From Candidatus Thorarchaeota archaeon (GTDB taxonomy: Archaea; Asgardarchaeota; Thorarchaeia; Thorarchaeales; Thorarchaeaceae), in contig JAGSHN010000025.1 of assembly GCA_029855935.1 (NCBI GenBank), positions 62,001-126,000 on the forward strand: DNA of 64,000 nucleotides, in the 5' to 3' direction. Numbering within the stretch: position 1 is the first letter of the stretch; each line of letters starts with the position of its first letter. The notes below the pieces were generated by a model, which saw nothing but the letters and a program-made list of their open reading frames with translations, made no database searches and had not been told where the DNA came from. The translations under genes were made by a program, and so were the position numbers. This document shows, one piece after another, positions 1 to 64,000 of this stretch.

Positions 1-2
1 AC

Positions 3-131
3 AATTGTATTGCCAGACACCTCTATGAGAGTGTAGGATATCGAATGGTCGGAGTCAGAGAAAAACACTTTGTGATGGGCGGAAACTATATCGATGAGAT
101 TCTCTATGAGAAGCTGCTTGAGCCTTTCTAG
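3..131 (+). CDS. GNAT family N-acetyltransferase, C-terminal fragment
   Basis: The first bases of the window are open in frame 3 and encode 42 residues ending in a stop at 129-131. The peptide has the layout ARHLYESVGYRMVGVREKHF followed by VMGGNYIDEILYEKLL. This matches the end of RimI/RimL-type acetyltransferases, where a helix carrying a Y-E-x-x-G-[FY] signature is followed by a strand and an 'F..G.Y.DEI.M.K.L' tail that completes the acetyl-CoA fold. The substrate cannot be told from this piece because the acetyl-CoA-binding P-loop and the N-terminus lie outside the window. Confidence 0.75.
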   Translation, partial: NCIARHLYESVGYRMVGVREKHFVMGGNYIDEILYEKLLEPF

Positions 132-161
132 GTCCTAACGAGAGACGATGGCTGTGATTCA

Positions 162-671
162 ATGTGGCAACGTATGGTTGAGGTTCTCGGTGACTCTCCG
201 CAGAGACTGATGGTCGGGCAGGGCATCGTCCGACACGGACTCAGAGTGGCTGGCCCAGGCGACATCAGATGTGGTGAGATTAGAATTCCTCTGAAGTCCG
301 TGGGGAGAGCGCTGGGCGTGGACCGACGAACGGTCCGAGCCACCACTGAGGCGATATGTGCAGATGAGGACCTCTTCAGGTTCTTCTCCAGACTCAGTCC
401 GGCTGGACCCTCGCTGGAGAGGGTGAGTGACGTCTTCGGATACGGAGTTGTCATAATCTATGTCGAGAGCCCAGAGAATCCCGGCATTCTGTCCCAGGTC
501 GCTTCTGTGATCGCAGACCATGGGGTGGCCATCAGACAGGTTATCGCCGAGGACGTGGCCATCTATCCCGAGCCGTGCCTGCGAGTCATAACGCAAGAAA
601 CACTCCCGGGCTCCCTAATCAATGTCCTCGCGTCCATTGAGGGAGTCAGCAGGGTCGTCATTGAGAAGTAG
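162..671 (+). CDS. HTH-ACT amino-acid metabolism regulator (COG2150-like)
   Basis: This 169-residue protein matches an archaeal family predicted to regulate amino-acid metabolism. The N-terminal half (about 1-95) is a helix-turn-helix-like region with the family signatures EIRIPLKSVGRALGVDRRTV and a following LSPAGPSLERVSD stretch. The C-terminal half (about 98-169) is an ACT domain (VVIIYVESPENPGILSQVAS, then IRQVIAEDVAI and a closing GVSRVVIEK strand), the fold that binds amino acids. It starts with ATG 30 bases after the GNAT gene and is probably co-transcribed with it. Its ligand and targets cannot be read from the sequence. Full length for the family and no damage seen. Confidence 0.82.
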   Translation: MWQRMVEVLGDSPQRLMVGQGIVRHGLRVAGPGDIRCGEIRIPLKSVGRALGVDRRTVRATTEAICADEDLFRFFSRLSPAGPSLERVSDVFGYGVVIIYVESPENPGILSQVASVIADHGVAIRQVIAEDVAIYPEPCLRVITQETLPGSLINVLASIEGVSRVVIEK

Positions 672-757
672 TATCGGCGCCCACGGCCTCCTCCTGTAAG
701 TGAGGGGGCTTCGTGAAAGGATGGACACAATGCCTCGTCCTGAAGAACACTAGAGCC

Positions 758-1588
758 CTACACTACCTTCTTGAGATATGCGTACAGAGCGCCCCAGCCT
801 AGGACAGCGACCAGTGGCACCGTGAAGAACACCAATGCGCGAGCCAGAGCCACAAATAGCAACACAGGAGTGCCATTCCGGCGCTCATTCCACAGGATGA
901 TTGTGTCGAGGACGACTGCAGGAATCGAAAACAGGAACGGATTCGTAGCAAGCGTGAACTGAGCCGCTGACTGGAAGAATTCGACGGGAGGGTACGGACT
1001 GGCACCGAAGACGAGTGCCATCAATGCGAGCAACAACGCGCGCAGAATGACGATCAGTAACACAATTAGGTATCCAATCGCTGCAAGCCAGGCGATACTG
1101 CTGCGGTTGCCCCTTCTGTAGGCATTAAACCCTCGGAAGATCTGCAAGAAACCATATACGTACAGAAACACAGAGAAAACAGTGGCAAGCACGGCAGTAG
1201 CCGTTGGGTAATGGACGTATACACCAAAGAGCCACGCGAGTGAGGCACCCACCGCGATGACGAACGATCCGGAAGAGATCCTCCCCACAACATAGGGATC
1301 CAGCCCTGCCGAAGGACGTGCCCACTCCTCACGTCGAGGCGGAGCGATGACTGGCTGCACGGCCGGGGCATAGGAACGTTGCGACGACAATGTCGCGGGC
1401 TCGACCATCGGAGACTCCGGTTGTGACACCGCTTGAGGTTCGCTCACCGATATCCCAAATCCCCTCGCACAGTCTATGCAGTAGGCGACTCCGGATACCG
1501 TATGCGTGCACTCCTCACATAGGGGTCTTCCGCAAAAGGCGCAAGTGTTGACGGCTTCTCTGTCCGGATGGTAGAAACATGGGTCCAC
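758..1588 (-). CDS. B-box-type zinc finger membrane protein
   Basis: The 276-residue product starts at GTG. Residues 1-45 form a B-box-like zinc site with CxxxP spacing: CFYHPDREAVNTCAFCGRPL, then CEECTHTV and YCIDCARGF, giving eight Cys/His ligand candidates. A Pro/Ser/Gln-rich linker (about 46-100) follows, then five or six hydrophobic segments between about 105 and 273. The arrangement is a cytosolic zinc domain tethered to a polytopic membrane domain. Archaea, and Asgard lineages in particular, carry many such B-box/membrane fusions of unknown role. A TATA-like stretch near 1617-1625 on this strand fits a nearly leaderless message. No enzymatic motif was seen. Confidence 0.7.
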   Translation of the reverse strand: MDPCFYHPDREAVNTCAFCGRPLCEECTHTVSGVAYCIDCARGFGISVSEPQAVSQPESPMVEPATLSSQRSYAPAVQPVIAPPRREEWARPSAGLDPYVVGRISSGSFVIAVGASLAWLFGVYVHYPTATAVLATVFSVFLYVYGFLQIFRGFNAYRRGNRSSIAWLAAIGYLIVLLIVILRALLLALMALVFGASPYPPVEFFQSAAQFTLATNPFLFSIPAVVLDTIILWNERRNGTPVLLFVALARALVFFTVPLVAVLGWGALYAYLKKVV

Positions 1589-1904
1589 TCGATACTTCCT
1601 CCGTGTGCCGAGTCATCAGAGTTATCTACTACGCAACGTCCAGCCTAGAGACGCCACACATCTGCTGAAATAGCTTACTGGTCTAGACTAGCCAACACTG
1701 TGCCCCCCCCGGCGTCTGGCCATATCGTTTCCGCAGTATGTCTTGAAACATCACTATGCCAGTCCGAGGACACTAGGATGGGGCACGGGAACTAGCTGCC
1801 TCTGCTGGAATACGAACGCCCAGAGCGTAAGCGCTCTGCAGCAGCCACCTGCGTTCGAAACTATGCCCCCTCCGCGACACTAAAAAGAGAGCTCTCGGGG
1901 CCTG
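1589..1904. other. 316-bp divergent intergenic region
   Basis: It lies between the divergent B-box gene and the MFS transporter. It contains the TATA boxes of both genes at its two ends, a run of eight C residues near 1694-1701 and a strong hairpin at 1821-1838. No coding frame here looks real. Confidence 0.6.
1802..1844. repeat. Nested inverted repeat upstream of MFS gene
   Basis: A perfect 7-bp stem, CAGAGCG-taag-CGCTCTG, occupies 1821-1838. It is flanked by CTGCTG (1802-1807) and CAGCAG (1839-1844), which can extend the stem after a 13-base internal loop. It lies about 40 bases upstream of the transporter's TATA box, so it may be an operator or part of an unannotated transcript. Confidence 0.5.
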
Positions 1905-1920
1905 ATGTCATTCCGGGGGT
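1878..1920 (+). promoter_or_regulatory. TATA-like box and SD for MFS gene
   Basis: CACTAAAAAGAG at 1878-1889 resembles an archaeal TATA box. A transcript starting about 25 bases downstream would begin near 1908, past an in-frame ATG at 1905. A GGGGGT (1915-1920) eight bases before ATG 1929 looks like the ribosome site, so 1929 is the preferred start. Confidence 0.5.
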
Positions 1921-1928
1921 TGATAGAT

Positions 1929-3212
1929 ATGGCAGTGAACACAACCGGGAATGGCGGTCCGCACGACATCAACCCCTCTCAGATTCAAGCGTCAGATATG
2001 GGCCAAGTGTGGATGCTGGCGCTGTCGCTCGCCATTCTGCAGGTCGGCTTCGGGATAGTGGTGCCGATATTTCCATTCTACATTGTCGAACTTGGCGTCG
2101 GCGCCACCGAACTAGGAGTCTTGGCATCGGCCTTCGCAATCACACGTGTCGCTCTTGCGGGCCCTCTCGGTGGTCTATCGGATCGCACGGGGCGGAAGCG
2201 TGTGATGCTCGGCGCTCTGATTGGCTTTGCCGCTGCCAATCTTGTCTACGCTGCAGCACAGGACATCATCCTAATGATTGCCGCACGAGCAGTCGAGGGT
2301 GCTGTTTCGGCCGGATTCTTCCCCGCGGCCAACGCTTTCGTCTCGGACGTGACAACACCCGAGAATCGTGGCACTGCTATGGGCTACCTCAACACGGGGA
2401 ACATGGTGGGCTTTATTCTCGGCCCCGCGCTCGGCGGTGCTCTCGCACAGTTTCTTGGCGTCAGGCTGCCCTTTGTCATCGCCGCAGCCATCACAATGGC
2501 GACATTCTGTTCGGTGGCGCTACTCGTCAGAGAGCCTGAGAAGAACGTGGATAGGATGCGCAACTTCGAGGAGGTGTCACTGAGGGAGGTCTTCGGCGTT
2601 CGGCCTCGAGAATACTCCGCGCTGGCCGTGGCTATGTTCGCCAACATGTTCGCCATTGGTATTCTTGAAGTTGCATTCACAATGGACGCCGTCATCAGGC
2701 TTGAGGTGACACCAATTGAGATTGGTCTGTTCTTCGGCGTTCTGGGCCTTGTGATGATGGTGGGCAGTGTGGTGTTCGGCAAACTCTCCGACATACGGGG
2801 ACGTAAGTGGCTCATAGTTCTTGGTGCTATTGTAGGCGCAATCTCACTGTATATGTTCACAATCGTCACCGATCCTGTTGGCCTGTATATCGCGGGTAGT
2901 GTTCTCGCTCTCGCAATCTCGATGCGTGGGCCGACAATTCAGGCTCTTATTGGCGACCTCACGGATGAGCGTGCGTACGGTGTCGTGATGGGGGCCTTCG
3001 GCGCCATCAGCAACGGCGCCTATGCTGTCAGCCCACTACTCGGGGGAGTGATGTTCGATGCCACGGGCAATAGCGTGTCTAGCCTTGGCCTCGCAGCCCT
3101 TGTGACACTGGCTGGAGGAGCTGCTGCGGCAGTTGGGCTTCCCGGAGGCCCACCTGCGAAACTTACGCTGAGCGAGGACGTGGACATTCAGGCGGGTGTG
3201 CGTGAGTTCTAG
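1929..3212 (+). CDS. Major facilitator superfamily transporter
   Basis: The 427-residue protein (451 kb-type 12-helix layout) has about twelve hydrophobic segments. The MFS motif A appears after helix 2 as GGLSDRTGRKRVML and again in the second half as GKLSDIRGRKWLIV, the expected pseudo-repeat. The GPALGG segment in helix 5 resembles motif C of drug/proton antiporters (G-x-x-x-G-P-x-x-G-G). This supports an efflux pump of the DHA1 type, though the substrate is unknown. An in-frame ATG at 1905 would add eight residues; the TATA position and a GGGGGT site favour 1929. Its last four bases overlap the end of the convergent Memo-like gene. Confidence 0.88.
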   Translation: MAVNTTGNGGPHDINPSQIQASDMGQVWMLALSLAILQVGFGIVVPIFPFYIVELGVGATELGVLASAFAITRVALAGPLGGLSDRTGRKRVMLGALIGFAAANLVYAAAQDIILMIAARAVEGAVSAGFFPAANAFVSDVTTPENRGTAMGYLNTGNMVGFILGPALGGALAQFLGVRLPFVIAAAITMATFCSVALLVREPEKNVDRMRNFEEVSLREVFGVRPREYSALAVAMFANMFAIGILEVAFTMDAVIRLEVTPIEIGLFFGVLGLVMMVGSVVFGKLSDIRGRKWLIVLGAIVGAISLYMFTIVTDPVGLYIAGSVLALAISMRGPTIQALIGDLTDERAYGVVMGAFGAISNGAYAVSPLLGGVMFDATGNSVSSLGLAALVTLAGGAAAAVGLPGGPPAKLTLSEDVDIQAGVREF

Positions 3213-4048
3213 ACCATCTCAGCAGCCACGTAGGCAACGACACTCTCGGGCGAGCCTGTCACAACTCCAGAGTTTGTGTACTTGAGCAGGTTGAAACTCG
3301 TCGCTCCGCGCTCCTTGGCGAAGACCATTGCTGCTGCTATCGGCCCAGCACCGCAGATGGAGATATTGTGGTTGCGTACGAACTGAAGGAAACCTCTCGG
3401 ATCCATCATCTCAAGATACTCCATTGCCTGGTAGTCCTTTCGCCGGGCGGCGTCCGCGTGCTCAAAGTGTGTAAAGTCGGAACTCGCAATCACAAGTATG
3501 TCGAACTCTTCGGCCAGTCTCGCCAGCGTCTTGCCAATACTCTCACACACCTCGTACCTCTGGTCGCTGACACATATCGGGACGAAGGGCACACCGTCTC
3601 CGAAGATGTATTGCAGAAAGGGAAGCTGTACCTCGATTGAGTGCTCGCGCGCGTGCGCCAGACAGTCATAGGTCGCGATGGGGTCTGCATTGACGATCTG
3701 CGCACCGAGCGCACGGTCAAACATCACGGTCCCCAGTGGAGTCTCCCAGTCCTCGTTGCACACTGCGAGCCGTGCGCCCAGCCCTGTGTGATTCGGCCCG
3801 AGAATCACAATGTGTTCCGGTTGACCGTCCTCAAAGAGCCTGAGATAAGAGTGGGCCGCTGCAGCACCCGAATAGACGTATCCAGCGTGAGGACTCACAA
3901 GAGCCTTGATTGAGCGTGATGTCCCTGCCTCACCTGACGGTAGCCGTCCCGGCCCTTGAGGGTCGAGAAAACACTCCTCAATCCTCTTCAGGAGGAGGTC
4001 GCGCTTACCCTCGTAGAACGAACCAGCAACGACAGGCATCCTCACCAT
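3209..4048 (-). CDS. Memo-like protein (AmmeMemoRadiSam system protein B family)
   Basis: This is a full-length 279-residue member of the MEMO1/DUF52 family. Family hallmarks are PVVAGSFYEG at the N-terminus, SPHAGYVYSGA (residues about 51-61), ILGPNHTG (about 80-87), the SSDFTHFE segment (about 190) and ISICGAGP (about 230). The two His and the Cys in these motifs correspond to the metal-binding triad of human MEMO1. In prokaryotes the protein is often encoded with an AMMECR1 protein and a radical SAM enzyme; neither partner lies in this window, so it stands alone here. The exact reaction in archaea is not settled. Convergent with the MFS gene, overlapping by four bases. Confidence 0.9.
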   Translation of the reverse strand: MVRMPVVAGSFYEGKRDLLLKRIEECFLDPQGPGRLPSGEAGTSRSIKALVSPHAGYVYSGAAAAHSYLRLFEDGQPEHIVILGPNHTGLGARLAVCNEDWETPLGTVMFDRALGAQIVNADPIATYDCLAHAREHSIEVQLPFLQYIFGDGVPFVPICVSDQRYEVCESIGKTLARLAEEFDILVIASSDFTHFEHADAARRKDYQAMEYLEMMDPRGFLQFVRNHNISICGAGPIAAAMVFAKERGATSFNLLKYTNSGVVTGSPESVVAYVAAEMV

Positions 4049-4127
4049 AGGTCATCCCGCCGACAGGTATGTCACCGTCGGTCAAAAGGTTTGCCAACTG
4101 TCGACAGCCCGTCTCGGATGGTAATGA

Positions 4128-4140
4128 TTGGTATAAGAAC
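4128..4140 (+). promoter_or_regulatory. TATA-like box for C69 hydrolase
   Basis: GGTATAAGAAC at about 4128-4138 lies 38 bases before ATG 4176. It predicts a transcript start near 4160 and a short leader. Confidence 0.45.
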
Positions 4141-4175
4141 AATTCAAGTATTAGGGAGTGACAACGTGTCTTGCA

Positions 4176-5510
4176 ATGTGCGACACGATCATCGCGCTAG
4201 GGAAGGCCACGAGTGACGGACGTACTTTGTTTGGGAAGAACAGCGACAGGCCACCAAATGAGTGCCAAGTCGTAGAGTATCACCCAAGCCGTCAGTACGA
4301 CCCCGGCACCGAGTTGAGGTGCACGTATGTCACCATTCCTCAGGTGGAGAGAACGAACGCCATCATCATCTCTCGTCCTTTCTGGATGTGGGGCGCCGAG
4401 ATGGGATGCAACGAACACGGTGTGGTGATAGGCAATGAGGCTGTCTTCTCCAATGAGGAGGTACCGGAGACTGGTCTGCTGGGAATGGACCTCCTTCGTC
4501 TGGGGCTGGAACGTGGGGACTCTGCGACAAGTGCTCTTGACGTGATGGTCGAGCTTCTCGAGTGTCACGGCCAGGGAGGAATCTGCGAGCTTGGGGGAGC
4601 AATGATGTATCACAACAGCTTCATCATTGCTGACCCAGATGAGGCGTGGGTTCTTGAGACATCTCAGCGACGATGGGTCGCCCTCAGGGTGAGAGATGTC
4701 TGGTCAATATCGAATGGGTATACGATAACCACCAAGTGGGACCGAGGGTCAGACGACGTAGTCGAGCACGCCGTGGAACAGGGCTGGTACGATGAGGACA
4801 GCGAATTCGACTTCGCCGCGGCCTACGGAAATGAGGCGATGCGGTATATTTCAAGGTGCGACGACAGGCTGAGCTGTACAAGAAGATGGCTCAGGGATGC
4901 GCACGGGGAGATCGACTTCTTTACCATTGCTGAGACCCTGCGTGACCATCCGGATGGCTGGACCCCTTGGTCACAGGAGCAGGCTGCGGTCTGCCAGCAT
5001 GCGAGTCACGAGAACGCCTATGCGACAACCGGAGCGCAGATCTCCGAACTTGGAAGCGACCCCGTGCACTGGTTCACTGGCTCGTCCACTACTTGTATGA
5101 GCGTCTTCTGGCCCATCTCGTTCAACCGACACGCATTGTATGATGGCTTTGATGTCGGAGGAGAACGCTATACCGAAGACTCCTACTGGTGGAAACGCGA
5201 GAGAGTGAACAGGATGCTCACACTCAGATTCACAGACGCGTTTCCGAGGTATCGAGAGATCGTGAGCGAGATACAGGGCAGGACATACGACCTCTACTAC
5301 TCCGGTGGAATGACCGCAGACTTCGAGGAACTCATTGAAGAACATAGCGATGCCCTGACCGTGCTCTCCAAGAAGATTTCGGAACCCAGCGGCCTTCCGG
5401 GAGAGTTCGTTGACTACTGGGAGAAGAGGAGCAAGGAGACAGGGGTCAGTCTAGACTGGGCTGGGTCAAGGGACCAAGAGCAGAACCACGGCTCCGCTTC
5501 TGACTCGTAG
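4176..5510 (+). CDS. Peptidase family C69 / secernin-like Ntn hydrolase
   Basis: The 444-residue product begins MCDTIIALGKATSDGRTLFG, continuing with KNSDRPPNE. Peptidase C69 (dipeptidase A) and secernins are N-terminal nucleophile hydrolases whose catalytic Cys becomes residue 1 after Met removal; the MCDT start puts a Cys exactly there. This decides for ATG 4176 over an in-frame GTG at 4158, which would bury the Cys. Other family features are the WMWGAEMGCNEHGVVIGNEA segment and GLLGMDLLRLGLERG, then a conserved HNSFIIADPDEAWVLET. The substrate may be a dipeptide or small amide, as for the family, but is not shown here. No signal peptide, so it is cytosolic. Confidence 0.87.
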   Translation: MCDTIIALGKATSDGRTLFGKNSDRPPNECQVVEYHPSRQYDPGTELRCTYVTIPQVERTNAIIISRPFWMWGAEMGCNEHGVVIGNEAVFSNEEVPETGLLGMDLLRLGLERGDSATSALDVMVELLECHGQGGICELGGAMMYHNSFIIADPDEAWVLETSQRRWVALRVRDVWSISNGYTITTKWDRGSDDVVEHAVEQGWYDEDSEFDFAAAYGNEAMRYISRCDDRLSCTRRWLRDAHGEIDFFTIAETLRDHPDGWTPWSQEQAAVCQHASHENAYATTGAQISELGSDPVHWFTGSSTTCMSVFWPISFNRHALYDGFDVGGERYTEDSYWWKRERVNRMLTLRFTDAFPRYREIVSEIQGRTYDLYYSGGMTADFEELIEEHSDALTVLSKKISEPSGLPGEFVDYWEKRSKETGVSLDWAGSRDQEQNHGSASDS

Positions 5511-5578
5511 CTTCATTTCGCATAGACGTAAGAGGCCGACTTGTTGATTGATTCCTTCCGGGGCTACGGCAGCAGGAG

Positions 5579-6952
5579 TCACCATCCTAGTGGGTCCTCG
5601 CGACGTGTCGCGGGGGTTTCTCTCGCCGTTCTACCCGTGGTTTCTTGATTCAGCAGTGCGCGTATCTCGTCGACGAGCCGCTCCAGAGGCACTACGGCCG
5701 TGTCCTTAGTTTCCATGTCCCGCACACTTACATTTCCCGCCGCGAGGTCCTTAGCTCCCACGATGACCACGAGCCGCGCCCTTCGTGAGTCCGCACGCTC
5801 GAGCTGCTTCTTCAGGGAGCGCTCCATTATGTCAACTTCGGAGACTAGGCCAGCACGCACCAGTTCCTGCTGGATTCTCATCGCGTGTCTGACCATCGCT
5901 CTCTTGATTGGTGCCACGAAGACATCAAGACGGGGACGAAGCTCCTTGTCCTTCCCGCGAGCGATCAGGACATCGATGAAACGACTTATGCCCAGAGAGA
6001 TTCCGGTTGCTGGTGTGTGCGGGCCACCAAACCTCTCAATCAAGTTGTCATAGCGTCCGCCGCCGAGAACCGAACCCACGTACGGTTGTCCGAGGTACCT
6101 GCCCTCGAACACGGGGCCGGTGTAGTAGTCGAGCCCCCTTGCGAGGGATAGGTCGAACTCCACGTACTTCTCAACATCCACCTCGGCGAATATCTCCGCC
6201 ATAAACTCCAGCTCGTCGACGCCCTCAAGACCCACCTCTGAGCCGTTCAGCACCCCTCTGAACTCGTCCAGCGCAGCGGTACCTGTTCCTCGAATCTCAA
6301 TAGCACTCAGGAGAACCTCACTCGCCTCTCGGTCAATGCCGCGCTCGGACAGCTCTTCACTGACTCCGTCGACACCTATCTTGTCGAGCTTGTCGATGGC
6401 CCGGAAACACTCGTACGTGAGGCTGTCGGGAACGCCCGCTCGCTCTATGAGCCCTCGAAGTACCTTTCGACTGTTGATCTTGATCACGTAGTCCTTTCCC
6501 AATACCCTGCGCAGAAACTCAAGTGCCACAAGAACAACCTCGGCGTCCGCAGCGGGACTGGATGATCCCACAATATCCACGTCTGCCTGCATGAACTCTC
6601 TATAGCGTCCAGCCTGCGGACGATCGTACCGCCAAGCCTTGCCTATTGCGTATCTCTTGAACGGCTTGGGTAGCGTCGGATTGGAAGCAACAATCCTTGC
6701 GAGAGGGACTGTCAGGTCGAAACGAAGGCCGACGTCACGGTCCCCCTTGTCCTTGAACTTGAAGGTCTCAGCCTCCACCTCCTCACCACCCTTCGCACTC
6801 AGGGTCTCCCAGAGCTCCATCACCGGGGAGTCCAGAGGCTCGTAGCCGTACTGCCTGAAGACGCTCACAGCAGTCCGCACAAGATAGTCCTGAACCCACA
6901 TCTCGGGCCCCATCAGGTCCCTCGTACCACGTACAGTACGCATCTCACCCAA
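5579..6952 (-). CDS. hisS: Histidyl-tRNA synthetase
   Basis: A 457-residue class II aminoacyl-tRNA synthetase that charges tRNA-His. Motif 2 with its loop is visible as GKAWRYDRPQAGRYREFMQA. The histidine-specific loop is RGLDYYTGPVFE, and motif 3 appears as GGGRYDNL followed by GISLGISRF. The last 90 residues before the tail form the anticodon-binding domain (RPRLDVFVAPIKRAMVRHAM onward). A polar tail of about 25 residues follows. Two starts are close together (MGEM); ATG 6952 is used, the second Met is at 6943. A TATA-like TTTAAA at about 7076-7081 on this strand may belong to it, with a leader of about 100 bases. Confidence 0.95.
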   Translation of the reverse strand: MGEMRTVRGTRDLMGPEMWVQDYLVRTAVSVFRQYGYEPLDSPVMELWETLSAKGGEEVEAETFKFKDKGDRDVGLRFDLTVPLARIVASNPTLPKPFKRYAIGKAWRYDRPQAGRYREFMQADVDIVGSSSPAADAEVVLVALEFLRRVLGKDYVIKINSRKVLRGLIERAGVPDSLTYECFRAIDKLDKIGVDGVSEELSERGIDREASEVLLSAIEIRGTGTAALDEFRGVLNGSEVGLEGVDELEFMAEIFAEVDVEKYVEFDLSLARGLDYYTGPVFEGRYLGQPYVGSVLGGGRYDNLIERFGGPHTPATGISLGISRFIDVLIARGKDKELRPRLDVFVAPIKRAMVRHAMRIQQELVRAGLVSEVDIMERSLKKQLERADSRRARLVVIVGAKDLAAGNVSVRDMETKDTAVVPLERLVDEIRALLNQETTGRTARETPATRREDPLGW

Positions 6953-7253
6953 AAGTCAGGCCTCCAACAAGTCTCCTCGGCGACGAGCATCTGGACTGGC
7001 TCATTTCAGCAGGGAAGATGAACGGGTCCACCAACCATCCAGATCGTCACCCAAGAGGCAACCTCAGCCGGCCGACTTTAAACCTTGCGATTGACAGGAG
7101 TCTTGCAGAGAGCCACAGGATATTGTAGGGCAGAGTGACGGTTCCGGGTTCCACCATCTAGTCCAAGCCTGCCCCGCCCTGGGGCTTCCAGCACAGGTCA
7201 TCCGCGATTCGGGACAGCCCGCGCCTCTTGGTCAAACACCGGAACAACACGCT
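6953..7253. other. 301-bp gap between hisS and MgtC-like gene
   Basis: Both flanking genes are on the minus strand. Apart from a TTTAAA motif near 7076-7081 that could be the hisS TATA box, no gene, RNA or repeat was recognised. Confidence 0.5.
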
Positions 7254-8588
7254 CTACACGAGAGGAATGAGGTCAAACGCCAACAATAGCAGGTAGACCA
7301 CAACACCCGTTGCCATCACCAGTGAGTCCTTCACGACCCGCCTGGCCAGTGTGCCCTCGCGGTCGGCCACGTAGACGTAGATGATCTTGTTGAGCACAGA
7401 CGTGGTCGTGGTGATGATGACCGCGAAGACGGCCGTCTGAAGTGAGATGACGCCACTGACGTACAGCGGTACAACGGCAGCAACAACAGCACCCGCAGAG
7501 GCGAATCCTCCGAAGATTGCGGCGACCAGAGTGCCAACGTCCGCAAAGACCTGCTGCAGGAAGAGGGATACGAACGATACGGCCGTGAAGACAGCGGCGA
7601 AGCGTATTGCCGCACCAAACTCGAATGGCGAGACAAAACGCATATCTATCTCCTGCTCGTCGTGCTCACGCACATCGTGACGTTCAATGGCGAGCCGGAC
7701 GAGGCCCATAATGACAAGAATGCCAAGCGGAAATAGATAGTAACGCATTATCTCAAGGGAGGGATCGAGGAGGACGATTATCACGCCATTCCTGAGGACC
7801 ATAGCAAGATTTGCGAAGATTGCCGCCAGAGACATCCGACCGGGAAACTTGCGCTCTGTCTTAACGTGAAAGTCCGTGAGACTAGAGACGGTGGCCTCAC
7901 TGTTAGCGAATCCGCCGAAGAAGCCGAAGAAGTACGGACCACGATGCCGATACTTCTTGACAAGGATATAGTTGCCGAAGCTGATTGCCAACAGCAGCAC
8001 TATCAACCAATAGGTCTGGAAGATTGGGAAGCGAATCGTCCCGACCTGCAGATACTCGGGCATCAGAGGCCACAGAAACAGTATGAGCACACCAAGCTCG
8101 ACAGCGCTGATCATCTCATCCCGCGTTATCACTGCCACAGCTGCAGCCAATTCTTCCTTGAAACCAAGGATGAGAAAGACGAGGAACGATATCGTCATTG
8201 CCAAGACTGACAGGGGGCCGACCAGCTCCGGTGGCGTAGGGGGCGCATCAAGCCCCACGAGGGCCCCCAGCACGAAGGACATGGCGAACACTATTGATGT
8301 AGTCATCCCCTTGCGCATAGTCCTGAAAATCTTGTAGATTATCTGTGCTGTGACGAGGATCACCGAGATGACCACCGCATAGACGAGAATGACCGTGTTG
8401 CCCGTGACCGTGTAGGAGTACGCAGCAAGTGTTCCGAGAAGGCTGTGCAGACCAAACGAACGCACACCAATTGCATCTGCCTGTGTCATCCGCTTCTGGC
8501 GCTCAAGCCCAATGAGAGCACCCACTGCAAAACCCAACACGGAACGCACTATGAGGTCTGGAGGTAGTAGCTCCTGCACGGTCATCAC
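7254..8588 (-). CDS. MgtC/DUF4010 family membrane protein
   Basis: This 444-residue protein has about twelve hydrophobic segments. The N-terminal third (about 10-150) is an MgtC/SapB-like domain, recognised by RSVLGFAVGALIGLERQKRM and the GVRSFGLHSLLGTLAAY stretch. The remainder is the DUF4010 domain with GFFGGFANSEATVSSL and a repeated GGFASAGAVVAAVVPL segment. In bacteria MgtC modulates magnesium homeostasis and ATP synthase; the function of the long MgtC-DUF4010 proteins is not established, so an ion-linked membrane role is only an inference. Starts at ATG-ATG; either Met is possible. The convergent context is plain and no operon partner was seen. Confidence 0.85.
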   Translation of the reverse strand: MMTVQELLPPDLIVRSVLGFAVGALIGLERQKRMTQADAIGVRSFGLHSLLGTLAAYSYTVTGNTVILVYAVVISVILVTAQIIYKIFRTMRKGMTTSIVFAMSFVLGALVGLDAPPTPPELVGPLSVLAMTISFLVFLILGFKEELAAAVAVITRDEMISAVELGVLILFLWPLMPEYLQVGTIRFPIFQTYWLIVLLLAISFGNYILVKKYRHRGPYFFGFFGGFANSEATVSSLTDFHVKTERKFPGRMSLAAIFANLAMVLRNGVIIVLLDPSLEIMRYYLFPLGILVIMGLVRLAIERHDVREHDEQEIDMRFVSPFEFGAAIRFAAVFTAVSFVSLFLQQVFADVGTLVAAIFGGFASAGAVVAAVVPLYVSGVISLQTAVFAVIITTTTSVLNKIIYVYVADREGTLARRVVKDSLVMATGVVVYLLLLAFDLIPLV

Positions 8589-8691
8589 CCCTTTGGAGTT
8601 CTAGGTGACGGAGGCCGTTTGCATTTAGAGCTTACGCTGACCGCCACGACGTCAACAGAAAAAGAGAGGATGAGGGTGGACCGAGGTGCAC

Positions 8692-9354
8692 TCAGTCCAG
8701 CCTTGTGTGCTTCAGTAGGGCAGAGAGAGGAATGTCAGCGTACTCGCCTGTGGGGAGCGTTCTCCTCACCGTCATCGGCAGAACCCCCGCCCTCAGCTCG
8801 ACCTCCGCGAGAGCGAACAGACCCTTGGGCGCCTTTGAGCGGTCAATCAGCGTGGGCGCACCCATTGCAATCTGGAGCGCTCTGGCACCGATGATGCGGG
8901 CCTTCTCGAATCTCGTCAGCCACTTTGGGCCGATTGGAATACCGAGCTCCTTCTTCTCCCGGTCAAGACCAGTCTCAAGGCGGACGACCTCTTCGGTCTG
9001 TCGTACCTCCTCTGCTGGTGGGAGCGATATTCTCACGGGTTCTGGTGCCGGAGGCTTCTTTCGCTTCGTCTTCCGCCCCTCGGACAGGTCGACGGCCCCC
9101 GCCTTCACCGCCTCGAGGAGTGACGATGCCTCGGCAATGACAGCCTCGGCCTTCGAAACACTCAGACCCGCAACCGCCTCTGCAAGTTCCTCAGGCTGAG
9201 CAGCTGCAAGGCGTTCAATCGAGTCGTAGCCGGCTGCCACCATCTTCTCCGCAGTCCGGGGGCCTACTCCTGGCACGTTCGTCAGGAGCGAGGCCTTCTC
9301 CTCCGGTGTCATCTCCTCTGTCGTTGTCTTCCTTTCGTCAGGGCCGTTCGACAT
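8692..9354 (-). CDS. rpoK: RNA polymerase subunit K (Rpb6) fused to a helix-hairpin-helix domain
   Basis: The 220-residue product has two parts. Residues about 22-80 are a helix-hairpin-helix-like module ([20 protein letters not shown], then [20 protein letters not shown]). A Lys/Pro-rich charged linker follows. Residues about 140-215 are an Rpb6/RpoK domain with [28 protein letters not shown] and [19 protein letters not shown], closely matching the archaeal subunit that helps assemble RNA polymerase. Archaeal RpoK is usually only about 55-120 residues, so the N-terminal extension roughly doubles it. ATG 9354 is chosen over GTG 9363 because AAAGGTGG ends five bases before it. The gene follows the thermosome gene by 37 bases on the same strand. 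Confidence 0.85.
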
Positions 9355-9391
9355 ATGTTCCACCTTTGACGGGAGTCTGTGTCATCAGCTC

Positions 9392-11023
9392 TCAGTCCTC
9401 GTCACCGAGGTCCCGGTCCGGAGGCGTCTCGCCGGGGACTGGCGCAGACTTCGAGCTAATAACATCATCGATTTTGAGTATCATCTGCGAGCACTCAGCC
9501 GCGGAGGCTATAACCTGCCTCTTGACCACTGCAGGCTCGACAACACGTGTCTTCTTCATGTCACGGACCTTGCCCTTGACGATGTCGATACCTGCTGTGA
9601 TCTCCCCATCTGCGTGCGATGAGCGCAGCTTGACGAGAATATCGATAGGGTCTATGCCCGCGTTCTCGGCCAGCGTGGCAGGCAGCGCCTCAAGCGCATC
9701 AGCAAACGCGTTGACAGCGTACTGCTCTCTACCCTCGAGTGTTGACGCGAAGTCGCGGAGCCTCAAGGCAATCTCCGTCTCCACCGCGCCACCGCCATAG
9801 AGAATGTACGGGTGCTCGACAACGTCCTTGACCACATACAGCGCATCACGAATGGCACGGTCAACCTCGTCGACGACGTGCTCGGTACCTCCCCGAATCA
9901 GAATCGTGGCCACTGCTGTCTTGGGCGTTCCCTCTATGAAGAGTAGCTTGTCATCACCAATCTTTCTCTGCTCGACAAGGTCAGCAGTACCGAGGTCATC
10001 CGCCGTGAGGTTCTGAATCTTCGACACGATTGTGGCGCCAGTTGCCTTGTGAATCCGCTGAATGTCGCTCTTCTTGACCCTGCGGACAGCAAGGATGCCG
10101 TGCTTTGCAAGGTAGTGCTGGGCCACGTCATCAATGCCCTTCTGGCATATCACGACATTGGCACCAGCCTCGACAATCTTGTCTACCATCTCCTTGAGCA
10201 TCCGCTGTTCCTCGTCGAGGAATGCCTGCATCGAGTTCGGGTCTGTGATGGAAATCTTGGCATCAAATTCGGTCTTGATTATCTCAAGAGCACACTCCAA
10301 GAGCGCAATCTTGGCCTTCTCGACTCGCTTCGGCATTCCCGCGTGAACGACCTCCTTGTCAAGAACGATGCCGTGGATGAGCTCGGTGTCCTGGATGTTC
10401 TCACCGTACTGCTTCTGACGGGGAATGTAGTCCAGGTTGATCTCCTCGTCGTCCGCACGAGCCTTGGCTACCGAGAGGACCGCATCAACAACCACGTCGG
10501 CAAGTTGCTCCTTCGCGGTCGCCACGAATTTTGATGACATCGCAGTCTTTGCAACATCCTTCAGGACCTTCTTGAACTGAGGAGTTGCAGGATCGACCTT
10601 CTCGGCAATCTCGTCGATTATCTGGGCGGCCTTCTCAGCAGCCTTCCTGTACCCGGTGATCACCGTCGTCGGGTGGATGTTCTGCTCCAGTAGCTCCTGA
10701 GCCTTCTTGAGCAGCTCACCGGTGAGGACCGCTGCTGTTGTCGTTCCATCACCGACCTCCGAGTCCACGGTCTTCGAGACATCAATCACCATCTTTGCAG
10801 CAGGGTGAGCGACGTCCATCTCCTTCAGAATTGTGGCACCATCATTGGTGACCGTCACATCGCCGAAAGAGTCCACGAGCATCTTGTCCATACCGCGAGG
10901 ACCCAGAGCAGACTTCACGGCCTCGGCAATCACTATGGCCGCCATAATGTTGGTCCGCTGGGCATCGCGGCCCTCCGTGCGCTCGGTGTCTTCCTTCAGC
11001 ACTATCACGGGAATCTGACTCAT
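9392..11023 (-). CDS. thsA: Thermosome (group II chaperonin) subunit
   Basis: A 543-residue CCT/thermosome subunit, the ATP-driven folding chamber of archaea. Diagnostic pieces are the N-terminal RDAQRTNIMAA, SALGPRGMDKMLVDSFGDV, the ATP-site TNDGATILKEM and SEVGDGTTTAAVLTGELL, and near the C-terminus YGGGAVETEIALRLRDFA. The C-terminus is acidic (RDLGDED) and lacks the Gly-Met tail of some homologues. The start is ATG 11023, decided by GGAGG at 11032-11036; the upstream in-frame ATG at 11041 overlaps that ribosome site. A TATA box at about 11103-11110 and a small inverted repeat precede it. Only one subunit gene lies in this window. Confidence 0.95.
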   Translation of the reverse strand: MSQIPVIVLKEDTERTEGRDAQRTNIMAAIVIAEAVKSALGPRGMDKMLVDSFGDVTVTNDGATILKEMDVAHPAAKMVIDVSKTVDSEVGDGTTTAAVLTGELLKKAQELLEQNIHPTTVITGYRKAAEKAAQIIDEIAEKVDPATPQFKKVLKDVAKTAMSSKFVATAKEQLADVVVDAVLSVAKARADDEEINLDYIPRQKQYGENIQDTELIHGIVLDKEVVHAGMPKRVEKAKIALLECALEIIKTEFDAKISITDPNSMQAFLDEEQRMLKEMVDKIVEAGANVVICQKGIDDVAQHYLAKHGILAVRRVKKSDIQRIHKATGATIVSKIQNLTADDLGTADLVEQRKIGDDKLLFIEGTPKTAVATILIRGGTEHVVDEVDRAIRDALYVVKDVVEHPYILYGGGAVETEIALRLRDFASTLEGREQYAVNAFADALEALPATLAENAGIDPIDILVKLRSSHADGEITAGIDIVKGKVRDMKKTRVVEPAVVKRQVIASAAECSQMILKIDDVISSKSAPVPGETPPDRDLGDED

Positions 11024-11031
11024 TGCTTCTT

Positions 11032-11036
11032 CCTCC
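11032..11036 (-). promoter_or_regulatory. Shine-Dalgarno deciding thsA start
   Basis: GGAGG eight bases upstream of ATG 11023 selects this Met and makes the in-frame ATG at 11041 unlikely. Confidence 0.7.
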
Positions 11037-11041
11037 AACAT

Positions 11042-11110
11042 AGTCTGGTGACTCTCAGACTAGTCCAACAAAACTGTACATGGACTTCGCTCTGATATCC
11101 CCATTTAAAG
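11042..11110 (-). promoter_or_regulatory. thsA promoter region with inverted repeat in the leader
   Basis: A TATA-like CTTTAAATGG lies at about 11102-11110 on the minus strand, predicting a transcript start near 11080. The leader then contains an inverted repeat AGTCTG-N8-CAGACT at 11042-11061, abutting the 8-bp palindrome GACTAGTC (11058-11065). Either may be a regulator site or a leader hairpin. Confidence 0.45.
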
Positions 11111-11184
11111 ATTGAGTTACCACTCTTGAGTTGGACCGTTGGCGCCGGGCCGTCCATAAAAACGTTGTCGAATAGCAGTACCGT

Positions 11185-12120
11185 CTATCCACCCTCCACG
11201 GCCAAGACAACGTTGTCACCGGGGCGAGCACCGATCGCGCCCGCGATGTTGGCACATTTGGCCCGTAGCACATAGAACGTCAGCACACCAATCTGGTCCT
11301 GAATGCGCGGAAACGTCTCGATGTTAGACTGGCCCTTAGACACAACAAGGTCTGCCGACCTCACTGTGACGAGGAACTCGCTGCTAACGAGGTCGGGGGG
11401 AACACCGTGAGACTGCACTCCTGTGTCAGAGATCTCGGCAAGCTGTTCGATCTCCGTCCCTGCCACATCCTCACGGGTGGCGTCATTAGCCATCGGGCCG
11501 CCCTTCACAACGTACGTGACCGACCAGCCGAGACTGTTGAGTAGGCGTAGTAATGGGATGTCGAAGATTGTCTCGCCTGCGTTATCAGCGAGAAAGACCA
11601 GACGGCGATCTTCTCTGGGTTCCCGTGTGAGCTCCTCCCACAGTCGGCGGGAATGATCAATGGCGAACCCATCCTCAAGGATTCGTTCAAAGTCCTGATA
11701 CAGTGTCTCGAGGTCGGGCCTATGTGCGGCGGTGTTGTAGTCAATCAGATTCCCAGCTATCGAAGCGCCCAGACACGCACGGAGCCGTTCGTAGCCAGTC
11801 AGCGATGAGATGAGTTCCTCGACCTGCGGCAGAAGCGACATCGCGACCTCGTTGCTCTTGCGTTTGATCTCGCGGAACGGATCGTCCACGTCGCCCATTG
11901 AATAGAGTTCCTGATACATGTCCACCGACAGAGGGTGTGGTGCGATACCCTCATCGAACCCCTTTGCAAGATACTCGAATGCACGTCTGAACATCCGGAA
12001 CTGGAGATCGGGGTCTGACGTCAGGAGCGGTATCAGCATCTTGAGGCTGTGCGTGATACAGGGTGCGCACTCAGGGACAAGAGGGACACGAATCGGATCT
12101 CTCGGCACGGTCGTCATCAC
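11185..12120 (-). CDS. DUF89 family damage-control phosphatase-like protein
   Basis: A 311-residue protein of the DUF89/ARMT1 family, metal-dependent phosphatases thought to remove damaged or overflow phosphometabolites. Supporting motifs are the N-terminal PECAPCITHSLKM with two Cys, IAGNLIDYNT, the metal site FLADNAGETIFDIPLLRLL, YVVKGGPMANDATREDV and VVSKGQSNIETF. The Asp/Asn pair in the DNAGE motif and the KGQSNxE stretch are the conserved active-site positions. The Cys-containing N-terminus suggests the archaeal subfamily. Two Met codons start the frame; the first is used. It is followed downstream by no gene of the same strand until the thermosome. Its physiological substrate is unknown. 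Confidence 0.87.
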   Translation of the reverse strand: MMTTVPRDPIRVPLVPECAPCITHSLKMLIPLLTSDPDLQFRMFRRAFEYLAKGFDEGIAPHPLSVDMYQELYSMGDVDDPFREIKRKSNEVAMSLLPQVEELISSLTGYERLRACLGASIAGNLIDYNTAAHRPDLETLYQDFERILEDGFAIDHSRRLWEELTREPREDRRLVFLADNAGETIFDIPLLRLLNSLGWSVTYVVKGGPMANDATREDVAGTEIEQLAEISDTGVQSHGVPPDLVSSEFLVTVRSADLVVSKGQSNIETFPRIQDQIGVLTFYVLRAKCANIAGAIGARPGDNVVLAVEGG

Positions 12121-12132
12121 GCTCCTATCAGG

Positions 12133-12603
12133 TCACGCCCGACGCACCATTAAGAACGCGTCCTCTCCGTCGCGGTAGTAGCCGCGGAGGACACGTTTGA
12201 CCTCGAAGCCCAGCTGCTCGTAGACCTGAATCGCAGTCTCATTGGACCTCCGGACCTCAAGAAATACTTCAGACACTCCGTACTCCTTCATCCCCTCGAT
12301 GCCGCGCCTTATCAGCTCTGACCCTATTCCTCTGTTGCGATACTCGGGAAGGACTGCGATTGAGACGACATGGCCCTTCTTGACAGGCAGTGGCCCGAAA
12401 CTCGAGATGCCTCGCTCTATCCGGCACATGATGTAGCCGACAACAGAGCCGTTCGCCTCGGCCACCAGAAAGGCTCGCGGGGCGTGCTGATAGAGAACGA
12501 GAAAGAATGAGTCCGGGTAGTTCTCTGGCAGACAGGTCTTGTTGATCTCGGTCACTGTTCTGAGGTCGTCCTGTGTGAACTGCCGAATGGTGTAGTCACT
12601 CAA
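12133..12603 (-). CDS. rimI: N-terminal protein acetyltransferase, RimI/Naa10 type
   Basis: A complete 156-residue GNAT enzyme that transfers acetyl groups to protein N-termini. The LPENYP signature near residue 25 is typical of archaeal Ard1 and eukaryotic Naa10/Naa50. The acetyl-CoA loop is RNRGIGSELIRRGIEGM with R/Q-x-x-G-x-G/A spacing, and the C-terminal helix is SNETAIQVYEQLGFEVKRVL, ending with the usual YYRDGEDAFLMVR. It begins with TTG; a TATA-like TTCTAAAAAG at about 12650-12660 lies upstream. It sits 13 bases before the DUF89 gene and is probably co-transcribed with it. Confidence 0.9.
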   Translation of the reverse strand: MSDYTIRQFTQDDLRTVTEINKTCLPENYPDSFFLVLYQHAPRAFLVAEANGSVVGYIMCRIERGISSFGPLPVKKGHVVSIAVLPEYRNRGIGSELIRRGIEGMKEYGVSEVFLEVRRSNETAIQVYEQLGFEVKRVLRGYYRDGEDAFLMVRRA

Positions 12604-12719
12604 GGATGATCACGTTCTGCCTATTCGCTGAACGCTCCGAGAGCGACTCATCTTTTTAGAATTATCGTGGGCTGTCGCTCGGGTGTGAGGACCGGCCACG
12701 GAGGCCCGCCAGGTCACGT

Positions 12720-13484
12720 CTACCTGCGTCTCCGCCGGTCGAACAGACTGGACGCAGCATCTGCAAGCACCTTGTTCGCACGGCGTATCCAGCCGTCCGC
12801 AAGCTCATGCAGATACGCCAAGTCTGACTCGGAGTCATAGACGTCTCGCCAGGGACCATTCTGAATCATGTCCACTATCTCATCAGGAGTCAGCATAGCG
12901 AGCTCCATCAGACTCTCAATGCCCGCGCCGTAGCGAAAGAGATTTGCCTCCAGAACAATGTCTTCGGCGTCTTCCTCCTCGATTCCAAGATCCTCGGCAA
13001 GCTCCTCAGGAGGCGAATCAGCCAGTTCCTCCACGGAGAATATTCCAGCCCGGTCAAAGTCAAGGTCACCGTAGGAGTCAGGATCCGCGACAACAGTCGG
13101 CGGTATCGGGATCTCGGCGCCGCCGTGAGCCGAGGGCTGACTGAGAGGGTTGGGATCGGGGTCGAAGGCTGCGTAGTCCTTCACGAGCCTGGCATCGGCC
13201 AGACGCCTCATCTCAGCGAGGAACGCCGAGTGACTCGCTGGGGGCGGGTCGGCATTCAGAATACGCACGCGGCCTGTGCCTACCGTGTTTCTTGAGAGAA
13301 CCCACCAGAGATGAGCTTGTGACCTCACCTCGGGAAGGCCCAAGATGACAAGATGCACAGCCAATATGACAGCCAGCAACGACAAGAGCGGTCCATACGG
13401 CCAGAGCAGCACTGCCATCAGCAAGGCAAATACCGCGAGAGCAACCACCAGGGCGTCTCGGTTGACTATGTCCGGTCTGTGCAT
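12720..13484 (-). CDS. Membrane-anchored protein with HhH-like segment
   Basis: A 254-residue protein not matched to a named family. Two hydrophobic segments occupy about 12-52 (LVVALAVFALLMAVLLWPYG and LLAVILAVHLVILGLP). The rest is soluble and acidic. Around residues 145-185 the pattern FSVEELADSPPEELAEDLGI, EEEDAEDIVLEANLF resembles a helix-hairpin-helix or SAM-like helical unit, much like the repeat in the RpoK fusion of this window. A basic C-terminus (FDRRRRR) ends the protein. The role is unknown; a nucleic-acid-binding or oligomerising domain held at the membrane is only a guess. Confidence 0.6.
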   Translation of the reverse strand: MHRPDIVNRDALVVALAVFALLMAVLLWPYGPLLSLLAVILAVHLVILGLPEVRSQAHLWWVLSRNTVGTGRVRILNADPPPASHSAFLAEMRRLADARLVKDYAAFDPDPNPLSQPSAHGGAEIPIPPTVVADPDSYGDLDFDRAGIFSVEELADSPPEELAEDLGIEEEDAEDIVLEANLFRYGAGIESLMELAMLTPDEIVDMIQNGPWRDVYDSESDLAYLHELADGWIRRANKVLADAASSLFDRRRRR

Positions 13485-13639
13485 CTGATCTTTTCCCCGC
13501 CCTAGGTCCTGTATCGGTAGCCTAAAGAACCTTCACCTGACGGAAAGGTCCGTTGATGCATGCGTCCAGCTAGACATAGGACATCTGTCGCCTAGCCGGG
13601 AGACGCAGCAGACAAATCATTGCAGGCGGTGGACAACAG

Positions 13640-14212
13640 TTGTCGGTCATAGCCATCGGAGGCACTCCAGGCACCGGGAAGAGTCAAGTCGCAAGGATAC
13701 TGGGCTCACTGCTATCCCTCGAGGTCATATCTCTTGGTGAGCTTGCCCGGAGGGCGGGATGCATCAGCGACCACGATGGAGAGAGAGACTCTGACATAAT
13801 TGACGAAGACTGTCTTGTGGAGGCCATAGTTGACCTTCTTGATGAGAGAGAGGGAAAACAGATGATTGTCGAGGGTCACTATGTAGACCTGCTGCCGAGC
13901 AGGTCCGTTAGGCTCGCAGTCATCCTCCGTACCCATCCAGAGACCCTTCGGACAAGGCTCAGAGAGCGAGGGTATTCCGAGCCCAAGGTGAGAGAGAACG
14001 TGGAGGCCGAGGTCATAGGCGTCTGCCAGATGGACGCCATCGAGTCCTTCGGCGAGGACCGCGTGGTCGAGATTGACACGACCGACTTGACACCGGAGAA
14101 CACGGCGAACAACATCATCGAGTTTCTCAGGAATGGTCCGCCCAAAGACAGAATCGACTGGATGGAGATGCTGGAACGCGAGGGGCGCCTTGATGATTAC
14201 CTTGAGCCCTGA
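13640..14212 (+). CDS. AK6/Fap7-type adenylate kinase-like NTPase
   Basis: A 190-residue P-loop kinase-like protein. The Walker A loop is IGGTPGTGKSQVARILGSLL near the N-terminus, followed by an LGELARRAG nucleotide-monophosphate-binding helix, the IVEGHYVDLLP strand-loop, and LRTHPETLRTRLRERGYSEP with a short lid and KVRENVEAEV. This order is typical of archaeal AK6/Fap7 proteins, which have adenylate kinase activity and, in yeast and archaea, a role in small ribosomal subunit maturation. The start is TTG 13640 with a GGCGGTGG stretch about 10 bases upstream; no in-frame ATG is available before the P-loop. Convergent with the next gene. Confidence 0.87.
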   Translation: MSVIAIGGTPGTGKSQVARILGSLLSLEVISLGELARRAGCISDHDGERDSDIIDEDCLVEAIVDLLDEREGKQMIVEGHYVDLLPSRSVRLAVILRTHPETLRTRLRERGYSEPKVRENVEAEVIGVCQMDAIESFGEDRVVEIDTTDLTPENTANNIIEFLRNGPPKDRIDWMEMLEREGRLDDYLEP

Positions 14213-14221
14213 ACTCCGCGA

Positions 14222-14818
14222 CTACAGACGCTCTCTCATCGCTATTGCGAGAAGGCTGAGTGCAGCTACGAGGTACATCGTCAGTGGAGTACCAGTCGCA
14301 TACACTCCCACGTCAGGCGAAACACTGTTGGCAAACGAGACCAAATAGTAGACAGCAGAACCACCCATCGCGGTCATCAGCCCGGGGATGAGCGAGAGAT
14401 AGGTAGCGCGGGGATCTCTGTATGCCAAGACCGCCAGAACCACAAAGAGGCCCCCAGCCACCAAGGGGAGAACAAAGAAGGGGCTTCCAGTACTCACAAA
14501 GACCTCGTAGAAGGTGTCAAACCCCACACCGGGCGGGTGAACCATCACTACCGAGAACTCGCTCCAGACTGACAACATAGCAGCAACGAGAAGAATGAAT
14601 GCCGGCCAGCGGTAGGTCACGATTCCCACGCCACGCGCCTTCAGCCGTTTCCTGAGCTCCTCTCCCTTCCGTCTGCGCTCCTCCTCTCGTCGGAGCTCGA
14701 TCTCGCGCTCTCGCTCTGTGAGGCCGTCCCCCTTGCCTTGGTCTTCACTGCTCACCGCTCGCACTATCTCCTCGGCCATCTCCTCAGCAGTGTCTTCTTC
14801 TCTATCGGTGCTTGTCAT
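14222..14818 (-). CDS. Four-helix membrane protein with charged N-terminal helix
   Basis: A 198-residue protein of unknown family. Residues 1-65 are highly charged (GLTEREREIELRREEERRRK) and predicted as a long helix or coiled coil. Four hydrophobic segments follow at about 70-88, 112-131, 143-162 and 178-193. It ends with a short polar tail. Start ATG 14818 lies about 30 bases from a TATA box embedded in an inverted repeat. No catalytic motif was seen. Confidence 0.65.
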   Translation of the reverse strand: MTSTDREEDTAEEMAEEIVRAVSSEDQGKGDGLTEREREIELRREEERRRKGEELRKRLKARGVGIVTYRWPAFILLVAAMLSVWSEFSVVMVHPPGVGFDTFYEVFVSTGSPFFVLPLVAGGLFVVLAVLAYRDPRATYLSLIPGLMTAMGGSAVYYLVSFANSVSPDVGVYATGTPLTMYLVAALSLLAIAMRERL

Positions 14819-14843
14819 CCGTGCTCGATCAACCGCTCGAACA

Positions 14844-14859
14844 GAGGCATATAAGCCTC
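14844..14859 (-). promoter_or_regulatory. TATA box embedded in inverted repeat
   Basis: GAGGC-atataa-GCCTC spans 14844-14859 and centres on the TATA element CTTATATGC read on the minus strand, about 30 bases before the start at 14818. Protein bound to such a site would block TBP, so it is a candidate repressor operator. Confidence 0.45.
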
Positions 14860-14889
14860 AGGTTCGAAGAGCTGATGCCATCGAACGCG

Positions 14890-17280
14890 TCACTCACTCA
14901 GGCATCTCCGTATTCTCTGACTCTGCACGACCTCCCTCACAGCATCACGCACATCGGAACGCGTGGCGACCGACTCAATCGTGTCAGCCGTGTCGGACCC
15001 GTCCTTAGCATATGAGGACAGTAGCTGGTGCAGTCTATCATCATCCGAGAGATAGAGCTCATAGACCAAGGCATCAGCAAGATCATCTAGCGCTCCGAAT
15101 GTTTTCGATGACACAACAGCTTGATCCGCCACTCGGGCCAGTCTGTGCAAGGCACGACCGATCAGGCTGTAGACCTTAGGGTTGGGTGGTGTGGCGACCG
15201 GCAGATCCTCCATCATTCCCGTGTTCAGACAGGTGGTGAGCTGGGAGCGATTGGTCAGGAACTGCACGCACACGTTCCTTATCAATCGAGAGTTGAGAAT
15301 GACCGCAAGGCCATAGGCATCGAGCGGCAGTCCGCTATGTCTGACTCTCACAAGGCCTCCGCCGTGAATCATCCCCTGCGGTTTCACGACACATCGAGGA
15401 TAGGGCAGATTCTTGGTCGCAACTAGGAACTCGTTCTCAAACGACACCCTCAGCAGGCGGTCATCGTGGAACGACCAGTCAGTGTAGTTGAGGTGACTGT
15501 TGTTGAACACATAGCGCCCACTGCTCCTGCCGGTGGAAGCATATGGCACGGGAAACTCGTCCGATTGTCTCACCGATACATGACGGCGGGGGATGTCGCG
15601 GCCACGGCTTGCACTGAGCACTCCGGTTCTTCCAGCGGAGAGAATGCGCTCAAAGACATCGTCGGCATATATCACCATCACGTTGCCTCTGAAGAGCAAG
15701 TCACGACTAACGGTGGCGACACGCCGAACTCCAGGACGCCGCGACAATACTCGAACTGAGGACGGCCTCTCGGAAGGAACGGCGCTGGCGTAGAGCGTCA
15801 CCACCTCAAGGGTCACCCCATCAAAGAGAGCACCCTCGTCGGTTATTTGCCACAGGGTGAGATGGTCTCTCACAAAATGGCGCGTCTTAGCGAACTGTCG
15901 GGTTCTCAGAAGACTGTTGGGCAGTAGCAGGCCCAGTTGTCCTGAGCTGTTGAGCAGCATCTTCGACCGAAGAATGAACAGCGATGCACTGTTCCACGTC
16001 CCGGTCCGCCCGCCACTGACTGACCATGGATACTCTGTGCTGATGTACTCACGTTCGCAGCGGCTCGTGACATTCCCATATGGAGGATTCGAGATCACAA
16101 CGTCAAAGCCCGGGTCAGAACGATTCATCACGTGAGGAAAGGTACGCGGCCAGTCGAGAGGCCTGCTCATCGCATCCGCCGATGCCTGCTCCTCGTGGGA
16201 ATGAACGTGCCGTCCGACAAGCGAGTTACCGACAGCGAGGTTCACAGGTAGGTGACGAGGAAGAGGGCCTTGAGTGTGGCTCAGCGCCCAGAGACGCAAC
16301 CGTACTGTTGAGCATCTCACTGCTGACTCATGTATGTCGACTCCATAGAGGTTCCGGCGGAGTATGGTCACTGGAAGCGATCCATCCATCTCCTCTGTGG
16401 ACCTCGATAGAAGGGAGAGGAGCCAGCTAGCAGCCGCCTCCAGAAAGACTCCTCCACCCAAGGCTGGGTCGAGCACGGTCACCGAGGCCAGGAGCTCCGT
16501 CTGAGCTGTGCGGGGGACCGGCCGAGGGGGCCACAAGGAGGGGGGCTCCTCACCGGTAAGTGTGTGATCAGGGGCCGTAGCGCCAATAGCGATGTTGGCC
16601 CAACGTGAGAGCACCGTTGCCGATATCTCGCGAGCGATGGCCTCAGGAGTGTAGAAGGTCCCTGTCGAACGGTTATGCGATCTCCACCTTCTCGCGACAA
16701 CGCGGAGCGCATTGGACACATCGCTCCCGACCACGGACGCCGCGGACAGAACAGGCAGATACGTCTCGTGCAGGACCTGAAACGGCGAGAGCGACAGGGA
16801 CCACCGTGGCGCAGAACACAGCACATCTCGCACCGTGCGAACAAAGTCGGAGATCACGTGTCGAGAGAGATGGACTGGTCCGGTTGGCTGAGGAATACCC
16901 TCGTAGACGATGCCGATGAGCTCACACGGAGAGAGGCCGTATTGTGCGCTGTCAACAAGGTCTGAGCCTGTACCGTACAGCGCGTCGAGAATCTCATCGG
17001 CGGAGAATGGGCCCATCTCGATCTCCTGAAGTAAGTGATACTGGCCCTCCGAGCCCGTGTGGCCCGCCGATTCTAGAAGGCCTGCGCCTATTGAATACAG
17101 TAAGACGAAGAGCCTCTCAGCAATATCGTGGGCCACGACGATGCTGTCGCCAATTGGGAGCGAATCACCCAGTGCCGTGACAATGCGAAGTCGTGCACGG
17201 CTCAGGCTGTGCCCAACAGCGGATGATGGCCGTGCACGGGAATACAATGAACTCTCTGCACACGACCTCACCACGCGCAT
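14890..17280 (-). CDS. Eco57I/type IIG-like adenine-N6 DNA methyltransferase
   Basis: A 796-residue protein with an N6-adenine methyltransferase core. STGTFYTPEAIAREI (about residue 215) begins the domain; motif I for SAM binding is DPALGGGVFLEAA; the catalytic motif IV is VVISNPPYGNV. The C-terminal third (LFRGNVMVI onward, with RYVFNNSHLNYTDW and LNSRLIRNVCVQFL) has the look of the target-recognition region of Eco57I/TaqI-type enzymes. The N-terminal 200 residues are helical and show no clear PD-(D/E)xK nuclease site, so it may be a methyltransferase only, or its nuclease is diverged. No separate restriction, BREX or DISARM gene is nearby. A defence role is an inference. Confidence 0.8.
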   Translation of the reverse strand: MRVVRSCAESSLYSRARPSSAVGHSLSRARLRIVTALGDSLPIGDSIVVAHDIAERLFVLLYSIGAGLLESAGHTGSEGQYHLLQEIEMGPFSADEILDALYGTGSDLVDSAQYGLSPCELIGIVYEGIPQPTGPVHLSRHVISDFVRTVRDVLCSAPRWSLSLSPFQVLHETYLPVLSAASVVGSDVSNALRVVARRWRSHNRSTGTFYTPEAIAREISATVLSRWANIAIGATAPDHTLTGEEPPSLWPPRPVPRTAQTELLASVTVLDPALGGGVFLEAAASWLLSLLSRSTEEMDGSLPVTILRRNLYGVDIHESAVRCSTVRLRLWALSHTQGPLPRHLPVNLAVGNSLVGRHVHSHEEQASADAMSRPLDWPRTFPHVMNRSDPGFDVVISNPPYGNVTSRCEREYISTEYPWSVSGGRTGTWNSASLFILRSKMLLNSSGQLGLLLPNSLLRTRQFAKTRHFVRDHLTLWQITDEGALFDGVTLEVVTLYASAVPSERPSSVRVLSRRPGVRRVATVSRDLLFRGNVMVIYADDVFERILSAGRTGVLSASRGRDIPRRHVSVRQSDEFPVPYASTGRSSGRYVFNNSHLNYTDWSFHDDRLLRVSFENEFLVATKNLPYPRCVVKPQGMIHGGGLVRVRHSGLPLDAYGLAVILNSRLIRNVCVQFLTNRSQLTTCLNTGMMEDLPVATPPNPKVYSLIGRALHRLARVADQAVVSSKTFGALDDLADALVYELYLSDDDRLHQLLSSYAKDGSDTADTIESVATRSDVRDAVREVVQSQRIRRCLSE

Positions 17281-17397
17281 GCGATTCCTCTCTCTTCGGT
17301 CAGGTGGGAATCAGATTGTGTCACTCCGAGATAAAACGGATTCGGCACTCTGACGATGAGAGAGAGAAAAAGGGGTAGAGGGGAGGTGGCGCTGCGC

Positions 17398-18270
17398 CTA
17401 TCCCACTCTTGTACCACAGTTAGGACAGAACTTGGCTCCGTTGAGCTTGGTACCGCAATTAGGACAGAACTTGGCTCCAGCTGGTGCTGCGGGTTGCTGT
17501 CCACCCTGCATAGTCCCAGCCACTGCACCCATAAAGCCCATCCCTGCGCCGAATCCAGCACCTGGACTCCGGCCGAGTGCCTCAGCGGTCTCCTTCACCG
17601 TCTCCATCCCAGCCAGCTGCTGGCCTCCCACGCCACCAGTCCGCAGCCAGAAGAGCCTCTCACGGTACTTCTCCGTCGTGTCAATACCCTCAAACTTGAG
17701 ATCCACGAGCTCAAGACCAATCCGCTCGAAGTTCATACGGACCTTTGTCTTCACCTTCATTGATGTCTCGTCGAGCTGTGTGAAGACGGTCTGAAGGTCG
17801 TAGTGAGCGAACTCGTCGATGATCCTCTCGTTCATAAAGGCGCGCAGAAAGTCGTTGATTGCCTTCGTGGTGTAGGCGTTCTGATTACCAACGACCTCCG
17901 TCACGAAGATCTTCGGCTCCTTGACGCGGAACCAGAAGACGCCGTGGAACATCAGTGGGGCAAGGTCGCTGGTCTGACCACGACCACCAAACTTACCCTG
18001 GAACTGGCCTCTAGACACGAAGATACAGGTCGCCTCAAAGACGTCCCCCTTGATCTTCTTCTTGAGCCAGCCCGCAAGGCCCGGCATGCTACTCGTGGTG
18101 AGCTTGTGGCGGCCGGCGTGGAACACGTCCAGAGCCATCCCATCACGATAGAAGATTGCGACTTGGTTCTCCATCACTATGAGCTGAGAGCCCCATGCAA
18201 TCCTGTTGTTGGGGTACCTCCACACAATCTCATCGGGGGATGCATTCGTCCACTCTATTGCATCTGCCAT
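17398..18270 (-). CDS. SPFH/Band-7 domain protein with two C-terminal zinc ribbons
   Basis: A 290-residue protein of the YdjL/'virion core' SPFH group. The N-terminal part (about 20-220) has SQLIVMENQVAIFYRDGMAL, an FHAGRHKLTTSSMPGL loop and VFWFRVKEPKIFVTEV, all typical of this soluble SPFH clade. A Gly/Ala/Met-rich linker follows, and the protein ends with two near-identical CPNCGTK/CPNCGTR half-sites (FCPNCGTKLNGAKFCPNCGT), which together can form one zinc ribbon. SPFH proteins oligomerise into membrane-associated scaffolds; this one lacks a transmembrane helix. The TATA-like TGTTTAAAAC at about 18324-18333 precedes ATG 18270 by roughly 55 bases. Confidence 0.87.
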   Translation of the reverse strand: MADAIEWTNASPDEIVWRYPNNRIAWGSQLIVMENQVAIFYRDGMALDVFHAGRHKLTTSSMPGLAGWLKKKIKGDVFEATCIFVSRGQFQGKFGGRGQTSDLAPLMFHGVFWFRVKEPKIFVTEVVGNQNAYTTKAINDFLRAFMNERIIDEFAHYDLQTVFTQLDETSMKVKTKVRMNFERIGLELVDLKFEGIDTTEKYRERLFWLRTGGVGGQQLAGMETVKETAEALGRSPGAGFGAGMGFMGAVAGTMQGGQQPAAPAGAKFCPNCGTKLNGAKFCPNCGTRVG

Positions 18271-18427
18271 GTATCTGCACTCTCGTGTTAGTCGAGTCTG
18301 GTGCTGAGTACTACGCCTTTTGTTTTAAACATTGACGTGGTCTACTACGTCCATTCCGCACTGTCGTCGCGAGTATGCCATCAGCACCAGATTATTAGGT
18401 GGGGCAGAGGATAGAAGAACGGTCTCA

Positions 18428-18877
18428 ATGGACGAGAGAGGTAGCGGCAATGGCGACGGGAGATCCGTCACCCCCGAGGTCGCTATGAGAAGATACTACA
18501 ACCCGCTGGCAGTCTACTTCTACATCGGTGTCGCGATCCTGTTGTCGTACTCTCTGTTCTACGTGTTCGGCTATCGTGCGATTGTGATTGTGATGATGAT
18601 CTTTCTGATAGACGCGATCAATAGCACACGTTTCATCCTGCGCAACTCCGACAACAATATTGCACGTCGCGCGGCGTACTTCAATGTCATCCTCGCGATC
18701 GCCGCCTTCGTCCTGTTAGCGGTAAACGGAATCACCTACGAGAGTCAGGGATACTACCCGATTCTTCCGCACGTGGAGAACTTCACTCTTGCAATGCCAC
18801 TTCTGATTCTGTCAACGGAGTTCGGGCTCAGGAACATCGAGTCAATGTACGTGCAGAGAACCCGGAGCGAGTCATAG
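18428..18877 (+). CDS. Small four-helix membrane protein
   Basis: A 149-residue protein of unknown family with four hydrophobic segments (about 28-47, 50-68, 80-100 and 118-135). The preferred start is ATG 18428, which lies about 30 bases after the TATA-like GATTATTAGG (about 18390-18399), giving a leaderless message. An in-frame ATG at 18332 would precede that box. It is divergent from the SPFH gene. No functional motif was recognised. Confidence 0.6.
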   Translation: MDERGSGNGDGRSVTPEVAMRRYYNPLAVYFYIGVAILLSYSLFYVFGYRAIVIVMMIFLIDAINSTRFILRNSDNNIARRAAYFNVILAIAAFVLLAVNGITYESQGYYPILPHVENFTLAMPLLILSTEFGLRNIESMYVQRTRSES

Positions 18878-19071
18878 CCGAACCTGAGAGGACCTGCTGC
18901 GCGAGATGAAGCAAGAGAGAGCAGGACAGCCTTCGACCCTCCCACCTCGCTTTCCCTAGGGGGGTCCTGAGGATTCGCGCGGCGTGAACGCCATGCGAGA
19001 TGGAGTTATCAGTGGGAGGACTGCCGGCAGCCCTGCAGGTCTACATACGCTGGCTTTGTTATTAAGTCGTA

Positions 19072-19085
19072 TTATGATATCATAA
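19072..19085. repeat. 14-bp perfect palindrome
   Basis: TTATGATATCATAA is a perfect palindrome ending one base before the stop codon of the RNase Z-like gene (19086-19088). It sits in a short AT-rich stretch (19056-19085) unlike its surroundings. It may act in transcript termination or as a protein-binding site. Confidence 0.45.
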
Positions 19086-19841
19086 CTACAGTTCCAGACG
19101 CATCAGGTCGCTTCCGATGAGGACCTGGGTGTCAGTCCCTCCGCGGACTATCTCGACAACGCGGTCAGCAGCGGCGACGACCTCCGGAGAGAGGTGGGTG
19201 AGAACAACGCGTCTCGGGTGTGCCCTGCGGACAATCTCGCGCAGCTCGCTCGGGCTGGTGTGAGCGCCCTCAGGATGATCACCGTCCAGCCAGTTGCACT
19301 CGTGTATCAGCAGGTCAACCCTATCAGCGAGGGAGACTATGTCGTTGCTGGGTGCAGTATCGGACGTATAGAGGAGGGAGGAATCGTGTGAGGTGAGATG
19401 AAACGCACGCGAGTCCAAGCCTCCGTGAACTGTCGGGCAGGTGCGTACGATCACATCACCCAGAGTCGCCTTGGAGAAGGACTCGAGGACAACGGTCTCA
19501 ATCTCGACCTTCCCCTTCAGGTATGGATATGCTCCGTCAAAGATGCTCTCAATCCATTGTTCAAGAGGCGGAGGCCCGTAGACCTTCAAGGGTCCGTTGA
19601 AGCCCGACATCCACAGCGTCTGCACAAGAGAAGCGAGGTCCGAGCAGTGGTCCACGTGAAAGTGAGAGATCAGAACATGGCGCAGTGACGAGGGGTCTGC
19701 ACCCACCTGGTTCAGACGCCACAGAACGCCAGAGCCCACATCGAGCAGAATTGACTGTTCACCAGTTTCGACGAGAATGCCCGACTGCACCCTGTCAGCA
19801 TTTGGATGGGATGTGCCAGTGCCAAGCAGTGTGACTCTCAT
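19086..19841 (-). CDS. Metallo-beta-lactamase fold hydrolase, RNase Z-like
   Basis: A 251-residue MBL-fold protein. It starts MRVTLLGTGTSHPNADRVQS, as in RNase Z and related hydrolases, and carries the metal-binding ISHFHVDHCSDLASL motif (about residues 58-72). Further ligands are likely His in CPTVHGG, Asp in LLYTSDTAPSND and His in VVLTHLSPEV, all in the order expected for the family. The exosite arm of true tRNase Z is short or missing, so it could process tRNA 3' ends or be a ribonuclease/phosphodiesterase relative. The stop codon abuts the palindrome at 19072-19085. Confidence 0.85.
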   Translation of the reverse strand: MRVTLLGTGTSHPNADRVQSGILVETGEQSILLDVGSGVLWRLNQVGADPSSLRHVLISHFHVDHCSDLASLVQTLWMSGFNGPLKVYGPPPLEQWIESIFDGAYPYLKGKVEIETVVLESFSKATLGDVIVRTCPTVHGGLDSRAFHLTSHDSSLLYTSDTAPSNDIVSLADRVDLLIHECNWLDGDHPEGAHTSPSELREIVRRAHPRRVVLTHLSPEVVAAADRVVEIVRGGTDTQVLIGSDLMRLEL

Positions 19842-19882
19842 CAGCCATCACTATGAACAGTCTGCACGCCCCATAATCAGTC

Positions 19883-20269
19883 TTACCTCGCGCACGAGGA
19901 CGGCTGGCCAAGGCGTGGAGCACGCGGACACACTATTTGCGTCAGCATGTTCCGAATCAGTCTCACCTCACGGAGAATGCCTGTCACATCGGGGCGTGGT
20001 GACGATATCAGATACCAGAGGTCTAGACACTGCACATTGCGCAGGGCCCGGAGGACCGGCATCGAGTCGACACGAATTCGTCCGTTCCTGACAGCCAACC
20101 ACAGATCATCCAGGTCCCGGACCAGCCGGTCGTGAAAGGAGAGGAGACCCATCCGTGTGGAATGGGTGATTGGATACTCGTCAACAAGTGCAGTCATTGC
20201 GTCGATATGACGGAGCGCACGAGCAACGGGCGCCGGGAGGCCGTCTAGCTCACCGTCCGAAGTCATCAT
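19883..20269 (-). CDS. Small helical protein of unknown function
   Basis: A 128-residue protein starting MMTSDGELDGLPAPVARALR. It is rich in Leu, Arg and Asp and probably all-helical (LSFHDRLVRDLDDLWLAV, VLRALRNVQCLDLWYLI). No family was recognised. The open frame continues upstream to 20476, but a TATA-like CTTAAATAGC at about 20297-20306 on this strand supports a leaderless start at 20269 or 20266. It is divergent from the TPR-zinc gene. Confidence 0.55.
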   Translation of the reverse strand: MMTSDGELDGLPAPVARALRHIDAMTALVDEYPITHSTRMGLLSFHDRLVRDLDDLWLAVRNGRIRVDSMPVLRALRNVQCLDLWYLISSPRPDVTGILREVRLIRNMLTQIVCPRAPRLGQPSSCAR

Positions 20270-20296
20270 TCCCGCCGTTCTACTATGCTGGAGCCT

Positions 20297-20347
20297 GCTA
20301 TTTAAGACCCGATAACACTCAGTGGCACCAGTCAAGTCCTTTATAAA
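20297..20347. promoter_or_regulatory. Divergent TATA boxes
   Basis: On the minus strand CTTAAATAGC (about 20297-20306) lies about 30 bases before ATG 20269. On the plus strand CCTTTATAAAG (about 20337-20347) lies about 27 bases before ATG 20370. Both spacings fit leaderless archaeal messages. Confidence 0.6.
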
Positions 20348-20369
20348 GAACTCAGGTCTGCGGTCGGCT

Positions 20370-21041
20370 ATGGTCGAAGCTGAGGAGTACCTCCGCGAGG
20401 CAAGGGAGCTACACAGGAAGGGCGAGTACAAGAAGGGACTGAAGGCTGCACGCAAGGCGCGAAAGAGATTCCTCAAGGCCGGGGACTACCTCAATGCGGC
20501 TGAGGCTCTTCGCATTATGGCCGACTGTGCACTCAATGGTGGTGACATCAACGAGGCCAAGAGGCTGTACAAGGAGCTCCTCGAAGAGGGCACCGGGGCC
20601 TCGTTACCCCATCTGGAGAGCGCGGGCAACTGGGGGCTTGGAGAGGCGGCAATACATCATATGGACTTCCAAACCGCAGAGGCTCACTTCAGGCTCGGCC
20701 TGCAGCAGGCCAGAGACTCCTCCAATATGTGGTTCATAGCCTGGAACTCGTTCGGTCTGGCGAAGGCCCTTCGCGGAATGGGACGGGTGAAGGAGGCACT
20801 AGCACTTCTTGATGAGGCGGAGAGACTCTTCGTGCGCCTAGGAATGGCCGAGTACGCAGCCTGGACGAAGAAGATGCGTGATGAGATGTCTGCAGAGAAA
20901 GATGCCACGGTGCCTGAACAGGAACTGAGAGTATGGTTATGTCCGATGTGTGGCTGCAGGTTCGCACCTGATGTCGCCAAGCGACTGAGCTCCGGGGAAG
21001 TTGTCACGTGTCAGTACTGCGGAACGAGCGTGGGGGCCTAG
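20370..21041 (+). CDS. TPR-repeat protein with C-terminal zinc ribbon
   Basis: The 223-residue product consists of about four tetratricopeptide-like helical pairs (AREL HRKGEYKKGLKAARKARK; LNAAEALRIMADCALNGGD; FQTAEAHFRLGLQQARDSS; VKEALALLDEAERLFVRLG). It ends with a zinc ribbon made of CPMCGCRF and CQYCGTSVG separated by about 25 residues. TPR units are protein-protein scaffolds; the ribbon may bind zinc and nucleic acid or a partner. Start ATG 20370 is set by the TATA box 27 bases upstream. Partner proteins are unknown. Confidence 0.75.
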   Translation: MVEAEEYLREARELHRKGEYKKGLKAARKARKRFLKAGDYLNAAEALRIMADCALNGGDINEAKRLYKELLEEGTGASLPHLESAGNWGLGEAAIHHMDFQTAEAHFRLGLQQARDSSNMWFIAWNSFGLAKALRGMGRVKEALALLDEAERLFVRLGMAEYAAWTKKMRDEMSAEKDATVPEQELRVWLCPMCGCRFAPDVAKRLSSGEVVTCQYCGTSVGA

Positions 21042-21348
21042 AGAGATCCCAACTGTACAGAAGAGGACATTCCGGGCTCTGAAACAGTGTAGTGTGGGAC
21101 AGTCACATCGTCTGCCTGAGCAAGAAAGATGCGGTGAGTCTGTGGAGTGCGCCCCGAGGCCCACAGGTCGTCAATCTGATCTCAACATCGTCAGCCGCAT
21201 TGAGGACCTGAAGCACACGGCCGCGTCTTCACGTAGAGGCCGTAGGCTGTGTCCGAGCAACGAAACACAGAGGGGAGTAGGGAAGCAGCCTGTGGCCCCA
21301 GACAGACTGACGGCGCCACAGGACCGGGTCTGGCCAGAACAGATCAAT
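21042..21348. other. 307-bp convergent intergenic region
   Basis: It separates two convergent genes. No coding frame, tRNA or clear hairpin family was recognised; it probably holds the 3' ends of both transcripts. Confidence 0.5.
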
Positions 21349-21909
21349 CTAGTCCTGGTATCCCTTCATGTAGCCGTCGCGCTGCTTCCACTTCTCCTCA
21401 AGACGCTGCATAATCGTCCACAGACGATATGTGTAGTTCCATGCCTCATCAAACTGGCCCTGGTTCATCTTGTCCAAAAATTCCTCGACGACGTCGTTTA
21501 TCTCGCCGATGTCGTCGATGATCGTGGCATCGAACTCGTACATCCTGTCGAGTTCCTTCTCGTTGATCTTCTCCTTTGAACCCCACGCGGCGTAGCCATA
21601 GTCGGCGTAGCGCATAGCCGACTCAATCTTGTCCGTGAGCGCAAGGAGTCGGTCAAAGGTCTCCCAAGTCCGCGTGAGATTGTAGTCGACCATCATCATC
21701 TGAAGCTTCTCCAAGTCCTGTTTGACCAGCCTCAACTGATCGGCAAGGAACTCTCGGAGAACTTTGTCCGCGGCGCGGCGTTCCTCCTTCTCCTGATAGC
21801 CGTGCCAGCCAGGAATATAGTGGGTGATCTTACCGAAGATGCCACCCTTGATGTCCTTGGCTGCCTTCTTTCGGATGCGCTTAGCAATCGGGTCTGTGAC
21901 TTTACCCAT
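21349..21909 (-). CDS. Conserved coiled-coil protein of unknown function
   Basis: A 186-residue, strongly helical and charged protein. A basic start (MGKVTDPIAKRIRKKAAKDI) is followed by a GxxGKITHYIPGW segment, then long amphipathic helices (EKEERRAADKVLREFLADQL and others) to the C-terminus. It is cytosolic. The start at ATG 21909 is supported by AAGGAGA nine bases upstream; the frame extends ten codons further. No named family was recognised. It precedes nothing obvious on the same strand and lies 128 bases after the prenyl-synthase-like gene. Confidence 0.65.
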   Translation of the reverse strand: MGKVTDPIAKRIRKKAAKDIKGGIFGKITHYIPGWHGYQEKEERRAADKVLREFLADQLRLVKQDLEKLQMMMVDYNLTRTWETFDRLLALTDKIESAMRYADYGYAAWGSKEKINEKELDRMYEFDATIIDDIGEINDVVEEFLDKMNQGQFDEAWNYTYRLWTIMQRLEEKWKQRDGYMKGYQD

Positions 21910-22037
21910 CCCAAGTGTTCTCCTTCGTGAATTGTACAACCCGGCTCACAAGGTGGTGGGTTGTGCTACTTCGGACTATGCGGCTACGCTTAAAAAATCA
22001 TTTACGGCGGTCCTGCATCCTAGCCGGCCGGGCATCG

Positions 22038-22853
22038 TCAGGACACATCGAACACCGACAATAGTTCTCGCCCCAGCTCTCTTCGCGGGAGCACTATTGA
22101 AGAGATTCTGTCAAGAGCAGATGCGAGATGCTCGGCCGCGTCAATCTGGCGCTCACTGTGACTTACGTCTCCCATCCCGTCAGTGGCAGACGAAGACTCA
22201 GATTCCGAGAGCTGTGTCAGGCGTATGGCCTGAGCGAACGATCTGCCAAATGGCCGCATTTGCTGTGCAAGAGGCAGGGCCCACCCTGCGACAAGTGCGC
22301 CGCTCACGGCACACGAGCCAGCGAATGCCAAGATTCCGCTCTCGTTGTGTCCCCCATACGGAAAGACAGAGTCATTGTCCGTTGTCGCATCACAAGCCTC
22401 CCCTCTGGCGCCTGCCCTGACGAGATGTCTCAGACCCTCACCCAGCAGCACAAGTCCGACAGGGGATCTCAGTCTACCCATTATACGTGTGGCCTCAGAG
22501 AGCATCAGGTCCCCGGCTAGGATGACAAGGCTGGTCAGGTCTCCGTCAGAGGGCATTGATTGCTCCTCGGCCATTCTGTGTAGATCCACGGCAGTCCTCA
22601 CCAGCAGGGCCGTCGTTCCCACGTCTAGGCAGTGCTCATCAGCGCCGCCAGCTAGTTCACACGAGAATAGAGCAACAATCGAGGACGGCTCTACAGGTCG
22701 GATCGTGAGAAAGTCCCGGGCCACTCCATAGAGACCCGTACCGAGGTGCCCACTGGTCTCAAGCAGTGAGAGAGCGTGCTGTGAGATCGCCCGAGAGCGG
22801 GTACGTAGAATCGAGATGTTCAATCGAACGTCTTGGCGGGGCCGCAATTCCAA
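22038..22853 (-). CDS. Polyprenyl synthetase-like protein lacking catalytic Asp motifs
   Basis: A 271-residue helical protein that resembles trans-isoprenyl diphosphate synthases only in framework. The segment SLVILAGDLMLSEATRIMGR matches the family's 'AILAGDYLLARA' helix, and the preceding TTALLVRTAVDLHRMAEEQS lies where 'H.ASLIHDDIxD' is expected. The first DDxxD is absent, and no second DDxxD is seen in the last third. Thus it cannot bind Mg-diphosphate in the usual way. It may be a regulatory subunit, as in heterodimeric prenyl synthases, or a decaying gene. Codon use looks normal and the frame is intact. The start is TTG 22853. Confidence 0.5.
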   Translation of the reverse strand: MELRPRQDVRLNISILRTRSRAISQHALSLLETSGHLGTGLYGVARDFLTIRPVEPSSIVALFSCELAGGADEHCLDVGTTALLVRTAVDLHRMAEEQSMPSDGDLTSLVILAGDLMLSEATRIMGRLRSPVGLVLLGEGLRHLVRAGARGEACDATTDNDSVFPYGGHNESGILAFAGSCAVSGALVAGWALPLAQQMRPFGRSFAQAIRLTQLSESESSSATDGMGDVSHSERQIDAAEHLASALDRISSIVLPRRELGRELLSVFDVS

Positions 22854-23078
22854 TCATTCACCACTCCGAGAGGGCTATGGCCTGCACCTAACGAGGTCAA
22901 GCAAGACCTAGAATGATGCGGCCATTCTAGCGTCGTAGAAACACAGGCGCTCATAAGTGCAATCTTTTGACATCGTAAGCGGGTTACTGATAGATTACTC
23001 AATGATTTCTAAAGGAGAACCGAAATATGGTGTGGCAGCGTCCGGTACAGAGGACTATGGTCACGGGGATTGTGAACA

Positions 23079-23765
23079 ATGGAGAAGATACTCAAGAGAA
23101 TGGCCGTTCTGGCAGCCATCGCAGGAGTCCTGGGAGTCATAAGTGCATATGGGAGCACGTGCCCGACTCTCAGTCCGCCGACCGATCCGACGAGCAAGCT
23201 GTACATCATGTATACGCTCAATTGGGTCTTCCTGATAACGACGTCACTGACGTGGGCCGTGGGCTTCGCGTGGTTTCTCTTGTTGTGGGGACTGATGACA
23301 CGGAGGAGCTGGTCATACATGGCCAGCGTTCTCGTGAGCGCCGTGGGCGCAGCCAGTGGTTTCATACCTGCAGCTCTTGTAATGGCGAACGGTATGCCAT
23401 TCAGTCCGTCGTTGATGAGGGCCTTCCTCAACCTGTTCATTCTCATCTACCTGCTACGGCCATCCGCTGCTGGTGAGATGAAGACGGCCCTCTCCCTTGA
23501 GGCCCCGGGCACCGGAATCAGTGCAGACGTTGTCACATACATACTGGTGGCCGTTGGCATCCTGCTGATGCTGCAGCCAATTGTCGTACCGTGGACACAC
23601 GTCATCGACGGGAGATATGAGTACGGCTATGAGGCACTGCAGTTCTTTGCAGGCCTGTTCTCTCTCATGCTCGGTGGGTCAATCCGAATCTCCGAGAGAA
23701 TGAGACTTGCACAGCTCCAAGCCTCGGCGGCTGTGGAGCAGCAAACAGAGGTCAGACCTGAATAG
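23079..23765 (+). CDS. Six-helix membrane protein of unknown function
   Basis: A 228-residue protein with about six hydrophobic segments starting at the N-terminus (MAVLAAIAGVLGVISAYGST). A short loop with STCPTLSPPTDPTSKLY follows helix 1 and probably lies outside. The C-terminus is polar (QLQASAAVEQQTEVRPE). No family was recognised. ATG 23079 is the first in-frame Met after a stop. A better ribosome site upstream (AAGGAGA, 23012-23018) points to an ATG in another frame. Convergent with the HxlR regulator. Confidence 0.65.
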   Translation: MEKILKRMAVLAAIAGVLGVISAYGSTCPTLSPPTDPTSKLYIMYTLNWVFLITTSLTWAVGFAWFLLLWGLMTRRSWSYMASVLVSAVGAASGFIPAALVMANGMPFSPSLMRAFLNLFILIYLLRPSAAGEMKTALSLEAPGTGISADVVTYILVAVGILLMLQPIVVPWTHVIDGRYEYGYEALQFFAGLFSLMLGGSIRISERMRLAQLQASAAVEQQTEVRPE

Positions 23766-23800
23766 ACAGGCGGTCGAGACCTTGTGGGCTCTGTCTCGAC

Positions 23801-24322
23801 TCAGGCCTCGACATCTCTTCCCGTCGCGGAGCCGTTCTGACCAGACGGACCGTACTCCAACATAGACTCAAGCTTGTCTATGTCAATCATGCCAATCCCG
23901 TTGTGGACACACGTGAAGGACTTGCACAGTTTCTGATCTATGTCACCCCACTTTATGCCCCAGCCCTTGAGAACACCGAGGATGACCTTGAGATCGCGTC
24001 CCTTCTCTGTAAGAGAATACCGAACTCTGATGGGCATTGTGTCAGGTTCCACGACACGTGCCACCACGCCCTCTCGCTCCAGCAGGCTGAGAGACTCGGA
24101 GAGCACCCGGGCCGAGATCTGTTCACCTGTCACATCAACGACACGTCGCAACAGGTCGCTGAAATAGAGCTCTTCCGCGACTACGAGCTCACATAGTATC
24201 CACGGGACCCATTTGCGACCAAGAATCTTCAGGGCCCGCAGGACGGCGCATCTGTCCCTATCTTCTCGACCCAGCTTCAAGATCCTCCATTCAGCTACGC
24301 GCAAGTTAACAGCTCGGCGCAC
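23801..24322 (-). CDS. HxlR-family winged-helix transcriptional regulator
   Basis: A 173-residue DNA-binding protein of the HxlR/MarR class. The core signature is CAVLRALKILGRKWVPWILC (about residues 25-44), with YFSDLLRRV, the recognition helix ISARVLSESLSLLEREGVVA and a wing VRYSLTEKGRDL. A further 50 residues follow with two Cys (QKLCKSFTCVHNG), so redox or metal sensing is possible. The start is uncertain: GTG 24322 is given, but a TATA-like GTAAAATAC lies only a few bases before it. It is divergent from the seven-helix membrane gene at 24471 and may control it. Confidence 0.8.
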   Translation of the reverse strand: MRRAVNLRVAEWRILKLGREDRDRCAVLRALKILGRKWVPWILCELVVAEELYFSDLLRRVVDVTGEQISARVLSESLSLLEREGVVARVVEPDTMPIRVRYSLTEKGRDLKVILGVLKGWGIKWGDIDQKLCKSFTCVHNGIGMIDIDKLESMLEYGPSGQNGSATGRDVEA

Positions 24323-24470
24323 CTGTATTTTACGGTTGTGCTGCGTAATCTACTGATGGCAACAGAATCAGGTTACATCGATGAAATGACCTTACGTTTC
24401 CTTCAGCAAATGCTTTAGTATTGCCGAAACACCACTCACAGCACGTGACAATGTGAGGAGAGATGTACTG

Positions 24471-25112
24471 ATGGATCTGGTTTCACTCGTCTTGCTACTC
24501 ATCACCGGAATCATCGCTCTGGTGATGACGATCTTCCTGTTCAAGGACTATGCGGCGAACAAGAAGCTCTACCATATGTGGTGGGGCCTCAGCTCGCTCA
24601 TCCTGTTCTTGGCTGGCGTGCTAATTGTCGCCTTCGACTTTGCCGTACTGGGCAATCCGGCAATACCCATCGTGGCCACATTCATCCCGGTCGGACTGGC
24701 CATCGGTTTGCTATACGCCGTATGGGATGACAAGCCCTATGGACTGTACTACACTATCTACGGCATTCTGATGGTGATCATCCAGATTGTGGCGAGGTAT
24801 GTACCAATCGAGAGCGTAGCCACGCCGTCGCTCCTCGCCGCACACATACCTAGCGGCCTCATTATCGTCCTTGTCCCGCTGATGACGACAATCCGCAAGG
24901 AAACAGAGGCGAGCGCGATACTCTTCAGTCTTGGGGGTATCGCAATCTCACTGGGAGGAATGCTCCTGGCTGCCCTCAAGTTCGACGCTCCTATACTCCC
25001 AGCGGCGACGATCTTCGCTGTCTTGCCCCTTCTCCTGCTGATAGTGAGCGTGCTGTTCTTCCTCGGAATATTCCTCCCCACCAAGTGGAAGGCAGGCCTT
25101 CCGGTCGGATAG
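24471..25112 (+). CDS. Seven-helix membrane protein of unknown function
   Basis: A 213-residue protein with about seven hydrophobic segments starting LVSLVLLLITGIIALVMTIF. Loops are short; KDYAANKKLYHMWWGLSS between helices 1 and 2 is notable for aromatic and His residues. It resembles the small polytopic protein at 61212-61880 in layout. The start at ATG 24471 follows GAGGAG by about ten bases; the frame also allows GTG 24453. It is divergent from the HxlR regulator and 174 bases before the His-repeat membrane gene. Confidence 0.65.
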   Translation: MDLVSLVLLLITGIIALVMTIFLFKDYAANKKLYHMWWGLSSLILFLAGVLIVAFDFAVLGNPAIPIVATFIPVGLAIGLLYAVWDDKPYGLYYTIYGILMVIIQIVARYVPIESVATPSLLAAHIPSGLIIVLVPLMTTIRKETEASAILFSLGGIAISLGGMLLAALKFDAPILPAATIFAVLPLLLLIVSVLFFLGIFLPTKWKAGLPVG

Positions 25113-25286
25113 TCTCAGGAACAGGTTCAGTATCGTGACACGGGGCGCAACACGAGGAGCGTCACTGCTCCTCCGCCCCCTCTTTGTCATTCTGACGAGC
25201 GAGTTATCTACAGGTAACTTGCTATCCACTTCTAAACTCACGTGCTTTTAAGCAGGAATTCCACTCGGCACTAGGGTGGTTGCTGA

Positions 25287-26717
25287 ATGACTGAAGAGAG
25301 TACTGCCGAAGGCCCTACCAGCAAGTTTCAGCAGTTTGTCACTTGGCTTGGAAGCTACAGGGGACTCATCACTGCCACAATTGTGTATGAGTTCCTGATC
25401 GTCGTCTTTCTCACGACGTTCTCCGAGCCAGTCACTCAGATGCTGGGACAGCCTCTCATTCCAATTACTCTGGAAGATAGCCACAGGATAGCCAGAATCA
25501 TCATGGTCTATCACTCCCTCGGGATAGTGTTCCTCGGGGCAGTGGTACTCTTTGCTCTCGACCTCTTTGACGTGAGGCCCAAGTTCGAGCCACTGGTCAA
25601 GTGGTCGATCATCCCTGGCTACGTTCTCACCTCAGTCTCAGGGATGACCTTCGCATATCTTCTGCCTGAGAACTGGATTGCACACGCACTGTTCATCGTG
25701 GGACTCACTCTCGTATTCATCAGTGGAGTGCTTCTGTTGATGGGAACGTGGCCAACGAAGAACTTCCCCGAGAAGCAGCCAGAGGGACCCTACCTGTTCG
25801 GAGTCAACTGGGCCCAATGGGCAGTTGCGTTGGTCGTGATTGCCCTGCTGATATCGGCAATGCTGGGAGCAGGTGTCGGCGCCTACTTTGGCAACGGATT
25901 CAAAGCCATTCTCGCCGAGGACTTTCTCCGAGTGGAGGACAAGGACCTCTTTGTGCGTGCCGTTGTTGGCCACCTGCACATCATGCTCGCACTCATCGAT
26001 GCAGCAGTGATGCTCATCGTGTTCAGGTACACCAACCCCGAACAGCGAGGGAAGTGGTACCTTGCCGGGATGATCCTCTCGATCCCCGGAACACTGATCA
26101 TCTCAATTGGCGCGTGGCTCGTCCCCGTCGGCTATGAGAAGGCGCACATGGTGATCAATGTCGGCGCAGTCTTCGCTCTGCTTGCGGCATTCATACTGGC
26201 AATCTGGGGGTGGAAAAAGACTGTCAGAGACGTGCTCGGGGAGGAATACGAGAGCGCCGGCATAGGTCGACGTATTATCGCACTGTTCAAAGATCCCGTG
26301 AAGTTTGGTCTCTACTTCCAGTTCATCTGGGTGAACATTGTTGTCACAGCTCCCGGAATCTATGTTGCCATCAATCTTGAGCACTTCAGAACAGAGATTG
26401 GTGCTGATGTCGAGCGGGCGTTTGCCGTCGGACACTGGCACGTCCTTGGCGTTCTGACTGCTGTGATTGCTCTTCTGCTTGCCTTCGACTACCTTGACGT
26501 CGGCGGTTGGACCAGACAGATTGTCGGGTGGTCGCTGACGCTGGGGAGTATCATAGGTTTCGGCTTTGCCAACGCGTACATGCTTGAGGAGATTGGTATC
26601 GCCACTGGCTTTGCATTCTCGATGATAGATGTCGGTATCATCCTCCTTGTAATCGGCATTGCAGTCTTCTGTATCTATATGCTGGTGCAGATACTGAAGG
26701 GCAGAGCGGTGAAGTAG
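25287..26717 (+). CDS. Polytopic membrane protein with three repeated His segments (heme protein candidate)
   Basis: A 476-residue protein with about twelve hydrophobic segments. Three segments look alike and carry His at a similar place: MVYHSLGIVFLGAVVLFALD (about 75-94), VVGHLHIMLALIDAAVMLIV (about 232-251) and AVGHWHVLGVLTAVIALLLA (about 378-397). The last two share G-H-x-H. In-membrane His pairs of this kind are typical of heme or copper ligands. It ends three bases before heme O synthase, which suggests a heme-carrying membrane protein. It lacks the canonical subunit-I motifs of heme-copper oxidases, so oxidase function is not shown. A TATA-like GCTTTTAAGC lies at about 25244-25253 and GGGTGGT precedes ATG 25287. 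Confidence 0.6.
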   Translation: MTEESTAEGPTSKFQQFVTWLGSYRGLITATIVYEFLIVVFLTTFSEPVTQMLGQPLIPITLEDSHRIARIIMVYHSLGIVFLGAVVLFALDLFDVRPKFEPLVKWSIIPGYVLTSVSGMTFAYLLPENWIAHALFIVGLTLVFISGVLLLMGTWPTKNFPEKQPEGPYLFGVNWAQWAVALVVIALLISAMLGAGVGAYFGNGFKAILAEDFLRVEDKDLFVRAVVGHLHIMLALIDAAVMLIVFRYTNPEQRGKWYLAGMILSIPGTLIISIGAWLVPVGYEKAHMVINVGAVFALLAAFILAIWGWKKTVRDVLGEEYESAGIGRRIIALFKDPVKFGLYFQFIWVNIVVTAPGIYVAINLEHFRTEIGADVERAFAVGHWHVLGVLTAVIALLLAFDYLDVGGWTRQIVGWSLTLGSIIGFGFANAYMLEEIGIATGFAFSMIDVGIILLVIGIAVFCIYMLVQILKGRAVK

Positions 26718-26720
26718 ACA

Positions 26721-27689
26721 GTGGAGATCGGGATTGGCGACGCAGACCAGCTGGAGGGCGGGGACAACAACTCCTCGTCCTCCTTTATCTCACTCCTGGG
26801 CGAACTCATCAAGAGCAAGCAGACAGCCCTCCTGGTCTACACCACAGTGTTCACGTACCTCTTTAGCAGCTGGAATATGGGCATTGACTTCGGCTTTGCC
26901 CTGCTCCTCATTGCCAGCCTTGTACTGGCGGTCTCGGGTTCCACTCTGCTGAATATGTACATCGACAGGGACATCGACGCGGTGATGATTCGGACCAAGA
27001 ACCGGCCTATACCGAGTGGCAAGGTCTCTCCAACGTCGGTGGTGGTGAACGGCGCTGTGATGGTCGGGCTGGGCCTAGTCCTCAGCTGGTTATTCATCAA
27101 CCCCGTGACAACCGCTGTCATTGCAGCTGGATTCGTACTTGATGTTGTGGTCTACTCGGTGTGGCTAAAGCGCAAGACCCCAACATCGATCCTCTTTGGC
27201 GGCATTGCAGGGGGGATGCCTGCTCTTGCTGGCCGGACGGCTGTTGTCGGTCAGGTTGACCTAGTCGGCGTGCTTCTCGCGCTCTTCGTGATAGCGTGGA
27301 TACCACTGCACATCCTCACTCTGGCGATGCTGCCAGAGAACCTTGAGGGCTACCGCCGCGCAGGAGTCCCAATGTGGCCAGTCGTCAGGGGAACGGGTGA
27401 GACGATGATCATCGTGACTCTCTCGGCCATTCTCAGTGCTGTCGTCGTAGTGATGACCGGAGTTGTTCTGAACCTTCACTGGTTGGCTCTGCTCCCGCTG
27501 CTCCTGTTGAGCGCAGCCATAGTCATTAGGGCGGCCGAGAACCTGCGCGCCCCCGACCAAGACAAGACCTTCTGGATCTTCAAGGCGGCATCGGGGTACA
27601 TGGCCTTCGCCTTTCTCTGGCTCTTTATCGGCGTTGTCTTGACACAGGCCATCGGAGACGGCTCCTTGGTACTACAACTACCATTCTAA
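26721..27689 (+). CDS. ctaB: Protoheme IX farnesyltransferase (heme O synthase)
   Basis: A 322-residue UbiA-superfamily prenyltransferase with about nine hydrophobic segments. It adds a farnesyl group to heme b to make heme O. The first Asp-rich motif is LLNMYIDRDIDAVMIRTKNR, continuing RPIPSGKVSP, which is diagnostic for CtaB. The second is VVVYSVWLKRKTPTSILFGG, followed by IAGGMPALAGRTAV. IPLHILTLAMLPENLEGYRR and AGVPMWPVV also match. The start is GTG 26721, three bases after the stop of the upstream gene, so the two are translationally coupled. An acidic, Ser-rich 22-residue N-terminus precedes the first helix. Confidence 0.88.
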   Translation: MEIGIGDADQLEGGDNNSSSSFISLLGELIKSKQTALLVYTTVFTYLFSSWNMGIDFGFALLLIASLVLAVSGSTLLNMYIDRDIDAVMIRTKNRPIPSGKVSPTSVVVNGAVMVGLGLVLSWLFINPVTTAVIAAGFVLDVVVYSVWLKRKTPTSILFGGIAGGMPALAGRTAVVGQVDLVGVLLALFVIAWIPLHILTLAMLPENLEGYRRAGVPMWPVVRGTGETMIIVTLSAILSAVVVVMTGVVLNLHWLALLPLLLLSAAIVIRAAENLRAPDQDKTFWIFKAASGYMAFAFLWLFIGVVLTQAIGDGSLVLQLPF

Positions 27690-27806
27690 TGCCCCGGGCA
27701 CAGGCAGAGGACTCCGCTCCCGCAGACAGTCCTGTCTGGCCATATCAACGATTGGCGGAGAAAAAGATAGAGTGGGGCGGTTCTTGACCGCCCAGAGATC
27801 GGTTGC

Positions 27807-29015
27807 TCACCATAGCTGGTACTCGCGCTTGACGAAGCCCTTCCAGACATGTGGAAGCGTCTCGACGACCTCGGCGGCGATGCTCTCAATTGAGCTTCGT
27901 ACGGCATTGAGGTCCACGTTTCCGAAGACCTCGATATTCAGCGCCTTCGGTTCGGTGATTGGAGCCCCAATCTGACTGACGATATAGCAGTAGACCTGCT
28001 CGATGTCCGGATACTCCTTTGTGATCCTTGTGACTATCTCGCGGGCCGCGACATTGTAGGTCTTTCCGACGTGGGAGACCGGATTCTTCCCAGCCGCAGC
28101 CTCAAGCGTCATCGGCCTGTATGGAGTGATGAGACCATTGGCCCTGTTGCCGCGTCCGACCTGGCCATCATCTCCGTGCTCGGCAGAGGTGCCAGTGACA
28201 GTCAGATAGAACAGGCCCTGCTCTGGGTCGTCGGCCGTGTTGACATCCACCTCGACGGGAATGTCCGTCTTCTTTGCAGCAAGATCAAGCAGCATGTTCC
28301 TGATGGCGTCCATCACGTTGGCGTACTCGTCAGCGTCGCGGGTCTCGGTGGAGATTATGGCGGTTGCAACCTGCAGATGTATATGGTCCCCAACACGGGT
28401 GCCCATCACCTTGATGTCCTCACCAATCTGGGGCCACTTTCTCTTTGTCGCGGGGTCGTTGAGCAGCTGTTCTGACTCAAGTACAATCTGTTCCGTCGGT
28501 GACAGAGGGGCGTATGCAACGCCGAAGCTGGTGTCGTTCGCGCGCGGTACTTCGACCTCGGCATCGAAATTGCCCACAAGGTCCGTGCTGCCAGCTCGAA
28601 TCTTGTAGTCGATGATGATGTCTGAGTTGACATCAAGATGCGGTAGGTCCTCGCTGAGCCACTCTCTCGTGTGCTCGACCGCGAACTTTCCAACGGGCAC
28701 CTGTCGGCTGTAGTCCTTGCCGACAACGTCGACGGCACGTCCGCTGAGGAGCAGGTAGATGGGCTCGATGACATCACCGCCACCGAACCGAGCATTCGAC
28801 TGACCACCGACGAGGAGCACCTTGTCAACATTATGGTGCTGGACTCGTCCAAAGGTCTCAAGATAGTATTCGCTGAGTCGGACTGACAGCTCCTCCGCTG
28901 CTTTGTCGCAGAGAGTGTCGGGGTGGCCCTTCCCCTTGCGTTCTACGATCTCGACCTTTCTCTTGGCCACAGGGAGGCCGTCTCCTCGTGTGACTTCAAT
29001 CTTCATTTTCATCAA
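27807..29015 (-). CDS. mat: Archaeal-type S-adenosylmethionine synthetase
   Basis: A 402-residue enzyme that makes S-adenosylmethionine from methionine and ATP. It belongs to the archaeal family, distant from bacterial MetK. Signatures are [20 protein letters not shown] near the N-terminus, [14 protein letters not shown], and [20 protein letters not shown] followed by [20 protein letters not shown] and SHVGKTYN. Length is usual for the family. The start is ATG 29015 (a second Met at 29012 and a third at 29006). TATATAAGC at about 29042-29049 lies about 30 bases upstream, predicting a leaderless message. It is divergent from an HTH-CBS regulator. Confidence 0.95.
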
Positions 29016-29040
29016 CTCTAGTGCCGCGGCTGTGCGCAGC

Positions 29041-29091
29041 GCTTATATACCTTTCTCCCCCCATTACTCTCAGTAATTAATAACGGCGTTA
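29041..29091. promoter_or_regulatory. Divergent promoter with 11-bp palindrome between SAM synthetase and HTH-CBS gene
   Basis: The minus-strand TATA box of the SAM synthetase is TATATAAGC (29042-29050). The plus-strand box for the regulator is TAATTAATA (29074-29082). Overlapping its downstream edge is TAACG-G-CGTTA (29081-29091), a perfect 11-bp inverted repeat suited to a dimeric HTH protein. Confidence 0.55.
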
Positions 29092-29134
29092 CAAATACCC
29101 ACCAGTAAGAAACGTCAGAGAAAGGTGACGCGGC

Positions 29135-29674
29135 ATGAGGGTGCTCCCAGAGACCATTACACGAATGCGGAAACGAAGAGGAATGACTCAGGCCGAGCTG
29201 GCACGGGCCGTAGGAGTGTCGCAGGCATACATTGCCAGGCTTGAGAACGGCACACTTGATCCCAAGCTGTCCGTCGTCAATAGAATACTCGACGTCCTTG
29301 AGGGATCAACACTGACGTGTGCCGACGTGATGAGCACCAACCTCGTTGTTGCCGATGCTCGCGACTCCGCACTGGAGGTCGTCCGCGACATGCTGAGGAA
29401 TGGGTTCTCTCAGATCCCGGTATTGCGCGCGGGAAAGATTGTGGGGATGGTCACCGAGAGGGACGTGGTGCGGAACATAACACGTGACCTCGAGCAGATG
29501 TCGGTGCAGGCAATAATGGAGACGGTGAGCCCTCCGCTGGTCGACGAGCGGACAAAGATAGAGGAGGTCATCGCGCTGCTAGACACCTTTCAGGCAGTGC
29601 TCGTCCATCGCGGTGGCAGACTCGTTGGCATAGTTGCAAGGTCAGACATAATGCGAGCGCTGGCGCTGGACTGA
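29135..29674 (+). CDS. HTH-XRE regulator with two CBS domains
   Basis: A 179-residue protein with a helix-turn-helix at about residues 6-55 (RRGMTQAELARAVGVSQAYI, then ARLENGTLDP) and a CBS pair at about 62-179 (CADVMSTNLVVADARDSALE; IVGMVTERDVVRNITRD; IVARSDIMRALALD). CBS pairs bind adenosyl compounds such as AMP, ATP or SAM. This HTH-CBS architecture is common in archaea. The AGGTGA site is eight bases before ATG 29135. Its position divergent from SAM synthetase, with a palindrome between them, suggests it senses an adenosyl ligand and regulates that gene and itself. Confidence 0.87.
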   Translation: MRVLPETITRMRKRRGMTQAELARAVGVSQAYIARLENGTLDPKLSVVNRILDVLEGSTLTCADVMSTNLVVADARDSALEVVRDMLRNGFSQIPVLRAGKIVGMVTERDVVRNITRDLEQMSVQAIMETVSPPLVDERTKIEEVIALLDTFQAVLVHRGGRLVGIVARSDIMRALALD

Positions 29675-29696
29675 CGTGAAGACGACCGGGGCCTCA

Positions 29697-30356
29697 TCAA
29701 GATGAGAATACCTTGCGCGAGAACAGGTTGACGTCAATGCCGACCTTGCCCGCAAAGAGATCACGCAACAGTTCGAGGTGTTCGTCAATCTCTTTCAGAA
29801 GGCGCTCCAGTGAGTGCGGGGAGATATTCGGCTCTGCTGTCCAGACAGTGAGGTAGTTGCTGACGACGCCTATGTCGACACCGCCCTCCTCAAGGTCCTT
29901 GAAGATGGTTATCTTGACAAGGAACTCGGACTCGTACATATTGAGGACCTCGTTGGCACTCATCACTATCAGGTCCAGATAGCCAACTATGTCCTCCAGG
30001 ACTTGGACATCGCCGACATTTCCACGGAGGCTCTCGACAAAGGTCTGAATCCGGCTGACCCGCTGTCGGAGACCCTCGAACATCTTCATCAGCTTGGTAA
30101 ACTCCTTGATTGAGGACTCCAGTGCGGGGACAAGCCTATCGTACAGAGTGACGAGGAGCTTCCCCCGTGTGTTATCGCGGATGTCCTGGAATCCCTCTAG
30201 TTTCCCCAGGGGTCCATCAAGGTGTTCAATCTGAACCAGTGTGTTGGTGACGGCCTGAATAGACTTGACTGAACTGCGCTGAATCTTGGCCCATCTCTCA
30301 ATGAAAGTATCAATGCCCTCTCGTAGGTCCTCAAGCTCGTCCAGCGGGTCGTCCAC
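29697..30356 (-). CDS. Coiled-coil protein of unknown function
   Basis: A 219-residue acidic, nearly all-helical protein (LRQRVSRIQTFVESLRGNVG; EVLNMYESEFLVKITIFKDL). No membrane segment, signal peptide or metal motif was seen, and no family was recognised. A bundle of long helices resembling PhoU-like or signalling adaptor proteins is plausible. It lies downstream of the antiporter on the same strand, separated by 94 bases, so it may be the last gene of that group. Confidence 0.6.
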   Translation of the reverse strand: MDDPLDELEDLREGIDTFIERWAKIQRSSVKSIQAVTNTLVQIEHLDGPLGKLEGFQDIRDNTRGKLLVTLYDRLVPALESSIKEFTKLMKMFEGLRQRVSRIQTFVESLRGNVGDVQVLEDIVGYLDLIVMSANEVLNMYESEFLVKITIFKDLEEGGVDIGVVSNYLTVWTAEPNISPHSLERLLKEIDEHLELLRDLFAGKVGIDVNLFSRKVFSS

Positions 30357-30450
30357 AGCTCATTCTCCAAGACCTTCTGTCAACTCTCCACATATAACTT
30401 ATTCTGCGGTGGCAGCAGATATTAACGCTCTTAACGGCGTCAGAGGCCAT

Positions 30451-32055
30451 CTACAGGCCCTGTTGCAACGCCCTACGGCGGTTCTCAAGCTCCTCAATCT
30501 CGGCCTCTATCTCCCGGACCTGATCTTGAAATATCGAGTCCTCAATCTTTCCGTCCTCGTAGAGCCTCTTGAAGTGGTCGAGCTTGGCCCTAAGAACCGA
30601 CTCTCGCACCTCAAGCTCCCTCAACCGTGCCCGCTTCTCAGACACGAGCTGCCTCAGCTCGTCCTCAAGCCTGAATATCTCCTCCTCAAGCTCGGCCTTC
30701 AATCTGGAGTAGAGAGAGGAGTCAACCTTTCCCTCAGTGTAGAGGTCTACGAGATGGAGGAGCGCCTTTCTCGTTGCATCTCGTCGAGCCATTATCTCCT
30801 GTGCGAAGTCGTGGGACTCTACAAGACCGAGCCGCGTAGCAAGGTGTGGGGTCGTCAGACCCTGCAGAAGCAGACTTGTCATCAGAACGAGAAAGACAAT
30901 GGCATTCAGATCCCGGCCCGACTGCTCAAAGCCGGTGATCTCGTAGCTCGTTATCGCAGCCACGACGATTGCTGCCAACGCTGCACTTGCAACCCCCTTG
31001 ACCCCTGCCCAGCTGACAAAGAACCTGTCCCGCCACGACATACTTCTGTCGTGGGCTGTGACAAGGAACACAGCCACCGGGCGGGCGACGAGGATGACCA
31101 GTACCGATGTCATCAGGCCAAGGGCCACAATGGCAGGACTGTTCATCAGATACTGCAGGTCCACAGTGGCGCCAAGGAGTATGAAGACCACTATCTCGAA
31201 AGCGAAGGAGACGTTCTTCATAGCGCCGCGCATCGACTTCTGCGGGAGGGGCTCCATACCCATCCGCCGGGCATTAGCCATAAAGATCCCTGCGAAGACC
31301 GACGCGAGTGCACCAGGATGAATGCCGAGCTGAGCAAAGATCTCTCCGAGACCGTAGGCAAGGATTGGTGTCGTGGCTGTCAGGATGGAGATGGTCGTGT
31401 CCTCAGCCGTACGGATGATGATTCGACCGATGACGTGAGCAATGGCAAATCCAGTCACGACACCAATTATCATGCTCAGAAGGAACTCCTCGATGATGAC
31501 GTACCAGGCCACCGAGAGAGCGGGAATCACGAGCGGCATAAAGACAGTGATGACAAGGACCACAGACGTCGCGTCATTGAATACTGCTTCGCCCTCAAGA
31601 ATAGAGAACAGGCGGCGCTTGACACGTACACCACCAGACTCCAGAACAGAGAACAGCGCAGCAGGGTCGGTGGGCGACAAGATCGCGCCGATGACAAAGG
31701 CCATCAGGCCCATTGCCGAGAACAGCCCAATGGTGATGCCGGCGACTATCGACGTGATGACGACACCCAGAGTTGCCAGGAGCATGACATTAGTCAGCGA
31801 GAACCGCAGCTCTCGGATATTCATCGTCAGCCCAGCATAGAACAGTACAGCCGCAAGTGTCAGCTGCGCAACAACATCCAAGCCCACAACCTCGCCGTAG
31901 ACCGATCCGAGCGGCATCACCTGACCAATGATGACGCCAGCGAGGATGAGCGGGATTGGGTACGGGAACCGATATCTCTCCGCGAATTTTGCTATCACCA
32001 CGCCCCCAATCAGGACGGGCGCAATCACGTAGAGGTCGACGGCCACACCATCCAC
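30451..32055 (-). CDS. NhaP/CPA1-type sodium-proton antiporter with coiled-coil tail
   Basis: A 534-residue protein. Residues 1-410 hold about twelve or thirteen hydrophobic segments. ILSPTDPAALFSVLESGGV and LFSILEGEAVFNDATSVVLV are the ion-translocation motifs of CPA1 antiporters, with the ND pair in place of the DD of CPA2. GLGEIFAQLGIHPGALASVF and FFVSWAGVKGVASAALA also match. The tail (about 425-534) is charged and contains two similar units, LYTEGKVDSSLYSRLKAELE and LYEDGKIEDSIFQDQVREIE, reminiscent of SHOCT motifs. It follows the PhoU-like gene with almost no gap, which points to control by that protein. Confidence 0.88.
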   Translation of the reverse strand: MDGVAVDLYVIAPVLIGGVVIAKFAERYRFPYPIPLILAGVIIGQVMPLGSVYGEVVGLDVVAQLTLAAVLFYAGLTMNIRELRFSLTNVMLLATLGVVITSIVAGITIGLFSAMGLMAFVIGAILSPTDPAALFSVLESGGVRVKRRLFSILEGEAVFNDATSVVLVITVFMPLVIPALSVAWYVIIEEFLLSMIIGVVTGFAIAHVIGRIIIRTAEDTTISILTATTPILAYGLGEIFAQLGIHPGALASVFAGIFMANARRMGMEPLPQKSMRGAMKNVSFAFEIVVFILLGATVDLQYLMNSPAIVALGLMTSVLVILVARPVAVFLVTAHDRSMSWRDRFFVSWAGVKGVASAALAAIVVAAITSYEITGFEQSGRDLNAIVFLVLMTSLLLQGLTTPHLATRLGLVESHDFAQEIMARRDATRKALLHLVDLYTEGKVDSSLYSRLKAELEEEIFRLEDELRQLVSEKRARLRELEVRESVLRAKLDHFKRLYEDGKIEDSIFQDQVREIEAEIEELENRRRALQQGL

Positions 32056-32056
32056 C

Positions 32057-32677
32057 TCAGTAGTCGATCAGGACCTCAGCAATCTCCTTCAGTGAGTCGG
32101 AGATGTGCTCCATCTCACTCACGATCTTTCTCATTATGTAGCAGACGAAGGTGGAGTCACCGCCCGTGGCCACTGAGACCTGTCGACAGATGACAATATT
32201 GTCCTCGTCTATCTCACGCTCCAGACGCATCACCGCCTGGTACGACTCGGTGGCCGACTCTGGGTCCTCTACAGTCGAGGCGAGTGCAGTTCCGAGGGCC
32301 TTGAACTGAGAGTTGACCTTTGATGCGATGGCCGACAGGGAGTCCATATACACCTCTTGGAACGAACCGCCCCGAATCATGTCTATCATCACAACAACCA
32401 GAGAGAACGAGTACTCGATACGCAGCAGATGACTGATGACAGAGAGGACCAGCACTCCTGTCTCGTCCTGAGGTAGCCTGTCACTGAACGCGTAGCGAGA
32501 TACAAGGTCCTTGAGGCGGTCAAGAATCCTCTCGCGTTTGTCCGACCACTCTGGATCCTCGACTCCGCACTCACGGCAGAGCTTTGCACTGACCACCTCA
32601 CTAATGTCACTGAGCTGTGAAACTATGTCTGACAGGTAGGAGAGAATCTCCGTTCGTGCAAGGTCCCGGGTTGTCAC
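32057..32677 (-). CDS. PhoU-like helical protein
   Basis: A 206-residue all-helical protein. The C-terminal part, DEDNIVICRQVSVATGGDST, followed by FVCYIMRKIVSEMEHISDSL and KEIAEVLIDY, matches PhoU-type four-helix units in which E-x-x-x-D motifs bind metal. Near the N-terminus a CRECG motif could add a metal site. PhoU-like proteins often sit next to ion transporters and regulate them. Its GTG start overlaps the end of the amphi-Trp gene by four bases (GTGA), and the antiporter follows at once, so the three are one operon. Confidence 0.75.
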   Translation of the reverse strand: MTTRDLARTEILSYLSDIVSQLSDISEVVSAKLCRECGVEDPEWSDKRERILDRLKDLVSRYAFSDRLPQDETGVLVLSVISHLLRIEYSFSLVVVMIDMIRGGSFQEVYMDSLSAIASKVNSQFKALGTALASTVEDPESATESYQAVMRLEREIDEDNIVICRQVSVATGGDSTFVCYIMRKIVSEMEHISDSLKEIAEVLIDY

Positions 32678-32931
32678 TCCTCTGTCACCTCCTCACGCGG
32701 CCGCGACCACGAGAGATCTATTCGTAGGTGGATGAATTGCCTCCTGAAGCTGACCTCGATGCCCGTCTCAACGGGCTCTCCCAGGGGGAGCGCGATGGTA
32801 CCTTCTTTCATGCTCGGCATCGGCAGTTCGAGAACGTCACCGTTCCGGAGTTGCTCTGCGATTGCCGCGAAGAGTTCGCTCAGGCTGAGGAGGGTCTTCT
32901 CCTCTTCAAACTCATAGTCGTCGATTCGCAT
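32674..32931 (-). CDS. amphi-Trp domain protein (intact copy)
   Basis: An 85-residue protein with the amphi-Trp layout: YEFEEEKTLLSLSELFAAIA, EQLRNGDVLELPM, then three beta strands ending in LRIDLSWSRPREE. In this family the final strand carries an amphipathic W. It heads the operon with the PhoU-like and antiporter genes and is divergent from TrpRS. A second, frameshifted copy lies at 35877-36120 and shares over half its bases, so this is the working copy. The molecular role of the domain is unknown. Confidence 0.8.
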   Translation of the reverse strand: MRIDDYEFEEEKTLLSLSELFAAIAEQLRNGDVLELPMPSMKEGTIALPLGEPVETGIEVSFRRQFIHLRIDLSWSRPREEVTEE

Positions 32932-33180
32932 CTGCTACACCTCTGGGAGCTAAGACTCCTACATAGGACTCTCTGGACCCTTTTATGCGTGACTGCGGCG
33001 ATACCTGAGCCTGTCCCACCATACGATTGGGTCGAGCGGCGACCGAGAGAGACGAGGTCATCGACCCGGTCTTGGATGTCTGTTGGCACTTCACCAAGAT
33101 CTCCCGCGCTGATTTGACCACCATCCTTAATTGTGATACCACGGGGAGCAGACAAGACTCCTCACGTGCATCGTGAATCG

Positions 33181-33188
33181 CCAAGGAG
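33181..33188 (+). promoter_or_regulatory. Shine-Dalgarno deciding trpS start
   Basis: CAAGGAGT about nine bases before ATG 33200 favours this start over GTG 33173, which would add nine residues. Confidence 0.6.
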
Positions 33189-33199
33189 TTGATACCGAG

Positions 33200-34345
33200 A
33201 TGAATGAAGAAGATGAGATGGTTGTGACCCCCTGGGAGGTCAGGGGAAGGATTGACTATGACCGACTCATCAAGGAGTTCGGCACTCAGCACATCACAGA
33301 GGAGCTGAGAGCAAGAATCCGGGCTATTACTGGTGAGGACCACTTCTTGCTCAGGAGAGAGCTGGTCTATTCGCACAGAGATCTCGACTGGATACTGGAC
33401 AAGTACGAGAGCGGCGAGAAGTTCGTCCTGTACACTGGGAGAGGCCCCAGCGGTCACACGCATCTGGGCCATCTTGTACCTTGGCGATTCACAAAGTGGC
33501 TTCAGGACCACTTTGAAACACGGTTGTACTTTCAGATGACGAATGATGAGAAATTCCTGTTCAACCAAGACATATCGATAGAAGATGTTCACAGATACAC
33601 GTACGATAACACGCTAGACCTCCTCGCACTGGGCTTCGAGCCGGAGAACACCTACATCATTGACGACATCAGGCACATCGACCTGATGTATGAGATAGGC
33701 ATCCGTGTGGCCAAGAAGGTCACATTCTCCACTGCGCGTGCCGTGTACGGTTTTGACAACAGTATGAACATCGGCGCCATCTGGTACACCGCTCTTCAGG
33801 CGGTCCCAGCATTCCTCCACTCCGAGATCTATGGGGTCAAGACCCCGTGCCTGATCCCGTGTGCCATCGACCAAGATCCGTACTGGCGAGTGGCCAGGGA
33901 CGTTGCAGAGAGGCTTGGATATTACAAGCCCGCCTCCATCCAGAACAAGTTCGTACCAGGGCTGGCGGAGGGCGGCAAGATGTCGGCCTCGGACCCCGAC
34001 TCTGCTATCTTCACCATCGACACGCCCAAGGAGGCGAGACGAAAGGTGATGAATGCCTTTACTGGAGGGCGCACATCTGCGAGAGAGCAGAGGGAACTCG
34101 GGGGAAATCCGGATGTCTGTTCCGTGTTCCTCTACTACAAGTTCGTCTTCATGCCCGATGACAAGGATCTGGCCGACATCGAGCAGAAGTGCCGGGGCGG
34201 TGAGATACTCTGCGGGGAGTGCAAGCAGATACTTGCGGGAATGGTGGAGGAGTTCCTAGAGCGACATCAGATGGCTCGCGAGGAGGTCAAGGACCGCGTG
34301 GAGGAATTCTCTGCTGCACGGCTGAGAGAGGAGAAGAGGCGCTGA
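33200..34345 (+). CDS. trpS: Tryptophanyl-tRNA synthetase, archaeal/eukaryotic type
   Basis: A 381-residue class I synthetase that charges tRNA-Trp. The HIGH-like motif is GRGPSGHTHLGHLVPW (about residue 85) and the KMSKS-like motif is GGKMSASDPDSAIFT. GFDNSMNIGAIWYTALQAVP and PCAIDQDPYWRVARDVAERL are typical of the archaeal/eukaryotic TrpRS clade. Length and motifs are normal. It is the complete copy in a duplicated block; its 3' half recurs as a decayed copy at 36269-36906. It is divergent from the amphi-Trp gene. Confidence 0.95.
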   Translation: MNEEDEMVVTPWEVRGRIDYDRLIKEFGTQHITEELRARIRAITGEDHFLLRRELVYSHRDLDWILDKYESGEKFVLYTGRGPSGHTHLGHLVPWRFTKWLQDHFETRLYFQMTNDEKFLFNQDISIEDVHRYTYDNTLDLLALGFEPENTYIIDDIRHIDLMYEIGIRVAKKVTFSTARAVYGFDNSMNIGAIWYTALQAVPAFLHSEIYGVKTPCLIPCAIDQDPYWRVARDVAERLGYYKPASIQNKFVPGLAEGGKMSASDPDSAIFTIDTPKEARRKVMNAFTGGRTSAREQRELGGNPDVCSVFLYYKFVFMPDDKDLADIEQKCRGGEILCGECKQILAGMVEEFLERHQMAREEVKDRVEEFSAARLREEKRR

Positions 34346-34647
34346 CACGGCAATGGCGCCAGAGGTTGCTCGCGGGACACACGGAACATCCTATGCGGCC
34401 GGACAGGTCGTCAACCGAAGAAGTAAAGTCATCACGGGACTCGGGACTGCTGCGTGTGCTGACAATCGGAATCGGTCAGACCAACTCCGTCATTGGTCAT
34501 ATTGATGCCAATCCGATCTCGCTCAACTTCGTCGGGTCGCCCCGGGTCATTTTGTCCACCATCATCGTGGTGATACCGCTGGACACGACCCATCTAGTCT
34601 TGCAGAGCGGGCAGGGGTATCTTGGAGAAAAAATCAGAATTGACCAA
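34346..34647. other. 302-bp stretch after trpS
   Basis: It contains the nitrilase remnant (about 34456-34620) and no other recognised feature. Confidence 0.55.
34456..34620 (+). pseudogene. Remnant of a nitrilase-family gene start
   Basis: Just after trpS, the bases around 34459-34530 encode LTIGIGQTNSVIGHIDANPI, which lines up with VRIGIGQMSPVIGDTRSNLK at the start of the intact nitrilase at 37017. The bases also match (AATCGGAATCGG, then GTCATTGG in both). Beyond about 34530 the similarity fades and no catalytic Cys segment follows. It is best read as the ruined first-copy nitrilase of the duplicated block. Confidence 0.65.
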
Positions 34648-35607
34648 CTACATTCGCACTCCATAGACACAACGTTCGTTCTTGCTGTTTGCTAGAAGCC
34701 ATTTCACGCCCACAATCTGATAGGCATCCTTGAGGATCTCGATGGTTCTGCTGACAAGAGCCTTCTTACCTGTCTCTGACTTGTAGATCAGTTTTGACGT
34801 CATCAGCAAATGTCCGTTCTCCCTCAGCAGGTCACTAGCACGAACCATTGTCTCTGCGCTCTCTCTTGGATCCCGATTCATGTCACACACTATCATATCA
34901 AATGGTGCATATCGCCCCAGTTCATCAATGACGCTCTCAAATTTGGCGCGGATATGAACGATGTTTGGTGCCTCAATCTGGAGATTTGCAGGATCAACTG
35001 CAATGACTTTGGCAGTACGACCGCAGAGATATTGTGACCAACCTCCGGGTGCAGCTCCAATATCCAGTACATTCCAAGTCTTCGACACTGGAATGTTGAA
35101 TCTCTGAATTGCCTCCTCAATCTTGTAATATGCTCCACATACAGGCTCGAACGTCTTCGCTTTTTTTCTGAAAAAGAATTCGCGGGGAAAAATGCCATAG
35201 TAATAGACATCTTGAATCTGCAATACATACAGCACTGTAGTAAAATGAGTTGGGGAGAGTTCAACGTGTTCTTCCAGCATTGCCAACAGCTGGTCTTGTA
35301 GAGCCCTTGGATGACCTTGGACCCTCAACACCATGGTCTCGTCCTTATCAATGAAGCCATCTTGAGCGACACTGGAGAAAAAGGATGGAAGTTCAGTTGA
35401 TGTAGCATTGGCAAGGAATACCCTGTTAACATAGCGCGATGGATATGTGTTTTCAATAGCCTTCAGGAATTCGATGCCCTCTTCCTGAGAAATGGAAGTT
35501 CTCACAAACCGTTCCATATGTTCAAATTGGTAGGGATAGATTTCACACAAATAGGTCGAGAGCCTTCTCGATACATCGGACTCTATGAAGACATCAATAG
35601 TGCCCAT
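34648..35607 (-). CDS. FtsJ/RrmJ-type SAM-dependent RNA methyltransferase
   Basis: A 319-residue protein. The C-terminal domain (about 165-319) is a Rossmann methyltransferase of the FtsJ/RlmE/RlmM type: TWNVLDIGAAPGGWSQYLCG is motif I, KVIAVDPANL motif II, DMIVCDMNRDPRESAETM motif IV and GHLLMTSKLIYKSE motif VI, with the catalytic K-D-K-E residues plausible. The N-terminal 160 residues may be an RNA-binding domain. It probably 2'-O-methylates RNA. It is clearly more AT-rich than its neighbours and lies between the two copies of a duplicated block, suggesting separate arrival. A TATA-like CTTTTAAACA lies at about 35628-35637. Confidence 0.85.
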   Translation of the reverse strand: MGTIDVFIESDVSRRLSTYLCEIYPYQFEHMERFVRTSISQEEGIEFLKAIENTYPSRYVNRVFLANATSTELPSFFSSVAQDGFIDKDETMVLRVQGHPRALQDQLLAMLEEHVELSPTHFTTVLYVLQIQDVYYYGIFPREFFFRKKAKTFEPVCGAYYKIEEAIQRFNIPVSKTWNVLDIGAAPGGWSQYLCGRTAKVIAVDPANLQIEAPNIVHIRAKFESVIDELGRYAPFDMIVCDMNRDPRESAETMVRASDLLRENGHLLMTSKLIYKSETGKKALVSRTIEILKDAYQIVGVKWLLANSKNERCVYGVRM

Positions 35608-35876
35608 AACGGAGGCAACCGCCTAACTTGTTTAAAAGTCGTTTTAGATATGGGAGTCGTGAGCGGGCCACGAACAGCAAACTTGTCTGCCAATACAAGT
35701 GGGGAGGCCAAGACTATTGATGGCGACATAGAAGTTACTGAATTACCGGAAAAAACTGCGGAGGCTCGAGATACTCCCACGTGACCAAAGCGATTACTGA
35801 TTGATTCACTGTGTGCCACGCGGACGGGGGTATTCTGGGCCCTACTATCTCTAACAGATTGGGTCAGGTATGTGAT
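35608..35876. other. 269-bp AT-richer spacer
   Basis: It holds the FtsJ gene's TATA box. An open frame of 44 codons starts at 35648 (plus) but has no recognisable product or ribosome site, so it is not called. Confidence 0.45.
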
Positions 35877-36120
35877 CTACGGGGTCTCGCGCGGCCGCGA
35901 CCATGAGAGGTCTATTCGCAGACGAGTGAACTGTCTTCTGGGGCTGACCTCGATGCCCTCAACGGGCTCTTCTGGGGGGAGCACGATATTGCCCTCCTTC
36001 TTACTCGGCATCGGCAGTTCGGGCCAATTGCCCTGACGAAGGTGTTCTGCGGTTGCCGCGAGGAGTTCACTGACTGAGGAGAGTCTTTTCCTCTTCAAAC
36101 TCATAGTCGCCTATTCGCAT
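35877..36120 (-). pseudogene. amphi-Trp domain gene, frameshifted duplicate
   Basis: This is a second copy of the gene at 32674-32931. It begins with the same codons (MRIGDYEFEEEKTLL), but two bases are lost just after, where the first copy reads CTCAGCCTGAGC, and the frame hits a stop. Read in the shifted frame the similarity resumes (VSELLAATAEHLRQG to LRIDLSWSRPRE). The flanking bases (GCGTGACTGCGGCG, near 36175-36188 here and 32985-32998 there) are also shared. Confidence 0.85.
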
Positions 36121-36268
36121 CCGCTGCACCTCTGGGAGATATGACTTCAACATAGCACTCCGTGGCCCCTTCTATGCGTGACTGCGGCGCAGACCGACGT
36201 ATCTCACGATATTGTTCAGTCTGGTAGCGAGCAGGAGAGATGATGCCTCTGGTAGAGTTGCAGCCGAC

Positions 36269-36906
36269 GTGTCGCGAAAAAGGTGACACTCTCCACTGCG
36301 CGTGCCGTGTACGGTTTTGACAATAGTATGAACATCGGCGCCATCTGGTACACCGCCCTTCAGACGCTCCCGGCGTTCCTCCATTCCGAGAACTACGGGG
36401 TCAAGACCCCGTGCCTGATTCCGTGCGCCATCGACCAAGACCCCCATTGGCGAGTCGCGAAAGACGTGGCGGAGAAGCTAGGCTACTATGGGCCCGGATC
36501 GATTCAGAACAAGTTCGTCCCCCGTCTTGCAGAGGGCGGAAAGATGGCGGCGTCTGACCCGATGTTGGCTATCTTCACTGTGGACTCCCCAAAGATGGCC
36601 AAAAACGAAGTGATGAACGCCTTCAGGGGTGGCCGTACGTCGGCAAAGGAGCAGCGGGAGCTTGGTGGCAGTCCGGACATCGCTTCGGTGTTCATGTACT
36701 ACAAGTTCGTCTCTATGCCCGACGACAGGGACCTTCAGCACATAGAACAGAAATACCGCGGCGGAGAGATACTCTGCGGCGAGTGCAAGCAGATACTCGT
36801 TCTATGGTGGCCAATCTTCTCGAGAGAAATCAGGCTGCCAGAGAGGAGGCAAAGGAGAGTCGACGAGTTCTCCGCCTCACATCTGAGAGATGAGATCAGA
36901 CGATAG
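36269..36906 (+). pseudogene. Truncated tryptophanyl-tRNA synthetase duplicate
   Basis: From about 36269 to the stop at 36904-36906 the sequence is a close copy of the 3' 55 percent of trpS (TLSTARAVYGFDNSMNIGAI onward). The N-terminal half with the HIGH-like motif is missing; upstream bases fit the amphi-Trp side of the block, so about 0.6 kb was deleted. The KMSAS motif has become KMAAS, and near the end a compensated frameshift replaces AGMVEEFLERHQ with a foreign stretch. It cannot be a working synthetase. Confidence 0.88.
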
Positions 36907-37016
36907 TGGATACTCCCGCCCGGTGCCTAGACGCTGAGCGATGAGCGTCATTCTGCTTGCCCCCGACCAACAAAGGTATAGGGCCGTGTTTGCGCACCAC
37001 GGCAGGGAGATGAGAC

Positions 37017-37811
37017 TTGGTACGAATCGGAATCGGCCAGATGTCTCCAGTCATTGGCGACACGAGGTCGAATCTCAAGATACTTGATCGGTTGCTCTAT
37101 GAGGCTGAGAGGGCCGAGGTGAACGTCCTAGTCCTACCAGAGCTCGCCAACTCGGGATACGCATTCGAGACTGGCGAGGAGGCTGCAGCAAGTGCCGAGG
37201 TCATACCAGAGGGGCCGTTCTCCAGTAGGCTTGCTGACTGGTCCAGCCGCGGGCTTGTGATCTCCGGGATCTGCGAGACCGATGGGGATGATCTGTACAA
37301 CTCCGCTGCTGTGTTCGCAGATGGTGACTACATTGTGACGTATAGGAAGGTCCATCTCTTCAACAGGGAGAAGCTGTTCTTCAAGCCAGGAGACAAGGAA
37401 CCACCTGTCATCGAATACGGAGGACACAGGTACGGCCTGATGATATGCTGGGACTGGGTGTTCCCAGAGATGGCGAGAATACTGGCATTGAAGGGCGCGC
37501 AGGTGATTCTTCATCCTGCCAATCTCGTTCTACCGTACTGCCACAGGGCGATGGTCACAAGGTCCATTGAGAACGGAGTCTTCACGGTCACCGCAAACCG
37601 AACGGGAACGGAGAGAGGCCTCAAGTTCTACGGGGAGTCGCAGGTCGTCTCACCGCGTGGTGAGGTCTTGCTCAAGATGAGCGGTGATGAAACAGCTGTC
37701 AGATGGGTCGATGTCAATCCGGCAGACGCAGACGACAAGATGCTGACTGAGAGGAATCATCTGCTCAGAGACCGCAGGCCCGCGATATACAGACGTCTTG
37801 TAGAAGAGTGA
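37017..37811 (+). CDS. Carbon-nitrogen hydrolase (nitrilase family)
   Basis: A 264-residue complete nitrilase-superfamily amidase. The Glu-Lys-Cys triad lies in VLVLPELANSGY (Glu near 42), VTYRKVHLFNREKLFF (Lys near 109) and GLMICWDWVFPEMARILALK (Cys near 142), with WD in place of the common YD. It probably hydrolyses a small amide; the substrate is unknown. The start is TTG 37017 with GGGAGA seven bases before; no in-frame ATG is available upstream. It is the intact copy of a gene whose start is also found in ruined form after trpS. Confidence 0.88.
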   Translation: MVRIGIGQMSPVIGDTRSNLKILDRLLYEAERAEVNVLVLPELANSGYAFETGEEAAASAEVIPEGPFSSRLADWSSRGLVISGICETDGDDLYNSAAVFADGDYIVTYRKVHLFNREKLFFKPGDKEPPVIEYGGHRYGLMICWDWVFPEMARILALKGAQVILHPANLVLPYCHRAMVTRSIENGVFTVTANRTGTERGLKFYGESQVVSPRGEVLLKMSGDETAVRWVDVNPADADDKMLTERNHLLRDRRPAIYRRLVEE

Positions 37812-38171
37812 CTAGAACCTGAGCGGCGCGCGCCCTCTCCACTTGTCGGCGGGATACTTGATGGCGTTCCGCTCCATCTTCGACACTATCGCGTCGGAGA
37901 GGTCAATGTCAAGAGCATCCGCGAGACGCACAAGATAGATGATCACGTCTGCCATCTCGTCAGCCACTGCACCTCTGAACTCCTCTGAGTCAGACAGGCG
38001 AGCGACATCATCGTCGGTGAGCCACTGGAAATTCGCCAGTAGCTCGCCCATCTCGATGGCCGCAGACATCGCCAGTGCTGAGGGCCGATGAAATCTCTCC
38101 CAGTCGCGTTCCCTAACGAATCTCCGCACTATCTCGGTGATGCGCCCCAGTGTGAGGTCGCCATCGGACAA
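37812..38171 (-). CDS. MazG-like nucleotide pyrophosphatase
   Basis: A 119-residue all-alpha NTP pyrophosphatase of the MazG-like/dCTPase group. The metal motif E-x-x-E is seen in AMSAAIEMGELLANFQWLTD, and E-x-x-D in GAVADEMADVIIYLVRLADA. KMERNAIKYPADKWRGRA closes the protein as in the family. Such enzymes remove non-canonical or excess nucleoside triphosphates. It ends exactly next to the stop codon of the convergent nitrilase gene. Confidence 0.9.
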   Translation of the reverse strand: MSDGDLTLGRITEIVRRFVRERDWERFHRPSALAMSAAIEMGELLANFQWLTDDDVARLSDSEEFRGAVADEMADVIIYLVRLADALDIDLSDAIVSKMERNAIKYPADKWRGRAPLRF

Positions 38172-38186
38172 GACTGCACTCTCCGA

Positions 38187-38678
38187 CTACTCTGGCGGGT
38201 TGGTCATCGTCCTCTGGATCAGCCACAGTGTATAGAGTGCGAAGAACACTATCATAGCGGTACCGTAAAGGAGAGAGGTCTCAATGCCAGGAAAGAGATG
38301 ACCCCCCATTATTGTCACAATTGTGTCGGCGGTACCGAGAACACCACAGACAAGGGCGATGAGAATGTTCGTGAGCCCGCCGTACTTCATCCGGGACTCT
38401 GTTGGCGTGTACCAGACATTGATGCCCATCACAATGGCCACTCCGACGAGTATCCATAGGAGGTACATCCCTACGAAGAGCCAGTTGTACACGCGCCACA
38501 CAGAGTATGGCGTGAGGAGTACTATCCCGAATCCAAGGAGCATCAGGACAAAGACCGTCGGCGGCCACGGATCCTCTGCGAACTTCTTGAGTCGGCTGGG
38601 CTCAAACTCGACACCGAGTTCTTCCACGAGATCGGCATCACGTTGCTCATCTTGCGGGTCGGCCTCATCGTGGGTCAT
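38187..38678 (-). CDS. Four-helix membrane protein of unknown function
   Basis: A 163-residue protein starting MTHDEADPQDEQRDADLVEE, with an acidic N-terminus and four hydrophobic segments (about 41-60, 68-91, 102-125 and 132-153). The start is set by the TATA-like GGTTTTAACG at about 38706-38715, about 30 bases upstream; an upstream in-frame extension to 38834 would run through the divergent TPR gene's promoter. No family was recognised. It lies 15 bases before the MazG-like gene and is probably co-transcribed with it. Confidence 0.6.
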   Translation of the reverse strand: MTHDEADPQDEQRDADLVEELGVEFEPSRLKKFAEDPWPPTVFVLMLLGFGIVLLTPYSVWRVYNWLFVGMYLLWILVGVAIVMGINVWYTPTESRMKYGGLTNILIALVCGVLGTADTIVTIMGGHLFPGIETSLLYGTAMIVFFALYTLWLIQRTMTNPPE

Positions 38679-38795
38679 TGTCCATCCAGACAGCCGAGGA
38701 AAGACCCCGTTAAAACCCTTGTCGTCAGCACCGGGACCCAGCTCGGACGGTCTACCCACACAACGGTTAAGTTTACCGAGGCTGTAACCTCCCCT

Positions 38796-39389
38796 ATGTC
38801 TGACGACATCTCTGACGCCAAGGTGCTGCTGCAACAGGCGAGAGTCCTGAGACAGCAGGGGGAGAACAAGAAGGCCATCAAGGCCTACAGGGACGTTCTT
38901 GACTTGGACCCCGACTGCATTGATGCTCTCAACGAGATGGGAGAGGTCCTCATCAAGATTGGCGAGCAGTCAGAGGCGATAAGGGCCTTTGACACAGCGA
39001 TATCCAAGAGACCCAAGGACTACAGGGCCCACTCGAACAAGGCCGAGGCCTACCTGACAATCGGAGACTTCGACAGTGCGCTGATGGCGGCTGAGGAGGG
39101 CCTGCGCCACTGCCCCGACTCAGAGGAGTTGTGGGTCAAGAAGGCAAGGGCGCTTGAGAGCGTGTTCAAAATCGAGGAGGCGGCCGAGGCCTACCGCCAA
39201 GCGCTGAAGATCAACTCTACCGACCCCGAGATCTGGAAGGCACTGGCACTGACACTCGACGCACTGCAGAAATGGGAAGAGGTCGCCAGAGCGTATACGA
39301 TAGCCGCGGACCTACACAAGAGGCGTGGTGAGATGCAGGACTATGAGAGCTGCCTCAGATTCGCCAAGATGGCGAAGGAGTCCTCGTAG
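38796..39389 (+). CDS. Tetratricopeptide repeat protein
   Basis: A 197-residue soluble protein made of about five TPR units: VLLQQARVLRQQGENKKAIK, DALNEMGEVLIKIGEQSEAI, YRAHSNKAEAYLTIGDFDSA, LWVKKARALESVFKIEEAAE and PEIWKALALTLDALQKWEEV. TPR arrays are protein-binding scaffolds; the partner is unknown. ATG 38796 lies about 27 bases after GGTTAAGTTTA (38765-38775), fitting a leaderless message. Divergent from the four-helix membrane gene. Confidence 0.8.
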   Translation: MSDDISDAKVLLQQARVLRQQGENKKAIKAYRDVLDLDPDCIDALNEMGEVLIKIGEQSEAIRAFDTAISKRPKDYRAHSNKAEAYLTIGDFDSALMAAEEGLRHCPDSEELWVKKARALESVFKIEEAAEAYRQALKINSTDPEIWKALALTLDALQKWEEVARAYTIAADLHKRRGEMQDYESCLRFAKMAKESS

Positions 39390-39498
39390 GCACTGAGCCA
39401 GAAGATTGGCAGTGCAGGAATCGTGGGCCTCATAGAAAAAAAAGGAGAGGAGAGACGGTCCGTGAGGATCACCGCTACCGTCTCTCGCGTTCAACCTC

Positions 39499-41199
39499 TC
39501 ACCTACGCCGGCGAGACCTGCGTCGGCGCGACTTCTTCAACCAGCCCATCTTGTAGGCAAGAGCCAATACGAGAGACACGACAATTGCTGCAATGATTGG
39601 ACCGTACTGTACCAAGAACTGTTGCAGCGGGCTCAGCGTAGTGGTTGTTGTGGTCGTCGTGGTCGTTGTGGTCGTCGTGGTCACAACAGAGCCGAGTCTA
39701 TCACGAACGTGAATCACCATCGGGACCCCGGTGTGCCACGTGGAGCCTACAAGTATCCGAGCGACCACTGTGATGTTTGTCCCGTCGGGCTGTGGATCAA
39801 TGAGATAGTAGTATGTCTCGTAGTCGCCCTCCTCGGACTTGGTGATGTTGTTGATTATTGAAACGTTCGTCCAGTCGCCGGACCCTATCTTGATGTCCAG
39901 CTCAACATCATCAACGGGGCTGGAGTTCAAAGCATGAGCGAACACCGTCACGTTGATCGGAGATGTGCTCTTCGGGATGTTCGGCTCCCAATAGAGGTTC
40001 ACATCATCCTGGACGTCCGTGTCCGCAATGCTCCAGTCAAAGTCGTAGATCTGCTGATACCACTGGGCCACATCTTGATTCTCGACTATCACACCAGCCT
40101 CGCGGTTCTCCGTGATGCTGCCGTCACTGAAGTTGATACTACAGATGAGGACAATACGCCCATCAGCGATGACTGCCTTGTTGTGGTTCGCTGTGAACCA
40201 GCGGGTGTCCTGCCACACAATCGGGATGCCATTGCTGTGGAGGATGTCTGCAATCTCAAGATAGTCCTTCTCCTCCTCAGTTATGACGCGGACAGTGACA
40301 CCACGTCGCTTGGCGGCAAGTATTGCATCGACTATCTGGTCAACAGCACCACCATCGCCCACGTTTGTGAAGTACGGTATCTGGATGTCAAGGGTCACCT
40401 GAGCGCTGTTTATCACATACAGGTAGGCCTGCAGGCTCGTGTCAGGACTGAAGACGGGTGTCACATTCATTTGCCCGCTGAAATGACCCGGTTCGGCAAA
40501 CGGACGCGGATATGTGCTGCTCGACTCGGTGTATGATAGTGGTGCCCCTGTTCCGTCCGTGACGGGATCATAGTCTCTCCCACGGCTCCAGTCGTAGTCG
40601 AAGACATTCCTGTAGTATGCCGTGACATCGATGTCGGTCATCGCAATGCTCCACTCGCGGTTGGCCTTCTTGCCTGCCTCGGGGAAGGAGGTCTTGGCCC
40701 AGTTTCCGGCATGGATCACGGTCGTCTTGTTGTCAATTATCACGAACTTCTGATGCGCATACGTGAAGTCAGAGCTGTTAGTCCATCTCACCTCGAACCC
40801 AAGCTGAGTAAGGTTGTTGGCCACGTACTTGTTCGGCTCAGGATAGCCAAGGCTGTTCCAGCCGATTAGAAACTTCATGTCAAGACTGGGTCGCTCGGCG
40901 TGAATCTCGTGGATGAGGTCCAAGATGTACGGATTGTTGATGCCGTAGATCTCCACATAGATGCTCTGACGCGCACTGCGCAGAATCTGCCACAGCGCAT
41001 CGCGACTGCCATCCGGGCTCGCGAATGTTGTCACATTCATGTTCTTGTGAAAGGTCTGCCACTCGAATGCGAGTGGTACTGTACTCTCGGTAGGTAGTGT
41101 AGTTGTAGCCCGTGCGGGCGTCGGGGACAGCATGATGATAGCTGGAGAGATCATAAGGAGGATTGCAAAGAGAACAGATATTCGAGTATGAAACTTCAC
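39499..41199 (-). CDS. Exported phospholipase D-like protein with threonine stalk and membrane anchor
   Basis: A 566-residue protein. Residues 1-32 are a signal peptide. Two phospholipase D domains carry the HxKx4D motifs in FTYAHQKFVIIDNKTTVIHA (about 163-182) and FTANHNKAVIADGRIVLICS (about 352-371); both His and Lys are present, so both active-site halves are intact. A beta-sandwich-like region (about 415-505) follows, then fourteen or more consecutive Thr, a hydrophobic helix (about 530-551) and a basic RRRRSRRRR end. The protein should sit outside the cell, held by a C-terminal anchor on an O-glycosylatable stalk. It may cleave phospholipids or DNA; the substrate is unknown. Asn-x-Ser/Thr sites are frequent. 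Confidence 0.83.
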   Translation of the reverse strand: MKFHTRISVLFAILLMISPAIIMLSPTPARATTTLPTESTVPLAFEWQTFHKNMNVTTFASPDGSRDALWQILRSARQSIYVEIYGINNPYILDLIHEIHAERPSLDMKFLIGWNSLGYPEPNKYVANNLTQLGFEVRWTNSSDFTYAHQKFVIIDNKTTVIHAGNWAKTSFPEAGKKANREWSIAMTDIDVTAYYRNVFDYDWSRGRDYDPVTDGTGAPLSYTESSSTYPRPFAEPGHFSGQMNVTPVFSPDTSLQAYLYVINSAQVTLDIQIPYFTNVGDGGAVDQIVDAILAAKRRGVTVRVITEEEKDYLEIADILHSNGIPIVWQDTRWFTANHNKAVIADGRIVLICSINFSDGSITENREAGVIVENQDVAQWYQQIYDFDWSIADTDVQDDVNLYWEPNIPKSTSPINVTVFAHALNSSPVDDVELDIKIGSGDWTNVSIINNITKSEEGDYETYYYLIDPQPDGTNITVVARILVGSTWHTGVPMVIHVRDRLGSVVTTTTTTTTTTTTTTTLSPLQQFLVQYGPIIAAIVVSLVLALAYKMGWLKKSRRRRSRRRR

Positions 41200-41291
41200 G
41201 GTTGTTGCCCCATTGTTTGAAACTGTTCAACTTGTCTTGATACAGCACTTATAACTTGTCTTCGGGTACATCCAAGTGAGAGTGATATGCT

Positions 41292-41549
41292 GTGCGACTC
41301 TATTACCGAGTGAGCCCGAGTGAATACCGCGAGATGCTGGACAAGGTGAAGGAAAGGTTTGGCATGCACGAAGAGATCGATGAGGACAAGACAATGCTGA
41401 TGCTTGATGATACGTCAAGAATCGAACTCGTGAGTGCGAGCTACGACCCCACTACCGATGAGGACGTTCACATTCGAGTTGTGATCAACGATGAGTCACT
41501 GAGAGAGGTCTTCGATGGTGTGTTCGGCCCACCGTATCGTGTGAAATAG
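41292..41549 (+). CDS. Small conserved-looking protein of unknown function
   Basis: An 85-residue acidic protein starting at GTG (MRLYYRVSPSEYREMLDKVK). Predicted as helix, then beta strands with DDTSRIELVSASYDP, and a final DGVFGPPYRVK. A TATA-like CTTATAACTT at about 41246-41255 lies between it and the divergent phospholipase D gene and could serve both. No family was recognised. Codon usage matches its neighbours. Confidence 0.55.
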   Translation: MRLYYRVSPSEYREMLDKVKERFGMHEEIDEDKTMLMLDDTSRIELVSASYDPTTDEDVHIRVVINDESLREVFDGVFGPPYRVK

Positions 41550-41657
41550 ACAATTCGAAAAAAAGCGGAGATACCCGCAGACAGGGACACTGCCTCACAC
41601 TCGAAGCAGAATCCCTGTCGTGCGCCCCTACTGTCTTGCTGACCAGTGTAGGACCAA

Positions 41658-41843
41658 CTAGCCCTCTGAGATTGCGCCCTCGGGACAGCTGTCCACACAG
41701 GCATAGCATTCGGTGCACTCGTCTGCCCGATCGACCAGGTACTTTGCCTTGTCATTGATCTCGTACAGCGGAGGTTCTATGGGACAGGCTTCCGCACAGG
41801 TGCCACATCCAGTGCACAGATTCTCGTCTACCTTCCAGATCAT
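41658..41843 (-). CDS. Two-[4Fe-4S] ferredoxin
   Basis: A 61-residue electron carrier with two cluster motifs: CTGCGTCAEACP and CTECYACVDSCPEGAI, each C-x2-C-x2-C-x3-C-P. Length is typical for small archaeal ferredoxins. The start is ATG 41843, preceded by GGAAGGTG. The open frame runs 65 codons further upstream but crosses a TATA-like sequence and has no ferredoxin features. It is divergent from the amino-acid permease. Confidence 0.9.
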   Translation of the reverse strand: MIWKVDENLCTGCGTCAEACPIEPPLYEINDKAKYLVDRADECTECYACVDSCPEGAISEG

Positions 41844-41893
41844 ATCTGTCACCTTCCGAACCGCTCGTTCGGCGACGGTGGGGCGACCGTATT

Positions 41894-41905
41894 GGCTTTT
41901 AAATT
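41894..41905. promoter_or_regulatory. TTTAAA element shared by ferredoxin and permease promoters
   Basis: GGCTTTTAAATTTC at about 41893-41906 reads as a TATA-like box on both strands. It lies about 50 bases from the ferredoxin ATG (41843) and well before the permease start. A bidirectional promoter is an inference. Confidence 0.4.
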
Positions 41906-42080
41906 TCGGGGTATCACCGCGAACGGAACATACAGCAGATGGCCACGTGGCCGAGAGAGAGGCTCTACGAGGCCATTTCAAGCACATCAAAAATTTGAAA
42001 AGAACCCACTTGCGCCCTACGAGTTCAACGACTCTCACAAGAGACTCCTGCCGGGGAGGACGTACAGGGAAGGAAAGGCC

Positions 42081-43418
42081 TTGACCGAGACATTTGGCGA
42101 CAAGGAGAGAAGCAGCAAGTTCGCCCGGCGACTCGGCCTGATTGGTGCAACAAACATCGGCCTAGGGGCGATGCTGGGAGGCGGCATCTATGTCATCTCG
42201 GGGGTGGCCGCGGGTATGGTCGGGCCTGCAATCATCGTGGCATACCTCCTGACTGGATTCCTGACCGTCTTCACAGCAATCAACTATGCAGAGCTTGCCT
42301 GTTCAATCCCGAAGCAGGGCGGAGGCTACACCTTCGCTCACGACACGTTCGGTGGCTTTCCTGCATTTCTGACAGGCTGGTTCTTGCTCATCGGGAATCT
42401 TGTGGCATGCGGGTTGTACGCTCTTGCAGTGGCACACACACTTGCGGTATTCATCCCAGGGGCCACTCAGGCGACAGTCGGACAGGTCGCGGTCGTGATA
42501 GTATTCGTCACATTCGTCATCAACATCATCAGTATTCGGGGAGTCAGTGGTGTCCTAGGACTGCTCAATGTGTTTCAGTCTCTGGTCCTGTTCTCATTCA
42601 TCTTTATTGGCCTGTTCTTTGTCCAGCCCACCAATCTCGACCCGTTCGTCAAGCCGGGCATTGGTCCGGTGGAGTTCATGGGCGCCGTGTCATTCATCTA
42701 CATATCCTTTGTCGGATTTGAGCTCATCACCACGGCCAGTGAGGAGATCAAGGAGCCTGCGAAGAACATACCCCGGGCCATCATGCTCACTCTACTCATC
42801 GCAACTGCTGTGTATATGGCCGCTGCACTTGTCATTGTCGGAGTCGTTCACTACAGTCACGTCGCAAACTCATACACGCCCATCGCAGACGTCTACGGCG
42901 TGATGTTTGGGCCAGCCGGCTACTACTTCGCTCTCGCTGGAATGGCAGCCTCGAACTATGCTGCCCTCAGTGCCACATTCCTCGCGACCGCACGAGTCGC
43001 CTATTCAATGGGGCGTGACAGATACTTGCCCACCTTTCTGGAGAGCGTCAGCCCGCGCTTCAAGACCCCGATTCCCGCACTCATTGTGACGTTCATCATA
43101 ATCAGCACATTCGCCATCACGGGCAATGTCAATATGGTCGCCTCATTGTCCGACTTTGGGTACCTCATCGGACTGTCAATAGTGAACGCATCCGTCATCG
43201 TTCTCAGGGAGAAGGGGCTCAGTGTACCAGGCACATTCAAGTCGCGATTCTACCCGGCCATGCCTGTTCTTGGCGTGATCACCTGTCTTTTGCTCGTCCC
43301 CACATTGCACCAGAGTACGCTCGTCCTCGGCGGAATAATGACCGTGGTCGGCCTGTTCATCTACGCGGTCTACTCACGGAGAAGAACAAGACTCAGGCTG
43401 GTGAACCGATGGGACTAG
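42081..43418 (+). CDS. APC superfamily amino-acid permease
   Basis: A 445-residue transporter with about twelve hydrophobic segments. The first helix carries the APC signature GATNIGLGAMLGGGIYVISG, where the unwound G-x-G-G-G contacts the amino-acid carboxylate. FVGFELITTASEEIKEPAKN and IPRAIMLTLLIATAVYMAAA are the helix-6/7 signatures. TTG 42081 is chosen because GGAAGGAAAGG precedes it and the protein then begins like its relatives (TETFGDKERSSKFARRLGLI). The frame is open further up to 41892, but that part overlaps the promoter. Followed by a stand-alone Lrp sensor gene on the opposite strand. Confidence 0.87.
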   Translation: MTETFGDKERSSKFARRLGLIGATNIGLGAMLGGGIYVISGVAAGMVGPAIIVAYLLTGFLTVFTAINYAELACSIPKQGGGYTFAHDTFGGFPAFLTGWFLLIGNLVACGLYALAVAHTLAVFIPGATQATVGQVAVVIVFVTFVINIISIRGVSGVLGLLNVFQSLVLFSFIFIGLFFVQPTNLDPFVKPGIGPVEFMGAVSFIYISFVGFELITTASEEIKEPAKNIPRAIMLTLLIATAVYMAAALVIVGVVHYSHVANSYTPIADVYGVMFGPAGYYFALAGMAASNYAALSATFLATARVAYSMGRDRYLPTFLESVSPRFKTPIPALIVTFIIISTFAITGNVNMVASLSDFGYLIGLSIVNASVIVLREKGLSVPGTFKSRFYPAMPVLGVITCLLLVPTLHQSTLVLGGIMTVVGLFIYAVYSRRRTRLRLVNRWD

Positions 43419-43433
43419 ATCCTCGCAACCACG

Positions 43434-43664
43434 CTACACCGCAATGAACGACTCGAAATCTGCAATGCCGGGATGCTTGGCGAGGACATACTGTACGAAG
43501 TCGTGATAGGCCTCGAGGGTAGGCACCTCCACCATCAGTACAACGTCATACTGGCCAGCATAGACCACGTGAACGAACTGTACGCCCTCTACGTCTCTCA
43601 ACGTGTCACACACATTGCCGGCCTGTCCGGCCGCAGTCTTGACGCCGACAAAGACAAGGGGCAC
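43434..43664 (-). CDS. Stand-alone Lrp/AsnC ligand-binding (RAM) domain protein
   Basis: A 76-residue protein consisting only of the alpha-beta RAM domain of Lrp/AsnC regulators: FVGVKTAAGQAGNVCDTLRD, VEGVQFVHVVYAGQYDVVLM and VPTLEAYHDFVQYVLAKHPG. It lacks the DNA-binding part. Such proteins bind amino acids and may modulate full-length Lrp proteins. The start is GTG 43664 with GAGGT eight bases upstream. It ends 15 bases from the convergent amino-acid permease and 39 bases before uvrC. Confidence 0.85.
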   Translation of the reverse strand: MPLVFVGVKTAAGQAGNVCDTLRDVEGVQFVHVVYAGQYDVVLMVEVPTLEAYHDFVQYVLAKHPGIADFESFIAV

Positions 43665-43703
43665 TGCTCAACTACCTCACATGGGAGGCATGTCTTCCCC
43701 CTC

Positions 43704-45554
43704 TTAAGTCTGAGTGCCACAGGCGTCCTCCTTGGGCACCAGTCCCTCTTGGATAAGCCACTCCCGCAGGGCACGCGCGGCCGCGGGTGTCATACCAGGC
43801 GTGTCGGCAAGGTCCTCGACAGAGGCCGTGCAGACAGCGTCCAAGCTGCCGAACTTGCGAAGAAGAGCAGCGCGTCGTTTCGGACCTATACCGGGAGCGT
43901 CCTCCAGAATCGAGCCTGTGAGGACTCGCTGACGGAGAGTGTGATAGTAGCGCTGAGCGAATCGGTGTGCCTCATCACGGACCCTCTGAATCAGTCTCAG
44001 GGCGGGTGATTCTGCCGGGAGGACTATCCCACCAGGCTGGTCCCGCGTGAACAGAATCTCCTCTCTCTTGGCAATGGACACGACAGGAAGGTAGTCTAGT
44101 CCTACGGAGGTAAGTGCCGAGAGAGCAGAGGAGAGCTGACCCTTGCCGCCATCAATCACAATGAGGTCTGGTAACGCCTCTCCAGCCTCAAGTACACTGC
44201 GATATCGTCTCCTGACGACCTCCCTCATCATCGCATAGTCGTCGGGTGTTTCCTTGGACCGAATCCTGAACATCCTGTATGACGTCTTGTCTGGAGCACC
44301 GTTGCGGAATACGACACACGAGCCAGCGGGAGTCGTCCCCTGAATGTTTGCTATGTCAAAGCCCTCTATGTGAAGTGGCGCCCTGTTCAGGCCCAGAACC
44401 TCGCGCAACTGCTTGACCCCCTCGTCCACGACCGGAGCCTTGCTGTCACCGAGAATGAGGATCTTATGAAGAGCCTGTACAGCGTTTGTGTTCGCCATCT
44501 CAATCAGGTCGAGGTCAGGACCAGTGTCAGGAGTCAGAAGGCGCATCCCGTGTGAACGTCCGTCTGAGAAGAGGTTCTCTAGCAGCTCGCGCTCCTCAAT
44601 GTCGATTGGGAGTAGTACCTCCTCAGGAAGCCGTGGTAGAGAGGAATAGTACTGTTTCACGAACGTTGTCAACAGCTCAGAATCGGTCACATCAAGGCCG
44701 ACATCGAACAGAAAGCTGTCCGTGCCTATCAAGCGGCCTCCACGGATAGTGAGGAGCTCTATCAGTGCCGCCTCCTCGGTGCGGGCAATGCCCACAATGT
44801 CCCGGTCGCGTCCCTCGATGTCGAAGACGCGTTGATGCCTAAGCAGTCGGACAATGTCGTCGATCCTGTCACGGAGCACTGCAGCCCTCTCGAACTCCAG
44901 ACGCGATGCAGCCTCCTCCATCTCTCCACGCAGTATCGAGAGAAGCTGTTCCTCTCGCCCCTCCAGAAAGAGAATCATCTCGTCGACCAGCCGGCGGTAC
45001 TCGTCCACACTAATGTGGCCGCGGCAGGGTCCGGCGCAGCGGCCGATGTGGAAGTCGATACACTCCCGTTGCTGAGAGGCCGGGTCACGACACATTGCAA
45101 CAGGGATGTAGCGGCGGAGGGTGTCGAGTGTCTTCTCCAATCGACGAATCGAGCCATATGGACCAAAGAACAGAGCGCCATCCGCGCCCTCAGTCTCGCG
45201 GGTAGCCACAAACGACGGTATGGGCGCCTTCGTGTCCACGCGGACCCAGACGTGACGCCTGTCGTCCTTCAGGGCGATGTTGTACTTGGGCTGATGCCTC
45301 TTGATGAGCGTGGCCTCCAGAATTAGCGCCTCTCGCTCGGTCGACGTGACTATCGTCTCCAGATCACGTGCCTCTGCCATCAGCTCCTGCATCCTTGCGT
45401 CCAGCCCGCGAGTCCGGAGGTACGAGGACACCCTCTTGCGCAGTGACTTGGCCTTCCCGACGTAGAGGACCTTGCCAGTTTCGCTCTTCCAGAGGTAGAC
45501 ACCAGGACGATCAGGAAGGTCCCTTACAAGGCGAGTGATGTCAGAGCCTGTCAC
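43704..45554 (-). CDS. uvrC: UvrABC excinuclease subunit C
   Basis: A 616-residue nuclease that makes both incisions in nucleotide excision repair. The GIY-YIG domain is at the start (RPGVYLWKSETGKVLYVGKA, then KSLRKRVSSYL). A UVR motif for UvrB binding lies at about 205-235 (LEFERAAVLRDRIDDIVRLL). Four Cys at about 155-180 (CRDPASQQRECIDFHIGRCA) form the metal cluster seen in many UvrC proteins. The RNase H-like part holds IEGFDIANIQGTTPAGSCVV and LIVIDGGKGQLSSALSALTS. Two HhH units end the protein (LEDAPGIGPKRRAALLRKFG). GTG start overlaps the uvrA stop by four bases. Confidence 0.96.
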   Translation of the reverse strand: MTGSDITRLVRDLPDRPGVYLWKSETGKVLYVGKAKSLRKRVSSYLRTRGLDARMQELMAEARDLETIVTSTEREALILEATLIKRHQPKYNIALKDDRRHVWVRVDTKAPIPSFVATRETEGADGALFFGPYGSIRRLEKTLDTLRRYIPVAMCRDPASQQRECIDFHIGRCAGPCRGHISVDEYRRLVDEMILFLEGREEQLLSILRGEMEEAASRLEFERAAVLRDRIDDIVRLLRHQRVFDIEGRDRDIVGIARTEEAALIELLTIRGGRLIGTDSFLFDVGLDVTDSELLTTFVKQYYSSLPRLPEEVLLPIDIEERELLENLFSDGRSHGMRLLTPDTGPDLDLIEMANTNAVQALHKILILGDSKAPVVDEGVKQLREVLGLNRAPLHIEGFDIANIQGTTPAGSCVVFRNGAPDKTSYRMFRIRSKETPDDYAMMREVVRRRYRSVLEAGEALPDLIVIDGGKGQLSSALSALTSVGLDYLPVVSIAKREEILFTRDQPGGIVLPAESPALRLIQRVRDEAHRFAQRYYHTLRQRVLTGSILEDAPGIGPKRRAALLRKFGSLDAVCTASVEDLADTPGMTPAAARALREWLIQEGLVPKEDACGTQT

Positions 45555-48421
45555 GTTGAGATCACCTCCCCCTCTGACCGAGCCCGAGGACTGTTCTCAA
45601 GTGCCTCTCGGAGAAAACGGCCAGTATGTGATCGACTCATTCGGGCAATGTCCTCGGGGGTGCCAATCGCCACGACCTCACCGCCCTCCTCGCCGCCCTC
45701 GGGGCCAAGGTCGATCACCCAGTCAGCAGTCTTGATGACCTCGATGTTGTGCTCGATGACGACCACGGTGTTGCCCCTTTCCACAAGGCGATTCAGGACC
45801 TTGAGCAGGACGTGAACATCCGAGGCCGACAGGCCCGTGGTCGGCTCGTCGAGGATGTAGAGCGTACGACCTTGCCCTCCGCGAGAGAGCTCGGCGGCGA
45901 GCTTCACGCGTTGAGCCTCACCTCCGGAGAGCGTTGTTGCAGGCTGGCCAAGCGTCAGATATCCAAGGCCCACATCAACGAGGGTTTGGAGCCTCCGTGC
46001 CACAGATGGTATGTCGCGGAAGAAGGCCAGTGCCTCGTCGATTGTCATGTCGAGGACCTCGGTGATGTTCTTGCCCTTGTAGGTCACCTCAAGGGTCTCC
46101 CTGTCGAACCGGCGGCCCTTGCACACGTCACAGGTGATGTGAACATCACTCATGAAGTGCATCTCGATGGTGAGAACACCACTGCCCTTGCACTTCTCGC
46201 ATCTCCCCTCACGGGTATTGAAACTGAACCGACCAGGGCCGAAGCCACGGACGCGGGCCTCTGGCGTCGCTGCAAAGAGCCTACGAATGTCATCGAAGAC
46301 CTTAGTATACGTGGCAGGATTCGACCGTGGAGTTCTACCTATGGGCGACTGATCCACCATCACAACGCGGTCTATGCGCTCCCAGCCTTCAATCGAGTCG
46401 TGGGCGCCCGGAATCACCGCCGCACGGTTGACAAGGCGCGCGAGAGCCTTGTAGAGAGTCTCATAGACAAGGGTGCTCTTTCCGCTGCCTGAAACACCCG
46501 TCACACATACAAGGAGACCGATCGGTATCTCCACAGTGATGTTCTTGAGATTGAACTGTCTTGCACCGCGCAGGACTATCTTCTCGCCATTGCCGCTCCT
46601 GCGCACGGTGGGAATGGGGATTCGACGCTCCCCTGCCAGATACTGGGCAGTGAGCGAACGTGGATGGGAGAGCACCTCCGATGGCGGCCCCTGAGCCACA
46701 ATCTCGCCACCGTGGATCCCCGCGCCAGGCCCGAGGTCGATGATATGGTCGGCCGCCATCACGGTGTCCCTGTCATGCTCTATGACAATCACCGTGTTGC
46801 CCAGCTCACGTAGTCGATAGAATGTTTCAATGAGGCGCCGGATGTCACGCGGATGAAGACCGACAGAGGGCTCATCGAGGCAATACAGGACCCCGGTCAG
46901 TGCAGAGCCAATCTGCGTGGCCAGACGTATTCTCTGGCTCTCGCCACCTGAGAGTGTCATCGACCTCCTGTCGAGAGTCAGATATCCGAGGCCAACGGAC
47001 TCGATGAATCTCAGTCGAGCGAGTATCTCCTTCAGAACGAGATGCGCTATCTTTCTCTCCCGGTCAGTGAGCTTGAGGCTCTCGAAGTGACGGAGCGCCT
47101 CTCGGATGGTCATCGAGGAGACCTCATCAATCGACTTGCCGCCCACGGTCACAGCCAGGCTCTCAAGACGAAGCTTTCGGCCACCGCAGGTGGGGCACGT
47201 CGTCGCGCTGGCGAACTTGCTCACTATCTTCTCGCGGTACCATTCAGCACTCGTGTCGCGCATATGACGACGGAGCCTTGGGACCATCCCCTCCCAAGTC
47301 CGCGTAACACGAACGGTCTCCCTACCACCTCTTCGTCCCACTGACTCGTACTCGAAGCTCACAGTGTAGCGGGGTCGGCCCCAGAGAATGACGTCCTTCG
47401 CCCTCTGAGGTAGGTCACGCCACGGCACATCCAGCGAGAAGCCAGCCTCTCTGCTCAGCGCCTCAAGGAAGCGCATAGGCCACGACTTGGGATTGCTGCT
47501 CCACGGTCGGAGAGCCCCCTCCCGGAGCGTCAGCGACTCGTCGGGAACTATCAGACGCGGGTCAATGTCGAACCTGACGCCCAAGCCATTGCAGTCCGGA
47601 CACGCGCCCTGTGGAGTGTTGTATGAGAACGCCTTGGGACCAAGATGTTCGTACTGAGCCCCACATCTAGGACAGATCATCTCCTCGCCGAAGACGAGGT
47701 CATCGTGTCCAGGCCGCACGACTATCGCGCGTCCGTTACCAGTCTCGAGCGCAGTCTCAAGAGATGATATGAGCCGCTCCCAGTTCCTCTCGCTGATCTC
47801 CAGACGGTCGACGACCACATCGATGTCATGGCGTCGCCGACCATCAAGTCGGATGCTCTCGATTGGAGTGACCTCTCCATCGACCCTGACACGGACGAAA
47901 CCATTCTCCAGCAGCCCCTGCAGCACCTCCGAGTGCGTACCCCTCTCGCCCCTGACAACGGGCGCAAGGACAAGGGCCCTCTCGCCGCCATTCTCCTTGA
48001 TCAGGAGCCGTGCTGCCGACTCAGGAGTGAGCTGCTGCATCTCCGTCCCGCACTTGACACAGTGAGGGATACCTATCGTGGCATAGAGGAGGCGAAGATA
48101 GTCGTGAATCTCAGTGCTGGTGGCGACTGTACTTCGAGGATTCTTGCTCCGTCCCTTCTGCTCGATGGATATCGCCGGTGGTATGCCCGTTATCTTCTCG
48201 ACACGAGGACGCTCCAGTCGGCCGAGAAAACGTCGGGCGTATGATGAGAGCGACTCGACGTACCTCCGTTGTCCCTCCGCGAAGATCGTGTCAAAGACAA
48301 GGGTGGACTTGCCCGAGCCAGAGGGACCCGTCACAACAACGAGTCTGTTGCGTGGAATGTCAAGCGTAACGGACTTGAGGTTGTGTTCTGATGCTCCCTC
48401 AATATGAATGACTCCGGTCAC
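45551..48421 (-). CDS. uvrA: UvrA, first paralogue (uvrC-proximal)
   Basis: A full-length 956-residue UvrA, the ATPase that finds DNA damage. The N-terminal Walker A is [20 protein letters not shown], the C-terminal one [20 protein letters not shown]. Both signature motifs read TLSGGE. The UvrB-binding region ([20 protein letters not shown] onward) and both zinc modules (CPRCGAQ...[16 protein letters not shown]...CDVCKGRR) are intact. It overlaps the upstream uvrA paralogue by four bases and uvrC by four. It looks fully competent by itself. Confidence 0.95.
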
Positions 48422-51390
48422 TCCTCCATCCCCCCTCTCTGACCGTCAATCTCCAAGACTCGCCTGAGAAACTGCCCCGTGTATGAGGCCGGGTTGTTCG
48501 CCACCTCCTCGGGAGTCCCCTCTGTAACGAGATACCCGCCCTCGTCACCGCCCTCTGGGCCCAGGTCGATTATCCAGTCGGCTGTCTTGATGACATCGAG
48601 ATTGTGCTCGATGACAAGGACCGTGTTTCCAAGGTCGACCAGACGATGGAGGACCTCGAGCAGTTTCTTCACGTCGGCGAAGTGAAGACCCGTTGTGGGC
48701 TCGTCGAGCAGAATTAGAGTCTGACCAGTGACAGGACGTGACAGGAATTTGCTGAGCTTGATTCTCTGTGCCTCGCCGCCGGACAGTGTCGTTGCCGGCT
48801 GGCCGAGCTTGACATAGCCCATTCCGACATCGACAAGTGTCTGAAGCCGCCGTCGAATTGGAGGGATGTCCTTGAAGAACTCGAGGGCCTCATCAATGCG
48901 CATCTCAAGGACGTCGGCGATGTTCTTTCCCTTATACCGCACTTGGAGCGTCTCACGATTATACCTCCGTCCCTTGCACTCCCCACAGGTCACCTGTACG
49001 GGTGGGAGAAACTGCATCTCTACAATCTCGACACCAGCACCCCGGCACTTCTCGCAGCGCCCGCCGCGCACATTGAAGCTGAATCGTCCCGGCTTGTAGC
49101 CTCTGATCTGCGCCTCCGGAAGGCTGGCGAAGAGCTGTCGGAGGGGTGTCCACAGGCCCACGTAGGTGGCTGGATTGGAACGAGGGGTGCGGCCGATGGG
49201 ACTCTGATCGATGACGATCACCTTGTCAAGCTGTTCCACGCCTATGATCTCATCGTGATCTCCTGGCGGGGACTCCGCACCGTGAAACCGCCTCGCCAGG
49301 GCCCTCTGCAGCGTCTCCACTATCAGACTGGACTTTCCGCTCCCTGAGACACCAGTGACACAGACGAAGAGGCCGAGTGGGATACGCACGTCGATGTTCT
49401 TGAGATTGTGATGTCGCGCACCTCGAATCTCTATGAAACGACCGTTCGGCTGCCGTCGTCTTCGTGGCACAGGAATCCGTTCCTCGCCCCGCAGGTAGCG
49501 GGCGGTGATGGAGTCGGGGCACTTCAGCACCTCGTCCAAGGTACCGGCAACCACCACCTTACCACCTTCTGCTCCCGCACCCGGCCCGAGGTCGACGACA
49601 TAGTCCGCTGAGCGGATTGTCGCCTCGTCGTGTTCCACGACAATGACTGTGTTGCCCAGATCGCGAAGACGCTTGAGAGCATTCAGCAGTCGCTGGTTAT
49701 CTCTTGCGTGCAGTCCAATGGAGGGCTCATCGCAGACATAGGTCACACCGACAAGGTTCGAGCCAATCTGGCTCGCCAGCCTGATCCTCTGAGCCTCACC
49801 CCCTGCGAGTGTGGGGGCAGACCTGTCCAAGGTGAGATAGTCGAGACCGACTGCACGGAGGAATTCGATGCGTCCCATTATCTCCCGAAGAATTGGCTCG
49901 GCCACTGGCTCCAGCCCGGCAGGTATCGTCGCAGAGCTGAGAAACTCATGGAGCTCGCGGACTGACATCCGGTTCAGCTCCACTATGGACTTGCCATTGA
50001 ACAGTACGGCCCGGGACTCTGGTCGAAGACGCGTACCGCCACACTCCGGACACGGATGCATCACCATGAAGCGCTCCAGCTTCCGCTTGACATACTCGGA
50101 GTCCGTCCGACGATAGTTGCGTCGCATCTTCGGGATGACGCCCTCCCATCGTCGTCGGGTGGTGCCCTCGACCACCATTGTGGCGGCACTGTTTCCCCAC
50201 CTCCAGTCAAGCTCGAACTCGTCGTCCGAACCGTACAGTACCACGCGCCGCTGTTCCTCTGTCAGATCACGCCAAGGTGTATGAAGAGAGAAACCGTGTC
50301 TCTCAGCCACCTTTCTGAGCAGAGGACTCCGACGGAGCCACCTGTACACCCCTATGGCGCCCTCGGAGATTGAGAGATTCGGGTTCACTACCACAAGCTC
50401 CGGATCAAAGTCAGGAATCGTCCCCAGTCCCGTGCATGTAGGGCAGGCACCGTGAGGTGTGTTCCACGAGAACAGCCTTGGCTCCAACTCTGGAAGACTG
50501 ATTCCACAGGTCGCACAGGCAAACTTCTCCGACAGTATCTGTTCTCCTCGCTCTGAGATTATCACGACAACACCGTCAGCCATCTTGAGGCTGGTCTCCA
50601 CAGCCTCGGACAGACGAGAACGATTGTTGGATGAGACACGGACCCTATCAACGACGACCTCAATTGTGTGCTCGTAGTATCGGTCGAGTGACATCCCCGG
50701 CTCAATCTCTCTCATCTCACCGTCGACGCGGACCCGGCTGAACCCCTTCCTCAGCAGCTCCTCGAACTCCCGTCGATACTCACCCTTCCTCCCGCGGACA
50801 ATCGGAGCAAGTATGCTAATGCGCTGACCATCCAGCGTCCTCAGAATGTGATCCACAATCTGCTGAGCAGTCTGGGGATGTATCTCCCTCCCGCACTTGG
50901 GGCAGTGAGGTGTTCCCACACGAGCATAGAGCAGCCTCAGAAAGTCGTAGATCTCGGTGATAGTGCCTACAGTACTGCGAGGATTGCGCCCTGCGCTCTT
51001 CTGGTCAATTGATATCGAGGGCGACAGGCCTGATATGTATTCGACTCGTGGCTTCTCCAACATACCCAAGAACTGTCTGGCATACGCTGAGAGCGACTCG
51101 AGGAACCTTCGCTGTCCCTCTGCATAGATTGTGTCGAAGACGAGGCTCGACTTGCCCGATCCTGACACCCCAGTCACGACGGTGAGCTTGTTGCGAGGTA
51201 TATCGATATCTATCTGTTTCAGCTTGTGTTCGTAGGCGCCAACCACCGAGATGACGCGTGGGCCTTCCTCGGTCTTGTCGCGGCCCGGCTCTGTCACAAT
51301 GTCCGAAACAGGCTCCGTCAAATCAGTACTTCCTCGAGTTTCGCCCATCAACCTCACCGGGAGTGTCCTGTTGCCTCTGGTCGAGCCCAT
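48418..51390 (-). CDS. uvrA: UvrA, second paralogue (uvrB-proximal)
   Basis: A full-length 990-residue UvrA paralogue. Walker A loops are [20 protein letters not shown] and [20 protein letters not shown]. The N-terminal signature is TLAGGEAQRIRLASQIGSNL, with Ala for the usual Ser of LSGGE, while the C-terminal one is [17 protein letters not shown]. The UvrB-binding region (ILAPIVRGRKGEYRREFEEL) and both zinc modules (CATCGIS...CPTCTGLG; CEKCRGAG...CGECKGRR) are present, so it is not a UvrA2 of the type lacking the UvrB-binding domain. An N-terminal extension of about 45 polar residues precedes the ATPase; a Met at 51348 could shorten it. It follows uvrB by 133 bases. Confidence 0.93.
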   Translation of the reverse strand: MGSTRGNRTLPVRLMGETRGSTDLTEPVSDIVTEPGRDKTEEGPRVISVVGAYEHKLKQIDIDIPRNKLTVVTGVSGSGKSSLVFDTIYAEGQRRFLESLSAYARQFLGMLEKPRVEYISGLSPSISIDQKSAGRNPRSTVGTITEIYDFLRLLYARVGTPHCPKCGREIHPQTAQQIVDHILRTLDGQRISILAPIVRGRKGEYRREFEELLRKGFSRVRVDGEMREIEPGMSLDRYYEHTIEVVVDRVRVSSNNRSRLSEAVETSLKMADGVVVIISERGEQILSEKFACATCGISLPELEPRLFSWNTPHGACPTCTGLGTIPDFDPELVVVNPNLSISEGAIGVYRWLRRSPLLRKVAERHGFSLHTPWRDLTEEQRRVVLYGSDDEFELDWRWGNSAATMVVEGTTRRRWEGVIPKMRRNYRRTDSEYVKRKLERFMVMHPCPECGGTRLRPESRAVLFNGKSIVELNRMSVRELHEFLSSATIPAGLEPVAEPILREIMGRIEFLRAVGLDYLTLDRSAPTLAGGEAQRIRLASQIGSNLVGVTYVCDEPSIGLHARDNQRLLNALKRLRDLGNTVIVVEHDEATIRSADYVVDLGPGAGAEGGKVVVAGTLDEVLKCPDSITARYLRGEERIPVPRRRRQPNGRFIEIRGARHHNLKNIDVRIPLGLFVCVTGVSGSGKSSLIVETLQRALARRFHGAESPPGDHDEIIGVEQLDKVIVIDQSPIGRTPRSNPATYVGLWTPLRQLFASLPEAQIRGYKPGRFSFNVRGGRCEKCRGAGVEIVEMQFLPPVQVTCGECKGRRYNRETLQVRYKGKNIADVLEMRIDEALEFFKDIPPIRRRLQTLVDVGMGYVKLGQPATTLSGGEAQRIKLSKFLSRPVTGQTLILLDEPTTGLHFADVKKLLEVLHRLVDLGNTVLVIEHNLDVIKTADWIIDLGPEGGDEGGYLVTEGTPEEVANNPASYTGQFLRRVLEIDGQRGGMEE

Positions 51391-51523
51391 CCCGGTGAAT
51401 CTTGTCTGACTCCTTCGGTGCAGAACGGAGCTGCCTCCATCAGGTTATGAAGTCTTCGCAATGAGCAGACGGAACCACCTGAGATTCTACGGAGATAGTT
51501 CACCGAAACGTGCAGAATGACTC

Positions 51524-53506
51524 TCAGGAGGGCTGTGGCATTCTCTTGCGGAGCTCTGCTATCCGGTCCCTGAGTTCTGCAGCACGCTCGAACTCTAGGC
51601 GCTGAGCCGCCTCCTTCATCTCTGCCTCAAGGTCGACAATCAGTCCCTCAAGGTCGGCAAGCTCATCAAGGTCTGCAGCCTCGGTACGGGTCCCCTTCTT
51701 ACCGCGGCGTGCAATCCCCTGAGCAATGTCTCGAATAGACTTCGAGATGGACTGTGGTGTTATCCCGTGGCGCTTGTTGAACTCAATCTGGTACTTGCGT
51801 CGCCGGTTCACCTCGTCAATGGCGGATCTCATCGCCTCAGAGATGTGGTCAGCGTACAATATCACGCGACCGTTGACGTTGCGCGCCGCGCGGCCCATCG
51901 TCTGAATCAGTGCCCAGTCTGTCCTCAGAAAGCCCTCCTTGTCAGCATCAAGGATTGCCACAAGGCCAACCTCGGGGATGTCAAGACCCTCTCGGAGGAG
52001 ATTGATCCCCACAAGGACATCGAACTTGCCCTGGCGGAGCTCTCTCACAATCTCGATGCGCTCCACAGTGCCGATGTCCGAGTGGAGGTATCTCGCAAGG
52101 ACACCGTTCTCAAGCAGATAGTCTGCGAGCATCTCGGCCGATTTCTTGGTGAGCGTTGTGACAAGCACCCGGTCGCCGCGCTCCTTCGCCCGCCGTATCT
52201 CACCGAGAAGATGGTCGATCTGTCCCTCGGTGGGATGAACAAACACCTCGGGGTCCACGATTCCAGTAGGACGGACGAGCTGCTCCACAGTCTGTGCGCT
52301 CACCCGCCGCTCGTACGGACCCGGTGTTGCACTTGTGAATATCACGTGACGCATATACTCCTCGAACTCGTCAAACGTGAGGGGCCGATTGTCAAATGCG
52401 GAGGGGAGCCTGAAACCAAAGTCGATCAGGTTCTGCTTTCGCGAACGGTCGCCGTGGTGCATACCGCGTATCTGGGGAATGGTCATATGACTCTCATCGA
52501 TTATCATCAGAAAGTCCTCGGGGAAGTAGTCAAGCAATGTGTATGGCCTCTCCCCGGGCCTTCTGCCATCAAAGTAGCGCGAATAGTTCTCAATGCCGGT
52601 GCAGTGGCCTGTCTCACGGAGCATCTCAAGATCGTAGAGCGTCCGTCTCCTGAGACGGTCGGCCTCCAAGAGCTTCCCCTGACTCCGAAACCACTCGACG
52701 CGCTCCTCCATCTCCTGACGAATCTCGTCAAGGACGCCTAGAACCCTCTCGTGACGCGTCACGTGGTGCTTTGCCGGATGGATGACCACCCAGCTGTCGT
52801 CGCGAATCCGATGTGACGCAACGGCATCAATGAGAGAGATGCGGTCGACCCTGTCCTCATCAAGCTCTATTCTGACCTTGTTGCGCGAATACGCAGGATG
52901 AACCTCTATCACATCACCACGAACGCGGAATAGCCCAGGGCCTACCTCTATGTCATTTCGCTCGTACTGCATCGCAACAAGTCGTTCCAGAATCTCACGC
53001 CGCCGTATGGTCTGGCCGACCTCAAGATAGAGGGACATCTCCTCGTAGTCCGCGGGATTGCCGACACTGTATATGCACGAGACCGAGGCCACCACAATGA
53101 CATCGTCACGTGTGCGTAACGAACGCGTAGTGGAGTGGCGAAGACGCTCAATCTCCGTGTTGATGTCAGTCTCCTTCTCTATGTACATGTCCTTGGAGGG
53201 GACATACGCCTCCGGCTGATAGTAGTCATAGTAGGACACATAGTACTCAACGGCGTTCTCCGGAAAGAACTGACGATACTCTGAGGCAAGCTGGGCTGCG
53301 AGAGTCTTGTTGTGAGAGATCACCAGTGTGGGTCGACCGTAGTGGGCTATCACATTGGCCATTGTGAAGGTCTTCCCAGAACCAGTCACGCCGAGCAATG
53401 TCTGAAACCTGAGTCCTGAGTCTAGTCCCTCACACAGCTGGGCTATGGCCTGCGGTTGATCGCCTGTCGGTTCAAATGGTGCCTCAAGTCGGAACTGTGC
53501 CAACAC
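51524..53506 (-). CDS. uvrB: UvrABC excinuclease subunit B
   Basis: A 660-residue helicase-like protein that verifies damage and recruits UvrC. FEPTGDQPQAIAQL is the Q-like start, TLLGVTGSGKTFTMANVIAH Walker A, and the beta-hairpin that inserts into DNA is in YYVSYYDYYQPEAYVPSKDM. MIIDESHMTIPQIRGMHHGD is the DEAD-like motif, GINLLREGLDIPEVGLVAIL and QTMGRAARNVNGRVILYAD are motifs V and VI. The C-terminal UVR motif LEFERAAELRDRIAELRKRM binds UvrC or UvrA. Length is normal. It is the first gene of the uvrB-uvrA-uvrA-uvrC operon. Confidence 0.96.
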   Translation of the reverse strand: MLAQFRLEAPFEPTGDQPQAIAQLCEGLDSGLRFQTLLGVTGSGKTFTMANVIAHYGRPTLVISHNKTLAAQLASEYRQFFPENAVEYYVSYYDYYQPEAYVPSKDMYIEKETDINTEIERLRHSTTRSLRTRDDVIVVASVSCIYSVGNPADYEEMSLYLEVGQTIRRREILERLVAMQYERNDIEVGPGLFRVRGDVIEVHPAYSRNKVRIELDEDRVDRISLIDAVASHRIRDDSWVVIHPAKHHVTRHERVLGVLDEIRQEMEERVEWFRSQGKLLEADRLRRRTLYDLEMLRETGHCTGIENYSRYFDGRRPGERPYTLLDYFPEDFLMIIDESHMTIPQIRGMHHGDRSRKQNLIDFGFRLPSAFDNRPLTFDEFEEYMRHVIFTSATPGPYERRVSAQTVEQLVRPTGIVDPEVFVHPTEGQIDHLLGEIRRAKERGDRVLVTTLTKKSAEMLADYLLENGVLARYLHSDIGTVERIEIVRELRQGKFDVLVGINLLREGLDIPEVGLVAILDADKEGFLRTDWALIQTMGRAARNVNGRVILYADHISEAMRSAIDEVNRRRKYQIEFNKRHGITPQSISKSIRDIAQGIARRGKKGTRTEAADLDELADLEGLIVDLEAEMKEAAQRLEFERAAELRDRIAELRKRMPQPS

Positions 53507-53757
53507 TACGAGCCTCTGGCACAGGTCTTGTTGGGAGAGCTCCTAACCTTTTCGATGGCCGCATAGACAGCGGCACACAGAGAGATTTCCTCCATTGGAA
53601 GATACCAATCGACGGGCACGGCAGATATGCCTGATCGACGAAACTCACACTGAGAAGACCATAGTGACTCGAACGATTTTCGGAGATTATGGCTCGCCGA
53701 TTTTTATCTTGCCGAGAGAACAACAGCATCATCCTGTCTAACAGGAGAGGTGTCGTG

Positions 53758-54963
53758 ATGCGTAGAAGGAGAGTTATGGTCACACTGTTTGTTCTCGCGA
53801 CAATGCTGGCGCTGACCGTGTTCGTCCCGTCACCAGCGACCGCAACATCATCTGGCTCGGGTGGGACAAACAGCGTCAGTCACGTGGGACTCCTACCGGG
53901 AGACATCATCCTCGGAGAGAACCCGGGGACCAAAAGCAGCAAGCTCGTCCCTGGCAAATACAGCCACGCAATGATGTACTGCGGTGTAGTCCGATCAGGG
54001 GAGAAATACTGGGATCGGACAAATGGTCGCTGGCTGGCGGTGGGTGAGCCGTACATCATCCATTCGACTCCTGATGATGACGATTCGAAAGACGGCCTTG
54101 GATACGACTCGTGGTACACACGCGTTAACGGAGGATATGAGAACCTGCTCGTACTCCGAGTAATGAAGAGCGGCGGAGTACCACTGACAGACAGCGAGAG
54201 ATCTCAAGTTGTCAACTTTCTCCGCAGCAAGCTAAGTGGTGGCAAGGATGGCTACCCCGTCGGGCCCAAGTACGACTACAACTGGCTCAGGAAGGGCGTT
54301 AATCCGCCCTACTACTGCTCGGAGGCAGTCTGGGCGGCCTACAAGTCAGTTCTGGGTATCGACCTTGACGCCGATACATCACCATTCAATATCGGTGTGT
54401 CCCCTGATGACCTGTGGCACTCCCAATACACTTCAGTCATCGCCGGAGAAGACGGGTCATCTCGTTGGAGTGCCAGATATGGCGTCTGTAAGGTGTCAGT
54501 CTACGTGTACAAGATCCACTACAAGGAAGACAAGGATCCGTGGCTAAAGGGCGCAGGCGAAATGTACCTGAAGAGTTTCACGGGCGACAGCCAGTATCCC
54601 ACAGAGGAAGGGTATCCGGGGTGTGGCAAGATTGGCCGGACACCGGATGGCACATGGCCGAGGAATGGAGCTGGCGATCTCTACTGGAGAAAAGACTTCT
54701 ATTCATTCGTCAACTATTACAGATACCTGAAGATTCGCATTGAGGCGTGGGAAGACGACAGCACGGACGGTGATGACCAATTCGACCCCTACCAGATAGT
54801 CTGGTCACCAACCACGTGGCACTCAAAGATTGGTGCTGGCTATCAGTACTATCCAGCCTCAAAGAGCGATTGCATCTACTACATCTACATACGAATTACT
54901 TGGGCCTATGATCCAGTAGGTGGAGGAGGGGGCGGCGGAGGAGGCACGCCGGTCGTAAGATAG
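53758..54963 (+). CDS. Exported permuted papain-fold (YiiX/C92-like) protein
   Basis: A 401-residue secreted protein. The start at ATG 53758 follows AGGAGAGGTG and gives a basic MRRRRVMVTLFVLATMLALT signal peptide cut near ATA-TSS. Residues about 45-215 resemble the YaeF/YiiX or NlpC/P60 fold: GLLPGDIILGENPG, the catalytic His in KYSHAMMYCGVV and the catalytic Cys in PPYYCSEAVWAAYKSVLGID. A second, Tyr/Trp-rich domain (about 230-390) has no match, and a Gly-rich tail (GGGGGGGGG) ends the protein. It may cleave amide bonds in cell-surface polymers; this is an inference. Confidence 0.78.
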   Translation: MRRRRVMVTLFVLATMLALTVFVPSPATATSSGSGGTNSVSHVGLLPGDIILGENPGTKSSKLVPGKYSHAMMYCGVVRSGEKYWDRTNGRWLAVGEPYIIHSTPDDDDSKDGLGYDSWYTRVNGGYENLLVLRVMKSGGVPLTDSERSQVVNFLRSKLSGGKDGYPVGPKYDYNWLRKGVNPPYYCSEAVWAAYKSVLGIDLDADTSPFNIGVSPDDLWHSQYTSVIAGEDGSSRWSARYGVCKVSVYVYKIHYKEDKDPWLKGAGEMYLKSFTGDSQYPTEEGYPGCGKIGRTPDGTWPRNGAGDLYWRKDFYSFVNYYRYLKIRIEAWEDDSTDGDDQFDPYQIVWSPTTWHSKIGAGYQYYPASKSDCIYYIYIRITWAYDPVGGGGGGGGGTPVVR

Positions 54964-55167
54964 ATTCTACAAAATGGCACATACGGGGCGAGCCCGCTAA
55001 TTCGGCGTGGTCCGCCCGCCCATTCTTTTCTGTGAGATTCTCGTTCTGTTGGCTTGGCCATATTGTGAGAGCTATATTGAAGAACCGATGATCTTCTCGT
55101 GGGCGGCCAGTAGGGTTCTTATCATCACTGCAAATACGTCTTTGAGAGGACCCCGCATTCCAAGAAG

Positions 55168-57084
55168 GTGGCCAAGATCAGAATCGCATACGTCGAGACC
55201 CTCGGAAGGTCAAGACACTACGAAGTCCCGGACAATGCCGCCGTAGTCAGTCTGGCTGAGCGGCACATAGAGCAGGTCAACCTCACGCCACTGAGCAGTC
55301 TCACCAGTCTACGGAGCCTCAGTCTGTATAGGAACAGGATAGTTGCTCTGAACCTTGAGCCACTGGCCTCCTGCAAGAAACTTGTCCGACTAGATCTTGC
55401 CCAGAACCGCCTCAAGGCGCTCGACCTCTCACCCGTTGCTTCACTCCACAACCTACGGGAACTACGCATCGAGAGCAACCTCCTTGAGAGGATAGATCTG
55501 TCGCCTCTCGGCTCCTGTCAGAGATTGACAGTTCTCGACATCAGCACCAACAGACTGAGAGAGATTGATCTCTCTCCTCTGGCCAGGTGCACCAGCCTCC
55601 GGGAGATTCGTCTTGCGGGCAACAAGATCCAGCGCATTGACCTCTCACCTCTTGCGCGACTGGCTAATCTCAGAGTGATCGACCTCTCCGGGAACGAACT
55701 ACAACTCATCGAGCTGTCTCCACTCAGCGATTGCAGAGGACTACTCGAACTCGGTCTGTCAAAGAACAGGCTGCGCATGCTGGATCTCAGCCCTCTTGAC
55801 TTCCACGACAGAATCAGAGAGCTGGATGTGTCGGGCAACAGGCTGACTCGTCTGATCCTACCGTGCTCAAGCGGGCTCCGCATCCTCGTCGCAAGTGACT
55901 GTGGTCTGACGCGTATCGACCTCACTCCGCTGGGAGTCGGAAGAGGCCTTGAGACTCTCGACCTGAGCAAGAATCGTCTGTCGGAGATTGACTTGAGACC
56001 ACTGTCGAACTGTCCGAACTTCAGGTCATTGGTACTCTCCTCCAACATCCTGACCGAGGTGGACCTTAGACCCTTGAGCGACTGCCCGCAGACGAGCCTG
56101 GTGTCCCTCGACGGCAACTCGATTGAGAGGCTTGACCTCTCCCCATTGAGTGGACTCAAGAGGCTCAGGACACTCTCTCTTGATGGCAATGACCTGCCCG
56201 ACATAGATCTCAGCCCCCTTGCCAGTTGCACGGGTCTTCGTGTTCTGACTCTAGACAAGGTGGGTGCAAGGCAGCTGGATGTCCTGCCGTTGTTCTGCTG
56301 CAGAGACTTGGAAGACCTTGTTGTGGCGAGGAGAAGCAGGCTGAAGACTATATACACGCCTGTGTTCGTGGACTGGCCCGTAGGTCTGGCGCAGAAGAGG
56401 AAACGAATCGAGGTAGTAGAGAAACTGAGACTCAGGACGGGCGAGTGGTCCCGACTGGCCAGGCACGCCATCGCCTTCTGCAGGAACATCGGGGATGACG
56501 CTGAACGTCTCTCATTTCAGGCGACGCTTCTTCGGCTAACTGGCAATGGCGATCTCGTGGCGCTCGACATCAATCTCGTGCCTATCCTCTTGACGACGGA
56601 GGGGCTCAACTCGATGCAGGAGATCACGAACGCACTGCGCGAACATCTCTTGGTGGCTCTTCACGAGCAGGTCGAGAGGGGAGGACCTACCCACTTTGTG
56701 GCTGTGGAACGTCTTGAGGAGAGCCCCACAACAAGATCACTGGCTGAGAGCGTGAAACGCGCACGAGGGGAGGAGATGGAAACCGCCTACGTGTTGGCAA
56801 GGGATGATACTGTTGACTTGAGACCCCTGTGGCTCACCTACATCGGTTTCAGGAGGCTAAGAACTATGAATGTCGGTCTAGAGGTCGAAAAGGGTAGTCT
56901 CGGACCGATAGTCGAGGCCTTCCGCAAGATGGGCTATGACCTCAGAGTGCTTGACCGACCTGACCCGCAGGCCCTGCCAAGGATGTCTGCCGGAATGAGA
57001 CGATTCCTGATATGGGCTGTTGAACGTCAGACCGCTGATGAGGACGCAAACGGGCGCCCTACGAGGGATGAGGACACCCGCTGA
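55168..57084 (+). CDS. Leucine-rich repeat protein with unknown C-terminal domain
   Basis: A 638-residue soluble protein. Residues about 33-350 contain about thirteen leucine-rich repeats with a regular 24-residue period of the form IDLSPLARCTSLREIRLAGN followed by four residues; almost every unit keeps the DLSPL strand and N at the same place. One unit near residue 235 (LILPCSSGLRILVASDCGLT) is shortened. The last 240 residues form an alpha/beta domain without a recognised family (VALDINLVPILLTTEGLNSM; AYVLARDDTVDLRPLWLTYI). Large LRR proteins are a known trait of Asgard archaea. Start GTG 55168. It ends immediately next to the metG stop. Confidence 0.8.
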   Translation: MAKIRIAYVETLGRSRHYEVPDNAAVVSLAERHIEQVNLTPLSSLTSLRSLSLYRNRIVALNLEPLASCKKLVRLDLAQNRLKALDLSPVASLHNLRELRIESNLLERIDLSPLGSCQRLTVLDISTNRLREIDLSPLARCTSLREIRLAGNKIQRIDLSPLARLANLRVIDLSGNELQLIELSPLSDCRGLLELGLSKNRLRMLDLSPLDFHDRIRELDVSGNRLTRLILPCSSGLRILVASDCGLTRIDLTPLGVGRGLETLDLSKNRLSEIDLRPLSNCPNFRSLVLSSNILTEVDLRPLSDCPQTSLVSLDGNSIERLDLSPLSGLKRLRTLSLDGNDLPDIDLSPLASCTGLRVLTLDKVGARQLDVLPLFCCRDLEDLVVARRSRLKTIYTPVFVDWPVGLAQKRKRIEVVEKLRLRTGEWSRLARHAIAFCRNIGDDAERLSFQATLLRLTGNGDLVALDINLVPILLTTEGLNSMQEITNALREHLLVALHEQVERGGPTHFVAVERLEESPTTRSLAESVKRARGEEMETAYVLARDDTVDLRPLWLTYIGFRRLRTMNVGLEVEKGSLGPIVEAFRKMGYDLRVLDRPDPQALPRMSAGMRRFLIWAVERQTADEDANGRPTRDEDTR

Positions 57085-59148
57085 CTATGCGACCTTGCTG
57101 CCCGGAGGAACGCTCTCCACCGTGAGGGGTTTCCACTTCCCAGGCTGGTCTGCATATTCTATCGCAAGAATCATTCCCTGCGACTCAATGCCGGCCAACT
57201 TCTTCGGCTCGAGATTGACGAGAAACAGTGCTGTCAGACCCTCGAGTTCCTCAGGAGCATACTGGTCCGCCAGTCCTGTCACGATCGTCCGTTCCTCGTC
57301 CCCAATGTCAACTCTCATCTTGAGGAGCTTCTTCGTCTTCGGGACCCTCTCGCACTCAAGAATCTTGCCTGCACGAATGTCCATCCGCTTGAACTCGTCA
57401 AATGTCACGGTCTCCATCTGTGACTCACCACCTTCCTCTGTTGTGCCCTCCCCGCGCTCAGCCCGTCTGATACGGGTTTCGATTGTAGACTTGAGTTCGG
57501 CGAGTAGCCTGTCGTCTATCTTGGCTATGACAGGTACTGGGCGCCCCATCCTGTGTCCGATGGGCAGAGGCACGAGAGCCTCCTCAAGTAGAATGGAGTG
57601 TATCTCAGATGACTCGAATCCCAGCTGCTCCCAGATCTTTTCAGCCACGCCCGGCATCATGGGCTCAATGAGGATTGCCAAAGCCTTGACGATTGCAAGT
57701 GCGTCATACAGCACACGTCCGCACGCCGCCTTGTCCTCCTTCACCAGTACCCACGGTGTGTTGGACTGGAAGTACTCGTTGCCGAAGGAGGCCAGCTGCA
57801 TAATATCGTCGGCCACCTTCTTCAACTCGTACTCGTTCACCGCAGCCACGATGCTGTCTATTGTACTCCTGATCCTATCTAACACCTCTTCTGAGATCTC
57901 GCCCTCGGGAACGGCACCAAAGTGCTTGTGAGTGAAGTGAAGTGCCCGGTAGACAAAGTTGCCGAACACTCCCACAAGCTCAGTGTTGACCTTGTCGTGA
58001 AACGTGTCCCACGAGAAGTCGAGGTCACGCGTCTGACCTGTCGTCGCCACCATATAGTACCGGAGATAGTCAGGGTCAAGACCTTTTGACAGGTAGTCAT
58101 CATCTATCCAGACAACGTATCCTCGGCTGCGGCTGAAGTTGTGACCCTCAATCTTGACCATCCCGGATGCTACAATGGCATATGGAAGATTGTATCCACT
58201 ACCCTTCAGCATACTGGGCCAGAAGATGCAGTGATGATACACTATGTCCTGACCAATGTAATGCACGATCTTCCCATCGCCCGGGCGCCAGAACTTCTCC
58301 CACGCATCGGGTTGCTCGGTCTTCTTGGCCCACTCCTCGGTACTGGAGATGTAGTGAATTGGCGCGTCGACCCAGACATACAGCGTCAGACTCTCATCAC
58401 CAGGGAACTTGACCCCCCACTCCAGGTCACGCGTTATGCACCAGTCCTTCAGGCCATCGCGAATCCAACCCAGAGCATAGTTCTTCGCATTCTTTGTGCC
58501 ATCCACACTCTCAAGGTACTCCTTGAGAAAGTCCTCGAACGCGGTCAGCTTGAAGTAGTAGTGACGCCTCCTCACTGGTCGAGTTGGAGAACCGCAGATG
58601 GCACAGCGCGGATTCAGTATCTCGCCCGGTTCGAGGTATCTTCCGCATCCCTGGTCACACTCGTCTCCGCGGGCGTCCGCATGACAGTAGGGACATTCAC
58701 CTCGCACAAACCTGTCAGGGAGGGAACGTCCACAGTTGTCACAGTACGGCGTCTCAAGCTCCTTGGAATAGATGTAGCCGTTCTCCTGCAGAGCACGCAC
58801 TATCTCGTGCGTCCGATGATGGTTCTCGGGATCATCTGTGGTGCCATAGTTGTCGAAGATGATATTCAGTCTCGGAAAGATCTCGACATAGTGTTGATGG
58901 TAGCGTCTGAATAACTCCTCCGGTGTGACACCCTCGCGCTCGGCCGCCGTGACGATCGGGGTCCCGTGGGTGTCAGAACCACAGACGAAGACCACCTCCG
59001 TCTGCATCTTCCTGAGGAGCCTGACGAAGACATCGGCCGGGACATAGGTCCGGAGGTGGCCTATATGCATCGGCCCGCTGGCGTACGGTAGTCCGCAGGT
59101 CACGAGCACGGGTGATTTGGTTGGGTATGTCTTGCGTACATCGTTCAC
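57085..59148 (-). CDS. metG: Methionyl-tRNA synthetase with C-terminal tRNA-binding domain
   Basis: A 687-residue class I synthetase that charges tRNA-Met. HIGH is in YASGPMHIGHLRTYVPADVF, and the KMSKS loop appears as EGHNFSRSRGYVVW. Two zinc knuckles lie between them (CDNCGRSLPDRF...CPYCHADA; CDQGCGRY...CAICGSP). VDAPIHYISSTEEWAKK and the anticodon-binding helices follow. Residues after about 590 form an EMAPII/Trbp111-like OB fold (FKRMDIRAGKILECERVPKT). The frame is open to 59202, but only GTG and TTG codons are available; GTG 59148, ten bases after AGGAG, is preferred. Confidence 0.94.
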   Translation of the reverse strand: MNDVRKTYPTKSPVLVTCGLPYASGPMHIGHLRTYVPADVFVRLLRKMQTEVVFVCGSDTHGTPIVTAAEREGVTPEELFRRYHQHYVEIFPRLNIIFDNYGTTDDPENHHRTHEIVRALQENGYIYSKELETPYCDNCGRSLPDRFVRGECPYCHADARGDECDQGCGRYLEPGEILNPRCAICGSPTRPVRRRHYYFKLTAFEDFLKEYLESVDGTKNAKNYALGWIRDGLKDWCITRDLEWGVKFPGDESLTLYVWVDAPIHYISSTEEWAKKTEQPDAWEKFWRPGDGKIVHYIGQDIVYHHCIFWPSMLKGSGYNLPYAIVASGMVKIEGHNFSRSRGYVVWIDDDYLSKGLDPDYLRYYMVATTGQTRDLDFSWDTFHDKVNTELVGVFGNFVYRALHFTHKHFGAVPEGEISEEVLDRIRSTIDSIVAAVNEYELKKVADDIMQLASFGNEYFQSNTPWVLVKEDKAACGRVLYDALAIVKALAILIEPMMPGVAEKIWEQLGFESSEIHSILLEEALVPLPIGHRMGRPVPVIAKIDDRLLAELKSTIETRIRRAERGEGTTEEGGESQMETVTFDEFKRMDIRAGKILECERVPKTKKLLKMRVDIGDEERTIVTGLADQYAPEELEGLTALFLVNLEPKKLAGIESQGMILAIEYADQPGKWKPLTVESVPPGSKVA

Positions 59149-59565
59149 GTTCGTCACACTCCTCTGTCTGTGATGTTGGCGGAAGATGCTCTGTCTGAAC
59201 AATGAGACCCGGAGGCTGATTCGTCGAGACCGAGAAGAGTCAGTTCGACCGTCCGCAACAGGCCGGGCAGGACATCAAGAACGAATATGGTTCGGACTGG
59301 ATGGGCCAGGTCCGGAACCAACCTCAGATCCTGCTCGTCATACTCGGTCTCTCTTCTTCTCGGGTTGTCTTCTGTGAGCGCTTCTTCCCACCTTAGAATC
59401 GACGAAGCTGAGTGCGATGCGACCGGATATAACTGTAACGATGGACTGGCGTTGTTTCAGGCTTGCCGCCACTGGGAGAGAACGTGGCATAGAATGGACC
59501 ATCCAACGCTGAAGTCTTGATGCCACAGATGAGGCTCGCTAGGAGAGCACAGAACCCACATACGC
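59149..59565. other. 417-bp gap between metG and a membrane-protein gene
   Basis: Both flanking genes are on the minus strand. No coding frame seems real. It contains a strong hairpin at 59289-59319 and probably the metG promoter. Confidence 0.5.
59289..59319. repeat. Stable hairpin with two bulges
   Basis: GGTTCGGACTGG (59289-59300) can pair with CCAGGTCCGGAACC (59306-59319) over twelve base pairs, with two single-base bulges and a five-base loop. It lies upstream of metG and may be an RNA leader element, a terminator of the upstream transcript or an operator. Confidence 0.45.
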
Positions 59566-60003
59566 TCACACAGGTGGAAACATCAGGACGAGGAACATGG
59601 CAAGTATCCCAAGACCAAGGAACACGCTTGCCGCACGACTCGCCCAATATCTGCGTGCCACAATCTTTGCGTAGAAGTTCGATATGTCAGCCGGGACCTC
59701 AAGCGAACAGACAACAAGCATAGGCTGCAGTATCAGCAGACCAAAGCACAGACTGATCAGTAGAAGGATAGGGGGGACCAGAAAGACGGGCAACCAATAC
59801 CCGACCAGAGTATCAGCAACAGTATGTTTCAGCAACGCAACATAGATTGTGACCAGTCCAGCATCTGTCGGCACAATCACCCTAGAGAAGTCGGTAGCCC
59901 CCCTCAGACCAGACAGGATGAGGTCCGACCTTATCGACAGGAAGAACTCGTCCGTCTTCGACAGCTTCTCGCCAATCAGGGGTTCACGCTCTGCGGATGA
60001 CAT
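59566..60003 (-). CDS. Small membrane protein, three hydrophobic segments
   Basis: A 145-residue protein of unknown family. A charged N-terminus (MSSAEREPLIGEKLSKTDEF) is followed by hydrophobic segments at about 45-62, 70-95 and 122-142. ATG 60003 is preferred because GAGGGA lies eight bases before it. An in-frame start at 60024 would overlap the zinc-ribbon gene. It is the last gene of a minus-strand group including the zinc-ribbon proteins. Confidence 0.55.
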   Translation of the reverse strand: MSSAEREPLIGEKLSKTDEFFLSIRSDLILSGLRGATDFSRVIVPTDAGLVTIYVALLKHTVADTLVGYWLPVFLVPPILLLISLCFGLLILQPMLVVCSLEVPADISNFYAKIVARRYWASRAASVFLGLGILAMFLVLMFPPV

Positions 60004-60008
60004 ATTGT

Positions 60009-60275
60009 CTATCCCTCTTCGCAATCGATAAACTCAAGTCTTGCCTCTCTAGGATGTGTTGTGGAAAAACGTACGTACACTGTGAATTCTTTCCCGCAGT
60101 GGCAACATTCTGCAACTGCCTGTCGTTTCACCACCCTCTCCCGAGGACTACCTAATATCCGAACCGTCACGAAGCCCAATACATCTGTTCCCCTTATGTT
60201 CCATCTGCACCGGCAGGTTTCGTGGCAGTAGGGGCATATAACATCCCTTTCAACGTAGTCGGACAACCCGCTCAC
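60009..60275 (-). CDS. Small zinc-ribbon protein
   Basis: An 88-residue protein with a zinc ribbon: ICPYCHETCRCRWNIRG near the N-terminus and AECCHCGKEFTVYVRF about 40 residues later, two CxxC pairs separated by beta strands. The C-terminus is acidic. Zinc ribbons of this size may bind nucleic acid or act as a subunit of a larger complex. It lies five bases before the small membrane protein gene, so the two are co-transcribed. Confidence 0.65.
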   Translation of the reverse strand: MSGLSDYVERDVICPYCHETCRCRWNIRGTDVLGFVTVRILGSPRERVVKRQAVAECCHCGKEFTVYVRFSTTHPREARLEFIDCEEG

Positions 60276-60420
60276 ATCGCTGTTTCGTTGTTGCTGTTGT
60301 GTCCTGAGTCAGAATCATCCGGGTCCTATTTATGTACTGTGAGTGTACAGGCCCTATTCGCTCCCTCTGGTTCGGATTGGCTCTGTGGATGCTGGTCTGC
60401 AATATTGCGGACAGCCACAC

Positions 60421-61197
60421 TCAGAATTCGTCAAGCCGACCCATTACAATCCTCTTTGCCACATCACTCCGCCCACGCGCCCGCAGTATCATCAATACGG
60501 CACGGATGTCCTCGTATCTGATCTTGATGTTGTCACTCTGCTCTACGAGGGTGAGAGCATCACGGGCCAGCGTTCGCGACCTTATCTTGTCCTGAAAGAT
60601 GTCAGCGGCACGCATGAGGGCAGATATCTTCTGTCGGACGAACAGCACAGCTGCATCATTGTCGTCAACGGTGATTGCCTCCCGAAGGAACTTGTCAAGG
60701 GACCTGTGCGCACTACGATCCACATCGCCACGCACTCTGATGAAGTACTTGCAGTTGACGACATAGGCGTCCGCTGGAGCCTCGTGACACCCTCCAACGA
60801 TTAGGACATCCACTCCAAGTCTGACAGGTTCCACAAAGAGACGGCTCAGAGTGTTGTAGAGCGTGATGCTGACATCGATATCGTCACAGAGGACCAGTGT
60901 CCTGTGCTGAAGAACGCAGGCCAGCATATCAGTGAACAGGCCGCCGAAGACCTTCACGACACCACGGAGACTCATCCCCCGAGGCTCAGGTGTCCCAGTC
61001 AATCCGGCCTGATCGATATTCTGGACCCTGCGGACACTAAGGTCTGGCTCCACGAACACCAGGAGGGTGTGGGGACAGTCAGACCCGGGTCCTACAACCA
61101 CCTTTGTGAGTCCACGACTGTATTGGACATCAGAGACCTTGACCCTTCGTCTTTTCCTGCAGACAGGACACACAACGTCGACAGTAGTCGTAGCCAA
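60421..61197 (-). CDS. Zinc-ribbon alpha/beta protein of unknown family
   Basis: A 258-residue soluble protein. The first 50 residues form a zinc-binding unit with VDVVCPVCRKRRRVKVSDVQ and GPGSDCPHTLLVFVEPDLSV, that is CxxC and CPH. The middle (about 80-160) is alternating helix and strand (LQHRTLVLCDDIDVSITLYN; VDVLIVGGCHEAPADAYVVN), and the last 90 residues are helical. N-terminal units of this C-P-x-C ... C-P-H shape head many Asgard proteins. No family was recognised for the rest. It begins 14 bases after the membrane protein at 61212-61880, on the same strand. Confidence 0.6.
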   Translation of the reverse strand: MATTTVDVVCPVCRKRRRVKVSDVQYSRGLTKVVVGPGSDCPHTLLVFVEPDLSVRRVQNIDQAGLTGTPEPRGMSLRGVVKVFGGLFTDMLACVLQHRTLVLCDDIDVSITLYNTLSRLFVEPVRLGVDVLIVGGCHEAPADAYVVNCKYFIRVRGDVDRSAHRSLDKFLREAITVDDNDAAVLFVRQKISALMRAADIFQDKIRSRTLARDALTLVEQSDNIKIRYEDIRAVLMILRARGRSDVAKRIVMGRLDEF

Positions 61198-61211
61198 CCG
61201 TACCCCCTCAC

Positions 61212-61880
61212 TTACTCTCTTGCCAAGATGACCCCACCGATGCAGAGAAGCATAACCGATATCGTCCGCAGAGAATAGAACAGCGGCTTGAGCTCGACCA
61301 CTGGCCAGATGAACAGGATCGCCGAGTAAAGGACAAAACTTGCTCCTATCAGCAGAGCCCAGTCGACCCCCGTCACCCAGAAGTGACGGAGGAAGATCAG
61401 ACCGATGAATAGGACAAAGGGGACAAGATCAACCACCACCCACCAGCTCATGTTGTGGACTGGCAGATGGGTCTCGGGATTGAAGAATGCCCAAGGCGTA
61501 TCACCAGGCAGGAAGAAGGCGAACAAGGTGGTCCCCGCCGCATAGGGAACGACATAGAGGGCTGTGACCAGTTCTCGGGCAAAACGACGCGATGTGACGA
61601 ACGGAACAGTGGCATAGAGCAGGAGGCCGACTGTACCCGTTCCTCCGAGATTGACGTACACCCACATCGCAGTCGTCCCGAGAGGAGACGTGATGTCAAT
61701 CTCGTTGAACACCAGCCACGAGTTGATCACGTGGCCCATAGCATAGAGAATGAAGGCAAGACCCCACATAAGGCGCCGTGGTCGTTCCCCGCGATAGTAT
61801 GCCACAAAGAATGTCAATCCGGCAATCACGGCAACGCTCGCTGACACGACAGATGTAGCAAAATGAATCCAGTCGACCAC
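61212..61880 (-). CDS. Seven-helix membrane protein of unknown function
   Basis: A 222-residue protein with about seven hydrophobic segments (VVSASVAVIAGLTFFVAYYR; LMWGLAFILYAMGHVINSWL; and others) and short loops. GHVIN and HNMSWW place His residues near helix ends. Its layout resembles the seven-helix protein at 24471-25112. A TATA-like TTGTTAAAGG at about 61913-61922 precedes ATG 61880. It probably leads the transcript that includes the zinc-ribbon genes. Confidence 0.6.
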   Translation of the reverse strand: MVDWIHFATSVVSASVAVIAGLTFFVAYYRGERPRRLMWGLAFILYAMGHVINSWLVFNEIDITSPLGTTAMWVYVNLGGTGTVGLLLYATVPFVTSRRFARELVTALYVVPYAAGTTLFAFFLPGDTPWAFFNPETHLPVHNMSWWVVVDLVPFVLFIGLIFLRHFWVTGVDWALLIGASFVLYSAILFIWPVVELKPLFYSLRTISVMLLCIGGVILARE

Positions 61881-62077
61881 GACACCTCACCAGCGAAACG
61901 ATGGGAAAACTGTCCTTTAACAATTTCCACGTCCTCAGGCCGCCAATCCCCGTCATCTCCTCTGGTGTGGGGGCCAGCCATGACGGACAGCCCCCACTGT
62001 GTCTCGCTTGCCGGGAGGTGCACGTGAGACAGCGAATGAGACCTCATTTCAAGGAATGAGGAGCGTAGGGTCATTCT

Positions 62078-62230
62078 CTACGAGCCCGAATAGAGGTAAC
62101 GCAGCGTTTCGGCGTCAGCATCCGTTGGGTCACGATCACTGTCGAGCAGTCCGTACAGAACGTGAAGCACCTGTGCGTTTCTCTGGAGCGTGGAACTGGG
62201 CAGCCGGGACTTGTTCGTCTTCTCGGTCAT
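62078..62230 (-). CDS. Possible 50-residue small protein
   Basis: A short frame on the minus strand encodes MTEKTNKSRLPSSTLQRNAQ and continues with VLHVLYGLLDSDRDPTDADA to a TAG stop. GGAG lies nine bases before ATG 62230, and a TATA-like CTTATTAGCC lies about 60 bases upstream. Its third-codon positions are mostly G or C, as in neighbouring genes. The composition suggests a helix plus an acidic tail. No family was recognised. Confidence 0.4.
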   Translation of the reverse strand: MTEKTNKSRLPSSTLQRNAQVLHVLYGLLDSDRDPTDADAETLRYLYSGS

Positions 62231-62597
62231 CACTCGCTTCTCCGTGTTCGCTTTCTGTGGTATAACTGACCTCCATTTCCGGTGGACAGGCTAATAAGGA
62301 TTGGTGCAACCCAGATATGCTCACCGTAGTCCCTGCATGTAACAAGGAGCCCCCGCGAGATTCCTCTCGTGATTACCATAGCGCCCGATCTAGCGATAGA
62401 CCAAGAGCGGCCAGTCTACACAGTTTCACTCAAGAGGTGAGAAGATGGAGGACAGACCACGAGACTCGAACGCAGGAGCAGACGCCTGGGCGGCAGGACC
62501 GATGCGACTCCCCTTCTGGCCGGCTTAGTCACAGTTAGAGTATTGTCGGGAGGAGATTCAATAGTCCTTTGATCAGATGAGGGCAATGTGACGGGCA
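62231..62597. other. 367-bp gap with no recognised gene
   Basis: It holds the upstream region of the small protein frame and probably the promoter of the decayed gene at 62598. Nothing else was recognised. Confidence 0.45.
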
Positions 62598-63390
62598 TTG
62601 GGGCCTCGGGAAAGGTTCCACACAGCGGTCGAGCGTGAGGAGCCCGACAGAGTGCCACTGGATGTCTGGATAACTCCTGCAGCCTATGAACGCGTCCGCT
62701 ATCATCCTGGAATCAATGCGTCGGAGAGACTTGAGTGGGGAATAATGGCGCCGCTCAAGGTGTCAAAGGAGTTTCTGCACAGGCTTCACATAGACTACAG
62801 AAGTGTATACATGAATCCCTCCTCCAAGTTCAAGCCAAGACGTACCTGGATGGGAGTACGGACACGGAGTTCGGCCTCAGGGGCAAGTGGTATGGCCCCC
62901 ACTGGGAGATCGTGTATCACCCGTGGGCGGACTTCACGGAGATTAAGGAGGTGGAGGCCTACGAGTGGCCTGACCCAGAAGACCCCTCTCGTATGAAGGG
63001 CGTTGCCGATTGGGCGAGATACCAGCATGAGAAAACAGACTACGCGGTTGTAGGTATGGTAGGCGGACCTTGGGGCGCATTTGAGATCTGTGCTCACTAT
63101 ATGCGGGGATTCGGGAAGTTCCTGTTGACATGGTGGAGAATCCGAGATTCGCAGAGGCGATGATGGACAAATCCAAGCGGCTCGCCATTGAGATGAATCG
63201 TGTGTTTCTAGATGAGGTCGGGGAGTACCTTGATCTCGTATTTGTGGGGGATGACCTCGGACATCAGCACGGTCTGATAGTGAGCCCGAAGATGTTCCGC
63301 TCGATGGTGAAGCCACGAGTCAAGAGAATCTATCAGGACATCAGGCGCAGATCACCTCACGTGAAGATCCTCTATCACAGCTGTGGCGCA
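62598..63390 (+). pseudogene. Uroporphyrinogen decarboxylase-family methyltransferase, broken
   Basis: The start GPRERFHTAVEREEPDRVPL is typical of URO-D/methylcobamide methyltransferase proteins. The reading continues in a second frame after about 62832 (QAKTYLDGSTDTEFGLRGKW) and in a third after about 63127 (MVENPRFAEAMMDKSKRLAI), so two single-base losses break it. Recognisable sequence stops at KILYHSCG (to 63386), the Cys-Gly that in the family precedes the last third of the protein; that third is missing. The start would be TTG 62598. Confidence 0.82.
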
Positions 63391-64000
63391 CATCTCGCTG
63401 ACTATTCTGTTGGTCACCCCGCAGATGTAGACGGTCACGCGAGCGCCCTGCTGATGTGTATACTCAACCATCTCACTGAGGAATGGCTGCGAGAAGGAGC
63501 CGAAGTGCCGAGAAGAGATTATGCTGTTACTCGCCGATGGTTCTAATATGACAATGTTGTGCGCCCCGTTTACGATGAGATTCTCGACATAGGGTCGCAC
63601 CAGTTCCCCAGAGCGAGCTACTACATAGATAGCGGTGTCAAGATCCTCAATCCTCATCTCAAGAACAGGGGGCGGTCCCAAGAGATATCCAGCAAGAGTC
63701 AGAGGCCCGATGACATAGCTGCTGACAAGATGCGTTGACCCCACAGTTTGGGAGAGTATCTTGGTCGTCTCCACAAAGATGCGCAGGCGTGTCTTGTGAG
63801 TGGATGGGGGTTCGAAAGATCCAATCTCGGTAGGGTCGGCGATGGGGTGTCCTGCAACGTACGGTAACTCTCCGCTGGGGAAAACGGCCTCGGCACCGAG
63901 GCCTCCGCCTGAGCTGTCAGGTCCATCACATTGAACACGCCGTTGTAGCCTAATCTCTGTAGCGTACGCAGGAGAGCGTCTACCTGAGTCTGGGCGTCAG
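63391..64000 (-). pseudogene. Second URO-D-family gene, broken and cut at window edge
   Basis: Read from the right edge, the minus strand encodes LLRTLQRLGYNGVFNVMDLT and AQAEA, then shifts frame by one lost base near 63900 (LGAEAVFPSGELPYVAGHPI) and continues to FSQPFLSEMVEYTHQQGARV and TVYICGVTNRIVSEM. This resembles MtaA/MtbA-type methylcobamide methyltransferases. Similarity ends near 63391, directly at the point where the opposite-strand relative also ends. Both genes lack the C-terminal third. Confidence 0.78.

What the first reader, a model, noticed from the sequence alone, without database searches (positions are those of the whole stretch)
32674..37811. Duplicated amphi-Trp / TrpRS / nitrilase block with reciprocal gene loss
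The order amphi-Trp (minus), TrpRS (plus), nitrilase (plus) occurs twice. In copy 1 amphi-Trp (32674-32931) and TrpRS (33200-34345) are whole and the nitrilase is a remnant (about 34456-34620). In copy 2 amphi-Trp is frameshifted (35877-36120), TrpRS has lost its 5' half (36269-36906) and the nitrilase is whole (37017-37811). So each gene survives once but in a different copy. It is a textbook-like snapshot of complementary loss after tandem duplication, and it splits a once contiguous neighbourhood.
Basis: partly seen in the sequence, partly recalled or inferred. Interest (0 to 1): 0.8.

Follow-up and report, generated by a model that had tools for sequence, protein, structure and literature searches.

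The report
Patchwork gene duplication with foreign junction
A Thorarchaeota (Asgard archaeon) chromosome carries a second, decaying copy of a two-and-a-bit-gene block separated from the working copy by foreign DNA that includes a broken end of a bridge-RNA transposon; it looks like a scar of DNA import and recombination rather than a textbook case of each copy losing different genes.

Summary
The repeat is real. amphi-Trp/TrpRS (32692-33055, 33704-34341) recurs at 35886-36243 and 36268-36902 at 77% identity. Congeners G001 and G002 have one uninterrupted PhoU-amphi-TrpRS-nitrilase block; only this genome among 59 has a second TrpRS.

"Reciprocal loss" is not what the sequence shows. Copy 2 carries all the demonstrable decay: amphi-Trp is frameshifted, and TrpRS lost its promoter, start, codons 1-168 and the HIGH motif. 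The copy-1 nitrilase stub is about 60-75 nt (to about 34523), not to 34620, and stops at foreign DNA; a whole second nitrilase is not shown.

The junction holds an orphan FtsJ-like methyltransferase gene (44% GC, 34648-35607) and, unnoticed before, a truncated 5' end of an IS110 element (34525-34601, minus). A covariance model of bridge-RNA-like regions from relatives hits it at E=5.5e-11; this genome has no IS110 transposase.

The copies are mosaic: sisters left of about 33870 but no closer than different species right of it, with unrelated TrpRS-nitrilase spacers. Best reading: congeneric DNA recombined into the locus, duplicating the left part around an imported right end, after which copy 2 decayed. 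The event itself is inferred; older duplication with gene conversion, and misassembly, remain possible.

The parts
32674..32931 (-). amphi-Trp-like protein gene, copy 1, intact (85 aa)
   Evidence: ORF; weak TIGR04354 match, E 0.0017, below curated cut-off; orthologue at the same place in G001, G002, G003; only intact copy in the genome
33200..34345 (+). TrpRS copy 1, intact and the only complete TrpRS in the genome; its 3' part from about 33870 belongs to a different allele lineage than copy 2
   Evidence: NF008927 523.6 bits, above cut-off; genome search; mosaic analysis
34448..34523 (+). nitrilase 5' stub (about 20-25 codons, LTIGIGQTNSVIGHIDAN...)
   Evidence: 64% to G001 nitrilase start over 76 nt; 34464-34496 vs 37025-37057 above 1000 shuffles
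34525..34601 (-). truncated 5' noncoding end of an IS110-family element: 5' part of a bridge-RNA-like structure (whole first hairpin, cut inside the second)
   Evidence: 83-85% to regions just upstream of IS110 transposase sequences in G012, 78-81% in G002; covariance model hit 46.3 bits, E 5.5e-11, only hit in own genome
34648..35607 (-). foreign FtsJ-like methyltransferase gene, intact 319 aa, 44-48% GC against about 55% around it
   Evidence: Pfam FtsJ 56.8 bits; no orthologue in 58 relatives, one 37-38% homologue in 228 genomes of the phylum; composition
35608..35885 (.). remainder of the junction segment, origin unknown
   Evidence: no second copy in own genome
35886..36120 (-). amphi-Trp copy 2, decayed: 2-nt frameshift deletion, 3-nt deletion, missing last codons
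   Evidence: alignments
36121..36267 (.). copy-2 amphi/TrpRS intergenic region; ends in the deletion that removed the equivalent of 33056-33703 (TrpRS promoter, start, codons 1-168)
   Evidence: homology stops at 36243 and resumes at 36268; 76% to copy 1, z 19.7
36268..36906 (+). TrpRS copy 2 pseudogene (3' half only)
   Evidence: 77% to copy 1; two compensating frameshifts, KMSAS changed to KMAAS; private changes 27 nonsynonymous to 9 synonymous
37017..37811 (+). intact nitrilase (264 aa)
   Evidence: CN_hydrolase 144.6 bits; groups with G001 nitrilase, support 95

Best explanation
This is a recombination scar, not a plain tandem duplication with complementary loss. Shown: the ancestor had one PhoU-amphi-TrpRS-nitrilase block; the left part (amphi to about TrpRS codon 222) was duplicated in this lineage; the right parts of the two copies are different alleles, as far apart as species of the genus; foreign DNA (FtsJ-like gene plus a broken IS110 bridge-RNA end) sits exactly at the junction; copy 2 is a pseudogene. 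Inferred mechanism: DNA from a congeneric donor carrying the TrpRS 3' end and a nitrilase start cut by an IS110/FtsJ segment entered the cell. One end recombined by homology inside TrpRS near 33870; the other end joined at or near the amphi 3' end of a sister chromosome. That duplicates the stretch left of the crossover around the imported segment, gives copy 1 a hybrid TrpRS followed by a nitrilase stub, and leaves copy 2 with the native right end and the intact nitrilase. Copy 2 TrpRS and amphi, now redundant, then lost promoter, start and reading frame, while the nitrilase stayed because it was the only whole one.
For: Single-copy contiguous block in G001 and G002; second TrpRS in none of the other 58 genomes. 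Left part sisters: the amphi region rejects alternatives (AU p <= 0.001), and the copies share an intergenic stretch absent from congeners. Right part: third-position identity 41/52 left against 62/126 right, Fisher p 2.4e-4, breakpoint after 33874 with permutation p 0.0024, controls with congeners mostly flat; 33861-34045 disfavours copy sisterhood (AU p 0.019). Copy 1 there shares PKEARR with G001, copy 2 keeps the PKMAK type of G002. amphi-TrpRS spacers 76% identical (z 19.7) but TrpRS-nitrilase spacers unrelated (z -2.0). Foreign segment at the junction: FtsJ-like gene and IS110 end. Decay of copy 2 looks neutral: private changes 13/11/12 over codon positions. Precedent: transformation yields tandem duplications by interchromatid integration (PMC3784515).
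Against: The donor has not been found; the copy-1 right part is not especially close to any known congener. Segment 34046-34345 weakly favours copy sisterhood again, so the mosaic may have more than one tract. Copy 2 is unusually close to G003 at third positions in 33861-34028 (35/56, p 0.03), which could mean that copy 2, not copy 1, holds an imported tract. Segments are short and third positions near saturation.
Confidence: 0.45

Rival explanations
1. Ordinary tandem duplication whose right end fell inside the nitrilase, older than the split from G001, with later gene conversion making the left parts look young; the FtsJ/IS110 segment arrived at the junction separately; copy 2 then decayed.
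For: Right-part divergence is at least that of the G000-G001 split; copies diverged largely as functional genes (codon-position identities 0.89/0.90/0.57).
Against: G001 and G002 show no trace of a second copy; needs an extra conversion and a separate insertion exactly at the junction.
Confidence: 0.27
2. One reading: all three genes duplicated whole, then complementary loss, with the copy-1 nitrilase destroyed by an IS110 insertion and deletion.
For: IS110 end lies directly against the nitrilase stub; intact genes are indeed split between copies.
Against: No nitrilase sequence beyond about codon 25 in copy 1; the spacer is not similar to the native one as a same-age duplicate should be; the missing part coincides with the junction.
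Confidence: 0.16
3. Assembly artefact: contigs of two related strains joined at this locus.
For: The genome is a draft of 32 contigs with 2.8% contamination; reads were not available.
Against: Copy 2 is decayed while the contig continues with a nitrilase that groups with G001; the segment between copies is unique and not a shared overlap.
Confidence: 0.08
4. Copy-2 TrpRS fragment is a working truncated protein with a new role.
For: Frame open over 207 codons.
Against: Two frameshifts inside, no HIGH motif, promoter region deleted, neutral substitution pattern; an open frame after 36-75 neutral changes has probability 0.33-0.11 by simulation, so it needs no selection.
Confidence: 0.04

Closest known systems
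Merodiploids formed by transformation through alternative pairing and interchromatid integration (Johnston et al. 2013, PMC3784515)
   Same: Imported DNA partly homologous to the chromosome produces a tandem duplication; an essential gene survives in one copy
   Different: There 100-900 kb and recent, in pneumococcus; here about 1.8 kb, old, in an archaeon, and only inferred from sequence
Homology-facilitated illegitimate recombination (e.g. PMC3240628)
   Same: One homologous and one non-homologous end when foreign DNA is integrated
   Different: Here a duplication is involved as well; process not demonstrated in Thorarchaeota
IS110-group elements with a bridge RNA in the left end (Durrant et al. 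2024, PMC11208160)
   Same: Noncoding structured region just upstream of a DEDD transposase, two hairpins with internal loops, in relatives of this genome; a fragment remains here
   Different: In the window only the first hairpin and part of the second remain, with no transposase; target and donor pairing not tested

Membership tests
Tandem duplication followed by complementary (reciprocal) gene loss | Single-copy contiguous ancestor | tested here: met
   G001 and G002
Tandem duplication followed by complementary (reciprocal) gene loss | Each lost gene was once complete in the copy that lost it | tested here: inconclusive
   Copy-2 amphi yes apart from its last codons; copy-2 TrpRS deletion is internal; copy-1 nitrilase is only a stub ending at foreign DNA
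Tandem duplication followed by complementary (reciprocal) gene loss | Both copies share one divergence age along their length | tested here: not met
   Breakpoint after 33874, permutation p 0.0024; spacers 76% against no similarity
IS110-family element (remnant) | DEDD transposase (PF01548/PF02371) | tested here: not met
   None at this spot or in the own genome; present beside the homologous region in G012, G003 and, broken, G002. Hence only a remnant of an end, not an element
IS110-family element (remnant) | Conserved structured noncoding end next to the transposase | tested here: met
   Covariance model from 7 upstream regions, 17 of 35 pairs with changes on both sides; window hit E 5.5e-11
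Bridge RNA | Loops complementary to target and donor DNA | not tested
   Element ends and empty sites were not mapped; hence 'bridge-RNA-like'
FtsJ-like 2'-O-methyltransferase (RFM fold) | FtsJ domain | tested here: met
   PF01728 56.8 bits against cut-off 24.1
RlmE (rrmJ) orthologue | NCBIfam equivalog cut-off | tested here: not met
   TIGR00438 41.6 bits against 300

The most novel reading that the evidence does not exclude
The IS110 element itself, through its bridge RNA, joined the foreign FtsJ segment to the nitrilase and so made a bridge-RNA-driven duplication and gene fusion between species of an Asgard archaeon, leaving a hybrid, essential TrpRS.
Probability: 0.07. Interest if true: 0.7.

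Novelty: new member of a known kind. Interest (0 to 1): 0.4.

Why it matters
It shows in one place how an archaeal neighbourhood is broken: imported DNA, a mobile-element end and a redundant copy of an essential tRNA synthetase. It is a caution that 'reciprocal loss' may be read into what is really a chimeric junction. It also gives a covariance model for bridge-RNA-like regions of IS110 elements in Thorarchaeota, for which Rfam 15 had no match at gathering threshold in seven loci.

Tried and rejected
Reading 34512-34620 as nitrilase: no sense-strand similarity. A protein-coding reading of 34497-34670 minus (57 aa, Cys pair): its only relative turned out to be the IS110 noncoding end. Viral origin of the FtsJ-like gene: no relative in IMG/VR; one 30% plasmid match. 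Simple single-crossover integration of a circle: predicts even divergence between copies, not seen. Neutral decay of copy 2 from the moment of divergence: not compatible with the codon-position pattern 0.89/0.90/0.57. The first alignment against G001 used wrong coordinates (third row) and was redone. The first TrpRS tree over the whole shared part mixed two histories (support 83) and was replaced by segment tests. Rfam at E <= 1 on the locus: nothing.

Full report
Setting. The window lies in contig 15 of a 2.97-Mb, 97% complete draft genome. Its nearest relatives are named Candidatus Thorarchaeota; the closest congener G001 corresponds to isolate B65_G9, contig QMYR01000049.

Observation. Two stretches repeat: 32692-33055 with 35886-36243 and 33704-34341 with 36268-36902, both 77% identical. 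Copy 1 has whole amphi-Trp-like and TrpRS genes. Copy 2 amphi has a 3-nt and a 2-nt deletion and lacks its last codons. Copy 2 TrpRS lacks codons 1-168, together with the promoter region conserved among congeners, and carries two compensating frameshifts near 36800. The nitrilase at 37017-37811 is whole. Copy-1 TrpRS is the only complete TrpRS, the nitrilase the only close homologue and amphi the only intact copy in the genome.

Ancestral state. In G001 the order CPA antiporter - PhoU - amphi - TrpRS - nitrilase - MazG is contiguous, and in G002 the order is the same through the nitrilase in the retrieved stretch; G003 agrees up to its contig end inside TrpRS. Outside the genus the nitrilase is not next to TrpRS in the genomes checked, while MazG matches were found in the nitrilase loci of many relatives. 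So TrpRS-nitrilase adjacency appears particular to this genus, and the window shows its secondary disruption.

The nitrilase stub. Similarity to the native nitrilase start is limited to 34464-34496, and to the G001 nitrilase to 34448-34523. Copy 1 therefore contains about 20-25 codons of nitrilase that stop at foreign DNA. A second whole nitrilase is possible but not evidenced.

What lies at the junction. 34526-34599 matches, at 85%, a sequence 82 nt upstream of an IS110-type transposase in G012, and similar places in G012 (second copy), G002 and G003. Seven such upstream regions fold into a shared structure of an outer stem and two hairpins with internal loops; 17 of 35 pairs show changes on both sides, no shuffle of 500 reaches this, and sliding the pairing destroys it. 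This resembles the bridge RNA that IS110-group elements carry in their left end (PMC11208160); loop-target pairing was not tested. A covariance model built without the window hits 34601 downward on the minus strand at 46.3 bits, E 5.5e-11, the only hit in the own genome. The fragment holds the first hairpin and is cut inside the second, where the nitrilase stub begins. The genome has no IS110 transposase. Beyond the element end comes an intact FtsJ-like gene (Pfam FtsJ), GC 44-48% against 55%, without an orthologue in the other relatives and with one 37-38% homologue in 228 genomes of the phylum. From inspection of the sequence, residues resembling the K-D-K-E catalytic set of this fold are present; this was not tested.

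The copies are mosaic. In the amphi region and in TrpRS up to about 33870 the copies are each other's closest relatives (AU p <= 0.001 for alternatives in amphi) and share an intergenic stretch missing in congeners. To the right, third-position identity falls from 41/52 to 62/126 (p 2.4e-4; best breakpoint after 33874, permutation p 0.0024), while comparisons with congeners stay mostly flat. In 33861-34045 copy 1 shares derived residues (PKEARR) with G001 and copy 2 keeps the PKMAK type seen in G002 (AU p 0.019 against copy sisterhood). The amphi-TrpRS spacers are 76% identical (z 19.7); the TrpRS-nitrilase spacers are not alignable (z -2.0), and copy 1's is marginally like G001's (z 3.1). The far 3' part (34046-34345) is unresolved.

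Timing. Over the shared TrpRS part identities by codon position are 0.89, 0.90 and 0.57, so the copies mostly diverged while functional. Changes private to copy 2 are 13/11/12 by position and 27 nonsynonymous to 9 synonymous, near the neutral expectation of 0.70/0.27: decay came late. An open 207-codon frame is not surprising after that few neutral changes.

Mechanism. One event can explain duplication, mosaic, stub and foreign DNA together: partly homologous donor DNA recombines at one end inside TrpRS and joins a sister chromosome at the other end near amphi. Interchromatid integration producing tandem duplications is documented for transformation in pneumococcus (PMC3784515). Shown here: anatomy, ancestry of the block, mosaic, decay. 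Inferred: donor, order of events, role of the IS110 end. Rivals are an older duplication with gene conversion and later insertion, full duplication with IS110-linked loss of the copy-1 nitrilase, and misassembly; each is kept with a stated probability.

Verdict. Moderately interesting as a dissected recombination scar with an orphan bridge-RNA-like fragment.

Noticed in passing
34525-34601 (minus); L208-L214: Family of IS110 elements in Thorarchaeota with a structured bridge-RNA-like region upstream of the transposase; no Rfam 15 match at gathering threshold. Model R1 also finds further copies in G014, G019 and G009.
   Followed up: partly
34648-35607: FtsJ-like methyltransferase gene of patchy distribution; its one good homologue in the phylum (L159) lies just upstream of ORFs that look like ribosomal proteins S13 and S4 (my reading of the sequences).
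   Followed up: partly
43704-51390: ORFs that look like bacterial-type uvrC (43704-45554) and two tandem, diverged uvrA genes (45551-48421, 48418-51390), by inspection; direct repeats between the two uvrA-like genes.
   Followed up: no
33128-33140 and 32960-32990: TATA-like motifs of TrpRS and amphi are conserved in congeners; in copy 2 the former is deleted and the latter carries a substitution (TTTTAT to TTCTAT).
   Followed up: no
32057-32677: The PhoU-like protein tree puts G000 outside the other three species of the genus (97), unlike nitrilase, which groups G000 with G001 (95): possible recombination between species or unresolved branching.
   Followed up: no
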